Positions 1 through 36,799 of a stretch of 36,799 bases of DNA are shown piece after piece; the stretch's first letter is position 1; each line of letters starts with the position of its first letter. Source of the DNA: a virus; the IMG/VR virus record IMGVR_UViG_3300042905_003071, positions 1-36,799 of that record, one strand, 5' to 3'. The position numbers were made by a program, and so were the translations under genes. The notes under the pieces are model-generated. The model saw nothing but the letters and a program-made list of their open reading frames with translations, did no database searches and was not told where the DNA came from.

Positions 1-397
1 GCTTCACTTCCTCAGACTTGCGCCGCAGTCCGTGATCGATCTCCTGTTCCCGCTTTGCAACAGCCTGTTGCACTTCCGGGGGCAGTTTATCGAACGTAGC
101 CTTAGCCGCAGGTGACCACGAAGCCGGGGCGCGGATGGCGAGCTTTGCAGCAGGGTCCGCGACTGCCTCCGAGGGCTGGTCGGGAGTATCTTGCACCATT
201 TCCGGTGCCTTGGCAATAAACTTGCCGTCTGGGCCTCTTACACGCCCGTCTGCTGCCTTTTCGCTGTCATCATGGGGCGTTTCTGCCTCGATAACGGCTT
301 CTGGCGCAACCACCACTTCCTCAACGGGCGCAGGTTCTGGCGCAATACCGCTAACCTCGGCCATTGCAGCCCGAATGTCGTCTTCCATGTCGCTCAT
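1..397 (-). CDS. Scaffold (capsid assembly) protein, N-terminal part, cut by window edge
   Basis: The first 132 codons of the scaffold gene that is complete at 35713-36735. The encoded part is an acidic, Ala/Pro/Glu-rich N-terminus followed by a conserved segment (ASWSPAAKATFDKLPPEVQQ) and a charged helical stretch. Compared with the complete copy it carries about seven replacements, for example I for N at residue 18 and V for A at residue 25. Its start codon overlaps the stop of the 394-723 gene as ATGA. It is broken only because the window ends here. Confidence 0.85.
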   Translation of the reverse strand, partial: MSDMEDDIRAAMAEVSGIAPEPAPVEEVVVAPEAVIEAETPHDDSEKAADGRVRGPDGKFIAKAPEMVQDTPDQPSEAVADPAAKLAIRAPASWSPAAKATFDKLPPEVQQAVAKREQEIDHGLRRKSEEVK

Positions 398-461
398 AGT
401 CTGGCCTCCACCTGATCAATCGCCGTCTTGATGTCCTGCTTAAGCTCACGGTCAGACAGCA
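1..461. repeat. Left copy of the terminal near-repeat
   Basis: This stretch aligns without gaps to 36339-36799. I count 30 substitutions, all at or before position 359; from 360 to 461 the copies are identical (102 bases). It spans the start of the scaffold gene and the end of the next gene upstream. The substitutions keep both reading frames open and cause only about seven amino-acid changes, so both copies look like functional alleles. It is best read as the same locus of a circular map from two strain variants, not as a physical terminal repeat. Confidence 0.9.
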
Positions 462-723
462 CAGGCCGTGGGCTTGGCGTTAGCTTGTCATCGCCAACAA
501 TTACGCATCCCGCATCTTTGACGCCGCGCTCATAGGCTGACCGGCTGTCATACATCAGGCCATTGGCGTGGTTCAGGATCGGGTCCATGCCGTCAGCCCG
601 GATGAACGGTGCTGCTAACTCAGACCGCTTGCGCTTGAACTGCTCCAGGCATTCACGCGGCCATGCCGACAGTTCGTGGATGTCGCCACACGCTTGGCAC
701 TTGCGATAAGTTGCTCTGCTCAC
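394..723 (-). CDS. Hypothetical 109-aa protein with a CxxC...H motif upstream of scaffold
   Basis: The start is GTG at 723, preceded by a GAGAGG Shine-Dalgarno about seven bases upstream, which supports this choice. The N-terminus has a short Cys-x2-Cys-x3-His motif (CQACGDIH, residues 9-16), too small for a full zinc ribbon. The rest is charged and soluble with no membrane segment. It lies between a small zincin gene and the scaffold gene and overlaps the latter by four bases, so it may act in head assembly, but no function is assigned. Its last 22 codons recur unchanged at the right edge of the window. Confidence 0.75.
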   Translation of the reverse strand: MSRATYRKCQACGDIHELSAWPRECLEQFKRKRSELAAPFIRADGMDPILNHANGLMYDSRSAYERGVKDAGCVIVGDDKLTPSPRPVLSDRELKQDIKTAIDQVEARL

Positions 724-726
724 GCT

Positions 727-1116
727 TTACCTCTCATGCTGGCCGGACCATCCGTTGACGTGGCCGAACTCATGGGCGCGGACGGAGGCGCAATAGCTTG
801 TGTCCCGCATCTCTCTTTCGACGTTGACCGTTTCCCGCTGTGGCCCCCGTGTGCCCGTAGGCGAACACTGGGTCGGCATGAACACCGTCCTGCCGCGTGT
901 GCAAGCCACAGCGTTCCTCTGTCCGCACATCCGCTGAACGTCCTGCCGGGGGAGGTAGAACGTGTTAGCCGATCCTGTCCCGCGATACTGGGGCGGGGGC
1001 ATATCGCGCCAAGTCGCTTGACTGACAGCCAAAGCCGAGGATAGCACGGTAAACAGCCACCACCAGAACAGGCCTGAGAGGGCAAACGCAGCCAGCAGTC
1101 CGAGGCGGCGGGTCAT
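727..1116 (-). CDS. Small membrane-anchored protein with HExxH metalloprotease motif
   Basis: A 129-aa protein starting at ATG 1116, which overlaps the previous stop as ATGA; a longer in-frame start exists but lies inside the upstream gene. Residues 4-30 form an N-terminal hydrophobic segment (signal anchor or signal peptide). Four cysteines (64, 72, 84, 109) could form disulphides outside the cytoplasm. Near the C-terminus is HEFGHVNGW (residues 115-123), a zinc-protease type HExxH motif followed by a Gly and by His127. The motif and the anchor are visible; peptidase activity is inferred. Sitting among head genes, it could act in virion maturation, cell-wall or envelope processing, or exclusion of other phages. 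Confidence 0.7.
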   Translation of the reverse strand: MTRRLGLLAAFALSGLFWWWLFTVLSSALAVSQATWRDMPPPQYRGTGSANTFYLPRQDVQRMCGQRNAVACTRGRTVFMPTQCSPTGTRGPQRETVNVEREMRDTSYCASVRAHEFGHVNGWSGQHER

Positions 1117-2360
1117 GGCGCGGTCAGGGCTTGGAGTTGGGCATCCGTAGCGGCGAACGGGAGAACCTGAACGCGGCGAATGTAACCGTTTAGCCAACCG
1201 GAAGTGCCATTCGTAGAGCCAACCGCAAAAGAAAGCGGCGGGGACGCAGGCATGGTAACAACCGTGTCAGACACTACCGCAGCCCCGTTAAATGACCCGG
1301 TTACATCGTTTGTAACAAAGCGAGCCGCAGCGCGTTGAACAGCCCCTATCGATCCTGTGCCGAGAGTAACGTCGGCTTGGTTAGCGCCCAATGTTCTCTG
1401 GAACGCCCGAACAACGTTGTTGGTGTGACGTTGGTAAATCTCTGAATATGAGTCGTCAGCAACGCGAGAAAGGCTTGCCACGCGGTAAGACGTGGCGGCG
1501 TCGGTTCCGCCTTCACGCGACCATTCGGCAACCATCGTAAACGCAGTTGGCAGCGCCGGTAATGAGTTGACGAGCGCACTATCAGCCCCCCGCGTCCCTG
1601 CCGCTCCTGTGGTGATGATGGGGGAGGTGGCGAAGGCTCCGAGTTCGAACTGAGCGCCCCAAGCGAGGATGCCGGACGTTCCATCGCCAGCAAACGACAG
1701 CGCAAAGCCGGTCGCGTTTTGGACGTTGATGCGAACGGTATCGTTTAACGCCGCTGATCCGACTAGGGCGCAGCGATACCAGCCGTTTGGAAACGCGGTC
1801 GCCGTCATCGTGTAGCCAACGGACACGCCGCTAACTGACCCATTAGAAAGATCGACGATGCCGCCGGAGGTGCCGATGCGGATAGTGGCAAACGAATACT
1901 CAGCGGCTTTCAGGAAAACACTGAAACACGCCGTTCCCGCACTGTTAACCGCTGTCTGGTCAGCGCGGTGTTGGGCGCTTGCCACTGTCGCAATGATCTT
2001 GTCGGCTGTTGTCGTGCCGTCTGGTGCCGAGCCAGCATTGGCGGTGACGGTGCTGTTTGTTGCAGTCCACGAAGCGTTGTCAAACTCGTTGGACCGAAGC
2101 AGCACGTTCGTCCGCGCTTCCTCAACCAGTATCCCCCGGTTCGTGATGCGGGGGGCGCCCGTGGCGAACTGGATGACGTTCCCCGCGAGGTCCAGCGCAG
2201 TCGCGGTGCCGTTCGTATCCGTGCGCGAGAACGACCAGCCGGGGATGGCGGCAGGGGAAGCCGTGCGGGTGTTGTTCAGGCTGAAAGCGCCGCCCGCAAA
2301 GTTTAGGTCAAGGCCGGTAGCAGCAGACCTGAACAAAACCTGTCGGAGCGACGGTCTCAT
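1113..2360 (-). CDS. Fibre/spike-like protein, probably head fibre
   Basis: A 415-aa protein rich in Thr, Ser, Ala, Gly and Asn, with the beta-strand pattern of phage fibre proteins. The N-terminal part contains the recognisable stretch RGILVEEARTNVLLRSNEF (about residues 76-94), typical of phage fibre/head-spike proteins that carry a carbohydrate-binding-like beta-sandwich. The C-terminal half (FTMVAEWSREGG onward) resembles a concanavalin/LamG-like jelly roll that closes with GWLNGYIRRVQVLPFAATDAQ. It lies between portal and scaffold, away from the tail genes, so a head fibre or decoration role is favoured over a tail fibre. Overlaps both neighbours by four bases. Confidence 0.7.
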   Translation of the reverse strand: MRPSLRQVLFRSAATGLDLNFAGGAFSLNNTRTASPAAIPGWSFSRTDTNGTATALDLAGNVIQFATGAPRITNRGILVEEARTNVLLRSNEFDNASWTATNSTVTANAGSAPDGTTTADKIIATVASAQHRADQTAVNSAGTACFSVFLKAAEYSFATIRIGTSGGIVDLSNGSVSGVSVGYTMTATAFPNGWYRCALVGSAALNDTVRINVQNATGFALSFAGDGTSGILAWGAQFELGAFATSPIITTGAAGTRGADSALVNSLPALPTAFTMVAEWSREGGTDAATSYRVASLSRVADDSYSEIYQRHTNNVVRAFQRTLGANQADVTLGTGSIGAVQRAAARFVTNDVTGSFNGAAVVSDTVVTMPASPPLSFAVGSTNGTSGWLNGYIRRVQVLPFAATDAQLQALTAP

Positions 2361-2905
2361 GCGGACAGGGCCATCAGGGTCACGACACGGGCCGCAGCGG
2401 TGGGCGTGAACGCGCCGTTGGTCACCAGATAGCCAAACAGGCTACCACCAGCGGGGACAGTGATCTGCTTGGTCAGGCCGGTCTGTTCGACGTAGAGCGT
2501 CGAACCAACGTCCACCACGGTGCCGAGAGCGATAGACCCGACGTAGGACGCCCGGTCGCCCGAGGGCAGGTCCCAAGCCGCGTTGTCAGCCAAGGCCGAG
2601 GGCGGGGTCACCGTGTAGAGTTGGATGGTGTAGGACGTTTCGCCCGACTGCACCGCCGAAGCGTCAACCCGCAGCCTGGTGTTCGTGATCAGGATGGCAC
2701 CGCCGCCAGCCGGGCCAATCGAACCAAACGATTGAGCGCCCTGCATGATGTCGCCAGCCAGATAGGCAGCAGCGGCAGGCGTAAACGTTGCCGAGGACAC
2801 ATAACCAATGCCCGTGGTCGGGAGCGGTGTCGTTGACGTGCCGATACCGGCAATAATCTTCTCAGCCGCTTTATAGACGACTTCGTTGTAAGGTTCGTTG
2901 GCCAT
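2357..2905 (-). CDS. Hypothetical structural protein (head-fibre base/decoration)
   Basis: A 182-aa protein starting MANEPYNEVVYKAAEKI. A short helical N-terminus is followed by Gly/Thr/Ala-rich beta strands, with no membrane segment or catalytic motif. It lies directly after the portal gene, whose stop overlaps its start by one base, and overlaps the 415-aa fibre-like gene by four bases. This suggests a structural pair, for example a head-exposed adaptor carrying the fibre. The family is not recognised with certainty. Confidence 0.7.
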   Translation of the reverse strand: MANEPYNEVVYKAAEKIIAGIGTSTTPLPTTGIGYVSSATFTPAAAAYLAGDIMQGAQSFGSIGPAGGGAILITNTRLRVDASAVQSGETSYTIQLYTVTPPSALADNAAWDLPSGDRASYVGSIALGTVVDVGSTLYVEQTGLTKQITVPAGGSLFGYLVTNGAFTPTAAARVVTLMALSA

Positions 2906-4989
2906 TATGCTATTCCTTGAGGGGTTGGGTCACGGGAGAGGGCCGCAGCCTTCACCTGAAGCTCTTGGCCTTTTAGGTTAAGTTCAGCCATGCCAAGCTG
3001 GCCTTCCATTTGTGTCCGCTGTTGCTCGATCTGAGCCTGCATCTGGGCCGTCTGCGACTTAAGTTGTTCCACCTGCATCGCGCTTTCATCAGGCGGTGGC
3101 GGTCCTGGTGGCTGAACAGGCGGTGCGGCCTCGGCCTGCTCAAACACCTTGTCAATCACGTCTTCCATCGACCGGCTGACATTGAACGTGCGTGCGCCCT
3201 GTTTCAGCACCTCGGCAAACAGCGGAGCCGTGTAGGGCGCAGACGGAACGATGCTTGCCGCAGCCGACATCAGGCCCACGATAGCACTGGTGAACTCGGT
3301 AAACGCCATCTTGGCCGCGTTCTCATCCGGCTGAACCGTCGAATCAGTCTCAACGTCGATGCGGAACGAACGCAGCGCATCATCGCGGAGAAGGGCTTGC
3401 ACCTCTTCCCACGTCGGCTGGGCCATCAGTTCCAGCATAGCCGGGTCAGGAGCCAAGCCGGGCGGGATAGGCATTCCAGACTGTTGCGCTTGCTGGATCA
3501 GCGGCATGATTTGCTCAATCTGCTGCTTTTCCGCCGCCGTAAGCAGCTTCACGTTCGTCATGGCTTTCAGCGTGTCGATGCTGAAATGTTCCGCAATGAT
3601 TTCCGCCTTTAGCCGGATAGCGTCACGGCAGAACCGTTGCAGGTCGCGTTGACGGTCACGGACACGCAGCGAACCCCACTGGCCCTTCATCCGTTGAGCC
3701 GTTGCCGTCTCGTTAGGATTGCTCTCGCCCCGAATGATGTCCGACAGGCCGGTGATCTGGTAGATGTCGTTCAGGACTTGCGAGCGGGCTTCGTAACAGC
3801 CCTTCAGCACCTGAATGACCATATCGACCGGAACCCACTCGATAAGGCCGCGAACGCCGCCCTTCTCTTTCCACAGGTCAAACGTGTCGATTGGGATTAG
3901 CTTGTTCTCATTACCCGGCGAGAACACCAGTTGCAGTTCGCGGTTAGCTTCACCGGCATAAACACCCACCATTCGCAGCGCGTCTTGCAGCTTGCCGATA
4001 CGGGCCGTCAGTTCGTCCAGTTCGTCGGCCTGGTCCTGATACTGGACGTAATCCGCAACCGGAATGGTGCTGTCATTAGCTGTCGTGGCATTGAGAGGAG
4101 GCGGGCATGGAAAGAAGTTCGTAAGCCCCAGCGGGTCTTCGCGCTTGTCCAGCACCCCGCCCGTGTAGCCCTTGCAGACCCAATAGGCCATCTTGGTGGG
4201 CTTGTCCCAAATCTCATAGACTTCGCCCGTTTGGCTGGACTGTTTCTGGGCATCCGAGGCCGTGTCCGTGCCGGTCGAGGTCGTCGTGATCGGAACGTTC
4301 TTGGCCATGTCTTTGCCAAAGCGTTCCGTCAGTTCCGTCCTTGTCATATAGACGCGTCGGGCAACCCAACGAACCTCAGCCCATTCACGCGCTGGGTTAG
4401 TCAGCCAGTCTTTCCATGAGACGTGGTCGCACTGGACTTCTTCGTAAACCACTTCCTCGGTAGCTTCCGGCGTCTCGACCTCGCCAACCTCGGTGTCGTC
4501 ATCGTCCTGAACGCCCTCGCCCAGTTCGTAATCCTGTTCTGCGTTGACCTCGCGCATATGCGGGATGTAGCGCACCCACACTTGGCCTCGACCCGGCAAC
4601 AGATAGTCCAGAACGCAGAGTTTGACACGCCCGTCAAAGTCATACTGGTCGAGGCTAAAGCCGAGCGCCCGTTCCAGCACGTCAGACGCAATTTTACCAA
4701 CCGAATCTTCGTCACGATAGCGCCGGTCAACCATCGGGACCGGCTGCTTGGCATAGATGGCAGGCTGAAGGGTCGAGACGTTAGACCACAGGATAGCAAA
4801 GCGCCGACGCTCATAGCCTACAGACGGACGGCCACCACCACGGGCGCGGTTCTCGTTCTTGTAGCGCCTGACGATGATGTCGCCAGTCTTCCACCACGGC
4901 TGCAACTCGCGCTCAGACAGATTGATTTCCTCAATCCATTTGGTAACGAGGTCAATGCCGTCTTGATTTTCAGGTTCGTCGGGAAGCAT
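2905..4989 (-). CDS. Portal protein
   Basis: About 694 aa. It forms the dodecameric ring at one capsid vertex through which DNA is packaged and ejected. The N-terminal part has the conserved portal features of P22-like phages: a helical start, then RPSVGYERRRFAILWSNVST and QPAIYAKQPVPMVDRRYRD. Aromatic-rich crown/stem segments follow in the middle. The C-terminus is a Pro- and Gln-rich coiled coil (QLKSQTAQMQAQIEQQ). I chose ATG 4989, which has a GAGGGG just upstream, over an in-frame TTG at 5001. The gene is separated by about 60 bases from terL. Confidence 0.9.
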   Translation of the reverse strand: MLPDEPENQDGIDLVTKWIEEINLSERELQPWWKTGDIIVRRYKNENRARGGGRPSVGYERRRFAILWSNVSTLQPAIYAKQPVPMVDRRYRDEDSVGKIASDVLERALGFSLDQYDFDGRVKLCVLDYLLPGRGQVWVRYIPHMREVNAEQDYELGEGVQDDDDTEVGEVETPEATEEVVYEEVQCDHVSWKDWLTNPAREWAEVRWVARRVYMTRTELTERFGKDMAKNVPITTTSTGTDTASDAQKQSSQTGEVYEIWDKPTKMAYWVCKGYTGGVLDKREDPLGLTNFFPCPPPLNATTANDSTIPVADYVQYQDQADELDELTARIGKLQDALRMVGVYAGEANRELQLVFSPGNENKLIPIDTFDLWKEKGGVRGLIEWVPVDMVIQVLKGCYEARSQVLNDIYQITGLSDIIRGESNPNETATAQRMKGQWGSLRVRDRQRDLQRFCRDAIRLKAEIIAEHFSIDTLKAMTNVKLLTAAEKQQIEQIMPLIQQAQQSGMPIPPGLAPDPAMLELMAQPTWEEVQALLRDDALRSFRIDVETDSTVQPDENAAKMAFTEFTSAIVGLMSAAASIVPSAPYTAPLFAEVLKQGARTFNVSRSMEDVIDKVFEQAEAAPPVQPPGPPPPDESAMQVEQLKSQTAQMQAQIEQQRTQMEGQLGMAELNLKGQELQVKAAALSRDPTPQGIA

Positions 4990-5050
4990 AGCCCCTCGCA
5001 AAGCGTTCAGGGGAACATATCGTGCGCGGGTCCGCTTGTCGATAGAACGA

Positions 5051-6370
5051 TCATGCGCGTTCGTAACCCGTATGCACTGGCTGGTTCGCTAACAGGTCAT
5101 CCCATGTCATATCGCGGATGCCCTTGATTGGCGCATCAGCCGCTTTGGCTTCCGGCTTAATCTCACGATAGGCCATAGCTAGGTATCGAAAACTGTCCGC
5201 AGCGTGGCTGGTCCAATCGTGCTTAGGCCCGTCACGGAACACGCGGGCCTTGTCGTCATAGTCCGCACGATACTGGCGCAGGCACTCTAGCCCAGCCTTG
5301 CACTTGTCACGGTCAAACCAGATGCGCGGGAACAGAACGCGACCGGCGTTGATGCCATCCAGCACCTTGTGATTAGGAACCAGCTTGGGCTTGAGCTTGA
5401 GCGTCAGCATCGTCTCAATCCTGGTGCGGCCCGTGCCTAGTTCCCTGACCCTTGCGTCATGCGGCACCCAATCGGCCTCATACTTGTAGGGCTTGGCTTG
5501 TAGCACCTTGGCGTAATGCTCAATGCTTTCGCCGCTGGCCTCATAGAAGTCTATAACCCTGATTTCCGACCCGTGAGCCTGCCAGAACCAGATGGCCGTG
5601 CTGTCACCAATGCCCAAGTCCCACGTTGTATATACAGGCAGCGCAGGATCATGCGGAACGTCTGTGATCCGTCCAGCCCGCTCGCTCTCAGCCATGTCCT
5701 TACCGTAGTAAGCACCGATGATTGCCGCTTCAAACGAGCATTCGAACTCTTGTTCATACTGCTCCGGCGTCATCTCCTTGGCAGCAGCGGTCAATTCGCT
5801 TTGCGGCAAGATGCCTGTCTCAGACGCAGGCAGGAAAAACGGGAACCAATCTGGGTCCGTCTTAGCTCGCTCAAACAGGTCAAAGAACGCATTGCGTCCC
5901 TTCGGCGTTCCGATGAACGTAGCTGTTCCCTGCCGGTCAGCCAGCATCGGGCGGATGATCGAGCCGAAGATGCCGGGATACATATCGGCGTATTCGTCCA
6001 GCGTGGCATCATCCAGGTAGCCACCACGCAGGGCATCCGGGTTGTCAGCCCCATATATCTTGATGCGCTTGCCACCGATCAGCTCGACATACAGTTCTGA
6101 TTCGTTTGGCGGCTTGGCCCAGATCGGCTGGCTGTATCGTTTCAGATACTCCCATGCCACATCCTTGGCCTGCTTCAGATAGGGCGCGAGATAGGCCGCT
6201 CGATAATGGGGCTTGTCGGACATCACCGCATTGCGGATCATGTCATTGATGCAAGCCACCGTCTTGCCGCAGCGACGGTGCGCCACCCCGATAGCAAAAC
6301 GTTGCGTTCGGTTATGGAACGGCAAAAACACCCGGCGAGGGGCGTAGGGGATTACTCTGGTTTCAGCCAT
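5051..6370 (-). CDS. terL: Terminase large subunit
   Basis: A 439-aa packaging motor and nuclease. The ATPase domain has a Walker A-like HRRCGKT (residues 31-37) and a Walker B-like segment ending in LDEYAD with the Asp-Glu pair near 125-126. A coupling motif, TFIGTPKGRN, lies at about 151-160. The C-terminal RNase H-like nuclease begins at TTWDLGIGDST, with Asp251 and Asp256 as likely metal ligands, and a further Asp lies in HAADSFRY near the C-terminus. It overlaps terS by 19 bases and is followed by the portal gene, the usual packaging order. Confidence 0.95.
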   Translation of the reverse strand: MAETRVIPYAPRRVFLPFHNRTQRFAIGVAHRRCGKTVACINDMIRNAVMSDKPHYRAAYLAPYLKQAKDVAWEYLKRYSQPIWAKPPNESELYVELIGGKRIKIYGADNPDALRGGYLDDATLDEYADMYPGIFGSIIRPMLADRQGTATFIGTPKGRNAFFDLFERAKTDPDWFPFFLPASETGILPQSELTAAAKEMTPEQYEQEFECSFEAAIIGAYYGKDMAESERAGRITDVPHDPALPVYTTWDLGIGDSTAIWFWQAHGSEIRVIDFYEASGESIEHYAKVLQAKPYKYEADWVPHDARVRELGTGRTRIETMLTLKLKPKLVPNHKVLDGINAGRVLFPRIWFDRDKCKAGLECLRQYRADYDDKARVFRDGPKHDWTSHAADSFRYLAMAYREIKPEAKAADAPIKGIRDMTWDDLLANQPVHTGYERA

Positions 6371-6738
6371 GTGACCGTGAGAGCGCCGCCATCAGGGCCA
6401 GAAACTTCCTGTTGCAGTTTGTCGCCGTAAGCCTTGGCGTTCCATTTGCCAATCAAGCGCAGCCGCGTGTCAATCATGAGCTTGGCGCGTTGCGTGTCGA
6501 TGGTGTCATCATCGGCAATCCGCAGCGTATCATCTGCCAAGAAGTGAGTGCCATTCTGTTTCGCGCGGGCGGAAAGCTCACGAAACTCAGCGTTCTCGTT
6601 CTCCCACCGCCAGATGGTGTTGTAGCTTGGCATATGGTCGTCATCGCAGATGCGAGCCATTGGCTCACCCTTGCCAAGACGACGGCAAATCTCCTCAGCA
6701 AGCTTGTCGCTGTATTTGGAGGGGCGACCGCCTGCCAT
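6352..6738 (-). CDS. terS: Terminase small subunit
   Basis: A 128-aa DNA-recognition subunit of the packaging terminase. It starts MAGGRPSKYSDKLAEEICRR, the typical opening of the small terminases whose N-terminal helix-turn-helix binds the packaging site; the HTH covers roughly residues 8-50, including PSYNTIWRWENENAEF. The C-terminal half is helical (oligomerisation) and ends LTVTWLKPE, a type of tail that usually contacts TerL. GAGGA lies six bases before the ATG. A good promoter with a palindrome lies 60-90 bases upstream, so this gene probably opens the packaging/late unit. Confidence 0.9.
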   Translation of the reverse strand: MAGGRPSKYSDKLAEEICRRLGKGEPMARICDDDHMPSYNTIWRWENENAEFRELSARAKQNGTHFLADDTLRIADDDTIDTQRAKLMIDTRLRLIGKWNAKAYGDKLQQEVSGPDGGALTVTWLKPE

Positions 6739-6798
6739 GTGTCCTCAGTCTGGTTTGCGTCTAGGCTTAAGCCGTAGCGGGGCCGTAGAGCGGGATGG

Positions 6799-6827
6799 AT
6801 AATGCCTTAGCCTGGCTAAACGGTCAA
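6799..6827 (-). promoter_or_regulatory. Candidate late promoter of the packaging genes with a palindromic operator
   Basis: On the minus strand, TTGACC (6822-6827), a 17-base spacer and CATTAT (6799-6804) form a sigma-70-like promoter about 60 bases before terS. The spacer holds a perfect 6-bp inverted repeat around one base (TTAGCC-N-GGCTAA, 6807-6819), a likely repressor or activator site. The -35 box lies over the last codons of the HTH gene at 6816-6989. Confidence 0.55.
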
Positions 6828-6989
6828 GCCGTGCTGCAATGCCATGCGGATAGCTACGGCAGCCGGGCCGCTAGGGCCTAGCTTGGCGTAGTTCTGTGCG
6901 GTCTTTGGGCTGACCATGAGCCATCGGCCCGCAGCCTGCTGCGACAGGCCGAGGGTTGCGAGGGCGGTGCGGTATTCAGCGGGGGTCAT
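6816..6989 (-). CDS. Small helix-turn-helix regulator (57 aa)
   Basis: The protein starts MTPAEYRTALATLGLSQQAA and continues with GRWLMVSPKTAQNYAKLGPS, a compact XRE-like HTH in which the SQQAAGRWLMVSPKTAQNYA segment is the helix-turn-helix. I use ATG 6989, which overlaps the upstream stop as ATGA, not the longer open frame. At 57 residues it is little more than the DNA-binding domain, as in Cro-type regulators. Its 3' end runs into the promoter and palindrome in front of terS, so control of the late unit or of its own synthesis is plausible. The target is not shown by the sequence. Confidence 0.75.
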   Translation of the reverse strand: MTPAEYRTALATLGLSQQAAGRWLMVSPKTAQNYAKLGPSGPAAVAIRMALQHGLTV

Positions 6990-7210
6990 GCGGCCATCCA
7001 GTGGGCCAGATTGATCTGACCCGCAGCCTCGATTTTTCTCATCAGTTCCACCGCCGTCTGGCGCTCGGATTCGGCAAAGGTTCTGACGTGTTGCCAGCGC
7101 CCGCCGCTGACGCCGCAAGCCTCAAGAACGGTTTGTGTGGGGCGGTAGCCAACACGTCCCCGACCCTTGGGGGCAACCATGCGGACCAGATCGACAGCAA
7201 CGACGGTCAT
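6986..7210 (-). CDS. Hypothetical 74-aa protein
   Basis: Starts MTVVAVDLVRMVAPKGRGRV; ATG 7210 overlaps the preceding TAA by one base, and the stop overlaps the HTH gene by four. The C-terminal half is helical and charged (TFAESERQTAVELMRKIEAA). The N-terminus has a basic GRGRVGY loop that could contact nucleic acid. No family is recognised. It is coupled with the 7210-7434 gene and the HTH gene in a three-gene unit behind the promoter at 7484-7512. Confidence 0.65.
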   Translation of the reverse strand: MTVVAVDLVRMVAPKGRGRVGYRPTQTVLEACGVSGGRWQHVRTFAESERQTAVELMRKIEAAGQINLAHWMAA

Positions 7211-7434
7211 TAGACGTTCCACACGAAGTCAGCGTCCAGAACGTGGGACGGGGCCATTCCGCTTTTTGCCGAGGCGATCATGTCGGCCAGCGTCAGGCTT
7301 CCATCAACGCCAAGCTCTTCGCCGTAGTTGGCGCTCAAGACCTTCACCATGTCACAAGCGTCGGCGTCGGAGCAGAACGCCATATCAACAATCTGGCTGT
7401 CCATGGTGTAAAATGCTTGGTGGCGCTTGGTCAT
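7210..7434 (-). CDS. Hypothetical 74-aa acidic protein
   Basis: A small protein starting MTKRHQAFYTMDSQIVDMAF, acidic in its middle (CSDADACDMVKVL) and ending in the hydrophobic VLDADFVWNV. No membrane segment or known motif. ATG 7434 has no clear Shine-Dalgarno; an internal ATG at codon 11 is an alternative. It is the first gene of the short unit 7434-6816 that follows the candidate promoter at 7484-7512. Function unknown. Confidence 0.6.
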   Translation of the reverse strand: MTKRHQAFYTMDSQIVDMAFCSDADACDMVKVLSANYGEELGVDGSLTLADMIASAKSGMAPSHVLDADFVWNV

Positions 7435-7461
7435 TTGGCTGGCCCGTTCCGGCTAGTGCTT

Positions 7462-7512
7462 GATTGCCCTGCGCCGATGAACCCTTGTCCCATATGGGCA
7501 GATGTTACGCAA
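7462..7512 (-). promoter_or_regulatory. Candidate promoter, copy 2 of a repeated promoter sequence
   Basis: On the minus strand, TTGCGT (7507-7512), a 17-base spacer and GACAAG (7484-7489) are followed by a conserved GGGTTCATCG and AGGGCAATC. The same arrangement occurs at 8184-8233. The spacer holds the palindrome CCCATATGGG. It lies just after the terminator at 7549-7587 and before the 7434-6816 unit. Confidence 0.55.
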
Positions 7513-7548
7513 TGGGGAAAATGCGTGAGGGACGAAAAAAGATGAGCA

Positions 7549-7587
7549 GGGCGCGGCGGGTCCGGTGAAACCCGTTACTCCGCGCCC
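7549..7587 (-). terminator. Intrinsic terminator-like hairpin after the 7605-8160 unit
   Basis: On the minus strand, arms GGGCGCGG (7580-7587) and CCGCGCCC (7549-7556) enclose an inner CGGGT/ACCCG stem. About ten bases later comes CTTTTTT (7534-7540). The stem is strong; the T-run is further away than usual, so termination may be partial. Confidence 0.6.
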
Positions 7588-7604
7588 ACTAGGCCCTCTA
7601 ACTC

Positions 7605-7811
7605 CTAGCTGCTCAATGGGGTGTCCCGCGCCATAACCACCAGTGCGGCGCTAATGGCGTAGGAAATAGCGTTTGCCGTTGTGTAGCTGTAACGGTCTTT
7701 GATTTGTTGCAGATCGGCAAGCTGGCCAGCGTCTAGCACTACCTCAACACGCTTTGCTCCTGACTGGGCTTGGCGGGAACGGGCGCGTTGAGTGCGGAGG
7801 GTGGCGGTCAT
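7605..7811 (-). CDS. Small ribbon-helix-helix-like protein (68 aa)
   Basis: A basic N-terminus (TATLRTQRARSRQAQSGAKR) is followed by a short strand (VEVVLDAGQ) and two helices (LADLQQIKDRY, TTANAISYAISAALVVMA). This strand-helix-helix order is that of MetJ/Arc-type ribbon-helix-helix DNA-binding proteins, so a transcriptional role is possible; the assignment rests on pattern only. It overlaps the upstream 56-aa ORF by four bases and is followed by a strong terminator hairpin. Confidence 0.65.
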   Translation of the reverse strand: MTATLRTQRARSRQAQSGAKRVEVVLDAGQLADLQQIKDRYSYTTANAISYAISAALVVMARDTPLSS

Positions 7812-7978
7812 TTGTTAGCCTCTCTGTGGCTTATTGGGTCTTCCAGACGCCGAAGATTTTTGATCGCTTTTGCCAGCGCATCGGCGCAATCGTTCAGCCC
7901 TTGGCGGGACGGAAGCGGAGCGGAAGGCCCGCGCCGCAACCATTGAAGCCATTGCTCCGCTGTCCATTCCTCGCTCAT
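7808..7978 (-). CDS. Hypothetical 56-aa protein
   Basis: A short ORF with ATG at 7978 overlapping the previous stop as ATGA, and TGA at 7808 overlapping the next start as ATGA. It begins MSEEWTAEQWLQWLRRGP, Trp-rich and amphipathic, and ends in a charged helix (DCADALAKAIKNLRRLEDP). The four-base overlaps on both sides are the main support. No family is recognised. Confidence 0.65.
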   Translation of the reverse strand: MSEEWTAEQWLQWLRRGPSAPLPSRQGLNDCADALAKAIKNLRRLEDPISHREANK

Positions 7979-8160
7979 GCCGCACACTGTGCGACACGAG
8001 CCAGCGCAGCCGACATATCGTCAGCCACTTCAATGACGCCAACAGCGTCCTCGATAGCGACAAACGCGCCGCCAAAACGCGACGGACGCTCGACCAGACG
8101 CAGGGTCTGGGAGGCGCTTGCCGCGCGGATGGCGTAGTCGGTAGCGGAGAAAGTTTGCAT
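7975..8160 (-). CDS. Hypothetical 61-aa protein
   Basis: Begins MQTFSATDYAIRAASASQTL at ATG 8160, with a strong GGAGGG four bases upstream; the TTG that would extend it lies inside this Shine-Dalgarno, so 8160 is preferred. The middle has alternating hydrophobic residues (FGGAFVAIEDAVGVIEV) suggesting a small beta fold, then a short helix. It is the first gene of a three-gene unit (8160 to 7605) behind the promoter at 8184-8233. Function unknown. Confidence 0.7.
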   Translation of the reverse strand: MQTFSATDYAIRAASASQTLRLVERPSRFGGAFVAIEDAVGVIEVADDMSAALARVAQCAA

Positions 8161-8183
8161 CGGACCCTCCAAGGTCTGGGCGG

Positions 8184-8233
8184 GATTGCCCTTGGCGATG
8201 AACCCTTATCCCACACCGTTTCCGGTTACGCAA
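8184..8233 (-). promoter_or_regulatory. Candidate promoter, copy 1 of a repeated promoter sequence
   Basis: On the minus strand, TTGCGT (8228-8233), a 17-base spacer and GATAAG (8205-8210) are followed by GGGTTCATCG and AGGGCAATC. The -35, -10 and downstream blocks are conserved with 7462-7512 while most of the spacer differs, the pattern expected of a promoter. It drives the 8160-7605 unit. Confidence 0.6.
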
Positions 8234-8247
8234 CAGCCTTGTGTGAT

Positions 8248-8430
8248 TTATTTTCGCGCCTTTTGCCACTGCCGGATAAACGCGTCCGGCGGTTCTGCGT
8301 GTTTCTCTAGCATCTGACGGACTGGCATTCCTTGGCTGTCTCTGAAGGCGAGCCAGCGGTCTCTGGCAAGCTGGCTTTTACGGCAGGCGTAGGTCCGCAC
8401 CGAGGCTAAGGCGTCGTGACCGTCATTCAT
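8248..8430 (-). CDS. Hypothetical 60-aa protein
   Basis: Starts MNDGHDALASVRTYACRKSQ at ATG 8430, which overlaps the stop of the 26-codon ORF upstream as ATGA; an in-frame GTG at 8460 is the alternative. Basic and helical, ending PPDAFIRQWQKARK, with no motif recognised. It is the last gene of the long leftward early unit that begins at 12503. Confidence 0.6.
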   Translation of the reverse strand: MNDGHDALASVRTYACRKSQLARDRWLAFRDSQGMPVRQMLEKHAEPPDAFIRQWQKARK

Positions 8431-8507
8431 CGGCTGTAGTCCTGCACGGTAACGATCCACGGGTTCCAGAATATCACTCGGATAGGCTTTGGCTTGTCAG
8501 GGGTCAT
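8427..8507 (-). CDS. Possible 26-aa micro-ORF
   Basis: An ATG at 8507 inside the end of ninB opens 26 codons (MTPDKPKPIRVIFWNPWIV and on) whose TGA overlaps the next ATG. The four-base overlap continues the pattern of this operon. There is no clear Shine-Dalgarno, and the peptide may serve only to couple translation. It has no known family. Confidence 0.35.
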   Translation of the reverse strand: MTPDKPKPIRVIFWNPWIVTVQDYSR

Positions 8508-8886
8508 GGCTAAAGGTCACACCGTTTTGCGCTCCCCACGCGGTCATAAACTCTATCAGGTCGCTCATCTCTTGCCGGTCAAGATCGGATGACCGGAGGC
8601 CAAGCGGAAACCAGTTTTGGCCGTCCAGCGTCGGCATCATCACCATTTCAGCGCCTAGCGCCTGCATCATCACAGCTTTCCACTTCACCGGGTCCATTGG
8701 CAGATTGCAATGCACCGGCTTTTGCTCGGCAAGTTCGGTCAGCATCGCCCACATTTTATCGTTCTGGGGCAAGCTACGCTTCGGCCTTGCAAGGGTGATG
8801 CGGGACAGGTCGGGGAGCGCCCAGACCCATCCGCACACCTTCTCTCTATCCTGTTTAGATCGCAGAACGATAACGGCCTTCGTCAC
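8497..8886 (-). CDS. ninB: NinB-like recombination protein
   Basis: A 129-aa protein with the layout of the NinB/Orf recombination mediators of lambdoid phages, which bind single-stranded DNA and help load annealing or recombinase proteins. Visible family marks are KRSLPQNDKMWAMLTELA, MDPVKWKAVMMQAL and the closing MSDLIEFMTAWGAQNGVTFS. It uses GTG at 8886, overlapping the previous TAG by one base. Clustering with SSB and a Rad52-like annealing protein supports a role in phage recombination. Confidence 0.85.
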   Translation of the reverse strand: MTKAVIVLRSKQDREKVCGWVWALPDLSRITLARPKRSLPQNDKMWAMLTELAEQKPVHCNLPMDPVKWKAVMMQALGAEMVMMPTLDGQNWFPLGLRSSDLDRQEMSDLIEFMTAWGAQNGVTFSHDP

Positions 8887-9608
8887 TAGACCACCGTTTG
8901 CACTTCGACGACATCAAAGCCGGGAATGTCACGCCGCCCCGACGCCACGTCCGCATCCGCCAGCTTTTGCAGAAACGCATTGAACGCGGACGGGTCGCGC
9001 TTCCAATATGCCCCGGCGGCGACTTGGGCATCCACCAGAACCGCCTTGTAAGACGTTCGGAGGGTCGCGGCCCTTCCCATGCCAGACGCTTGCGGACGGG
9101 CGTTCTCGGCGTCCCTAGCGGCCTTTTGCGCGGCTTGGGCTTCCTGTATCTTTTGCTCCGCGTCCTCGCGTTCTGAAAGGTTCGCGCTCTGGGCTTGGCG
9201 CATAGCTTCAGCCGCGTCCTGAATAGCCTTCTCAGCTACCAGACGCGCGGCTTCCGCCTTGGCCTTTTGTTCGTCGTCCAGCCTTTTCAGCCACGGCGCA
9301 AGGCAAGCCTTAAGAGCCTCAACAGCTTGAACCGTCTTACCCTTGATGGCTTTCGTGTTGCCGATAAGCGGGGCATACCGGGCTTGAACCTCTGCCTTGC
9401 CAGCGTCGAAAGGCTCGTTTTCCTTTACGCGCTCCGCATCCGCCGCCTTCTCCGCTTGCTGGATTTGGCGCATCAGGGATTGCACGGCCTCGGCCTGACC
9501 CGACGTGGTGATCGGCTCGCCGTCTGCGAAGTGGCGGGCTTCGGCATATAATTCGTCTATGCTTTCGGCGATTAGGATAAAGGGTGTCGCGTTTGGCAGG
9601 TGCGTCAT
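8886..9608 (-). CDS. Coiled-coil protein of the recombination cluster (240 aa)
   Basis: Starts MTHLPNATPFILIAESIDEL at ATG 9608, overlapping the previous stop as ATGA. A short globular N-terminus is followed by a long Ala/Glu/Gln/Lys-rich coiled coil (about residues 40-165). The C-terminal domain (RTSYKAVLVDAQVAAGAYWK and RDIPGFDVVEVQTVV) has the look of small phage proteins often found beside single-strand annealing proteins. No enzymatic motif is seen. It probably scaffolds or bridges the recombination proteins, but this is inferred from position only. Confidence 0.75.
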   Translation of the reverse strand: MTHLPNATPFILIAESIDELYAEARHFADGEPITTSGQAEAVQSLMRQIQQAEKAADAERVKENEPFDAGKAEVQARYAPLIGNTKAIKGKTVQAVEALKACLAPWLKRLDDEQKAKAEAARLVAEKAIQDAAEAMRQAQSANLSEREDAEQKIQEAQAAQKAARDAENARPQASGMGRAATLRTSYKAVLVDAQVAAGAYWKRDPSAFNAFLQKLADADVASGRRDIPGFDVVEVQTVV

Positions 9609-10129
9609 TGGCCGCACCCGTGCGCTTCGACTCGGCGCGGCTGCACACCCCACCGACGCTTTTCCTCTTCAAGGCGCCTTTCATTCGCAGCCTCGGCGGT
9701 GAGAAAGTAGCCCAAATGATAGACCTTCCCGTCTCCTCCGATGGTCGCGGAATATTTTCGATTCGATGAGTTCCAACTGACGCCCAAGTATGGCGACGTG
9801 AGGTTGTCCTTCCTCGAGCCGACTCGATTCCGCGAGTTCTCTTTGCAACTAGCGGCCCGCAAGTTGGCGCGGCGACAGTCTAGACCATCTCCGTTTACAT
9901 GATCCACCATTACACCATCGACCGAGCCTCCGCTGCGCTCTAACACAACTCGGTGAAGCTTTTGGGTTTTGCGCTGGCCGTCCGGTCCTTTCACGTTTCG
10001 TGCGGCGTAAACGATTCCTCCGGCATGGACCTTGGCGTGCCACTTAAACTGCGCCAGATCGGCGTCGGCTGCATCGATTGTCGCCGCGTAGCCTTGCGTT
10101 AGCGGAATATGGATAGGTTCAGCACTCAT
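9605..10129 (-). CDS. HNH endonuclease with AP2-like DNA-binding domain (homing type)
   Basis: A 174-aa protein. The N-terminus is a small beta domain (MSAEPIHIPLTQGYAATID). The middle has the HNH core, with LHRVVLERSGG, then VMVDHVNGDGLDCRRANLR and SCKENSRNR, containing the metal-binding His and Asn residues. The C-terminus, SPYLGVSWNSSNRKYSATI onward, is an AP2-type three-strand DNA-binding fold. Such proteins are mobile homing endonucleases. It sits between ssb and the coiled-coil gene, and its start overlaps the ssb end by 11 bases, as expected of a later insertion. Confidence 0.9.
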   Translation of the reverse strand: MSAEPIHIPLTQGYAATIDAADADLAQFKWHAKVHAGGIVYAARNVKGPDGQRKTQKLHRVVLERSGGSVDGVMVDHVNGDGLDCRRANLRAASCKENSRNRVGSRKDNLTSPYLGVSWNSSNRKYSATIGGDGKVYHLGYFLTAEAANERRLEEEKRRWGVQPRRVEAHGCGQ

Positions 10130-10526
10130 AGCTAAACGCCGGACGGATGAAGGGAACGCTGTCGTCGAAATCAAAATCTCGCAAACTGGGCTTGTTAGAA
10201 TATTCGCCACGGTCGCCACCGCCGCCAGCCGCCTTCGGAGCGCCTTGCAAGGTCAAGTTATCAACGCGGACGGTCAGGTAGCTCTTGCCTTCATGCTCGC
10301 GCTTGGACAGGTCGCCGCAAACCGTCACGCTTGAACCTTTTGTCAGGTATTGCGCCAGACTATCGCCACGCGCTCCCCAAAGGTTGCAGTCGAAAAAGAT
10401 CGTTCCCTTTTCCTTCCCCGACCGATCATCAACCGCGACGGAAAACGCCGTTACCTTGTCGCCTCCCGTTGTCGTCCGTTGTTCGGCGTCTTTGGTGATG
10501 CGCCCGGCAATCGTAATGTTTTTCAT
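10119..10526 (-). CDS. ssb: Single-stranded DNA-binding protein
   Basis: A 135-aa protein with one OB fold (MKNITIAGRITKDAEQR through YLTVRVDNLTLQG, residues 1-94), a Gly-rich linker and an acidic tip, DFDFDDSVPF (117-126). In most bacterial SSBs this tip is the very C-terminus and binds partner proteins. Here nine more residues (IRPAFSYEC) follow and overlap the start of the homing endonuclease gene. It covers ssDNA during replication and recombination, working with the adjacent annealing protein and NinB. Confidence 0.93.
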   Translation of the reverse strand: MKNITIAGRITKDAEQRTTTGGDKVTAFSVAVDDRSGKEKGTIFFDCNLWGARGDSLAQYLTKGSSVTVCGDLSKREHEGKSYLTVRVDNLTLQGAPKAAGGGGDRGEYSNKPSLRDFDFDDSVPFIRPAFSYEC

Positions 10527-10529
10527 AGG

Positions 10530-10766
10530 TCAGCCCTCCACGGCTTGCAGATAAAGATCGAGGATTGTTTCCTCTTGCTGGCGTTTGGCCTTATCCTGTT
10601 TAATCAGGCGCAGAACCTTTCGCATGATTTTCGGGTCATACCCGACCGCCTTCGCCTCCGCGAAAACTTCCTTCATGTCGTCAGCAATGGCCGTCTTATC
10701 CGTATCGAGGCGTTCCAGCCGTTCCATGAACGCTTGAAGGTGGCCGGTGTTGATCGCGTCCGTCAT
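10530..10766 (-). CDS. GapR-like (DUF2312) DNA-binding protein
   Basis: A 78-aa all-helical protein reading HLQAFMERLERLDTDKTAIA, then DDMKEVFAEAKAVGYDPKIM and KVLRLIKQDKAKRQQEE. This matches the whole length of the DUF2312 family, whose cellular member GapR of alphaproteobacteria is a nucleoid protein that clamps overtwisted DNA ahead of replication and transcription. The phage version may help replication or alter host nucleoid topology. It lies between ssb and the annealing protein gene, overlapping the latter by four bases. Strong evidence for an alphaproteobacterial host. Confidence 0.88.
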   Translation of the reverse strand: MTDAINTGHLQAFMERLERLDTDKTAIADDMKEVFAEAKAVGYDPKIMRKVLRLIKQDKAKRQQEETILDLYLQAVEG

Positions 10767-11434
10767 TTTGCTTCCTCTTTGGTGAATGGGGTTTGCGAGG
10801 CCAAGTCGATCAGCCCCTCATAAAGCGTCGTCAGTTCCGCCAGCCGTTCGGGCAATGTGGCGTCCAGTTCGGCACACAGGCCCGACGCCTTCGCCCATAC
10901 CTTCGACAAGTCGTCCGGTTTTGTCCGGCGCAACACGTCCTCGAAACGGTCGGCCCGTTCGGAAAGGGTCGGAGGCTTGACAGGTTCTGGCGGGGTCTCG
11001 ACCACGTTCGCTTGCGCCTTGTCGTAAAGCGCCAGCCCGAAGGCATTGCCAAAGGTCATAAGCGCCCGCTTCATTGCGTCGCTCTCAGCCTCTTTGACGG
11101 CGCTTTCGTGGGCTTGGTCAACGTCCCGGTCGATACCAGACCCAAAGCCGCAACCCTCGCGGACGATAACCGTGTCACCCGCGCGAACGGTAATCCGAAC
11201 GCGGGCGGTATAGCCGACGCGGGACTTTCCATCGACTAGGCGCGGCTCGCCAAGCTGGCGCATCTCGACTGTCTCGCGGTCCCATTCCGCAAAGCCGAAA
11301 ATCCGATTGGCCTCCGCGATAACGTGCCAAGCGGCGAGATACGAAAGCGTCTGCCCGGCTTGCTGGCGGGTGGCCACATGGGCCTTATTGAGCGGTGCTG
11401 TCAGGGCTATTCGCTGTTCATCCGAGAACGTCAT
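10763..11434 (-). CDS. Rad52-family single-strand annealing protein
   Basis: A 223-aa protein whose N-terminal two thirds match the Rad52/22-type annealing fold: LSYLAAWHVIAEANRIFGFA, then a beta sheet (RVGYTARVRITVRAGDTVIV) and REGCGFGSGIDRD, followed by AHESAVKEAESDAMKRALMTFGNAFGLALYD. This last segment is the family's hallmark helix. The C-terminal third is a linker plus helices of unknown role. Such proteins anneal complementary ssDNA in phage recombination. It is encoded with SSB and NinB in one operon. Confidence 0.9.
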   Translation of the reverse strand: MTFSDEQRIALTAPLNKAHVATRQQAGQTLSYLAAWHVIAEANRIFGFAEWDRETVEMRQLGEPRLVDGKSRVGYTARVRITVRAGDTVIVREGCGFGSGIDRDVDQAHESAVKEAESDAMKRALMTFGNAFGLALYDKAQANVVETPPEPVKPPTLSERADRFEDVLRRTKPDDLSKVWAKASGLCAELDATLPERLAELTTLYEGLIDLASQTPFTKEEAK

Positions 11435-11634
11435 TCGGTTTCCTCCATTGCCTTGTCGTATTCTGCTAGCGCCCTACGACAATCGCGGACGTATCGTTCT
11501 GCGTCTGGACCGGGGCGAACCTCAAACATTCGCCCCATCATTCGGACGGCAAAATCTGTCGCGGGCCTATAGATGCCGCCGTCGTCCAGCCACAAGCGTT
11601 CATCGTCAAACTTGGCAAGCGGGCGGTCAGTCAT
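11431..11634 (-). CDS. Hypothetical 67-aa protein
   Basis: Begins MTDRPLAKFDDERLWLDDGG and ends with a charged helix (RYVRDCRRALAEYDKAMEET). No known motif. The stop overlaps the annealing-protein start by four bases and its start overlaps the upstream gene by eight. A small accessory early protein of unknown function. Confidence 0.65.
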   Translation of the reverse strand: MTDRPLAKFDDERLWLDDGGIYRPATDFAVRMMGRMFEVRPGPDAERYVRDCRRALAEYDKAMEETE

Positions 11635-11827
11635 CGAATTGGCCTAGCGAGTGTTTGTAATACGCGGCGGTTAGTCGGGTGACTGCGCTTCTCAGGCGGT
11701 CAATCTGGGCTTCATCCAGATCGGTCAGCCGCTCAACGTCACCGATTGCGACAGTGAGGGTTGAAAGGCACGGCTCGAACTTGCCGGAGTGACGGATGGT
11801 GCGGAGGGCGTCGATAACGTCAGTCAT
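11627..11827 (-). CDS. Hypothetical 66-aa protein
   Basis: Starts MTDVIDALRTIRHSGKFEPC at ATG 11827, overlapping the preceding TGA by one base; a longer in-frame start is inside the upstream gene and less likely. Mostly helical (DLDEAQIDRLRSAVTRLTAA). No motif recognised. Part of the leftward early operon. Confidence 0.65.
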   Translation of the reverse strand: MTDVIDALRTIRHSGKFEPCLSTLTVAIGDVERLTDLDEAQIDRLRSAVTRLTAAYYKHSLGQFDD

Positions 11828-12168
11828 CAATAATCTCCCATCCAAGCGCGTTCCCTTTTGGCTTCATCGCGCCGGTCGAGAGCATCAGCATAGTCCTCTG
11901 CCCGTTCTTCGCTGGCGTGGGTCAGCATGGCGTCATCAAAACGCCCGCACTCAAACACATCAAAGGCTTCCGCGACCGCAACAGGGTCAGCTTTTTCTGC
12001 CGTGTCGGAATCAATCGCCTCCACGCGGATGTCCTCAATCTCGCCGCGCTGGCCGTCGTCGTCCAGCCACGCAACCTCATACGAAACCGTAACGTCAATC
12101 TCACGGTGATCGGCCTCGCCGTCCGTGCCAAACATCAAGCACGTTGAATAGGTGTAACGCTTGGCCAT
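11827..12168 (-). CDS. Hypothetical 113-aa acidic protein
   Basis: Starts MAKRYTYSTCLMFGTDGEAD; ATG 12168 overlaps the previous TGA by one base, and a GTG one codon earlier is possible. The N-terminal half has alternating strands (REIDVTVSYEVAWLDDDGQ, GEIEDIRVEAID) and the C-terminal half is helical and strongly acidic. No family is recognised. Early acidic phage proteins can act as DNA mimics, but nothing here shows that. Confidence 0.7.
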   Translation of the reverse strand: MAKRYTYSTCLMFGTDGEADHREIDVTVSYEVAWLDDDGQRGEIEDIRVEAIDSDTAEKADPVAVAEAFDVFECGRFDDAMLTHASEERAEDYADALDRRDEAKRERAWMGDY

Positions 12169-12503
12169 CACGCCACCCCCGCAATGTCAGCGGCCACGGC
12201 CAGAGCCTTGTCAGCCTTGTCAGCGGCTTCCTCTTGCAGTTCCCTGTAACGGTAATAAGCGGCAGCAGAGACAACCCCCATCTGGAAGGGCTGAAAAAAC
12301 TTTTTCAGGTCGCCTTCAATGTGGTCTTCGTATTCGGCTTCATCGCCGCTTGGGTCGAGAGCGAAGGCGTCCTCACCGATCTTCAGACCGTCTTCGCGCA
12401 GTTCGTCCGCGTTGGCCCAGTCTTTATCGTTTTCGTAGGCAAAGTCGCGGTGCGCCTCCCACATATCGTCATCAAGTTTGCAGAGTTCTTTTGACGGCTT
12501 CAT
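12168..12503 (-). CDS. Hypothetical 111-aa acidic protein, first gene of leftward unit
   Basis: Starts MKPSKELCKLDDDMWEAHRD at ATG 12503, with GGGAG about seven bases upstream. Highly acidic in the first 70 residues, then an Ala-rich helix (MGVVSAAAYYRYRELQEEAADK). No domain recognised. It is the promoter-proximal gene of the long leftward unit, a usual place for early takeover functions. Confidence 0.7.
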   Translation of the reverse strand: MKPSKELCKLDDDMWEAHRDFAYENDKDWANADELREDGLKIGEDAFALDPSGDEAEYEDHIEGDLKKFFQPFQMGVVSAAAYYRYRELQEEAADKADKALAVAADIAGVA

Positions 12504-12525
12504 GTCTGTCTCCCTTGTTAATGAG

Positions 12526-12555
12526 ACAAAAGCACGGCACCGGGGAGGGCGTCAA
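12526..12555 (-). promoter_or_regulatory. Candidate leftward early promoter
   Basis: On the minus strand TTGACG (12550-12555) is a near-perfect -35 box. An 18-base spacer leads to TTTTGT (12526-12531), a poor -10 box. It lies 25 bases before the 12503 start, within the 111-base divergent region. The only other gene boundary here is the rightward start at 12615, so some leftward promoter is expected. Confidence 0.45.
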
Positions 12556-12579
12556 GCGATAATCGACGCATTTTTGCGA

Positions 12580-12609
12580 TTGCATCCCTGATAGCGGTAT
12601 GCCTATGAT
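12580..12609 (+). promoter_or_regulatory. Candidate rightward promoter giving a leaderless mRNA
   Basis: TTGCAT (12580-12585), an 18-base spacer and TATGAT (12604-12609) precede the ATG at 12615 by only five bases. No Shine-Dalgarno lies before that ATG. Transcription would begin at or next to the start codon. The same layout occurs at 15694-15728. Confidence 0.5.
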
Positions 12610-12614
12610 GCGGC

Positions 12615-12779
12615 ATGACCGATATTCTTTTGGACTACCTCAACGCCAGCGAGCGGGATTTACTCGCTCAAAGCCAAGCCGCCCGGCTCAAAAGCAAGGC
12701 GGACGCCACCTATTACGGGGCCGTCATCAAACAAATCATGGACCGTGCGAGAGCGCGGCGCAAAGCCAAGAAAGAATAA
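12615..12779 (+). CDS. Hypothetical 54-aa basic protein, first gene of rightward unit
   Basis: Starts MTDILLDYLNASERDLLAQS and ends in a highly basic tail (DRARARRKAKKE) that could bind nucleic acid. It lacks a Shine-Dalgarno; the upstream -10 box suggests leaderless translation. Two bases separate it from the next GTG start. It is the first rightward gene, opposite the 12503 gene. Function unknown. Confidence 0.65.
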   Translation: MTDILLDYLNASERDLLAQSQAARLKSKADATYYGAVIKQIMDRARARRKAKKE

Positions 12780-12781
12780 CC

Positions 12782-13045
12782 GTGCTTGCCCAGATCAAAC
12801 GCCTGTTCAGCCGCTACGGCTTTCACCGCCAGCCCGCACCGCAAAAGCGGGACGACTGGCAAGCCCACCCTTTCTACACAAACGCGGGAGATAAAGCCCG
12901 ACGCCTTGCCGAGATTGCCCGCCAGCGTAACGCATTGAAAGACGAACTGGCGAAGGTCATCAAAGCCAAAAAGGCCCGCGCTCCGATTTATGCGGCTCTC
13001 CGCGCTCTCTCGATTGAAGAGCTTAAGGTCGAGGGGCGGCGGTGA
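12782..13045 (+). CDS. Hypothetical 87-aa basic protein
   Basis: GTG 12782 opens a frame beginning MLAQIKRLFSRYGFHRQPAP, followed by a charged helix (DKARRLAEIARQRNALKDEL) and KKARAPIYAALRALSIEELK. Basic and helical; no known family. The upstream in-frame ATG is rejected because it would run through the previous gene. The stop overlaps the RusA-like gene as GTGA. Confidence 0.65.
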   Translation: MLAQIKRLFSRYGFHRQPAPQKRDDWQAHPFYTNAGDKARRLAEIARQRNALKDELAKVIKAKKARAPIYAALRALSIEELKVEGRR

Positions 13046-13386
13046 TCGAGCTTCCGTTTCCAGACAAGCTGCTTTGGCCAAACGGGCGAACTCGTAGCTA
13101 TTTGGCCCGGTGGCAGCAGACGAAAAAGCACCGCGAATGGGCAAGGCTGGCAACGCTGGCAGCTAAGATACCGGCTCCAAACGGTCGGGTTGACTGGTCT
13201 GTGACCATACACCCAAAAACCGGCAATGTTATCGACAGAGACAACGCTCACGCCAGTCTGAAAAGCTACGCAGACGGAATTGCACAGGCCCTTGGCGTAG
13301 ATGACAAACTGTTCAATACGCCGTCGCTGACGTTTGGCGAACCGATCAAGGGCGGGCTTGTGCGGATTGAGGTTCTGGAAACGTGA
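13042..13386 (+). CDS. rusA: RusA-like Holliday junction resolvase
   Basis: A 114-aa protein with the RusA fold signature. The N-terminus, ELPFPDKLLWPNGRTR, is the usual start with the substrate-binding loop. The core, GNVIDRDNAHASLKSYADGI, carries the acidic residues Asp65, Asp67 and Asp78, and GVDDKLF (85-91) adds Asp87/Asp88. RusA cleaves four-way junctions left by recombination or replication before packaging. GTG start overlapping the previous stop as GTGA; the stop overlaps the next gene likewise. Confidence 0.9.
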   Translation: MIELPFPDKLLWPNGRTRSYLARWQQTKKHREWARLATLAAKIPAPNGRVDWSVTIHPKTGNVIDRDNAHASLKSYADGIAQALGVDDKLFNTPSLTFGEPIKGGLVRIEVLET

Positions 13387-13754
13387 CAGCCGCGCCACCC
13401 CGCCCGGCCATGTCGAAAGCCCGCCGCCTTCGCTTGTTCACCCGTGACGGTGGCCTCTGCGACATCTGCAAGCGGAAGGTTCTAGCCGGTGAAGCGTATG
13501 AACTAGACCACATCATCCCGTGGGCTTTAGGGTTTGACGACAGCGATGAGAACTTAAGGCTGGTCCACAAAACCTGCCATCGGACGGACAAGACGGGAAG
13601 CGACGTTGCCCGCATTGCCAAGGCCAAGCGCCAAGGCCGGGAGACAGGCCAGCAAGCTAGGCGATTAGTCAAAGGCGGTTCAATCCCGTCCCGCCCGTTC
13701 CCAAAGACTAAAACCACATGGCCAAAGCGGCCTTTTAAGGGGAGAGAGACTTGA
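13383..13754 (+). CDS. HNH endonuclease (123 aa)
   Basis: A stand-alone HNH nuclease. It begins with RRLRLFTRDGGLCDICKR, whose first zinc knuckle half is Cys26-x2-Cys29. ELDHIIPWALGF carries the catalytic Asp-His (42-43), NLRLVHKTCH has the Asn and Cys65-His66, and a basic C-terminal tail follows. This compact type often sits in phage replication or packaging clusters and resembles host HNH proteins rather than the homing type seen elsewhere in this genome. GTG start, coupled to rusA. Confidence 0.88.
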   Translation: MTAAPPRPAMSKARRLRLFTRDGGLCDICKRKVLAGEAYELDHIIPWALGFDDSDENLRLVHKTCHRTDKTGSDVARIAKAKRQGRETGQQARRLVKGGSIPSRPFPKTKTTWPKRPFKGRET

Positions 13755-14116
13755 GACAGACAGTCGCCAACATCTTGCGGGAGGTCGCGTTAGAACACGG
13801 CCTAACCGTCGCCGCGCTAATCGGGCAGGGTCGCTCGCGTCATATCGCATGGCCGAGGCAGGAGGCTTATTACAGGGCCTTCACCGAGTGCCCGCACCTT
13901 TCTTATCCAGAGATTGCCCGGCGCATCGGTGGCCGTGACCATACAACAGTTTTGCACGGGGTCCGCGCTCATTGCGAACGGAACGGACAGACATACGCTC
14001 ACGCCGTTCGGATTAGAAAGTATGGCGGGCGAGACTTTGCCTTCTATGCGCTGGCCAAAGGTTACGAGCGGACGATGGTGACCGCCAGATCGGGAGGCGA
14101 ATATGCGTCAGCCTAG
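13751..14116 (+). CDS. DnaA domain IV-like DNA-binding protein
   Basis: A 121-aa protein starting at TTG 13751 (overlap TTGA). The central region, RQEAYYRAFTECPHLSYPEIARRIGGRDHTTVLHG, is the domain IV helix-turn-helix of the replication initiator DnaA, including the GRDHTTVLHG signature that reads DnaA boxes. The AAA+ ATPase domain III is absent. It could recognise origin sequences of host or phage, either to recruit the host replisome or to compete with host DnaA; a regulator role is equally open. About 30 C-terminal residues have no known counterpart. Confidence 0.85.
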   Translation: MRQTVANILREVALEHGLTVAALIGQGRSRHIAWPRQEAYYRAFTECPHLSYPEIARRIGGRDHTTVLHGVRAHCERNGQTYAHAVRIRKYGGRDFAFYALAKGYERTMVTARSGGEYASA

Positions 14117-14480
14117 AGACTGGTTCACTTCCGTCCAAGATAACACGCTCCGCAAGATGAAGCGACTAGGCTTTAGCCCCGCCGAGATTGGCGAGAAGCT
14201 GGGCAGGACGGAATACACCGTAAGGGAACGAGCGCGGACTATGGGCATCCCGTGGCAGAAAGACCTAGGCCGGTCTGACCTAGCCAACCAGTATGCAAAC
14301 GGCTTCAACAAAGACCGCGAGACCGAGGCGCGGCAACGGGCAGCAGATGAACGCTTTGTCTATGCCCTAGCCCTTGCGTTTCAACGGGGAGACCATTTGC
14401 CAGCGCCTAAGCCGGAGCCGGTCAGGACAAGGCCTGTCCCTGCCAAGCGGCCATCACTGTTTAGCATTTGGGAGGATTGA
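14103..14480 (+). CDS. Small Myb/GcrA-like DNA-binding protein (125 aa)
   Basis: Begins MRQPRDWFTSVQDNTLRKMK, then LGFSPAEIGEKLGRTEYTVR and ERARTMGIPW. This three-helix segment with a spaced Trp resembles SANT/Myb and GcrA-type HTH domains. The remainder is charged and Pro-rich and ends PSLFSIWED. It overlaps the DnaA-like gene by 14 bases. GcrA is an alphaproteobacterial cell-cycle regulator, so mimicry is conceivable, but the similarity is only at the level of the HTH pattern. Confidence 0.7.
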   Translation: MRQPRDWFTSVQDNTLRKMKRLGFSPAEIGEKLGRTEYTVRERARTMGIPWQKDLGRSDLANQYANGFNKDRETEARQRAADERFVYALALAFQRGDHLPAPKPEPVRTRPVPAKRPSLFSIWED

Positions 14481-14482
14481 GG

Positions 14483-14650
14483 ATGCGTAAGCCAAAAGGC
14501 GCATGGACACCAGAAGAAGACCGCCTTCTTAAATCCGGCTCGCTTGCCAAGCGTCCTGTCGCAGACGTGGCAGAGACGCTTAACCGGCTAGAGGAAAGCG
14601 TAATCATCCGGGCTAAGGTGATTGGCTTTCCGTTTGATGAAGCGGAATGA
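14483..14650 (+). CDS. Small SANT/Myb-like protein (55 aa)
   Basis: Begins MRKPKGAWTPEEDRLLKSGS and continues VADVAETLNRLEESVIIRAK, a single Myb/SANT-like helical repeat with the WTPEED opening. ATG 14483 has GGAGG about ten bases upstream. Probably DNA-binding and perhaps paralogous to the gene before it (shared TxxED/TxxR layout). It is the last gene before a strong hairpin. Confidence 0.68.
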   Translation: MRKPKGAWTPEEDRLLKSGSLAKRPVADVAETLNRLEESVIIRAKVIGFPFDEAE

Positions 14651-14656
14651 AAAAGA

Positions 14657-14684
14657 CCCGGCGCGGTATGGTTCACGCGCCGGG
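14657..14684 (-). terminator. Hairpin with T-run on the minus strand
   Basis: Perfect 9-bp arms CCCGGCGCG (14657-14665) and CGCGCCGGG (14676-14684) enclose a ten-base loop. On the minus strand the stem is followed at once by TCTTTTTC, a standard intrinsic terminator; on the plus strand there is no T-run. It would stop leftward transcripts coming from the late arm. Confidence 0.65.
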
Positions 14685-14717
14685 CCAGTCTAGCCACAAC
14701 AAGGGAGGGAGAACGTC

Positions 14718-15200
14718 GTGGGTGCAGCTATTCTACAGTTTCCCGTGAGAGAAGCAAATACGTTTGATGAAGCTTGGCAGGTTCGCGCTGGCCAGATGCG
14801 TAAGCGCGGAGACGGTCAGGACAAAACCCGCAAACTCTGGAACCGCCATGCCGCTAAAGTCGGTCAGGAGCGGCTTCTAGAGGCTTTGCGGGGCTATCTG
14901 AAGGAGAAGGAACCGACTTGCGGTTTCTGCGGTCTGAGCGTTTGGCTAAACGGCGAGAAATACGATCATTGGCTTCCGTCTGCGGAGGCTATAGCAAAGG
15001 TTGAGCGCCCGCCCTATCCGCAACGCCCGGCGCTGATAGCGGCCCTCGGGGAGCCGTTTGTGGTTAGCTATATCGACCCTGCAACAATACACCCGGACGG
15101 GTGGATTACGCCTGCGACGGGCTTCGCAAAGGGTAAGCTAGTCGAGAAGGCAAAAAGCCTGAAAGCGTCCGGCATCATGGGCATCCGCTCCAAGCCTTGA
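14718..15200 (+). CDS. Hypothetical 160-aa protein
   Basis: GTG 14718 is preceded by a clear GGGAGGGAG about six bases upstream. The N-terminus (MGAAILQFPVREANTFDEAW) and a basic helical stretch (RKLWNRHAAKVGQERLLEALRG) are followed by CGFCGLSVWLNGEKYDHWLPS with a Cys-x2-Cys pair. The C-terminal half is Pro/Gly-rich and unlike any family I can name. Its basic helical first half and its place after DNA-binding genes are compatible with a replication accessory role, but no motif proves it. Confidence 0.7.
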   Translation: MGAAILQFPVREANTFDEAWQVRAGQMRKRGDGQDKTRKLWNRHAAKVGQERLLEALRGYLKEKEPTCGFCGLSVWLNGEKYDHWLPSAEAIAKVERPPYPQRPALIAALGEPFVVSYIDPATIHPDGWITPATGFAKGKLVEKAKSLKASGIMGIRSKP

Positions 15201-15228
15201 CGACAAAATTTTTTGAGCGCAAAAGAGA

Positions 15229-15259
15229 GGGGCCGGTCTGTGGTGACAGTCCCGGCCCC
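15229..15259. terminator. Strong hairpin after the 160-aa gene
   Basis: Arms GGGGCCGG (15229-15236) and CCGGCCCC (15252-15259), with an inner CTGT/ACAG stem, form a GC-rich hairpin 28 bases past the 15200 stop. The plus strand continues with a weak CTTTT; the minus strand continues with CTCTCTTTTG. It may end rightward transcripts and also late leftward ones. Confidence 0.5.
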
Positions 15260-15693
15260 GTTGGGTGCTTTTGCCGAGCAGCCCGTCTAGACGGCTAGAG
15301 ATATAGCCGCATGGTCGAGCCGAAGCAAGCCTAGCGATTGATGTGTCGCCCCCGGTTTGCATGGCTCCCGTCCCCAAAGCCAAGCGATGACGACCGCGCG
15401 AACTTTGCTCTCAATCAAATGAGGGATTTCCGAGCGCCTCGAATGGCCCTGCGGCCTGAGAGGGGAACCTGACCTATCGACCCCCTACGCTGACCCGGCA
15501 AATTTTGGGTGGGGAGTGAGCTGGCCCTCATTAAAAGGCAGTCAGGCTATACGGTCGAGGCAGAAGCAGGCTCCCAACCGCGTCCTATCGGTAGATAGGG
15601 GAGTTCGCGGAAAGCGGACTATTGCCCAAAGCGTAAAAGCAGCACGCCAGCACCTAACCCCAATGTTTTTTAAGGGAAGGGTGGAGATAGGTG

Positions 15694-15721
15694 TTTACAT
15701 CCCCTAGCGTCGGTGTATGTT
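15694..15721 (+). promoter_or_regulatory. Candidate second rightward promoter (leaderless)
   Basis: TTTACA (15694-15699, five of six matches to TTGACA), a 16-base spacer and TATGTT (15716-15721) end six bases before ATG 15728. There is no Shine-Dalgarno. Two similar blocks, GTGTTTACATCCCC at 15691 and ATGTTTACCCC ending at 15727, overlap the two boxes and could be tandem regulator sites. Confidence 0.5.
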
Positions 15722-15727
15722 TACCCC

Positions 15728-15940
15728 ATGACCAGCCGCCGCACATTTAAAAACCAGTCAATGCAGCGCCTTTATGATTTGCGCCGCGAACAGCCGCCTA
15801 CCAGCCGATTTGGCGGAGGTGTTTGTGTTGCGTATTTTTCGGGCTTTGACCGTCCGGCTGCACCTTCGCGCTTCGTTCGCAACTCGCTTGCCTATGCCGC
15901 TTGGGCAGCAGGCGTTGACAATGCAAAGGCCGCTAAATGA
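15728..15940 (+). CDS. Hypothetical 70-aa protein
   Basis: Begins MTSRRTFKNQSMQRLYDLRR and later has GGGVCVAYFSGFDRPAAP. Basic at the start, aromatic in the middle, with no known family. ATG 15728 is chosen because the promoter boxes end just before it; an in-frame start five codons earlier would lie inside the -10 box. The stop overlaps the next start as ATGA. First gene of the second rightward run. Confidence 0.62.
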   Translation: MTSRRTFKNQSMQRLYDLRREQPPTSRFGGGVCVAYFSGFDRPAAPSRFVRNSLAYAAWAAGVDNAKAAK

Positions 15941-16107
15941 CCAAGCCAAACCCGATTGCAATCCGCCCTCGCCAAGGTTCCGCGCTGGAAACCGTTTGGA
16001 ACGACAACGAGCGTTCCAACAAGGCAATGGGCGACATCATCCACTCATGGGCCGAGACATTTTCGCTCATGACAAAACAGTCAGAACAAAAGGGAGAAGA
16101 CCAGTGA
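15937..16107 (+). CDS. Hypothetical 56-aa protein
   Basis: Starts MTKPNPIAIRPRQGSALETV, then a helical stretch (NKAMGDIIHSWAETFSLM). The stop overlaps the next GTG as GTGA and the start overlaps the previous stop as ATGA. Soluble, no family recognised. These tight overlaps are the main support. Confidence 0.6.
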   Translation: MTKPNPIAIRPRQGSALETVWNDNERSNKAMGDIIHSWAETFSLMTKQSEQKGEDQ

Positions 16108-16301
16108 TTGATCGTTCCGACTACGTTTGCCACCGCATGAAAGCGGCTCAGGCGACCAACCAATCCAATCGCGGGTTTGACTTCCGCCCCTCCGAAGAGC
16201 CTCACATTGCCATCCGCGCCGTGGCCGAGGTTCTTCGTCCTCGCAGCCTCATCATCTTGGCTGCAATGGCCGGGGTGATCAGCCTGTGGTGGATGACATG
16301 A
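16104..16301 (+). CDS. Small protein with C-terminal membrane segment (65 aa)
   Basis: Starts MIDRSDYVCHRMKAAQATNQ at GTG 16104. A soluble N-terminal part is followed by one hydrophobic helix near the C-terminus (LIILAAMAGVISLWWMT), so it is probably a tail-anchored inner-membrane protein. It overlaps both neighbours by four bases. Possible roles include superinfection exclusion or membrane anchoring of another early protein; neither is shown. Confidence 0.62.
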   Translation: MIDRSDYVCHRMKAAQATNQSNRGFDFRPSEEPHIAIRAVAEVLRPRSLIILAAMAGVISLWWMT

Positions 16302-16435
16302 CCCCCGACGAACTCCCCGCTGATATGGAGGGGCGGCAGGAGGAGAAGGTCCTCTGGTATAACCCGCTCTGGATTGACGTGTCTGAGATCGTAAAAGCCC
16401 GAGCCACCCTCAACCAGAAAGGTGATGAACGATGA
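16298..16435 (+). CDS. Hypothetical 45-aa protein
   Basis: Begins MTPDELPADMEGRQEEKVLW and continues YNPLWIDVSEIVKARATLNQ. Acidic first half. ATG overlaps the previous TGA and its own TGA overlaps the next ATG, the same coupling as all genes of this run. No family known. Confidence 0.58.
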   Translation: MTPDELPADMEGRQEEKVLWYNPLWIDVSEIVKARATLNQKGDER

Positions 16436-17010
16436 GTGAAAGAGATCAACCGGTATCGGCCCTCCGAACACACGTCCCCGATTTGGAGCGATTGGCTGAC
16501 AACCAAAAGCCAAAGACGCGCGACTGGACCTACCTTTGCCTGCTTCAATACGATGGAACCGACCTGTTCCAGTGGTTTGGAAAACGAAACGGCTCCTGTT
16601 TTGAGGACCAAGCGTCCGAACCGTTTCGCATCCCCGCCCGCCGCACCCCTGCACCAGAGGGGGAGGCTTGGCTTTGGGGCTGCGCTGACGGGAACGGAAT
16701 AGACCCACGGTATGTCTTCCGTGACAGGCCCACCGCCGAACAGGTTGCCGCTGATACGAATATGGTGGTCCAGCCACTCTATGCATCCCCTGTCGTTCCG
16801 GTAGGGGTGAGCAGGGAGACGCTTCTTAAGGCCGTTCGTCCGGTTCTGGACCGGCACCCAATGATCGACAGCAGCCAGTCGCACAAGCTGGACATTCAAG
16901 CCGGATGGGTGGCCGACGCCATCATCGCAGCCCTTACAGGAGAAGACGCAGCCACGCTTGGTCTTTCCGGCGAAACTCAAACCGACGCCCGCACAAGGGG
17001 GGACGCATGA
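16432..17010 (+). CDS. Hypothetical 192-aa protein
   Basis: Starts MSERDQPVSALRTHVPDLER. The middle has aromatic-rich strands (WTYLCLLQYDGTDLFQWFGK), then PRYVFRDRPTAEQVAADTNM. The C-terminal part is helical and reminiscent of phage proteins of the type AVRPVLDRHPMIDSSQSHKLDIQAG that predict nothing about chemistry. Largest gene of the second rightward run and coupled to both neighbours. Function unknown. Confidence 0.65.
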   Translation: MSERDQPVSALRTHVPDLERLADNQKPKTRDWTYLCLLQYDGTDLFQWFGKRNGSCFEDQASEPFRIPARRTPAPEGEAWLWGCADGNGIDPRYVFRDRPTAEQVAADTNMVVQPLYASPVVPVGVSRETLLKAVRPVLDRHPMIDSSQSHKLDIQAGWVADAIIAALTGEDAATLGLSGETQTDARTRGDA

Positions 17011-17204
17011 TGGTTCACTCCGCGCAAGGGCGCTCCGTCCCCACCGAGGGCCAGCCTATCAGCAACGCCCGCCTTGCGGCAGAACTTCAGGCCATCGCCC
17101 TGGCTCTCCGCATTGGAGGTTTGGACGGGCTGCGGTCGGGACGGGTCAGCCTAATTCTGGATCACCGTCGTCAAGGGTGCCAGGATCAGGGCGCAAATCC
17201 GTAG
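17007..17204 (+). CDS. Hypothetical 65-aa protein, last rightward gene
   Basis: Starts MMVHSAQGRSVPTEGQPISN, followed by a helix (ARLAAELQAIALALRIGG). ATG 17007 overlaps the previous stop as ATGA. It ends the rightward block and faces the leftward late genes; its last 59 bases are antisense to the doubtful ORF at 17146-17337. No family recognised. Confidence 0.6.
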   Translation: MMVHSAQGRSVPTEGQPISNARLAAELQAIALALRIGGLDGLRSGRVSLILDHRRQGCQDQGANP

Positions 17205-17337
17205 CCGAGCGCGGAAAAGGCCTGCCGGTGTAGGTTGCCCACCTTGCCCGCTTGGCGCTAGCCTTGCGGTTCAGGGCCTTGTTTGCTTCCATAAACAAAG
17301 CACTGGCAAAAGGCTCAAGTGTCACGGCCTGACCCAT
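17146..17337 (-). CDS. Possible 63-aa protein at the end of the late arm
   Basis: Starts MGQAVTLEPFASALFMEANK inside the end of the metallophosphoesterase gene (23-base overlap) and is otherwise the only reading of 17205-17314. The first 40 residues look protein-like, while the C-terminus is antisense to the last rightward gene. There is no good Shine-Dalgarno. Two tail-to-tail genes could both be real, so it is listed with low confidence. Confidence 0.4.
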   Translation of the reverse strand: MGQAVTLEPFASALFMEANKALNRKASAKRARWATYTGRPFPRSATDLRPDPGTLDDGDPELG

Positions 17338-18376
17338 ACTTATGCTCTAACAGGCTCATCTCCTCAAAGCACCATGATCGAACGTGACCGCCCCATATCT
17401 TTGCCAGACAAACGCCAGAGCGCCAGGTTCCACCGCCCTTGTTCGCAAAGCCTTCAATGAAGCCGTTAGGCAGGGCTGTGGCGGCTGAGTAGACGGTAGG
17501 AGTGCGGAACGGCCCAGACTTGTGTTCCGTGATCTGGGTGGCCCTGTGGTCGTCACCGTGGATGGTATCGCACATCGCCTTATTAGCGTGTTGCCCTTGG
17601 GCTAGAGGCTTGCCGCGACCATTGAACGGAATGTGCGTAAAGCCCACGCCGTCGATAAACCGATACTCGCCATACATCGACGTTCGCCAGCCCCATTGCA
17701 GGAAGGCTTCCTCGACCATGTGCGCGTGGGAAATGCCGTCCGGGTGGAGGTTGTCGTATCGCCAAGCGCGGTGTTCGTGATTACCGAGCGTGATTAGCTT
17801 GCGAGGTTTTAGCGTCCCAAGACCGCGCTGGAACTCTTTTTGCGATGCGTGAAAGCTGGCTAGTTCCTGCTCAAACGTCGGCTTTGAAAAGCCCTCAAAG
17901 GTCGCCCGGTCATTAAACGACGAAAAACAATCCATCGTCATCCAGTCGCCAACGGACACAACCCAATCGACGTTATGTTCCGCCGCAAACCGGCCTAGCC
18001 AATAGAACCGCTCTTTGTTTGGCAGGTGCGGGCTGTCGTGAGCGTCACCGATAACGCAAACCAAAACCGGATTACCGTCTGGGATAGGCTCCTTAATGTG
18101 GTCCTGCGAGACCATCGCCGGGACGCCGGGCGAGTGATGCTGATACTGGCGTGGCCGGTAAAGCGTGTCATCCGGCTCTAGCCCGTAATGAAGTTTCGCC
18201 GCCGCAATCCGCCCGTTCATCGTTCCGCGTGAGATGCCCCATGCATCAGCCGCAACCGCGACGGCACCTTGGCCCGCCCCACCCATTCCGATGGGTCGGA
18301 ATCCTTCCCTTAACTTTTCCTCAACGCGCTCAACTGTCTCAAGCGCAACTTCACGGGAAAGGGAAGGCTGGGCCAT
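17315..18376 (-). CDS. Metallophosphoesterase with N-terminal HTH
   Basis: A 353-aa protein of the calcineurin-like phosphoesterase family. The N-terminal helical part (AADAWGISRGTMNGRIAAAK, about 42-61) looks like a HTH. The catalytic domain shows GDAHDS (110-115), GDWMTMD (143-149), GNHEHR (198-203) and GDDH (274-277); Asp111, His113, Asp144, Asn199 and His200 are the expected di-metal ligands. Such phage enzymes are common at the end of late clusters, and their substrate (nucleotide, phosphoprotein or nucleic-acid end) is unknown. It lies seven bases after the Rz1 gene. Confidence 0.88.
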   Translation of the reverse strand: MAQPSLSREVALETVERVEEKLREGFRPIGMGGAGQGAVAVAADAWGISRGTMNGRIAAAKLHYGLEPDDTLYRPRQYQHHSPGVPAMVSQDHIKEPIPDGNPVLVCVIGDAHDSPHLPNKERFYWLGRFAAEHNVDWVVSVGDWMTMDCFSSFNDRATFEGFSKPTFEQELASFHASQKEFQRGLGTLKPRKLITLGNHEHRAWRYDNLHPDGISHAHMVEEAFLQWGWRTSMYGEYRFIDGVGFTHIPFNGRGKPLAQGQHANKAMCDTIHGDDHRATQITEHKSGPFRTPTVYSAATALPNGFIEGFANKGGGTWRSGVCLAKIWGGHVRSWCFEEMSLLEHKYGSGRDT

Positions 18377-18382
18377 GTCAGG

Positions 18383-18682
18383 TCACCAAAAGCGCCAGAA
18401 CGGGCGGGAAGGGGGCGTCAGCGCCCGCGTCTGGGCATCGAATGACTGGACCGCCAAATCCCTTCGACCATTACACACGGCCAGCATTAGGCCCCTAGCG
18501 TCGTGCGTGACTTCTAGGTCAGCAATGGTGGGGCTATCGGGCAGGGTCGGTAACTGGCACGGCGTCCGCGCCGCTTCCGGCAGGGTCAGGATTGGCGCAG
18601 ATTGACGGGGCGACGATGCACAACCTGTTATCAGCAGCCCGAATACGAGCCACGCGGTCAGGGTCCAAGGGCGTTTCAGCAT
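18383..18682 (-). CDS. Rz1: Rz1-like outer-membrane spanin lipoprotein
   Basis: A 99-aa protein starting MLKRPWTLTAWLVFGLLITGC. The lipobox LITG-Cys21 directs lipidation and outer-membrane anchoring; the mature part is Pro-rich at first. It starts inside the Rz gene in another frame (149-base overlap), the classic nested Rz/Rz1 layout. Together the two spanins fuse inner and outer membranes in the last step of lysis. The mature part is longer than lambda Rz1. Confidence 0.82.
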   Translation of the reverse strand: MLKRPWTLTAWLVFGLLITGCASSPRQSAPILTLPEAARTPCQLPTLPDSPTIADLEVTHDARGLMLAVCNGRRDLAVQSFDAQTRALTPPSRPFWRFW

Positions 18683-18974
18683 CGGGTGCTGTCCTCGCTT
18701 CTATTTCAGCCTGACGCGAAAGTTCGCGGATTACAACCTCTCGCGTGTGAAATGTTTGTGTCGCCGCTGCAATGTCAGCGTTACCAATAGCCTCGCGTTC
18801 CATGACGGAAACTTGGTCCGTCAATTGGTCCAATTTTCTGGCATCAATGCCAAACGGGTCGAACTTGAGGCCAAGGAAACTAGGACGAGCCAGACCGGCG
18901 AGACCGAACAGCACCACCGCAACCGCTGCAATGACGAGCCAGCCGGTCGGGGTAATGACGCGGAGATACTTCAC
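18534..18974 (-). CDS. Rz: Rz-like inner-membrane spanin
   Basis: A 146-aa protein with one N-terminal membrane segment (WLVIAAVAVVLFGLAGLA, about 12-29) and a periplasmic helical/coiled-coil part (DARKLDQLTDQVSVMEREAI, then TREVVIRELSRQAEIEA). This is the i-spanin plan: anchor plus periplasmic coiled coil. The Rz1 lipoprotein is encoded within its 3' half in another frame. It follows the endolysin gene with a four-base overlap. Confidence 0.8.
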   Translation of the reverse strand: MKYLRVITPTGWLVIAAVAVVLFGLAGLARPSFLGLKFDPFGIDARKLDQLTDQVSVMEREAIGNADIAAATQTFHTREVVIRELSRQAEIEARTAPDAETPLDPDRVARIRAADNRLCIVAPSICANPDPAGSGADAVPVTDPAR

Positions 18975-19354
18975 GGATAGCGCTTTCGGTCTAGCTCAAC
19001 GTGGGGACCGTCGCGCAAGGTTTTCCACGAACCACCCCAAACGATTGGCACCTTCAGTTCTTTTGCCGCCCGCAGGAACGCTTCCGCGACCTGACCATAA
19101 AGCGGCCAGTCCCAGCGAACCTTGCCACCAACCAGCACCGCAAAGTCGATAGCATGGCCGGTAATATGACGGCTGTTCATCGTCTGCGATGCGCCCGCCG
19201 CTTTCAGTTCACGCTGGCGAGCAACCGTCCGCAAACCCTCGGTAATGGTAAAATCATGCGGGCTATAGGTCAGGGCAAGTTCAACCACGCGCACCAGGTC
19301 GGGGTGAACGCCCTTGAGCCTAGCACGGGAACGTGAGCCAAGAACGAACGACAT
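18971..19354 (-). CDS. Endolysin, M15-type L-alanyl-D-glutamate peptidase
   Basis: A 127-aa peptidase. MSFVLGSRSRARLKGVHPDL is the standard opening of T5-endolysin-like M15 enzymes. SRHITGHAIDF (61-71) holds the zinc ligands His63 and Asp70, and DGPHVEL (115-121) the third ligand His118; TEGLRTVARQRELKAAGAS carries the conserved Arg and Gln residues. It cuts peptidoglycan cross-peptides. No signal sequence is visible, so it depends on the holin. Start ATG 19354 overlaps the holin stop by one base; the longer in-frame start is rejected. Confidence 0.9.
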   Translation of the reverse strand: MSFVLGSRSRARLKGVHPDLVRVVELALTYSPHDFTITEGLRTVARQRELKAAGASQTMNSRHITGHAIDFAVLVGGKVRWDWPLYGQVAEAFLRAAKELKVPIVWGGSWKTLRDGPHVELDRKRYP

Positions 19355-19590
19355 CAGGCAACGCCCTTCAGTTTTTCCCACGACTTGAGGCCAAGCACCG
19401 CAGCCGCAAAGGTCAGCCAAATAGCCAAGTAACCCTCATTCATCGGCTTGCCGATGGCGTGACCAAGGCCCGCTGCATACGCAACACCAAACACCGTCAC
19501 CCAGCCAGCCGTAGGGCGCCACAGACGGTCAAACGCCTGCCAAGCCCAGTGCTTGCGGATGGGGTGATCCGGCAGCGGAATGTCAGTCAT
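19354..19590 (-). CDS. Holin (3TM/GTA-type)
   Basis: A 78-aa membrane protein. A charged N-terminus ends in the motif FDRLWRPTAGWVTVFGVAYA, typical of the holins found with gene-transfer agents and alphaproteobacterial phages. A second membrane helix, YLAIWLTFAAAVLGL (about 54-68), is followed by a short Lys-rich tail. It forms inner-membrane holes that release the M15 endolysin encoded next. Overlaps the upstream gene by four bases. Confidence 0.82.
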   Translation of the reverse strand: MTDIPLPDHPIRKHWAWQAFDRLWRPTAGWVTVFGVAYAAGLGHAIGKPMNEGYLAIWLTFAAAVLGLKSWEKLKGVA

Positions 19591-19880
19591 GCCGTTGGCT
19601 TTCTGTGAACAGGCGGCGGCAACAGGCGCTCTATCAAATCCGTCAGGTGCTTAATCTGCTCTTGCAATCGAATGACCTCGTCGCGCGTATTGTCGTGGCT
19701 GGCCTCTTTGGCTTGCAGCGAGGCAACCACCGAAGCCAACGCACTGATTTGCGATGTCAGCGTGGCGAGTTGATTTGTTGTTGCCGTGCCGTTGACGCGG
19801 CCTTCAAGCCGCACAAGCCAAATGATGACAGCCACGCCAGCGAGACCAAGGGTGATGAGGGGGCCGGGTTCGAGGGTCAT
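19587..19880 (-). CDS. Membrane-anchored coiled-coil protein of the lysis cassette (97 aa)
   Basis: Starts MTLEPGPLITLGLAGVAVII at ATG 19880, one-base overlap with the tailspike stop. One N-terminal membrane segment (about 8-25), then a coiled coil (TTNQLATLTSQISALASVVA; IRLQEQIKHLTDLIERL) and a Pro-rich end. It could be a second holin, an antiholin or a spanin-like factor. Its position directly before the holin argues for lysis control; its exact role is open. Confidence 0.7.
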   Translation of the reverse strand: MTLEPGPLITLGLAGVAVIIWLVRLEGRVNGTATTNQLATLTSQISALASVVASLQAKEASHDNTRDEVIRLQEQIKHLTDLIERLLPPPVHRKPTA

Positions 19881-21826
19881 CAGTTCAACACGCCCCACGT
19901 TGCGCCGCCGGTCTGCGTAACCCATGCAGACCCGGCAGTTGACGCGTTGTTTAGATAGGCCCGGCAAATGGTGTCCTGCGTCAGCGAACCAATCAGGCTA
20001 ATACCCATGCACTCGATATAGCCGACTCCAGACGAACCCCACGGCGGCGCGTTGGTGACCGTGCCCGAGGTCAAGTCAAGAACCAGCTTTGTTCCCGCGC
20101 GAAGGCTGCGGACGCTGAAAACCCATCCGCTATAGTACATTCGAAAGCCGGGATTGTCCCCGATCTCGAACGCCTTGAACGACAGGATTTCATCGCCGGC
20201 AATGTTTGAAATAGCCCGCGTCTGGTTGCCCGCAATGGCCAGAGAGGTTGAGCATTTATCGACCTTGACCGTCAGTTTTGCGGTTAGGTTCGTACCCGCC
20301 GTGTAGCCGGTATAGGCGATGCAAGGGAAGGTGATCGGGCCGGACACGTTCTTGACCGACAGGATCGTCTCTGCGGATTTCCCAGCCACTTGCGAGGCGT
20401 CGAACTCTAGCACCCCGCGCCCGATCATCGTTGTGGTGAAGCCGCTCCGGGGAATGAGCGTCAGACCGTCAACCTCTGTTGTTGAGGCTGCGCCGCCCGT
20501 CTGCGCCGACAGGACGTAGCGCACAATGTCCACATCCGAAATGATCGTACCGTTACGGATTGCCCCGTACATTTCAGCATCAGTAGCTAGTTGTTGAAAC
20601 GCGGCCACGGAGTGCGACGCACCGAGCGGAGAAACCGCCGTGGCGCTCTTGTAATATTCAACGTGGGGATTGAGAACCAGACCGCCCCCGCGCTGAAAAT
20701 CGAACTCAACGGAGTCAGATATGGCAACCGTGGATGAGTTTCCGTCTATGGCCCGCCGCCGGACAAAGGGGCGGTAAAGAACGGTATCTCCGCACTGGTC
20801 TTTGTACGACCGCCCCTGGCAGTCCTCAAATACTGCGTCATAAACGCGAACGGAACCCTCGCGCTTGGTAAATCCCGCACCACGACCAAAGCATTTGATG
20901 CCGTCAGCGTCCGTCGTGCCGCCGCCGATCTTGATACGACGCACGACCGGCGTGTAAAGCTCAACTTCGCCATCAAACCCCGAGATACTGATCCCGCTGC
21001 TTTCACCGCCCGCGAGCTGACGCGACACATCTTCGACAGTCGGAGAACGCATCACCACGCGCTCAAAACGACCGACGAGGAAGATGCCAGACGCGACCGA
21101 ATAGGCCGTCACTGCGTAAACATTCTTGATGTGAACCGGGGCGTTTATAACGACCGTCCCGCCAGTCGCCGCTTCGTTGTGGCGTAGCCAAATACCCGCC
21201 GCTGCCTTGTCATTGCAGTTGATCGTAAGCGTTCCGCCTCCGGTAATGCTGTGGCTCTTAGCGGTCGTGGTTTCGGCGTAAAACACCCGGTTGAAGGCGG
21301 TAGAGGCCGCGTCAACCGTGATCGTCACATCGTCCCGCAAAATAATGTGTAATTCGCTGCCATCAATAGCGGTTTCTGGCGTAATCGTCCCGTTAATTGT
21401 GTAGTTTCCCGAAAGCTCCACCGCTCGCCCGTCAGCCATAGCAGCGGTGAACGCACTAAGCAGCGTCGCCGTCGTCACAGTGGCGTTAGTAAACGCCCCA
21501 AACTCGCCCGAGTTAGGCTGGACGGGCGCTTGACGCAGTTTGTCTTGGCCCGTGACCGTGACCGCCCCGGTTCCAGACGGAACAAAGTTGGTTTCGACGA
21601 GATCGATTTGGCCGAACGCAGCGAGAAACGCCGCTTGGTTGGCAGTAGCCAGAAGCGAACGCGTGAAGGCTGTGCCGATGACCGTCCCCACATAGGTGCC
21701 CAGAACAGATGCTGTCGTGCGCTTGGCTGGACCAGGCGAACGGTAAACAGCCAACACATCGCTATCCACCAACGGGGCAGATAGCGCCTGAAGTTCCGGA
21801 AAAGTCTTGCGGGGCGTGGTGGCCAT
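19880..21826 (-). CDS. Tailspike with right-handed beta-helix
   Basis: A 648-aa protein. The N-terminus (TTPRKTFPELQALSAPLVDS, about residues 1-80) is a short anchoring domain of the kind seen on podovirus spikes. From about 100 to 460 there are repeating Val/Ile/Gly-rich strands (GGGTLTINCNDKAAAGIWLR, SVRVYDAVFEDCQGRSYKDQ) typical of a parallel beta-helix. The last part forms beta-sandwich-like strands. Such spikes bind and often cleave surface polysaccharide, making this the main host-range candidate. Catalytic residues cannot be assigned. Confidence 0.82.
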   Translation of the reverse strand: MATTPRKTFPELQALSAPLVDSDVLAVYRSPGPAKRTTASVLGTYVGTVIGTAFTRSLLATANQAAFLAAFGQIDLVETNFVPSGTGAVTVTGQDKLRQAPVQPNSGEFGAFTNATVTTATLLSAFTAAMADGRAVELSGNYTINGTITPETAIDGSELHIILRDDVTITVDAASTAFNRVFYAETTTAKSHSITGGGTLTINCNDKAAAGIWLRHNEAATGGTVVINAPVHIKNVYAVTAYSVASGIFLVGRFERVVMRSPTVEDVSRQLAGGESSGISISGFDGEVELYTPVVRRIKIGGGTTDADGIKCFGRGAGFTKREGSVRVYDAVFEDCQGRSYKDQCGDTVLYRPFVRRRAIDGNSSTVAISDSVEFDFQRGGGLVLNPHVEYYKSATAVSPLGASHSVAAFQQLATDAEMYGAIRNGTIISDVDIVRYVLSAQTGGAASTTEVDGLTLIPRSGFTTTMIGRGVLEFDASQVAGKSAETILSVKNVSGPITFPCIAYTGYTAGTNLTAKLTVKVDKCSTSLAIAGNQTRAISNIAGDEILSFKAFEIGDNPGFRMYYSGWVFSVRSLRAGTKLVLDLTSGTVTNAPPWGSSGVGYIECMGISLIGSLTQDTICRAYLNNASTAGSAWVTQTGGATWGVLN

Positions 21827-21835
21827 TGTGGTCCC

Positions 21836-23014
21836 TTAAAACTTGATAATAAACATGAGGGCGATGTTACGCGGGCGCGTCTCGCTGCCGCCGGTCGATG
21901 CCGTGTTATATGGCGTAATGGTTTCAGCGCCGCCGGTGCCGGTCGTGGTCAAGCCTGATCCAGTGTCATCGGTCGCAGACGGAGGGGTAACGCTGTGAAC
22001 GTGTGCCTCAATGGCTCCAGCCTGCGCCGAACCAAACGCGCGAGCCGGATCAATGCCCCGCCCGTTATCCCAGCCACGGGCAAACTCGCCGCGCATGTCT
22101 GGCAGTCGGAAATCAGTGCCAGCCTCACCGCCCGTATTGAACGTCGTGCCAATGGCTGCAAACAAACCGGCATAGGTCGTGCGCGACACCACCGCTGCGT
22201 TACATTCCAACCAGCCAGTCGGAGCCGTGTTAGCCGCATACATGGTCACAGAACCAACAGGCACCGCAGCCGCAAACGTGCCAGCCGCGCTAAGGAAGCG
22301 AGCCGCAGTCGTATCGCCAGCCGCAGGAGCGGGAACTAGGCCCTTAGTGCCGCCCGACCCGCTATCACCCACAACCGCGCTAAGGATCGCGGTCGCTTGA
22401 GCGCCGGTCAAATCCTCAACAGCGCCCGTCCCAGCCGTCACGCGGCCCTTGATCGTGGCCGTGGCTACCGTCGCCAGTTTGGCATTTGTGAACGATGCGT
22501 CGGGAACGGTCACAGTCGAGGTGAACGTAGCCGTGCCGTTAAAAGTCTGGTTGCCGGTAAACGTGCCAGTAGCCACTACCGACAGCGTATCTGCGCCAGC
22601 GTTGCCAATGGTCGTGTTACCGTTGACCGTCAGGTTTCCAGTTACGGTCTGGTTTCCGGCGAACGTCACACCAAGCGGGAACGTCACCCCAGCCGAGGTA
22701 GCAGCCAGAACGGACACACCACCGCACACCAGGCTTACCGAGTTAGCAGCCGGGAAGTAAAAGCCCGTATCTACATCACCAATCACCGCGATTGACGGCG
22801 CCGTAATCAGGCCATCGGAAACGCGGATGCCTTGAGCAAACGGAATGACCGCCGCCGCAGGAGTCTGGCCATCGGATGCCAGCGATTGCGTCAGCGCCGT
22901 AGCGAGGTCCGCAAGCGTTGCGTTCCAATCGTCCGACAGGATTGCAGTTTCAGGAACCGCAGGGTTCCATGTGTTTGATGGGGGCGAATATGAGCCAGAA
23001 CCGTTGCGGGCCAT
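21836..23014 (-). CDS. Tail protein with phage tail-collar domain
   Basis: A 392-aa fibre. The first two thirds are Thr/Gly/Val-rich repeats such as GVTFAGNQTVTGNLTVNGNT and GNQTFNGTATFTSTVTVPDA, a trimeric fibre shaft. The C-terminal domain is a tail-collar fold: VPVGSVTMYAANTAPTGWLE, then FRLPDMRGEFARGWDNGRGI and the closing ETRPRNIALMFIIKF. Proteins of this type are side fibres or spikes binding the host surface. It is encoded nine bases before the tailspike. Confidence 0.88.
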   Translation of the reverse strand: MARNGSGSYSPPSNTWNPAVPETAILSDDWNATLADLATALTQSLASDGQTPAAAVIPFAQGIRVSDGLITAPSIAVIGDVDTGFYFPAANSVSLVCGGVSVLAATSAGVTFPLGVTFAGNQTVTGNLTVNGNTTIGNAGADTLSVVATGTFTGNQTFNGTATFTSTVTVPDASFTNAKLATVATATIKGRVTAGTGAVEDLTGAQATAILSAVVGDSGSGGTKGLVPAPAAGDTTAARFLSAAGTFAAAVPVGSVTMYAANTAPTGWLECNAAVVSRTTYAGLFAAIGTTFNTGGEAGTDFRLPDMRGEFARGWDNGRGIDPARAFGSAQAGAIEAHVHSVTPPSATDDTGSGLTTTGTGGAETITPYNTASTGGSETRPRNIALMFIIKF

Positions 23015-23016
23015 CT

Positions 23017-25290
23017 CTAGTCCTCTTGTCCTGCCGTAACCGCTACGCCCGCACGGATGCGGTTAGCGCCACGGGGACGGTTGAGCGCACGGGTCAGCCG
23101 GGCGTTAAAGTCTTCGGAGTTGGACATCAGCAGATCGGCCAGCGTTTCGGCGTTGCGACGGGCAAGGAAATCATCAACGCCCTGCCCGATCCTCGCGGGA
23201 ATGCCGAGCGGGTTTGTTGCCGATTTCACCGCGCCTGATGCTAGGTTTCCGCCGCGAAGGGCCTCGATTGCTTCCGTATTAAAAGCGGTTTCCGAACCGG
23301 CGCGTTGACGCTGGCCCGTTGCTTGCAATACCTCGACAAGCTGCGCCATCGGGTCAGAACCGCGAGCAGGCATCGCGTTGGCGCTCAAGGGTGGGAACGC
23401 CATGTTAGGGTCGGGGCGGTTCACAACGTCCAGCGCACCCATAACAGTCCGGCGTTGTTCAGGGTTGCCAAAAGCTCGCGCGGCAAAGTTTGCGCCGCCA
23501 AACTGGTTAGAACCCGTAGCCAATTCTTGCTGCGCTTCCATCGCTTGACGCGCCAGTTGCTGCCGAACAAGCGGGCCACCGACAGACGGGTCAATCTCGC
23601 CCATGAGTTCTAGCGCACGGGCAGTTTCAGCAGCTTGACCCTCAAACGGCATCGACGGAAACAATGCTTCCGTTTGCCCAGCGAGATTTGGCTGAACATC
23701 AGATTGACCGGCAATTGTGCCGATGGGTCCGCGCCGAAGCGGATCAACAAATGCTTGGCGTCCCGTTGCTACGGTTTGTCGTGCTGCTGCAAACTCAGGC
23801 GATGTTGCCCCAGCCAGTTGTCGCGCCAGAGCTGCGGCTTGTTCGCGTTGCGCCGCCAACGTGTAGTTGCCCGTTGGATTCATCACACCGGGCCGCGCTT
23901 GCTCGCCCATCGTGTCAAGCTGCTGAATGACGCGATTTACGGTCGAAAGGTCTTCAGGGCCGCCCGTGACAAGCGGAGCAAGCTCTTCATTTCCCATAAG
24001 TTGCGCCGACGCCGTGCGGTAAGATGCGTTGGCTTGCAACCGCGCAAGGTCCGCTGGGTCTAGCGTCTGTCCGGGAAGTTGAGCGTATAGCGGTTCAGCG
24101 CTTTCATTTACGCGCTGGCGCATTGTGTTAAGCACATTTTCCGCTGCGCTTTGTGCTTGTCCAGCAAGCTCGCCCGGCTCAACGCTTGGCGCAATCTGGT
24201 TCAGCCGCGACTCGATAGCGCCCTGCACCTGCGCGGGACGATTGGCAAACATCGGGGCCATGCGCGTCGTCTGGCCTTCCACCACACGCTGCAATCGACT
24301 AAGGCCAGTTCCGCCGCCCGTAACTTGCTGAATGGCCTCCGCGTTGGTTAGGTCAATGCCCATCGCTTCCGCGTCACGCCGAAGCGCCGTTGCCAGTTGC
24401 AGATTTTGTGGCGTTACGCCTTCCGCCGCATTGCGAAGGGAAATGTCAGCCCCGCCGCGAACCGCGCCCGCGCCACCAACGGCAAAACCACCCCCAAGGC
24501 CACCGAGCAACCGGGCAAAGTTTTCAGCGTTTGTATCGCGCTCACCGCCGCTCATTCCCCGCGCAATCTGGCCAGCGGTTTCGCTAGTAAACGCCGGGAC
24601 CGCTACGGATGCGCCCCTTGCAAGGGCCGAACCGGGTGCCAGCGCACCGGGAAGAAACTCGCCAAGGGTCCGCGAGTATTCACCTGCAACGGTCTGCGGC
24701 TGATAATAATCCCGCCCCAGCCCCTGACGAATCGTCTCGTTTAATTGTTCGCCAGTCGGGCCAACAATGCCAAATCCCGGCATATTTTGCCCCAGCGATT
24801 GCTCGCCGTAAATCATCTGCCCGATTGTGCCTTGCATACCAGCAAGGCCGGTCAGTCCCTCAACCACGCCAGTCGGAAGCGATTTTGCTATGTCTTCGAC
24901 GACAGACTGCGGACGAACATTAACGCCCGGCGCTTGTGGCAGATCACCGACGCGAAATTGTCCTTCTACAGGGTCAGAGGGAAGGGGATAGACCGTGCCA
25001 TCAGGGCCTTTAACCCACATTCCACGCTTCATGCCCGCAGCGGTCGCGCGGTCCACCGTAGCAAGATCAATTGGGTTGTTTGGCGACGAACCGGGGCCGG
25101 TGTCAGGATAAATGCCGTTGTCACCCGCGTCTTGTTGCGGGTTGAAACCGACCGAGGCGTAAAAATCAGCCAGCGGGATGTCAGAATAGAACCGGCCATG
25201 AATGGCATTCGCCAGTGTCATGTCGTCCATATCGTCATATTCGGGGAACCGTTCCCGAACCTGATCCATTGTCATTTTTTCTTGCGGCAT
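23017..25290 (-). CDS. Internal virion/DNA ejection protein (757 aa)
   Basis: A long protein without enzyme motifs. The N-terminus has FPEYDDMDDMTLANAIHGRF-YSD, a short motif often found at the start of podovirus internal virion proteins. A Gly/Ala-rich amphipathic stretch lies around 120-270 (TGVVEGLTGLAGMQGTIGQM; GLGGGFAVGGAGAVRGGA), which could insert into membrane. The C-terminal half is helical, Gln/Ala/Arg-rich (LAAQREQAAALARQLAGA). By position it matches the ejected proteins of P22-like phages, which extend the tail through the envelope. Confidence 0.75.
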   Translation of the reverse strand: MPQEKMTMDQVRERFPEYDDMDDMTLANAIHGRFYSDIPLADFYASVGFNPQQDAGDNGIYPDTGPGSSPNNPIDLATVDRATAAGMKRGMWVKGPDGTVYPLPSDPVEGQFRVGDLPQAPGVNVRPQSVVEDIAKSLPTGVVEGLTGLAGMQGTIGQMIYGEQSLGQNMPGFGIVGPTGEQLNETIRQGLGRDYYQPQTVAGEYSRTLGEFLPGALAPGSALARGASVAVPAFTSETAGQIARGMSGGERDTNAENFARLLGGLGGGFAVGGAGAVRGGADISLRNAAEGVTPQNLQLATALRRDAEAMGIDLTNAEAIQQVTGGGTGLSRLQRVVEGQTTRMAPMFANRPAQVQGAIESRLNQIAPSVEPGELAGQAQSAAENVLNTMRQRVNESAEPLYAQLPGQTLDPADLARLQANASYRTASAQLMGNEELAPLVTGGPEDLSTVNRVIQQLDTMGEQARPGVMNPTGNYTLAAQREQAAALARQLAGATSPEFAAARQTVATGRQAFVDPLRRGPIGTIAGQSDVQPNLAGQTEALFPSMPFEGQAAETARALELMGEIDPSVGGPLVRQQLARQAMEAQQELATGSNQFGGANFAARAFGNPEQRRTVMGALDVVNRPDPNMAFPPLSANAMPARGSDPMAQLVEVLQATGQRQRAGSETAFNTEAIEALRGGNLASGAVKSATNPLGIPARIGQGVDDFLARRNAETLADLLMSNSEDFNARLTRALNRPRGANRIRAGVAVTAGQED

Positions 25291-26831
25291 TAGCGCAGCC
25301 CCAAGGGGTCATTGTTGCTAGGTGACGACCGGTTTGGGCGGTTTGGCGCAGGAGCGCGAGAAGGCGGCGCGGGCGCTTCTTCCCATCCATAAGCCTGACG
25401 AACAGACGGCGGCACAACGTCATCAAACGCGCCAGCCCCAAGGCTACGGTCCAGAAATTCTCTGCGACCCATGACCTGCTCACGAATCATGGGCATTTGC
25501 GTCCCATACAGTGTTTCGGCCACACCGGAGATTTGTGCGCGAATCTCTGGACTAAACCGCCCTGACGATGTGAGATAGCCGCGCAGACCGGCCAAGCCGC
25601 CCGCGATGCCTTGCACTTCCAGTTGCAGATTAACGTCGCCCTCTTTGACCACACCGTCGTCAATAAGGCGTTGCAATCCGTTAACCGCAGCAATGTCGCC
25701 CGCGCCGTTTTGCGCTCCCACACCGGCCCGCACCGCCTGAATGTTGCGGGTAATTGCGGTTGCTTGGTCGAGAAGTGGGCGAATCCGCTGTTGCTCGCCA
25801 GTGATGGCTGCAAACCGCGCGACTTGGTTTCCGCCGAGGTCTTCGCTACCGCCAGTCTCAGCAACAAGCGTCCCGTCTCTAAGGCGTCGATAGTTCGTCG
25901 GTGGCGTTTGACGCGTTGACAATTCGCCCGCCGCGTCAACTTGGTATGTCGTTCCCTCGACCATGCCGTTTGGATCGTTAGGCCCCGCGACGATAGTTCT
26001 GGTCCGGGCCAACTCAGGCACCCCCTGTTCGCCAAACACCGGCGTCGGCGGCGTGGCTCCTGTCGGGTCAATGTAATATTTAACGCCCCTTACGTCTTCC
26101 ACTACCAAACGCTCAGCGGCAGGCGCGTCCATGCGCTGACGGATGCGGCTAATCTCACCATTCACCCACGCTCCGACAGCAGGGTCACCCGTGCGGCGGA
26201 ATATTTCCAAGCCTTGTTGAATGGCAGCCCCTTCCCCGGCGGTGCCCATCAACGGGTTTTGCGGAATTGCTGGTGCAACGGGCGCAGCCATTTGCGGCGC
26301 TGTGGCAACCGGACCTGGCTGCGTTGGCAGCGGGCCAGACAACAGCGCATTTTCCAGCGTTGGCTGCGGCGTTGCCTCGACGGGCGCAACCGGCGTTGGG
26401 GGCGGCACGTTAGCAACAGGAATGGGCTGACCGACATTGGGCAGGTTAGACCCCACGACCTCACCAACCGGCGTTGTAGGCCCGGTCGATGCCGGTGTGC
26501 TTGGCATTGGCACCGTCGTAGGCATGGGCGTAGGTGTTGACGCAGCGGCTGACGGCGGCGGGTTGTTACCCAAAATACCGGCAAGCTGCAAAGCATAAGC
26601 ATCCGCTTGATCAGCCGTCCGCGCTGCCCGTTCGTCTCGCACAGCCCGTTCTGCACGGTTAGCGCTGAACTGCGTAATGCCTTGACCAAGGAGCCTAGCC
26701 GCCAGTTCGCCGTAACCGCCCTTAATCTCAACGGGCTGACGCTGTTCCTCAAGCAGTTTAGCCAGCATTGCGCTACGGCGCATCGTTGGCGTTTCAATCA
26801 TCTGCGGAGCAGGCATGGGAGCGCGGGCCAT
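25290..26831 (-). CDS. Internal virion/ejection protein with Pro-rich linker (513 aa)
   Basis: Start ATG 26831 (MARAPMPAPQMIETPTMRRS) is preferred to the longer frame that would overlap the upstream gene. A basic helical N-terminus (LAARLLGQGITQFSANRAER) is followed by a long Pro/Thr/Ala-rich low-complexity linker (about 105-205) and helical C-terminal segments. It lies in the three-gene block characteristic of ejection proteins. No catalytic motif seen; role inferred from position and composition. Confidence 0.7.
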   Translation of the reverse strand: MARAPMPAPQMIETPTMRRSAMLAKLLEEQRQPVEIKGGYGELAARLLGQGITQFSANRAERAVRDERAARTADQADAYALQLAGILGNNPPPSAAASTPTPMPTTVPMPSTPASTGPTTPVGEVVGSNLPNVGQPIPVANVPPPTPVAPVEATPQPTLENALLSGPLPTQPGPVATAPQMAAPVAPAIPQNPLMGTAGEGAAIQQGLEIFRRTGDPAVGAWVNGEISRIRQRMDAPAAERLVVEDVRGVKYYIDPTGATPPTPVFGEQGVPELARTRTIVAGPNDPNGMVEGTTYQVDAAGELSTRQTPPTNYRRLRDGTLVAETGGSEDLGGNQVARFAAITGEQQRIRPLLDQATAITRNIQAVRAGVGAQNGAGDIAAVNGLQRLIDDGVVKEGDVNLQLEVQGIAGGLAGLRGYLTSSGRFSPEIRAQISGVAETLYGTQMPMIREQVMGRREFLDRSLGAGAFDDVVPPSVRQAYGWEEAPAPPSRAPAPNRPNRSSPSNNDPLGLR

Positions 26832-26832
26832 T

Positions 26833-27735
26833 TTAACCCCCCGGACCACGGAACGGATAGGCACCAATGCCAGCGGAGCCAAGCGAGAACAGGCCGCTCA
26901 TTAATGCGTTGTTCTGGCCCATCCGCGCCTGATAGTTTTGATTTAACTGATTTTGCGCCAAGCCTTGAGCGCCTAGAACGTCCGTCTGGGCAATGCCGGT
27001 CGGGCTGTATTGGATGCCCTGCGGCATACCAACTTGGCCAGTTCCTAGCAGGGCTTGAAGCTGCTGAAGGGGTTGGTTCTGGACGTAAGCCCGCTCTTGC
27101 AGGCCCTGCGTCCGCGCCTGATTACCGAATGTCCCGCCCGCAATGGCTTGCTGAATAGCGCGAGATTGTTCCGCGCCACCGGCTTGGATGGCTTGGTTGG
27201 CTGCCTCTCCGTATGCGTCAGCTCTATCTCTAGCAAAATCAGATCGAAGGTTTCGCGTTGCCTCGCTATTCGCTCCAAGGCCCTGCGCGGCAAGACGTGC
27301 GTCTTGCGACCTCTCAAGCCTTTGAAACTGCGGGTCGAGGCGACGGGTCTGGCTGGCATAAACCGAATCCTCAAACCGTTGGCGGTCAAAGTCAGGCGCG
27401 TTGTAGCCTTGGAGTTCCGGCAAGCCTTCGGTGCTTAAGCCTTGACCAAGCGCCGTGTTCACGCGGCCAATCTGCTGGCCAGCCGTGTCGAGGGCGCTAC
27501 CGTAAACGCCTGTCGAGCGTTCGTAGTTCTGTTGTTCAAGCGGGCTAAGTGCCGTCTCTTGACGATAGCCACCAGGTGCGGACGGGTCAGCAATATAACG
27601 CACGGTCCCTTGAGGGCCGGACGTATTCACCATATTCAACCGCTGCTGTTCACGCGCAGTTGCGGTGTTTGCCGCGCTTTGAGCGTTGGCAAGCTGGACG
27701 GGATCAGGAGCCGCTGGGGGCCGGGGCTTGCTCAC
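26833..27735 (-). CDS. Internal virion/ejection protein (300 aa)
   Basis: Begins MSKPRPPAAPDPVQLANAQS, then AANTATAREQQRLNMVNTSG and PQGTVRYIADPSAPGGYRQE, a layout common to small internal virion proteins of podoviruses. The rest is Gln/Ala/Arg-rich helix with repeats like GLSTEGLPELQGYNAPDFD. No enzyme motif. First of three ejection-type genes; it starts inside the 3' end of the GNAT gene (32-base overlap). Confidence 0.72.
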   Translation of the reverse strand: MSKPRPPAAPDPVQLANAQSAANTATAREQQRLNMVNTSGPQGTVRYIADPSAPGGYRQETALSPLEQQNYERSTGVYGSALDTAGQQIGRVNTALGQGLSTEGLPELQGYNAPDFDRQRFEDSVYASQTRRLDPQFQRLERSQDARLAAQGLGANSEATRNLRSDFARDRADAYGEAANQAIQAGGAEQSRAIQQAIAGGTFGNQARTQGLQERAYVQNQPLQQLQALLGTGQVGMPQGIQYSPTGIAQTDVLGAQGLAQNQLNQNYQARMGQNNALMSGLFSLGSAGIGAYPFRGPGG

Positions 27736-28171
27736 TTACACGGTCCTTGTTGAAACGGTGAACACGCCACTCGCTTTCGAGGAGACCGGATATGATGCAA
27801 TCATCGTCACCATAACCACGCCGGATAGTCCCCTCATGTTTGAAACCAAACTTTGAGAGAAACTGGCGAGCGGGACGCAAACGCTTTGGCGTCAGGCTGG
27901 TGATTCTCGCCGCCCCTAATTGTTGGAACGGATAACGCAAGATACCTGTGACCAGCGAAGGCGTCAACCAGTTGGACCGACTAGCGGCAAAGCTAACCTC
28001 AATGTTGCGATATTGGGGCTGATATTGATTAAAAACCACACCGCCGATGAGATTGTCGTGTTTATCAACCACCCCGATAGCCTCGCACGGTCCCCAATCC
28101 AGTCCATGCCCAATCTGGTCCGCTACCCATTGAGCGACTAGGGGCGAGAACGGGCCGGAAACTAGCCTCAA
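27704..28171 (-). CDS. GNAT-like acetyltransferase
   Basis: A 155-aa protein with the small GNAT fold common beside tail genes of T7- and P22-type phages: DWGPCEAIGVVDKHDNLIGG, then VVFNQYQPQYRNIEVSFAAS and a region like QLGAARITSLTPKRLRPARQ, where the acetyl-CoA loop is expected, then FGFKHEGTIRRGYG. The last match (GFxxEGxxRxG) is a usual GNAT C-terminus. Substrate unknown. Both ends overlap neighbours. Confidence 0.75.
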   Translation of the reverse strand: MRLVSGPFSPLVAQWVADQIGHGLDWGPCEAIGVVDKHDNLIGGVVFNQYQPQYRNIEVSFAASRSNWLTPSLVTGILRYPFQQLGAARITSLTPKRLRPARQFLSKFGFKHEGTIRRGYGDDDCIISGLLESEWRVHRFNKDRVSEQAPAPSGS

Positions 28172-29856
28172 AGCTGCCCGCCCGTCTGGTTTTCGTATTT
28201 GAGATTAAACGCGATAATCTCGCACGGCGCATTGGTGTTTCGTGCCGATTGCATTGCAATGATGCCGTCTGCCTCATAGGCCAGCGACGTATCATCATCC
28301 ACGCCCAGATCAATGAACAGCGTAGCGTTTGGCGCTACACGCATTCGCACGGCACCGCAGTAACCAATGCCGGTAACGCTCGTCCAGCTATCGCGCGTTT
28401 GCACAGCCTCAGACCAAACCGCTACATCCCAAAGGCCCGTATCCCAACGCCCGCCCGTTGTCCTAATCGTGGTCGGAACAGCGGTTGGCACCTTTTCTTT
28501 GAAGTCCGTAACGATTTCGATGGCCGGTGCCAGGTCTGCGTTAATCCGCAATACCGGCTGGATCATCTCAAACTTCTTCAAGCTCCCGCGAGAGCCAAAA
28601 TAATTGAACGCTGTTTTGATGTCGCCAACGATGCCGGTCGTGTTGTCCGCAAAGCCTGTGTCCCATAGGCACACCGAATCAGCCGCACCAAAATACATTT
28701 GGTCGTTGGCCACAGCCCAGCAGAACGCGTCAATGCCCGTAAACCGGCACCATGCGCCCGTCTGGACGTTCTGCACATATTGCTCCGACCGCGTGAGATT
28801 GGCTATCGGGACGTTAAAGATTGCCAGCGTCCCCTTGGGATACAGCGCACCTTCCCAGCCAAAGTTGTTGCGATATTTGGTCGTCGATTGCTGGAATGCG
28901 TTCTGGATTTTCTGCGTAAGCGCCACAAGGTTCTCTTGTGCGCGGTCCAGCTTCAGCGCCTGAGAAAGCGGAACGACACCGTTGGTCGTCAGCACTACCA
29001 GGTCAGAACCATACTTGATGAGCGACCGGCGCGACAACGGCAGGCCAATGTCATAGACGCCAACCAATGCCCAATTGTTTGCGTCCGAAGGGTCAAGGCC
29101 CTGATACACCGCCACCTGACCCTGCGTAGTGACCCACACCGCCAGATCATCGGCACCAGAACCACCGTCCAGCGTCCATGTCGATTGGCAAAGGATCGAG
29201 CCGCCCTTGTCAAAAATAGGGCCGAGGTCCAGCAGATTAGCCGCGCCTTGGATAGCAAACGGCTCAAGGAACCAGCACCGTAGGCTGTTCTCTTGCACAA
29301 AGAACAGACGGCCTTTGTGGTCCATCACGTCAACTAACGTGCGCGGGTCGAGCGTAATCACCCCAGCCGTGCCAGTGATAGCCGTCGAAGCAAACGCAGA
29401 GCCGTTGTAATAGATCGGGTCAACAGAGCCGTTAGCCGCAATCATGAACGTGCCAGCGTCATTGGCGAAGTTAATCCATTGCCAACGCGCATTGCCGGTG
29501 CCGGAAAACACCTCAACCGGCGCATCGTTTTGATTGCTCACGTCATAGATCGAGCCGCCAGCCGCAGCAAAAATCTCATCCGGCACAACAGCCGTGCCAC
29601 CACGCCAAACCATCAGCGATTCAGTCGGGAGTGGCAGACCTTCTTGCCACGGCACAAACCCTTTACGCAATTCGACATAGCCAGCGCGAGGAATAAAGTT
29701 GTCCAGAATGACCGCGTTCTCAGGCGGCATATCAGCCAACGGGGATTGAGCGTCCCACCCACCAACGGGAGCCGGGACAGCGCGTCCGATAGACACTCGC
29801 TGTTGAGTTACCGACCGTAAAGGCTGGCGACCGTATCGCTGCGCCGCTTGTCTCAT
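28168..29856 (-). CDS. Tail stabilisation protein (P22 gp10-like)
   Basis: A 562-aa beta-rich protein beginning MRQAAQRYGRQPLRSVTQQR and then GGWDAQSPLADMPPENAVIL-DN, the opening shared by podovirus proteins that attach below the portal/adaptor. Repeated blades with aromatic-Gly ends (NFGWEGALYPKGTLAIFNVP; GAWCRFTGIDAFCWAVANDQ) suggest a beta-propeller. Together with the 234-aa adaptor it should close the DNA-filled head and carry spikes. ATG 29856 overlaps the preceding stop as ATGA. Confidence 0.82.
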   Translation of the reverse strand: MRQAAQRYGRQPLRSVTQQRVSIGRAVPAPVGGWDAQSPLADMPPENAVILDNFIPRAGYVELRKGFVPWQEGLPLPTESLMVWRGGTAVVPDEIFAAAGGSIYDVSNQNDAPVEVFSGTGNARWQWINFANDAGTFMIAANGSVDPIYYNGSAFASTAITGTAGVITLDPRTLVDVMDHKGRLFFVQENSLRCWFLEPFAIQGAANLLDLGPIFDKGGSILCQSTWTLDGGSGADDLAVWVTTQGQVAVYQGLDPSDANNWALVGVYDIGLPLSRRSLIKYGSDLVVLTTNGVVPLSQALKLDRAQENLVALTQKIQNAFQQSTTKYRNNFGWEGALYPKGTLAIFNVPIANLTRSEQYVQNVQTGAWCRFTGIDAFCWAVANDQMYFGAADSVCLWDTGFADNTTGIVGDIKTAFNYFGSRGSLKKFEMIQPVLRINADLAPAIEIVTDFKEKVPTAVPTTIRTTGGRWDTGLWDVAVWSEAVQTRDSWTSVTGIGYCGAVRMRVAPNATLFIDLGVDDDTSLAYEADGIIAMQSARNTNAPCEIIAFNLKYENQTGGQL

Positions 29857-30047
29857 ATCGCCACCCATGCCCCAGAACGGTTCTGATAGCCTTGTGCGCC
29901 GATATAGAACAACCGACCGTCTGGGCTATCCGCAGCGGCTGGCAAGGCTGAACCATAGCCCGGCGCATACACCGACAGCAGCGCGTTAATCTTCTTGCGC
30001 TGCGTCTCTTGGTTTTTGGTGTCAGAAATGGTGACGAACAAGATCAT
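29853..30047 (-). CDS. Hypothetical 64-aa tail-cluster protein
   Basis: Begins MILFVTISDTKNQETQRKKI, then a short aromatic region ending GAQGYQNRSGAWVAI. No membrane helix despite the hydrophobic start. It is coupled by four-base overlaps to the adaptor and stabilisation genes, which suggests a minor tail or assembly factor. No family recognised. Confidence 0.62.
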   Translation of the reverse strand: MILFVTISDTKNQETQRKKINALLSVYAPGYGSALPAAADSPDGRLFYIGAQGYQNRSGAWVAI

Positions 30048-30748
30048 CCAGGGAACCCGCCCTCTTGGATGTTCGTTGACCAGCCGTAATAATTGCCGCC
30101 CGTGCTGTCGATTACGCCGTTGCCGCCATCACGGGCCATGCGCTGATTACGCTCGCCCTGATAGGTGCGGAAATCCTCCGCGTAGTCCAGTCCCTTGGAT
30201 TTCAGGAACCGCCAGCGGAGGCCAAGCGGGAACAGCTTGTCATCAAGGTATGTCAGGTCGGTGTCAGCAAGGAACGACGATTGCGCCGAACCGGCAGCGG
30301 ATTTGGCCCAGTTTGTCGTAATGTATTCATACGCAATCGTCTCCCCGGCGGCGGGCGTCGGCGTCACCAGAAACTGACCGTCTCGCTCAATAAACGCCAG
30401 AAACACGCGATTGAGTTGCGGCTGCGCTTGGATAGCCTGCCATTCTTGCGGGGTGATAGGCCCGTAAATGTAACGCATTGTCGTCCTGTTGAAGAACGAG
30501 TTTGCGATAAAGTGATCCAAGTCAGACGGGACTGCGCTCGCCTGCACCGCGCTTGCCACCGTATTAAACAGATGCTGCTTTCGCATCACCTGCCAATCAT
30601 AGGTGCCAGACAGCTCGTCGCCTTCTTCATTGGCTAGTGCGTAAAGCTGCTGAACCTGCGCGTCAGTCGAGTTGACGACTTCCGTAGGCACGGGAATGGA
30701 CAAAAGGCGGCAAGCCCTTTGGACAATCTGAAGAAGTGTCATCGCCAT
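30044..30748 (-). CDS. Head-tail adaptor (P22 gp4-like)
   Basis: A 234-aa protein. MTLLQIVQRACRLLSIPVPT is the usual start of phage adaptor proteins that bind the portal ring. LANEEGDELSGTYDWQVMRK follows, then a beta part (FLVTPTPAAGETIAYEYITT) and a helical C-terminus (LRWRFLKSKGLDYAEDFRTY). It is the first of the tail-assembly genes after two small structural genes and precedes the gp10-like gene, the normal P22 order. Confidence 0.85.
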   Translation of the reverse strand: MAMTLLQIVQRACRLLSIPVPTEVVNSTDAQVQQLYALANEEGDELSGTYDWQVMRKQHLFNTVASAVQASAVPSDLDHFIANSFFNRTTMRYIYGPITPQEWQAIQAQPQLNRVFLAFIERDGQFLVTPTPAAGETIAYEYITTNWAKSAAGSAQSSFLADTDLTYLDDKLFPLGLRWRFLKSKGLDYAEDFRTYQGERNQRMARDGGNGVIDSTGGNYYGWSTNIQEGGFPG

Positions 30749-30751
30749 TGG

Positions 30752-31081
30752 TTAGGCCTTTGCAGGACGCCCGCGCTTTTTGGCGACGGGGATGGTTTCA
30801 TGTTCCGCCACAACGTCCGTTTGGTCGTCGCTGACAGGTTGGGCTACACCGCCGGGACCATCCACCCCGTCGTGATCAAACGCTTCAATCGGCGCGTTAT
30901 TGAACGCCGTCTTGAGATACATATCATATTCCGCGCCATGTGCCTTCTTGTCAGCGTCTGTAGCTACACGCGGACCAATCACCGACGACGAATCGGCCTG
31001 AAAGCGGAACATCAGGAACTTGCCTTCCTTGTAGAATGTCGCACCAGGCTTATACATTACGTCGCGCTCAAGATTGTTCAT
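30752..31081 (-). CDS. Hypothetical 109-aa protein with AT-hook-like tail
   Basis: Starts MNNLERDVMYKPGATFYKEG with a beta-rich N-terminal half (KFLMFRFQADSSSVIGPRVA). The C-terminal third is acidic linker, then VAKKRGRPAKA, which contains the Gly-Arg-Pro core flanked by basics of an AT-hook DNA-binding motif. It lies with adaptor and 173-aa genes, so it is probably a minor structural or assembly protein. DNA contact is inferred from the motif only. Confidence 0.68.
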   Translation of the reverse strand: MNNLERDVMYKPGATFYKEGKFLMFRFQADSSSVIGPRVATDADKKAHGAEYDMYLKTAFNNAPIEAFDHDGVDGPGGVAQPVSDDQTDVVAEHETIPVAKKRGRPAKA

Positions 31082-31599
31082 GCGGCTGCCTTCTCTGCTT
31101 TGGCCTCAAGCGCCAGTGCCAGTTTTTCCTCAAGCTCGCGGATGCGCTGCGTCATTTCAGCAAGCGGCTTCTCAGCCTCCGTCTGTTCAATAAACCGCTG
31201 CGCCTTGGCACGAAGGGCTTGACCACCCATCGGAACGCATTTCGCAAGCTGGGCATCAGACAGGCCCGCCAGAGCCTCAACAGTGCGGATATGAACGCTG
31301 TTAAGCTCAATGACCTGACTGCGGCCCACGCCCGCCCATTCCTCTAGCGGTGTGCCGCTCTCAGGGGCTTCCATGTTGGCTTTAAACGCGGCGTATTTGG
31401 TGGGCCAACGTTCGCGGTGTTCTTCCTTCACGGCAACGTCAACGATATTCTTGTTATCGCCCGGCACGATGAGTTCCACATACTCAACGTCAGCCCAGAC
31501 CTCGCGGCCCTCTTTCTCTGACAGAAAGTTGTTACGAACCGGCTTGATATGGAAACGCGGAATGATCCGGTCCCGTCCGTCTGGCGCTACATAATCCAT
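31078..31599 (-). CDS. Hypothetical 173-aa structural protein
   Basis: Begins MDYVAPDGRDRIIPRFHIKP, then EVWADVEYVELIVPGDNKNI. The middle, GTPLEEWAGVGRSQVIELNS plus VRTVEALAGLSDAQLAKCV, is a helix-hairpin-helix-like segment found in proteins of this position in other podoviruses. The C-terminus is a coiled coil (TQRIRELEEKLALALEAKAE). No activity known. Confidence 0.7.
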   Translation of the reverse strand: MDYVAPDGRDRIIPRFHIKPVRNNFLSEKEGREVWADVEYVELIVPGDNKNIVDVAVKEEHRERWPTKYAAFKANMEAPESGTPLEEWAGVGRSQVIELNSVHIRTVEALAGLSDAQLAKCVPMGGQALRAKAQRFIEQTEAEKPLAEMTQRIRELEEKLALALEAKAEKAAA

Positions 31600-32178
31600 C
31601 TATGTCCTCCGATACACAGTGTCATTTCCAATCCGCATCACGCTTGAATAGCCGGGCAGATCGACTTTCGGGCCTAGTCCCTTTTCTTCGAGGACTATGA
31701 TAGGCGAAAACTTCTCAATTGTCGCTAGTGCGCCTTTAATGGCGTCAGCCTCCGCACCTTCAATGTCCAGCCAGATCAAATCGCACTGATCGAGGTTCAG
31801 GCTATCTATCGTTTGAACTGGGATAGCCGTTCCCGGCAGCGTCTTGTGTGAACCGCAGTTGTCCGTGTCGATGCGCTGAACAGCACACCAGCCAGGTTCC
31901 GCCCCTAGCGCCCCAAAATATATCAGTGCTTCGTCATATGTGACGTTCTTGTGCAGGCATTCAAAATTGTCCTCATCCGGCTCAAACGTGATGACCTGAT
32001 CAAACACCTTCGACAGCGCCAGCGGATACACCCCGACATTGCCGCCAGCTTGGACACATACTCGCTTTTCCGCCACCAACGGCAGAACAAGGGGCATAGC
32101 AGCAATGCATTCGTGTATCACCACGGCACGGCACCGCACGTCAAAATCAGGCCACCAAAGCCCGTCAATCTGTTTCAC
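31600..32178 (-). CDS. FkbM-family methyltransferase
   Basis: A 192-aa SAM-dependent methyltransferase. The SAM-binding motif is VCVQAGGNVGVYPLALSKVF (about 40-59), then ITFEPDEDNFECLHKNV. The family mark IWLDIEGAEADAIKGAL lies near 134-150. FkbM enzymes O-methylate small molecules and sugars. It is shorter than many cellular members but has the core. Together with the glycosyltransferase-DUF115 gene two kb upstream it suggests modification of a glycan, perhaps on the virion or the host surface. It overlaps the previous gene by four bases. Confidence 0.85.
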   Translation of the reverse strand: MKQIDGLWWPDFDVRCRAVVIHECIAAMPLVLPLVAEKRVCVQAGGNVGVYPLALSKVFDQVITFEPDEDNFECLHKNVTYDEALIYFGALGAEPGWCAVQRIDTDNCGSHKTLPGTAIPVQTIDSLNLDQCDLIWLDIEGAEADAIKGALATIEKFSPIIVLEEKGLGPKVDLPGYSSVMRIGNDTVYRRT

Positions 32179-32357
32179 TTTGCGAAGCCTTTTTCGTCAT
32201 ACAGGTGCCGTTGAGCGTCAACCGGATGGTAAAAGTCCGGTTCATCCAACAGCAACAGCGCACGGTCAGCGTCGGTCAATCGCTCAGGATACCATTTGAG
32301 CGTTGCCCACGCCTTGCGCCGCTCGTTGTCGTTGCGTTCGTGATACTGACTGCTCAT
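32175..32357 (-). CDS. Hypothetical 60-aa protein
   Basis: Starts MSSQYHERNDNERRKAWATL at ATG 32357, overlapping the stop of the membrane micro-ORF as ATGA. Charged and Trp/Tyr-containing (KWYPERLTDADRALLLLDEP). No family recognised. The longer in-frame start is rejected because it covers the micro-ORF. Confidence 0.62.
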   Translation of the reverse strand: MSSQYHERNDNERRKAWATLKWYPERLTDADRALLLLDEPDFYHPVDAQRHLYDEKGFAK

Positions 32358-32437
32358 CGGCGCGTGTTCACAAAGATGCCAACGACTAGCAGCCACAGCA
32401 GCCAAACGGCGAGAAGCGCGATAACCCAGACTAACAC
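32354..32437 (-). CDS. Membrane microprotein (27 aa)
   Basis: A short frame from GTG 32437, with GGGAAGG eight bases upstream, to TGA 32354, which overlaps the next ATG as ATGA; a TTG two codons earlier is possible. The peptide is almost wholly one membrane helix (VLVWVIALLAVWLLWLLVVG), then a short tail ending NTRR, so the C-terminus is probably cytoplasmic. It lies between the HNH and 60-aa genes. Phage membrane peptides of this size can be exclusion factors, toxins or holin-like, but no homologue is known to me. Confidence 0.55.
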   Translation of the reverse strand: MLVWVIALLAVWLLWLLVVGIFVNTRR

Positions 32438-32898
32438 GACCAATGCCTTCCCTGTGCGATGCTATCGACCGGACTCAAACCAATGCCAAAGGTCTTCGCG
32501 ATGGTTTTTCGCTTTTCCCCCTTATCGAGCATCATTTTGATTTGTCTGGCCTGATCTAAAGACAGTTTGCTTTGGCCGTGCCGCTCGCCGCGCGCTGAAC
32601 GTCCCTTACGGCCAGCGTCACGATTGTTGTCCAACGCGGTGCCAAGGAAAAGGTGATCTGGGTTAATGCACGTCCGAACGTCGCACTTATGACAAACGAA
32701 AAGGCCGTTTGGAATAGGGCCTACAAACTCAGTGTAAGCGGCGCGGTGCGAAAGAACCCCACCACCGTGCCATGAGTGTTTGATGACGCCATATCCTGTC
32801 CGGTTTATTTTGGCAGACCAAAGCCAACACCCGCCGTTGGTGTCGTGTTCGATCTTTTCCAAAAGCCGAACCGCCATTCCTTTCGGTCTAGGAGCCAT
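32431..32898 (-). CDS. HNH endonuclease (homing-like, 155 aa)
   Basis: Start ATG 32898 (MAPRPKGMAVRLLEKIEHDT). The HNH core reads GGCWLWSAKINRTGYGVIKH, then LSHRAAYTEFVGPIPNGLFV, CHKCDVRTCINPDHLFLGT and NRDAGRKGRS. The His and Asn residues of HNH and Cys pairs are visible. The C-terminus (LSLDQARQIKMMLDKGEKRK; IAKTFGIGLSPVDSI) is a HTH-type DNA-binding repeat. Mobile free-standing HNH genes commonly settle between phage genes; this one splits the glycosyltransferase and methyltransferase region. Confidence 0.85.
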   Translation of the reverse strand: MAPRPKGMAVRLLEKIEHDTNGGCWLWSAKINRTGYGVIKHSWHGGGVLSHRAAYTEFVGPIPNGLFVCHKCDVRTCINPDHLFLGTALDNNRDAGRKGRSARGERHGQSKLSLDQARQIKMMLDKGEKRKTIAKTFGIGLSPVDSIAQGRHWSC

Positions 32899-34327
32899 TG
32901 AGTAATTTCCCCATGTCCGGCACGAGCCCCTTCCCGTGAGCAATGACTTTCACGCCACGGTCGCGCAGATACAAAAACTGCTGCTGAAACTCCATCGCCT
33001 GCCGGATCATCCAGCGGGCGCAAGTGTATGTTTTGTCACCTAGCACAACATCCATTGTCGTTTCACCGTCATTCAGGCTTTGCGAATAGGCATGGTGTGA
33101 ACCCTCGGCATAGGAACTGTCGAAACCATAAAGGTGTATTTTCTTGTAACCAGACAGCCACGCCAGATTGATAGCGCGAAGCCCGACAGTGCCACCACCA
33201 GGCACTAGAACGCAGGGTTTTTGGTCCGGGCCTTCGTCAAACCACGGCTTGATAATGTCCATAAGTTCGTCACCCGAACCCATCGCATTGTGCCACAGCA
33301 CAACATCATGCCCCGAAAGCGCATCAAACACGCACGGATGAACCTGCGAAGCGAGGAAGTAGCGCACGGACATTGGCGCATCCTCGACCATGTGCAGATT
33401 TTCTTCCCGCGCATCCAGCATAACGTGACCGTCTGGCGTTAGGCCATGCTTGATCAGATATCGCATCGCATTGTTGACGCTGATAATCTTGGCGCCACGC
33501 CTGCGATGGTCCTTGATGGCCTGCACACTGTCCGCAAGCGAGGGACCGCCACCGACAATGACGCAAGCCTTGTCTTGGTCGCCAAAACCGGAGAACCACG
33601 CCAAGTCCCGCTGCACGTTTGTCCGCACGTTGGCATAGGCAAAGTCGTGCGTTACGTTCATGCCCTTTAGTTCTGGCATGGCCGTATAGCCACCGACGCG
33701 CCAGACACCTGGCACCCACCCCTCAGTCACTTCATGCGGCTTGGGCTGGCCGTGAAAGATAACGGCTTTAGCCGTCTCAGGGGGCCATGATACCGCATTC
33801 CGGTATGATACAAACATATCAGCCGGGAACGTGTCCCATGTGCTGATTTGCGTGATCCATTCTTGGTCCCCGCCATTCACTTGGCCTTCAGGCAGCAAGC
33901 CTTGCAAGGTATCAGACGGCAGGTCGATAAACTCAGGCTCAAACCACGTCCAAATGTCGGAATGGTCGCCAAACTGCCAGCGCATGACGCTGCTGTTATA
34001 GGTCGGCCAATGCCAGTCCTGAATGATGCCGTGCGGCAGTTCCTCAAGCCTGCCGGTCACGCATACGTCAAGGTCCATATACAGAACCTCGTCGCCTAGT
34101 TCCCACGGCATAGCTTCTTCGCAGAACAGATAGACCTTCTGCCACCACCCCGGCAAATCGGGATTGTGCTCGATAGCCGTAATGCCTTCAGGCAATTCGT
34201 CCGGCCTGTCAGTCAGGCACCAATGGCGCTGCTCTTCGTCCAGATGACGAGCGATGCCGTCATGCAGTTTGGTGACGTATTCTATCGGGTATTTGGTCCC
34301 GACGCGAACGCTGACAACATTGATCAT
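32888..34327 (-). CDS. Glycosyltransferase-DUF115 fusion protein
   Basis: A 479-aa two-domain protein. The N-terminal half (1-220) looks like a sugar-nucleotide glycosyltransferase, with LYMDLDVCVTG holding an Asp-x-Asp (85, 87) and VIFHGQPKPHEV (about 189-200) as the usual C-terminal signature. The C-terminal half has CVIVGGGPSLADSVQAI (about 255-271), NNAMRYLIKHGLTPDGHVML and PGGGTVGLRAINLAWLSGYK, the pattern of DUF115/MptE-like Rossmann proteins often tied to surface glycosylation. Function is inferred. It is the first gene after the strong terminator that follows the capsid genes. Confidence 0.85.
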   Translation of the reverse strand: MINVVSVRVGTKYPIEYVTKLHDGIARHLDEEQRHWCLTDRPDELPEGITAIEHNPDLPGWWQKVYLFCEEAMPWELGDEVLYMDLDVCVTGRLEELPHGIIQDWHWPTYNSSVMRWQFGDHSDIWTWFEPEFIDLPSDTLQGLLPEGQVNGGDQEWITQISTWDTFPADMFVSYRNAVSWPPETAKAVIFHGQPKPHEVTEGWVPGVWRVGGYTAMPELKGMNVTHDFAYANVRTNVQRDLAWFSGFGDQDKACVIVGGGPSLADSVQAIKDHRRRGAKIISVNNAMRYLIKHGLTPDGHVMLDAREENLHMVEDAPMSVRYFLASQVHPCVFDALSGHDVVLWHNAMGSGDELMDIIKPWFDEGPDQKPCVLVPGGGTVGLRAINLAWLSGYKKIHLYGFDSSYAEGSHHAYSQSLNDGETTMDVVLGDKTYTCARWMIRQAMEFQQQFLYLRDRGVKVIAHGKGLVPDMGKLLNGS

Positions 34328-34344
34328 GCTACCTCCATAGCAAA

Positions 34345-34373
34345 ATGGCCCCGAGGACGAACCCCGAGGCCAT
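34345..34373 (-). terminator. Intrinsic terminator after the capsid/decoration genes
   Basis: On the minus strand, an AUGGCC stem start (34368-34373) pairs with GGCCAU (34345-34350); six further pairs (two of them G-U) and a UUCGU loop complete a 12-bp hairpin. AUUUUGC follows at once. It lies 45-74 bases after the 34419 stop. It should separate high-level capsid transcription from the glycosyltransferase and tail genes, or attenuate it. Confidence 0.75.
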
Positions 34374-34418
34374 TAAGCTAACACCTAACCCCAGTGGAGG
34401 CTAGGGCAGGCGAGAGGC

Positions 34419-34706
34419 TTAGATAGCGGTGCGCTTGGCCCAGAAGTATTGGCCAGCGGCGACACCGCCCGTGGTGTTGACCGTGAAGCCAGCCGAACCG
34501 GAATCCGACGACGCAGAGCCGTTGGTGCCGATCAGGATGGTTGCAGTCGAAGACAGAGCCTCCGAAGCACGGGCGTAGAGGTGGAGGCGAGCGTCGTTAG
34601 CACGAACAGTCGTGTTGACGGCGAAGGCCGGGGTCGAGGACTTGTCGTCCAGATCAATCCCCACAGTCGGAATGGTCGAAAAGACCGTAGCAGCAGTCGA
34701 TGCCAT
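34419..34706 (-). CDS. Head decoration-like protein (95 aa)
   Basis: Starts MASTAATVFSTIPTVGIDLD and has beta-strand and Gly/Ser/Thr composition (TATILIGTNGSASSDSGSAG, then FWAKRTAI). Small, acidic and immediately after the major capsid gene, as decoration proteins usually are. Codon use is very regular like that of the capsid gene, consistent with high expression. No family is named. Confidence 0.72.
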   Translation of the reverse strand: MASTAATVFSTIPTVGIDLDDKSSTPAFAVNTTVRANDARLHLYARASEALSSTATILIGTNGSASSDSGSAGFTVNTTGGVAAGQYFWAKRTAI

Positions 34707-34730
34707 GTTAGTGGCTCCTTTCTAGGGGGA

Positions 34731-35702
34731 TCAGGTTTGGAACAGGACGCCTTGGAGGAAGGCATTCGAGAGGGTCAGGTTGCCAGCCCAAACGATAGGC
34801 TTGACCATAGCGTCCTGGTTGATCGAACGGACTTCTTCCAGCGGAACCATGTTGCGGTCCTTGTGAGGGCGCCAGTGGATGTAGCCGGTGTTCAGCATAT
34901 ACATATGGTTGGCCGGGCAAGCCCCGCCGAAACCACCGTCAAACACCACGTCAGTGCCTTTGAACTTCAGCGAGACATAACCGGCGTCGCCTTCGTTGGG
35001 GTTGCTGATGCGCTGGATGTCCTGAAGCGCCGACTCATAGAATGCGAAATAGTTGTCATCGCACAGAATGAGGTCCGGCTTGTCGGTGCCACGCGAGCAT
35101 TGACGATACAGGTTGTTCATGAAGCGAACGATGTTGGCAGCCGAGGCAGCCGAACCGCCGTCCGAAGTGGCTTGGAACTTCTGGTTCTGCCAGAAGGACC
35201 ACGTTGCACGGTTGATGCCGCCGACAGTGCCGGTGGTGGGGTCGTCAGCGACGAGAAGCTGAAGGCCACCGATTTGCTTGCCGCCCGAAGCCGTGCCGTT
35301 CGAGTAGAGGTCTTCAGCCACACCGTTCTGCATGGTCTTTTCCGCGTTCTTGATACGCGAGGCCAGCAGGTCGATGATGGCGTCAACGCCGGAGTTTTGC
35401 AGTTGCTCCAGACCGCTCATGGTCACGTTGACAGCGATTTGCTTCCAGTCAAACTCAGCCGAGGTGAACACGTCGCTGGGCGAGATGTTCAGGACTTCGT
35501 AGCCCGAATAACGCTGATAAGTGACGTTCTCAGCGTATTCCAGTTCTTGGATGATGGTCCGACCACCGGACACCGGCTTGATGGTGCCACGACGCTGCAT
35601 ACGCGACAGAATCGCGTTGTTGTTGGTAACGTTGTCAGCCAGCTTACCCGTGCGATTACGCAGGGTCGTGGTTGCGATTTCCGAAAGATTCGGGGAGGTC
35701 AT
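34731..35702 (-). CDS. Major capsid protein
   Basis: A 323-aa protein between scaffold and decoration genes. It begins MTSPNLSEIATTTLRNRTGK, then GGRTIIQELEYAENVTYQRY and the conserved SAEFDWKQIAVNVTMSGLEQ. Later comes DLILCDDNYFAFYESALQDI and, near the end, AMVKPIVWAGNLTLSNAFLQ. This is the plan of the HK97-fold coat proteins of several podoviruses. Strong codon regularity produces a 453-codon antisense open frame, which is a shadow. GAGGAG-like signals lie before the ATG. Confidence 0.9.
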   Translation of the reverse strand: MTSPNLSEIATTTLRNRTGKLADNVTNNNAILSRMQRRGTIKPVSGGRTIIQELEYAENVTYQRYSGYEVLNISPSDVFTSAEFDWKQIAVNVTMSGLEQLQNSGVDAIIDLLASRIKNAEKTMQNGVAEDLYSNGTASGGKQIGGLQLLVADDPTTGTVGGINRATWSFWQNQKFQATSDGGSAASAANIVRFMNNLYRQCSRGTDKPDLILCDDNYFAFYESALQDIQRISNPNEGDAGYVSLKFKGTDVVFDGGFGGACPANHMYMLNTGYIHWRPHKDRNMVPLEEVRSINQDAMVKPIVWAGNLTLSNAFLQGVLFQT

Positions 35703-35712
35703 TTAAGTTCTC

Positions 35713-36735
35713 CTAGGCCGCACCGGCAACTTCTTCAAAAGCTGCGCGGATGTCGTCCTCGATTGATCCATTGGACTTGGGAATACGGGTTTGACCCGGA
35801 GACCCGGTGACACTGACAGCCGCCCGTCGCGCCTGCGCCGCCTTGTCTTGCACGGGAGCCGCCGGGGCCTGCGCGGTTTGCAGGAACGGGCGAATATCCG
35901 GCCTCATCCAGCAAGCCATTTCGTATGCTTCCTTCAGGTCCGATGCTTTCCCGTTGTGCAAGAGGACCGCCATATCATCGCGGACGTTCTCAAAATACAG
36001 GTTGGCAGGGTCGTTCTGGAAGGCGTCGATTTGGCTGACGATAGGCGCGGTTTGCGCCGTCTGGACTTGGCTTTGCAGGACTTGGAGTTGCTGCTTGAGC
36101 GCTGCAATCTCTGGGTGGCTGTCTCGCGCGGGCTGGGCCTGGTATGGCTGTCCCTGCGGCTGGGCCGTGTTCAAATTCACGCCATACGAACGGGCCAGAA
36201 ACTCAAGCCCTTGCATCGGATTCTTTTCAAGCAAGTCTTGTGCTGCAAGCAGCGTCTTGACCGCGTGAACCTCATCCATCCCTTGCGCGGCCCATTGAGC
36301 GCGGCGAGGGGCAAGCACTTGTTCCAGCGGTTCATACCGCTTCACTTCCTCAGACTTGCGCCGCAGTCCGTGATCGATTTCCTGTTCCCGCTTTGCAACA
36401 GCCTGTTGCACTTCCGGTGGCAGTTTATCGAACGTGGCCTTAGCCGCAGGTGACCATGAAGCCGGGGCGCGGATGGCGAGCTTGACAGCAGGGTCCGCGA
36501 CTGCCTCCGAGGGCTGGTCGGGAGTATCTTGCACGGTTTCGGCTGCTTTGGCAATAAACTTGCCGTCAGGGCCTCTTACGCGCCCATCCGCTGCCTTTTC
36601 GCCGTCATCGTGGGGCGTTTCCGCCTCGATAATCGCTTCGGGTGCAACCACCACTTCTTCAGCAGGCGCAGGCTCAGGCGCGTTACCGCTAACCTCAGCC
36701 ATTGCAGCCCGAATGTCGTCTTCCATGTCGCTCAT
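35713..36735 (-). CDS. Scaffold (capsid assembly) protein
   Basis: A complete 340-aa protein. The N-terminus (MSDMEDDIRAAMAEVSGNAP) is acidic and Pro/Ala/Glu-rich. A central conserved part, RAPASWSPAAKATFDKLPPE, is followed by a long charged helix (KREQEIDHGLRRKSEEVKRY). The C-terminal third has a Gln-rich coiled coil (EIAALKQQLQVLQSQVQTAQ) and a closing helix. The short EDDIRAAFEEV at the end repeats EDDIRAAMAEV at the start. Scaffolds guide procapsid assembly and leave before packaging. It lies directly before the major capsid gene. Confidence 0.85.
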   Translation of the reverse strand: MSDMEDDIRAAMAEVSGNAPEPAPAEEVVVAPEAIIEAETPHDDGEKAADGRVRGPDGKFIAKAAETVQDTPDQPSEAVADPAVKLAIRAPASWSPAAKATFDKLPPEVQQAVAKREQEIDHGLRRKSEEVKRYEPLEQVLAPRRAQWAAQGMDEVHAVKTLLAAQDLLEKNPMQGLEFLARSYGVNLNTAQPQGQPYQAQPARDSHPEIAALKQQLQVLQSQVQTAQTAPIVSQIDAFQNDPANLYFENVRDDMAVLLHNGKASDLKEAYEMACWMRPDIRPFLQTAQAPAAPVQDKAAQARRAAVSVTGSPGQTRIPKSNGSIEDDIRAAFEEVAGAA

Positions 36736-36799
36736 AGTCTGGCCTCCACCTGATCAATCGCCGTCTTGATGTCCTGCTTAAGCTCACGGTCAGACAGCA
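36339..36799. repeat. Right copy of the terminal near-repeat
   Basis: Aligns without gaps with 1-461, 30 substitutions by my count, and is identical over its last 102 bases (36698-36799). The offset of 36338 is the likely unit length of the circular or permuted genome. Confidence 0.9.
36732..36799 (-). CDS. C-terminal end of the 109-aa protein gene, cut by window edge
   Basis: The last 22 codons of the gene that is complete at 394-723, identical in sequence, overlapping the scaffold start by four bases. It is cut only because the window ends here. Confidence 0.85.
   Translation of the reverse strand, partial: LSDRELKQDIKTAIDQVEARL

Follow-up and report, generated by a model that had tools for sequence, protein, structure and literature searches.

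The gap at positions 15201-15727 of the window, the whole 36,799-base virus record that was analysed, almost certainly encodes a structured RNA gene of approximately 400 nt. This gene, termed type A here, was delimited by homologs and covariation to 15225-15630 on the + strand (ends approximate). The best explanation overall is that it is, very probably, an accessory RNA gene of phages that works in trans and has its own promoter. Judged by sequence comparison, it is a structured phage RNA of ∼400 nt that is absent from Rfam and recurs in unrelated viruses and in prophages of alphaproteobacteria. Neither the RNA nor its relatives had an Rfam match at gathering or relaxed E-value thresholds, and no description of it was found in open-licence papers.

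The window encodes a phage terminase, portal and major head protein, together with a Rad52-type recombinase and a protein with a DnaA C-domain (13751-14116). The gap spans ∼510 bases, from the stop of the upstream gene (14718-15200) to the start of a small ORF at ∼15713-15731; the stretch from 18.7 to 19.9 kb of the window is likewise without clear genes, so the initial claim that no other gap exceeds 300 bases may not hold. The initial annotation considered 15201-15727 to be non-coding, and this was borne out by the absence of a conserved reading frame. The ORFs inside the gap (15516-15707 on the + strand and 15138-15383 on the - strand) show no conservation, and most core indels would break any frame: 168 of 207, tallied across pairs of phages, have lengths that three does not divide. 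Three members (L061, L076 and L088) do read ‘RNQMRDFRAPDWPC..’ in one frame, but a coding role was rejected because an inserted base or a stop disrupts this frame in the window, L007, L008 and L065. Searches of the window found neither a tRNA nor an Rfam family, and the gap alone gave chance-level Rfam matches only. Single-sequence folding was mildly unusual (z of -2.3 for the gap and -2.6 for the RNA), so folding alone is insufficient and it is the comparative evidence that demonstrates the structure.

Homologs of the type A RNA were found in nine other viral contigs, the Caulobacter phage DMCA and ten alphaproteobacterial chromosomes. The DMCA copy was detected by blastn against phage records, with 69.5% identity over 278 nt (window 15341-15618, E 3e-14). 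Viral contigs obtained through neighbouring proteins contain the RNA block at 98% (L002), 95% (L007), 92% (L008) and 76% (L032) identity, while patterns built on the conserved 3′ part retrieved L061, L065, L076, L079 and L088. The Afipia clevelandensis copy came to light when genome contigs were scanned, and whole-genome searches with either A. clevelandensis DNA or the covariance model R1 as query added nine further chromosomal members (L142, L143, L166 and L200-L205). Matches of at least 50 bits were present in 7 of 397 genomes sampled from the order of Afipia, Afipia included, and 2 of 385 genomes matched in a class sample. None of 369 genomes from the class of a Rhodoferax genome matched, in a search of limited sensitivity that scored six candidates per genome. 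BLAST of plasmids and of one family's genomes found little, and the pattern TTTCCGANCN{2,3}NCNGANTGGNCC, which was poorly designed, matched no members. Among the rejected candidates, L018 was a weak model match (15 bits) apparently within coding sequence, and L206 and L207 (43 and 27.5 bits) were shortened and lay upstream of an ffh-like gene. All carriers found here were alphaproteobacteria or presumed phages of these bacteria.

The covariation check proposed for relatives used A6, an alignment of 11 members built from sequence alone, and a model of 78 pairs. In this model 92.5% of cells were paired, compared with 37-47% in slid-partner controls, 41 of the 78 pairs had changed on both sides, and none of 500 shuffles matched any of five measures, with the proviso that the structure models derive partly from the same sequences used for counting. 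Compensatory changes thus exceed the controls, as is asked of a conserved structured non-coding RNA. In 21 members aligned by model fitting, with the doubtful L206 and L207 among the rows, 29 of 44 pairs covaried. When all column pairs were scanned against a tree-based null, pairs of the helices P1b, P4 and P14 and the pseudoknot PK1 ranked highest, all of them 100% paired. The top tree-aware covarying pair was 15240-15247, in the 5′ hairpin, and the top group also includes a pair between the loop of this hairpin and 15347 that forms part of PK1. Paired positions held 56 G-U pairs versus 10 A-C mispairs, a bias that a DNA cruciform would not show and that therefore indicates a + strand RNA and not a DNA signal. 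A shape so strongly conserved probably has a real job.

At the 5′ end, helix P1 and its inner helix P1b (15229-15259) form a hairpin with a covarying stem (GGGGCCGG, GGCGGTGG, GGTGCGGG and GGGCCGGG, among others); this is the strong GC hairpin of the initial annotation (GGGGCCGG/CCGGCCCC), and it is indeed conserved. The loop of P1 supplies the 5′ strand of PK1 (GGUGA, 15242-15246), for which five of five pairs form in 10 of 11 members, and the 3′ strand (UCGCC, 15346-15350) is supported by both the tree-aware scan and the pair counts. Complementarity is maintained through GGUGA/UCGCC, GGCAC/GUGCC, GACAG/CUGUC, GGCUA/UAGCC, AGCGG/CCGCU, GGAAG/CUUCC and other combinations; the Afipia pseudoknot was missed by the alignment, and its strands UGAUGA and UCAUCA can be seen by eye. 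Between the hairpin and the 3′ strand of PK1 lies a linker (15260-15339) that is variable in A6 and mostly missing in L088. The palindrome noted earlier at 15280-15308 sits within this linker and is not conserved.

Downstream, helix P3 (15362-66/15378-82) and the crossing helix PK2 (15369-72/15386-89) show partial covariation, with 70% and 82% of cells paired, respectively, and some of the losses arise from misalignment. The long-range helix P4 (15391-96/15552-57) closes a multi-branch domain that contains P5 to P11 and, by pairing counts, forms all six pairs in all 11 members, with both-side changes at five of the six; P5 is 100% paired. The 3′ domain (15559-15626) is composed of P12 (15559-63/15622-26), P13 (15578-82/15606-10) and the hairpin P14 (15583-89/15594-600), and ends at ∼15626-15630. 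P14 is paired in 11 of 11 members with five covarying pairs, P13 is almost invariant, and P12 is without covariation. Two adjacent small stem-loops had been proposed at 15584-15620. The first (15584-15599) covaries and corresponds to P14; the second (15603-15619) competes with P13, which is better supported by the relatives.

A likely promoter for the RNA lies at 15197-15226 (+ strand), where TTGACG (15198-15203) overlaps the stop of the upstream gene and is followed, after ∼18 nt, by a weak -10. TTGAC occurs 30-35 nt ahead of the RNA in 5 of 11 members (the window, L007, L008, L032 and L076), compared with a background of 5% per 60 nt. L088 has no clear promoter, and its RNA may be excised from an mRNA. 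No terminator of the type A RNA was evident. Beyond the RNA, a separate element at 15635-15725 (+ strand) combines an inverted repeat (CACCTAACCCC...AGATAGGTG) with the promoter of the downstream operon. The promoter predicted at the end of the gap matches the consensus (TTTACA to TATGTT, 15694-15721); it is probably distinct from that of the RNA and serves the next operon. The block at 15635-15699 is 90-95% identical in L003, L004, L009, L011 and L013, relatives in which the type A RNA was not found. The inverted repeat, at 15646-15693 with a T run, is kept in relatives ahead of the next promoter and is a possible operator.

The setting of the RNA varies widely among its carriers, and no protein partner constant to them was identified. 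The window copy lies in the early region, the L088 copy is intergenic among structural genes, the Afipia copy is in an islet, and prophage copies on at least three chromosomes (L208, L210 and L211) sit beside terminase or portal genes. In DMCA the RNA occupies the strand opposite to the annotated genes; two of these, DMCA_068c and DMCA_069c, overlap it (record positions 36190-36671) and are probably spurious. A gene of 160 residues upstream of the RNA recurs in seven loci and also precedes relatives without the type A RNA. In three chromosomal copies a small gene with the shared motif ..QPxTAVYxN.. is located directly upstream (L208:8032-8448, L209:8088-8612 and L211:8085-8474). The Afipia ORF L122:1983-2576, which begins directly after the RNA, has relatives on Microvirga, Methylobacterium and Acuticoccus plasmids and matches nothing in Pfam or PHROG. 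Around the RNA, flanking repeats of the target-site type did not exceed background.

In close relatives of the window, a TTGACG promoter is again present at this slot, followed by other long stretches of non-coding sequence. One, type B, joins its 5′ part to either of two 3′ parts (L003:6697-7135, L009:4961-5420, L006:6594-7050 and L011:6786-7246). Another, type C, was found at L005:6851-7310, L010:6741-7200, L004:6708-7022, L193:1531-1839, L189, L190, L192 and L196. It has the core GGUCGGUUAACGRCRGCGG; of 67 predicted pairs, 34 carry changes on both sides across eight sequences, a count made without a slid control. L003, L004, L006 and L009 have a common 5′ part and differing 3′ parts, and L004 is a chimera of a type B 5′ part with a type C 3′ part that is 90.5% identical to L005. 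Single-sequence folding gave z values of -3.8 for L010 and about -5.0 for L009. Against Rfam, the only matches to the slot RNAs of relatives were adjacent tRNAs: tRNA genes adjoin them on the opposite strand in L009 (4872-4936, -, 33.5 bits) and, weakly, in L003 (6603-6664, -, 25.5 bits), both unreported by ARAGORN. A direct repeat of 8-14 nt, with copies ∼96-103 nt apart, lies on either side of the 3′ hairpin in type C RNAs and in the RNA of L003; it was seen in L003, L004, L005, L010, L192 and L193, and its sequence varies by phage (CCATTGAGCTTATC, AAGGGTCTG, AGTTTAAT). We tentatively suggest, at somewhat less than even confidence, that this phage lineage keeps a slot for large structured RNAs, in which the family of the window and at least two others take one another's place downstream of a similar promoter and trade their 5′ and 3′ domains.

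The initial annotation offered an origin, a structured RNA or a packaging or regulatory region as reasons for the gap. The structured RNA is strongly supported by the covariation, the pseudoknot, the G-U over A-C asymmetry and the unrelated contexts. A DNA element, whether replication origin or packaging site, is most improbable. The nearby DnaA-C-domain gene and the three prophage copies close to terminase or portal genes would suit such an element, but the gap contains no DnaA-like box or iteron family, cumulative GC skew, checked as had been proposed, has no turning point there, G-U far exceeds A-C in the pairs, and close relatives have other RNAs in place of this one. In the window a packaging site is also unsupported by location, as the terminase is ∼9 kb distant. 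That same distance weighs on the equally improbable proposal of a phi29 pRNA-like packaging RNA, which the phage-encoded structure and the prophage copies near packaging genes might otherwise recall; moreover, backbones with the same flanking genes lack the type A RNA and carry other RNAs, and the carriers include phages of quite different architecture. An ornate pseudoknotted fold with a scattered distribution could also belong to a self-splicing intron or mobile ribozyme. This is very unlikely, given that Rfam returned no group I or II match, no gene was interrupted in the loci read (in the window and L088 the RNA is intergenic) and no linked endonuclease or reverse transcriptase common to the carriers was seen.

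The type A RNA is more likely to act in trans than in cis, and we consider it unlikely that it serves the downstream operon (15713 onward) as a cis-regulatory leader or riboswitch. In the window the RNA does precede a + strand operon, and the Afipia ORF starts at L122:1983, directly past the RNA. However, the downstream genes are wholly different among carriers, the DMCA RNA faces annotated genes of the other strand, and in the window a distinct promoter block, conserved also in relatives without the type A RNA, stands between RNA and gene. The differing flanking genes thus argue against a cis leader and favour a mobile accessory RNA gene. For such a gene, host RNA polymerase would transcribe the RNA from its own TTGACG promoter (15198), and the product would act in trans as a folded RNA, whether as the scaffold of an RNP, an RNA-only assembly or a ribozyme. 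As an accessory module passed from phage to phage, it would aid the virus inside its host. Because the swapping of different RNAs in one slot of a phage backbone resembles exchangeable cargo, a role in phage-host conflict or host modulation can be guessed at, though we hold it to be doubtful. A dedicated slot, if true, would be the RNA counterpart of the hypervariable accessory-gene slots in phage-host conflict, and interchangeable RNAs within it would point to one function that different RNAs can fulfil.

Large structured RNAs are uncommon in bacteria, and several have proved to be ribozymes or RNA machines. The type A RNA has no Rfam match, yet it spans unrelated phages and prophages, and the copy in DMCA, a phage of Caulobacter vibrioides CB15, makes expression, structure and knock-out directly testable. 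The phi29 pRNA is likewise a phage-encoded structured RNA; however, its fold and size presumably differ from those of the type A RNA, which has no terminase link in the window. Closer likenesses are found in GOLLD and ROOL, two large RNAs of phages and prophages whose function is unknown and which assemble into RNA-only cages (PMC12286853). The type A RNA resembles GOLLD in its phage or prophage location, large ornate fold and 3′ region that is more conserved than the 5′ region (PMC12286853). GOLLD often lies beside tRNA genes, and here tRNA adjoins the sister slots of L009 and, weakly, L003, with none in the window; many GOLLD members exceed 800 nt, whereas the type A RNA is ∼400 nt. With ROOL it shares an ornate, pseudoknotted phage or prophage RNA with no known protein partner (PMC12286853), although it is shorter than the 659-nt ROOL example and differs in that its carriers here are all alphaproteobacteria or their presumed phages. 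The Rfam covariance models of GOLLD and ROOL did not match the type A RNA at gathering or relaxed E-value thresholds. With no detectable kinship to either, the type A RNA would nonetheless be comparable with GOLLD and ROOL as a trans-acting accessory RNA.
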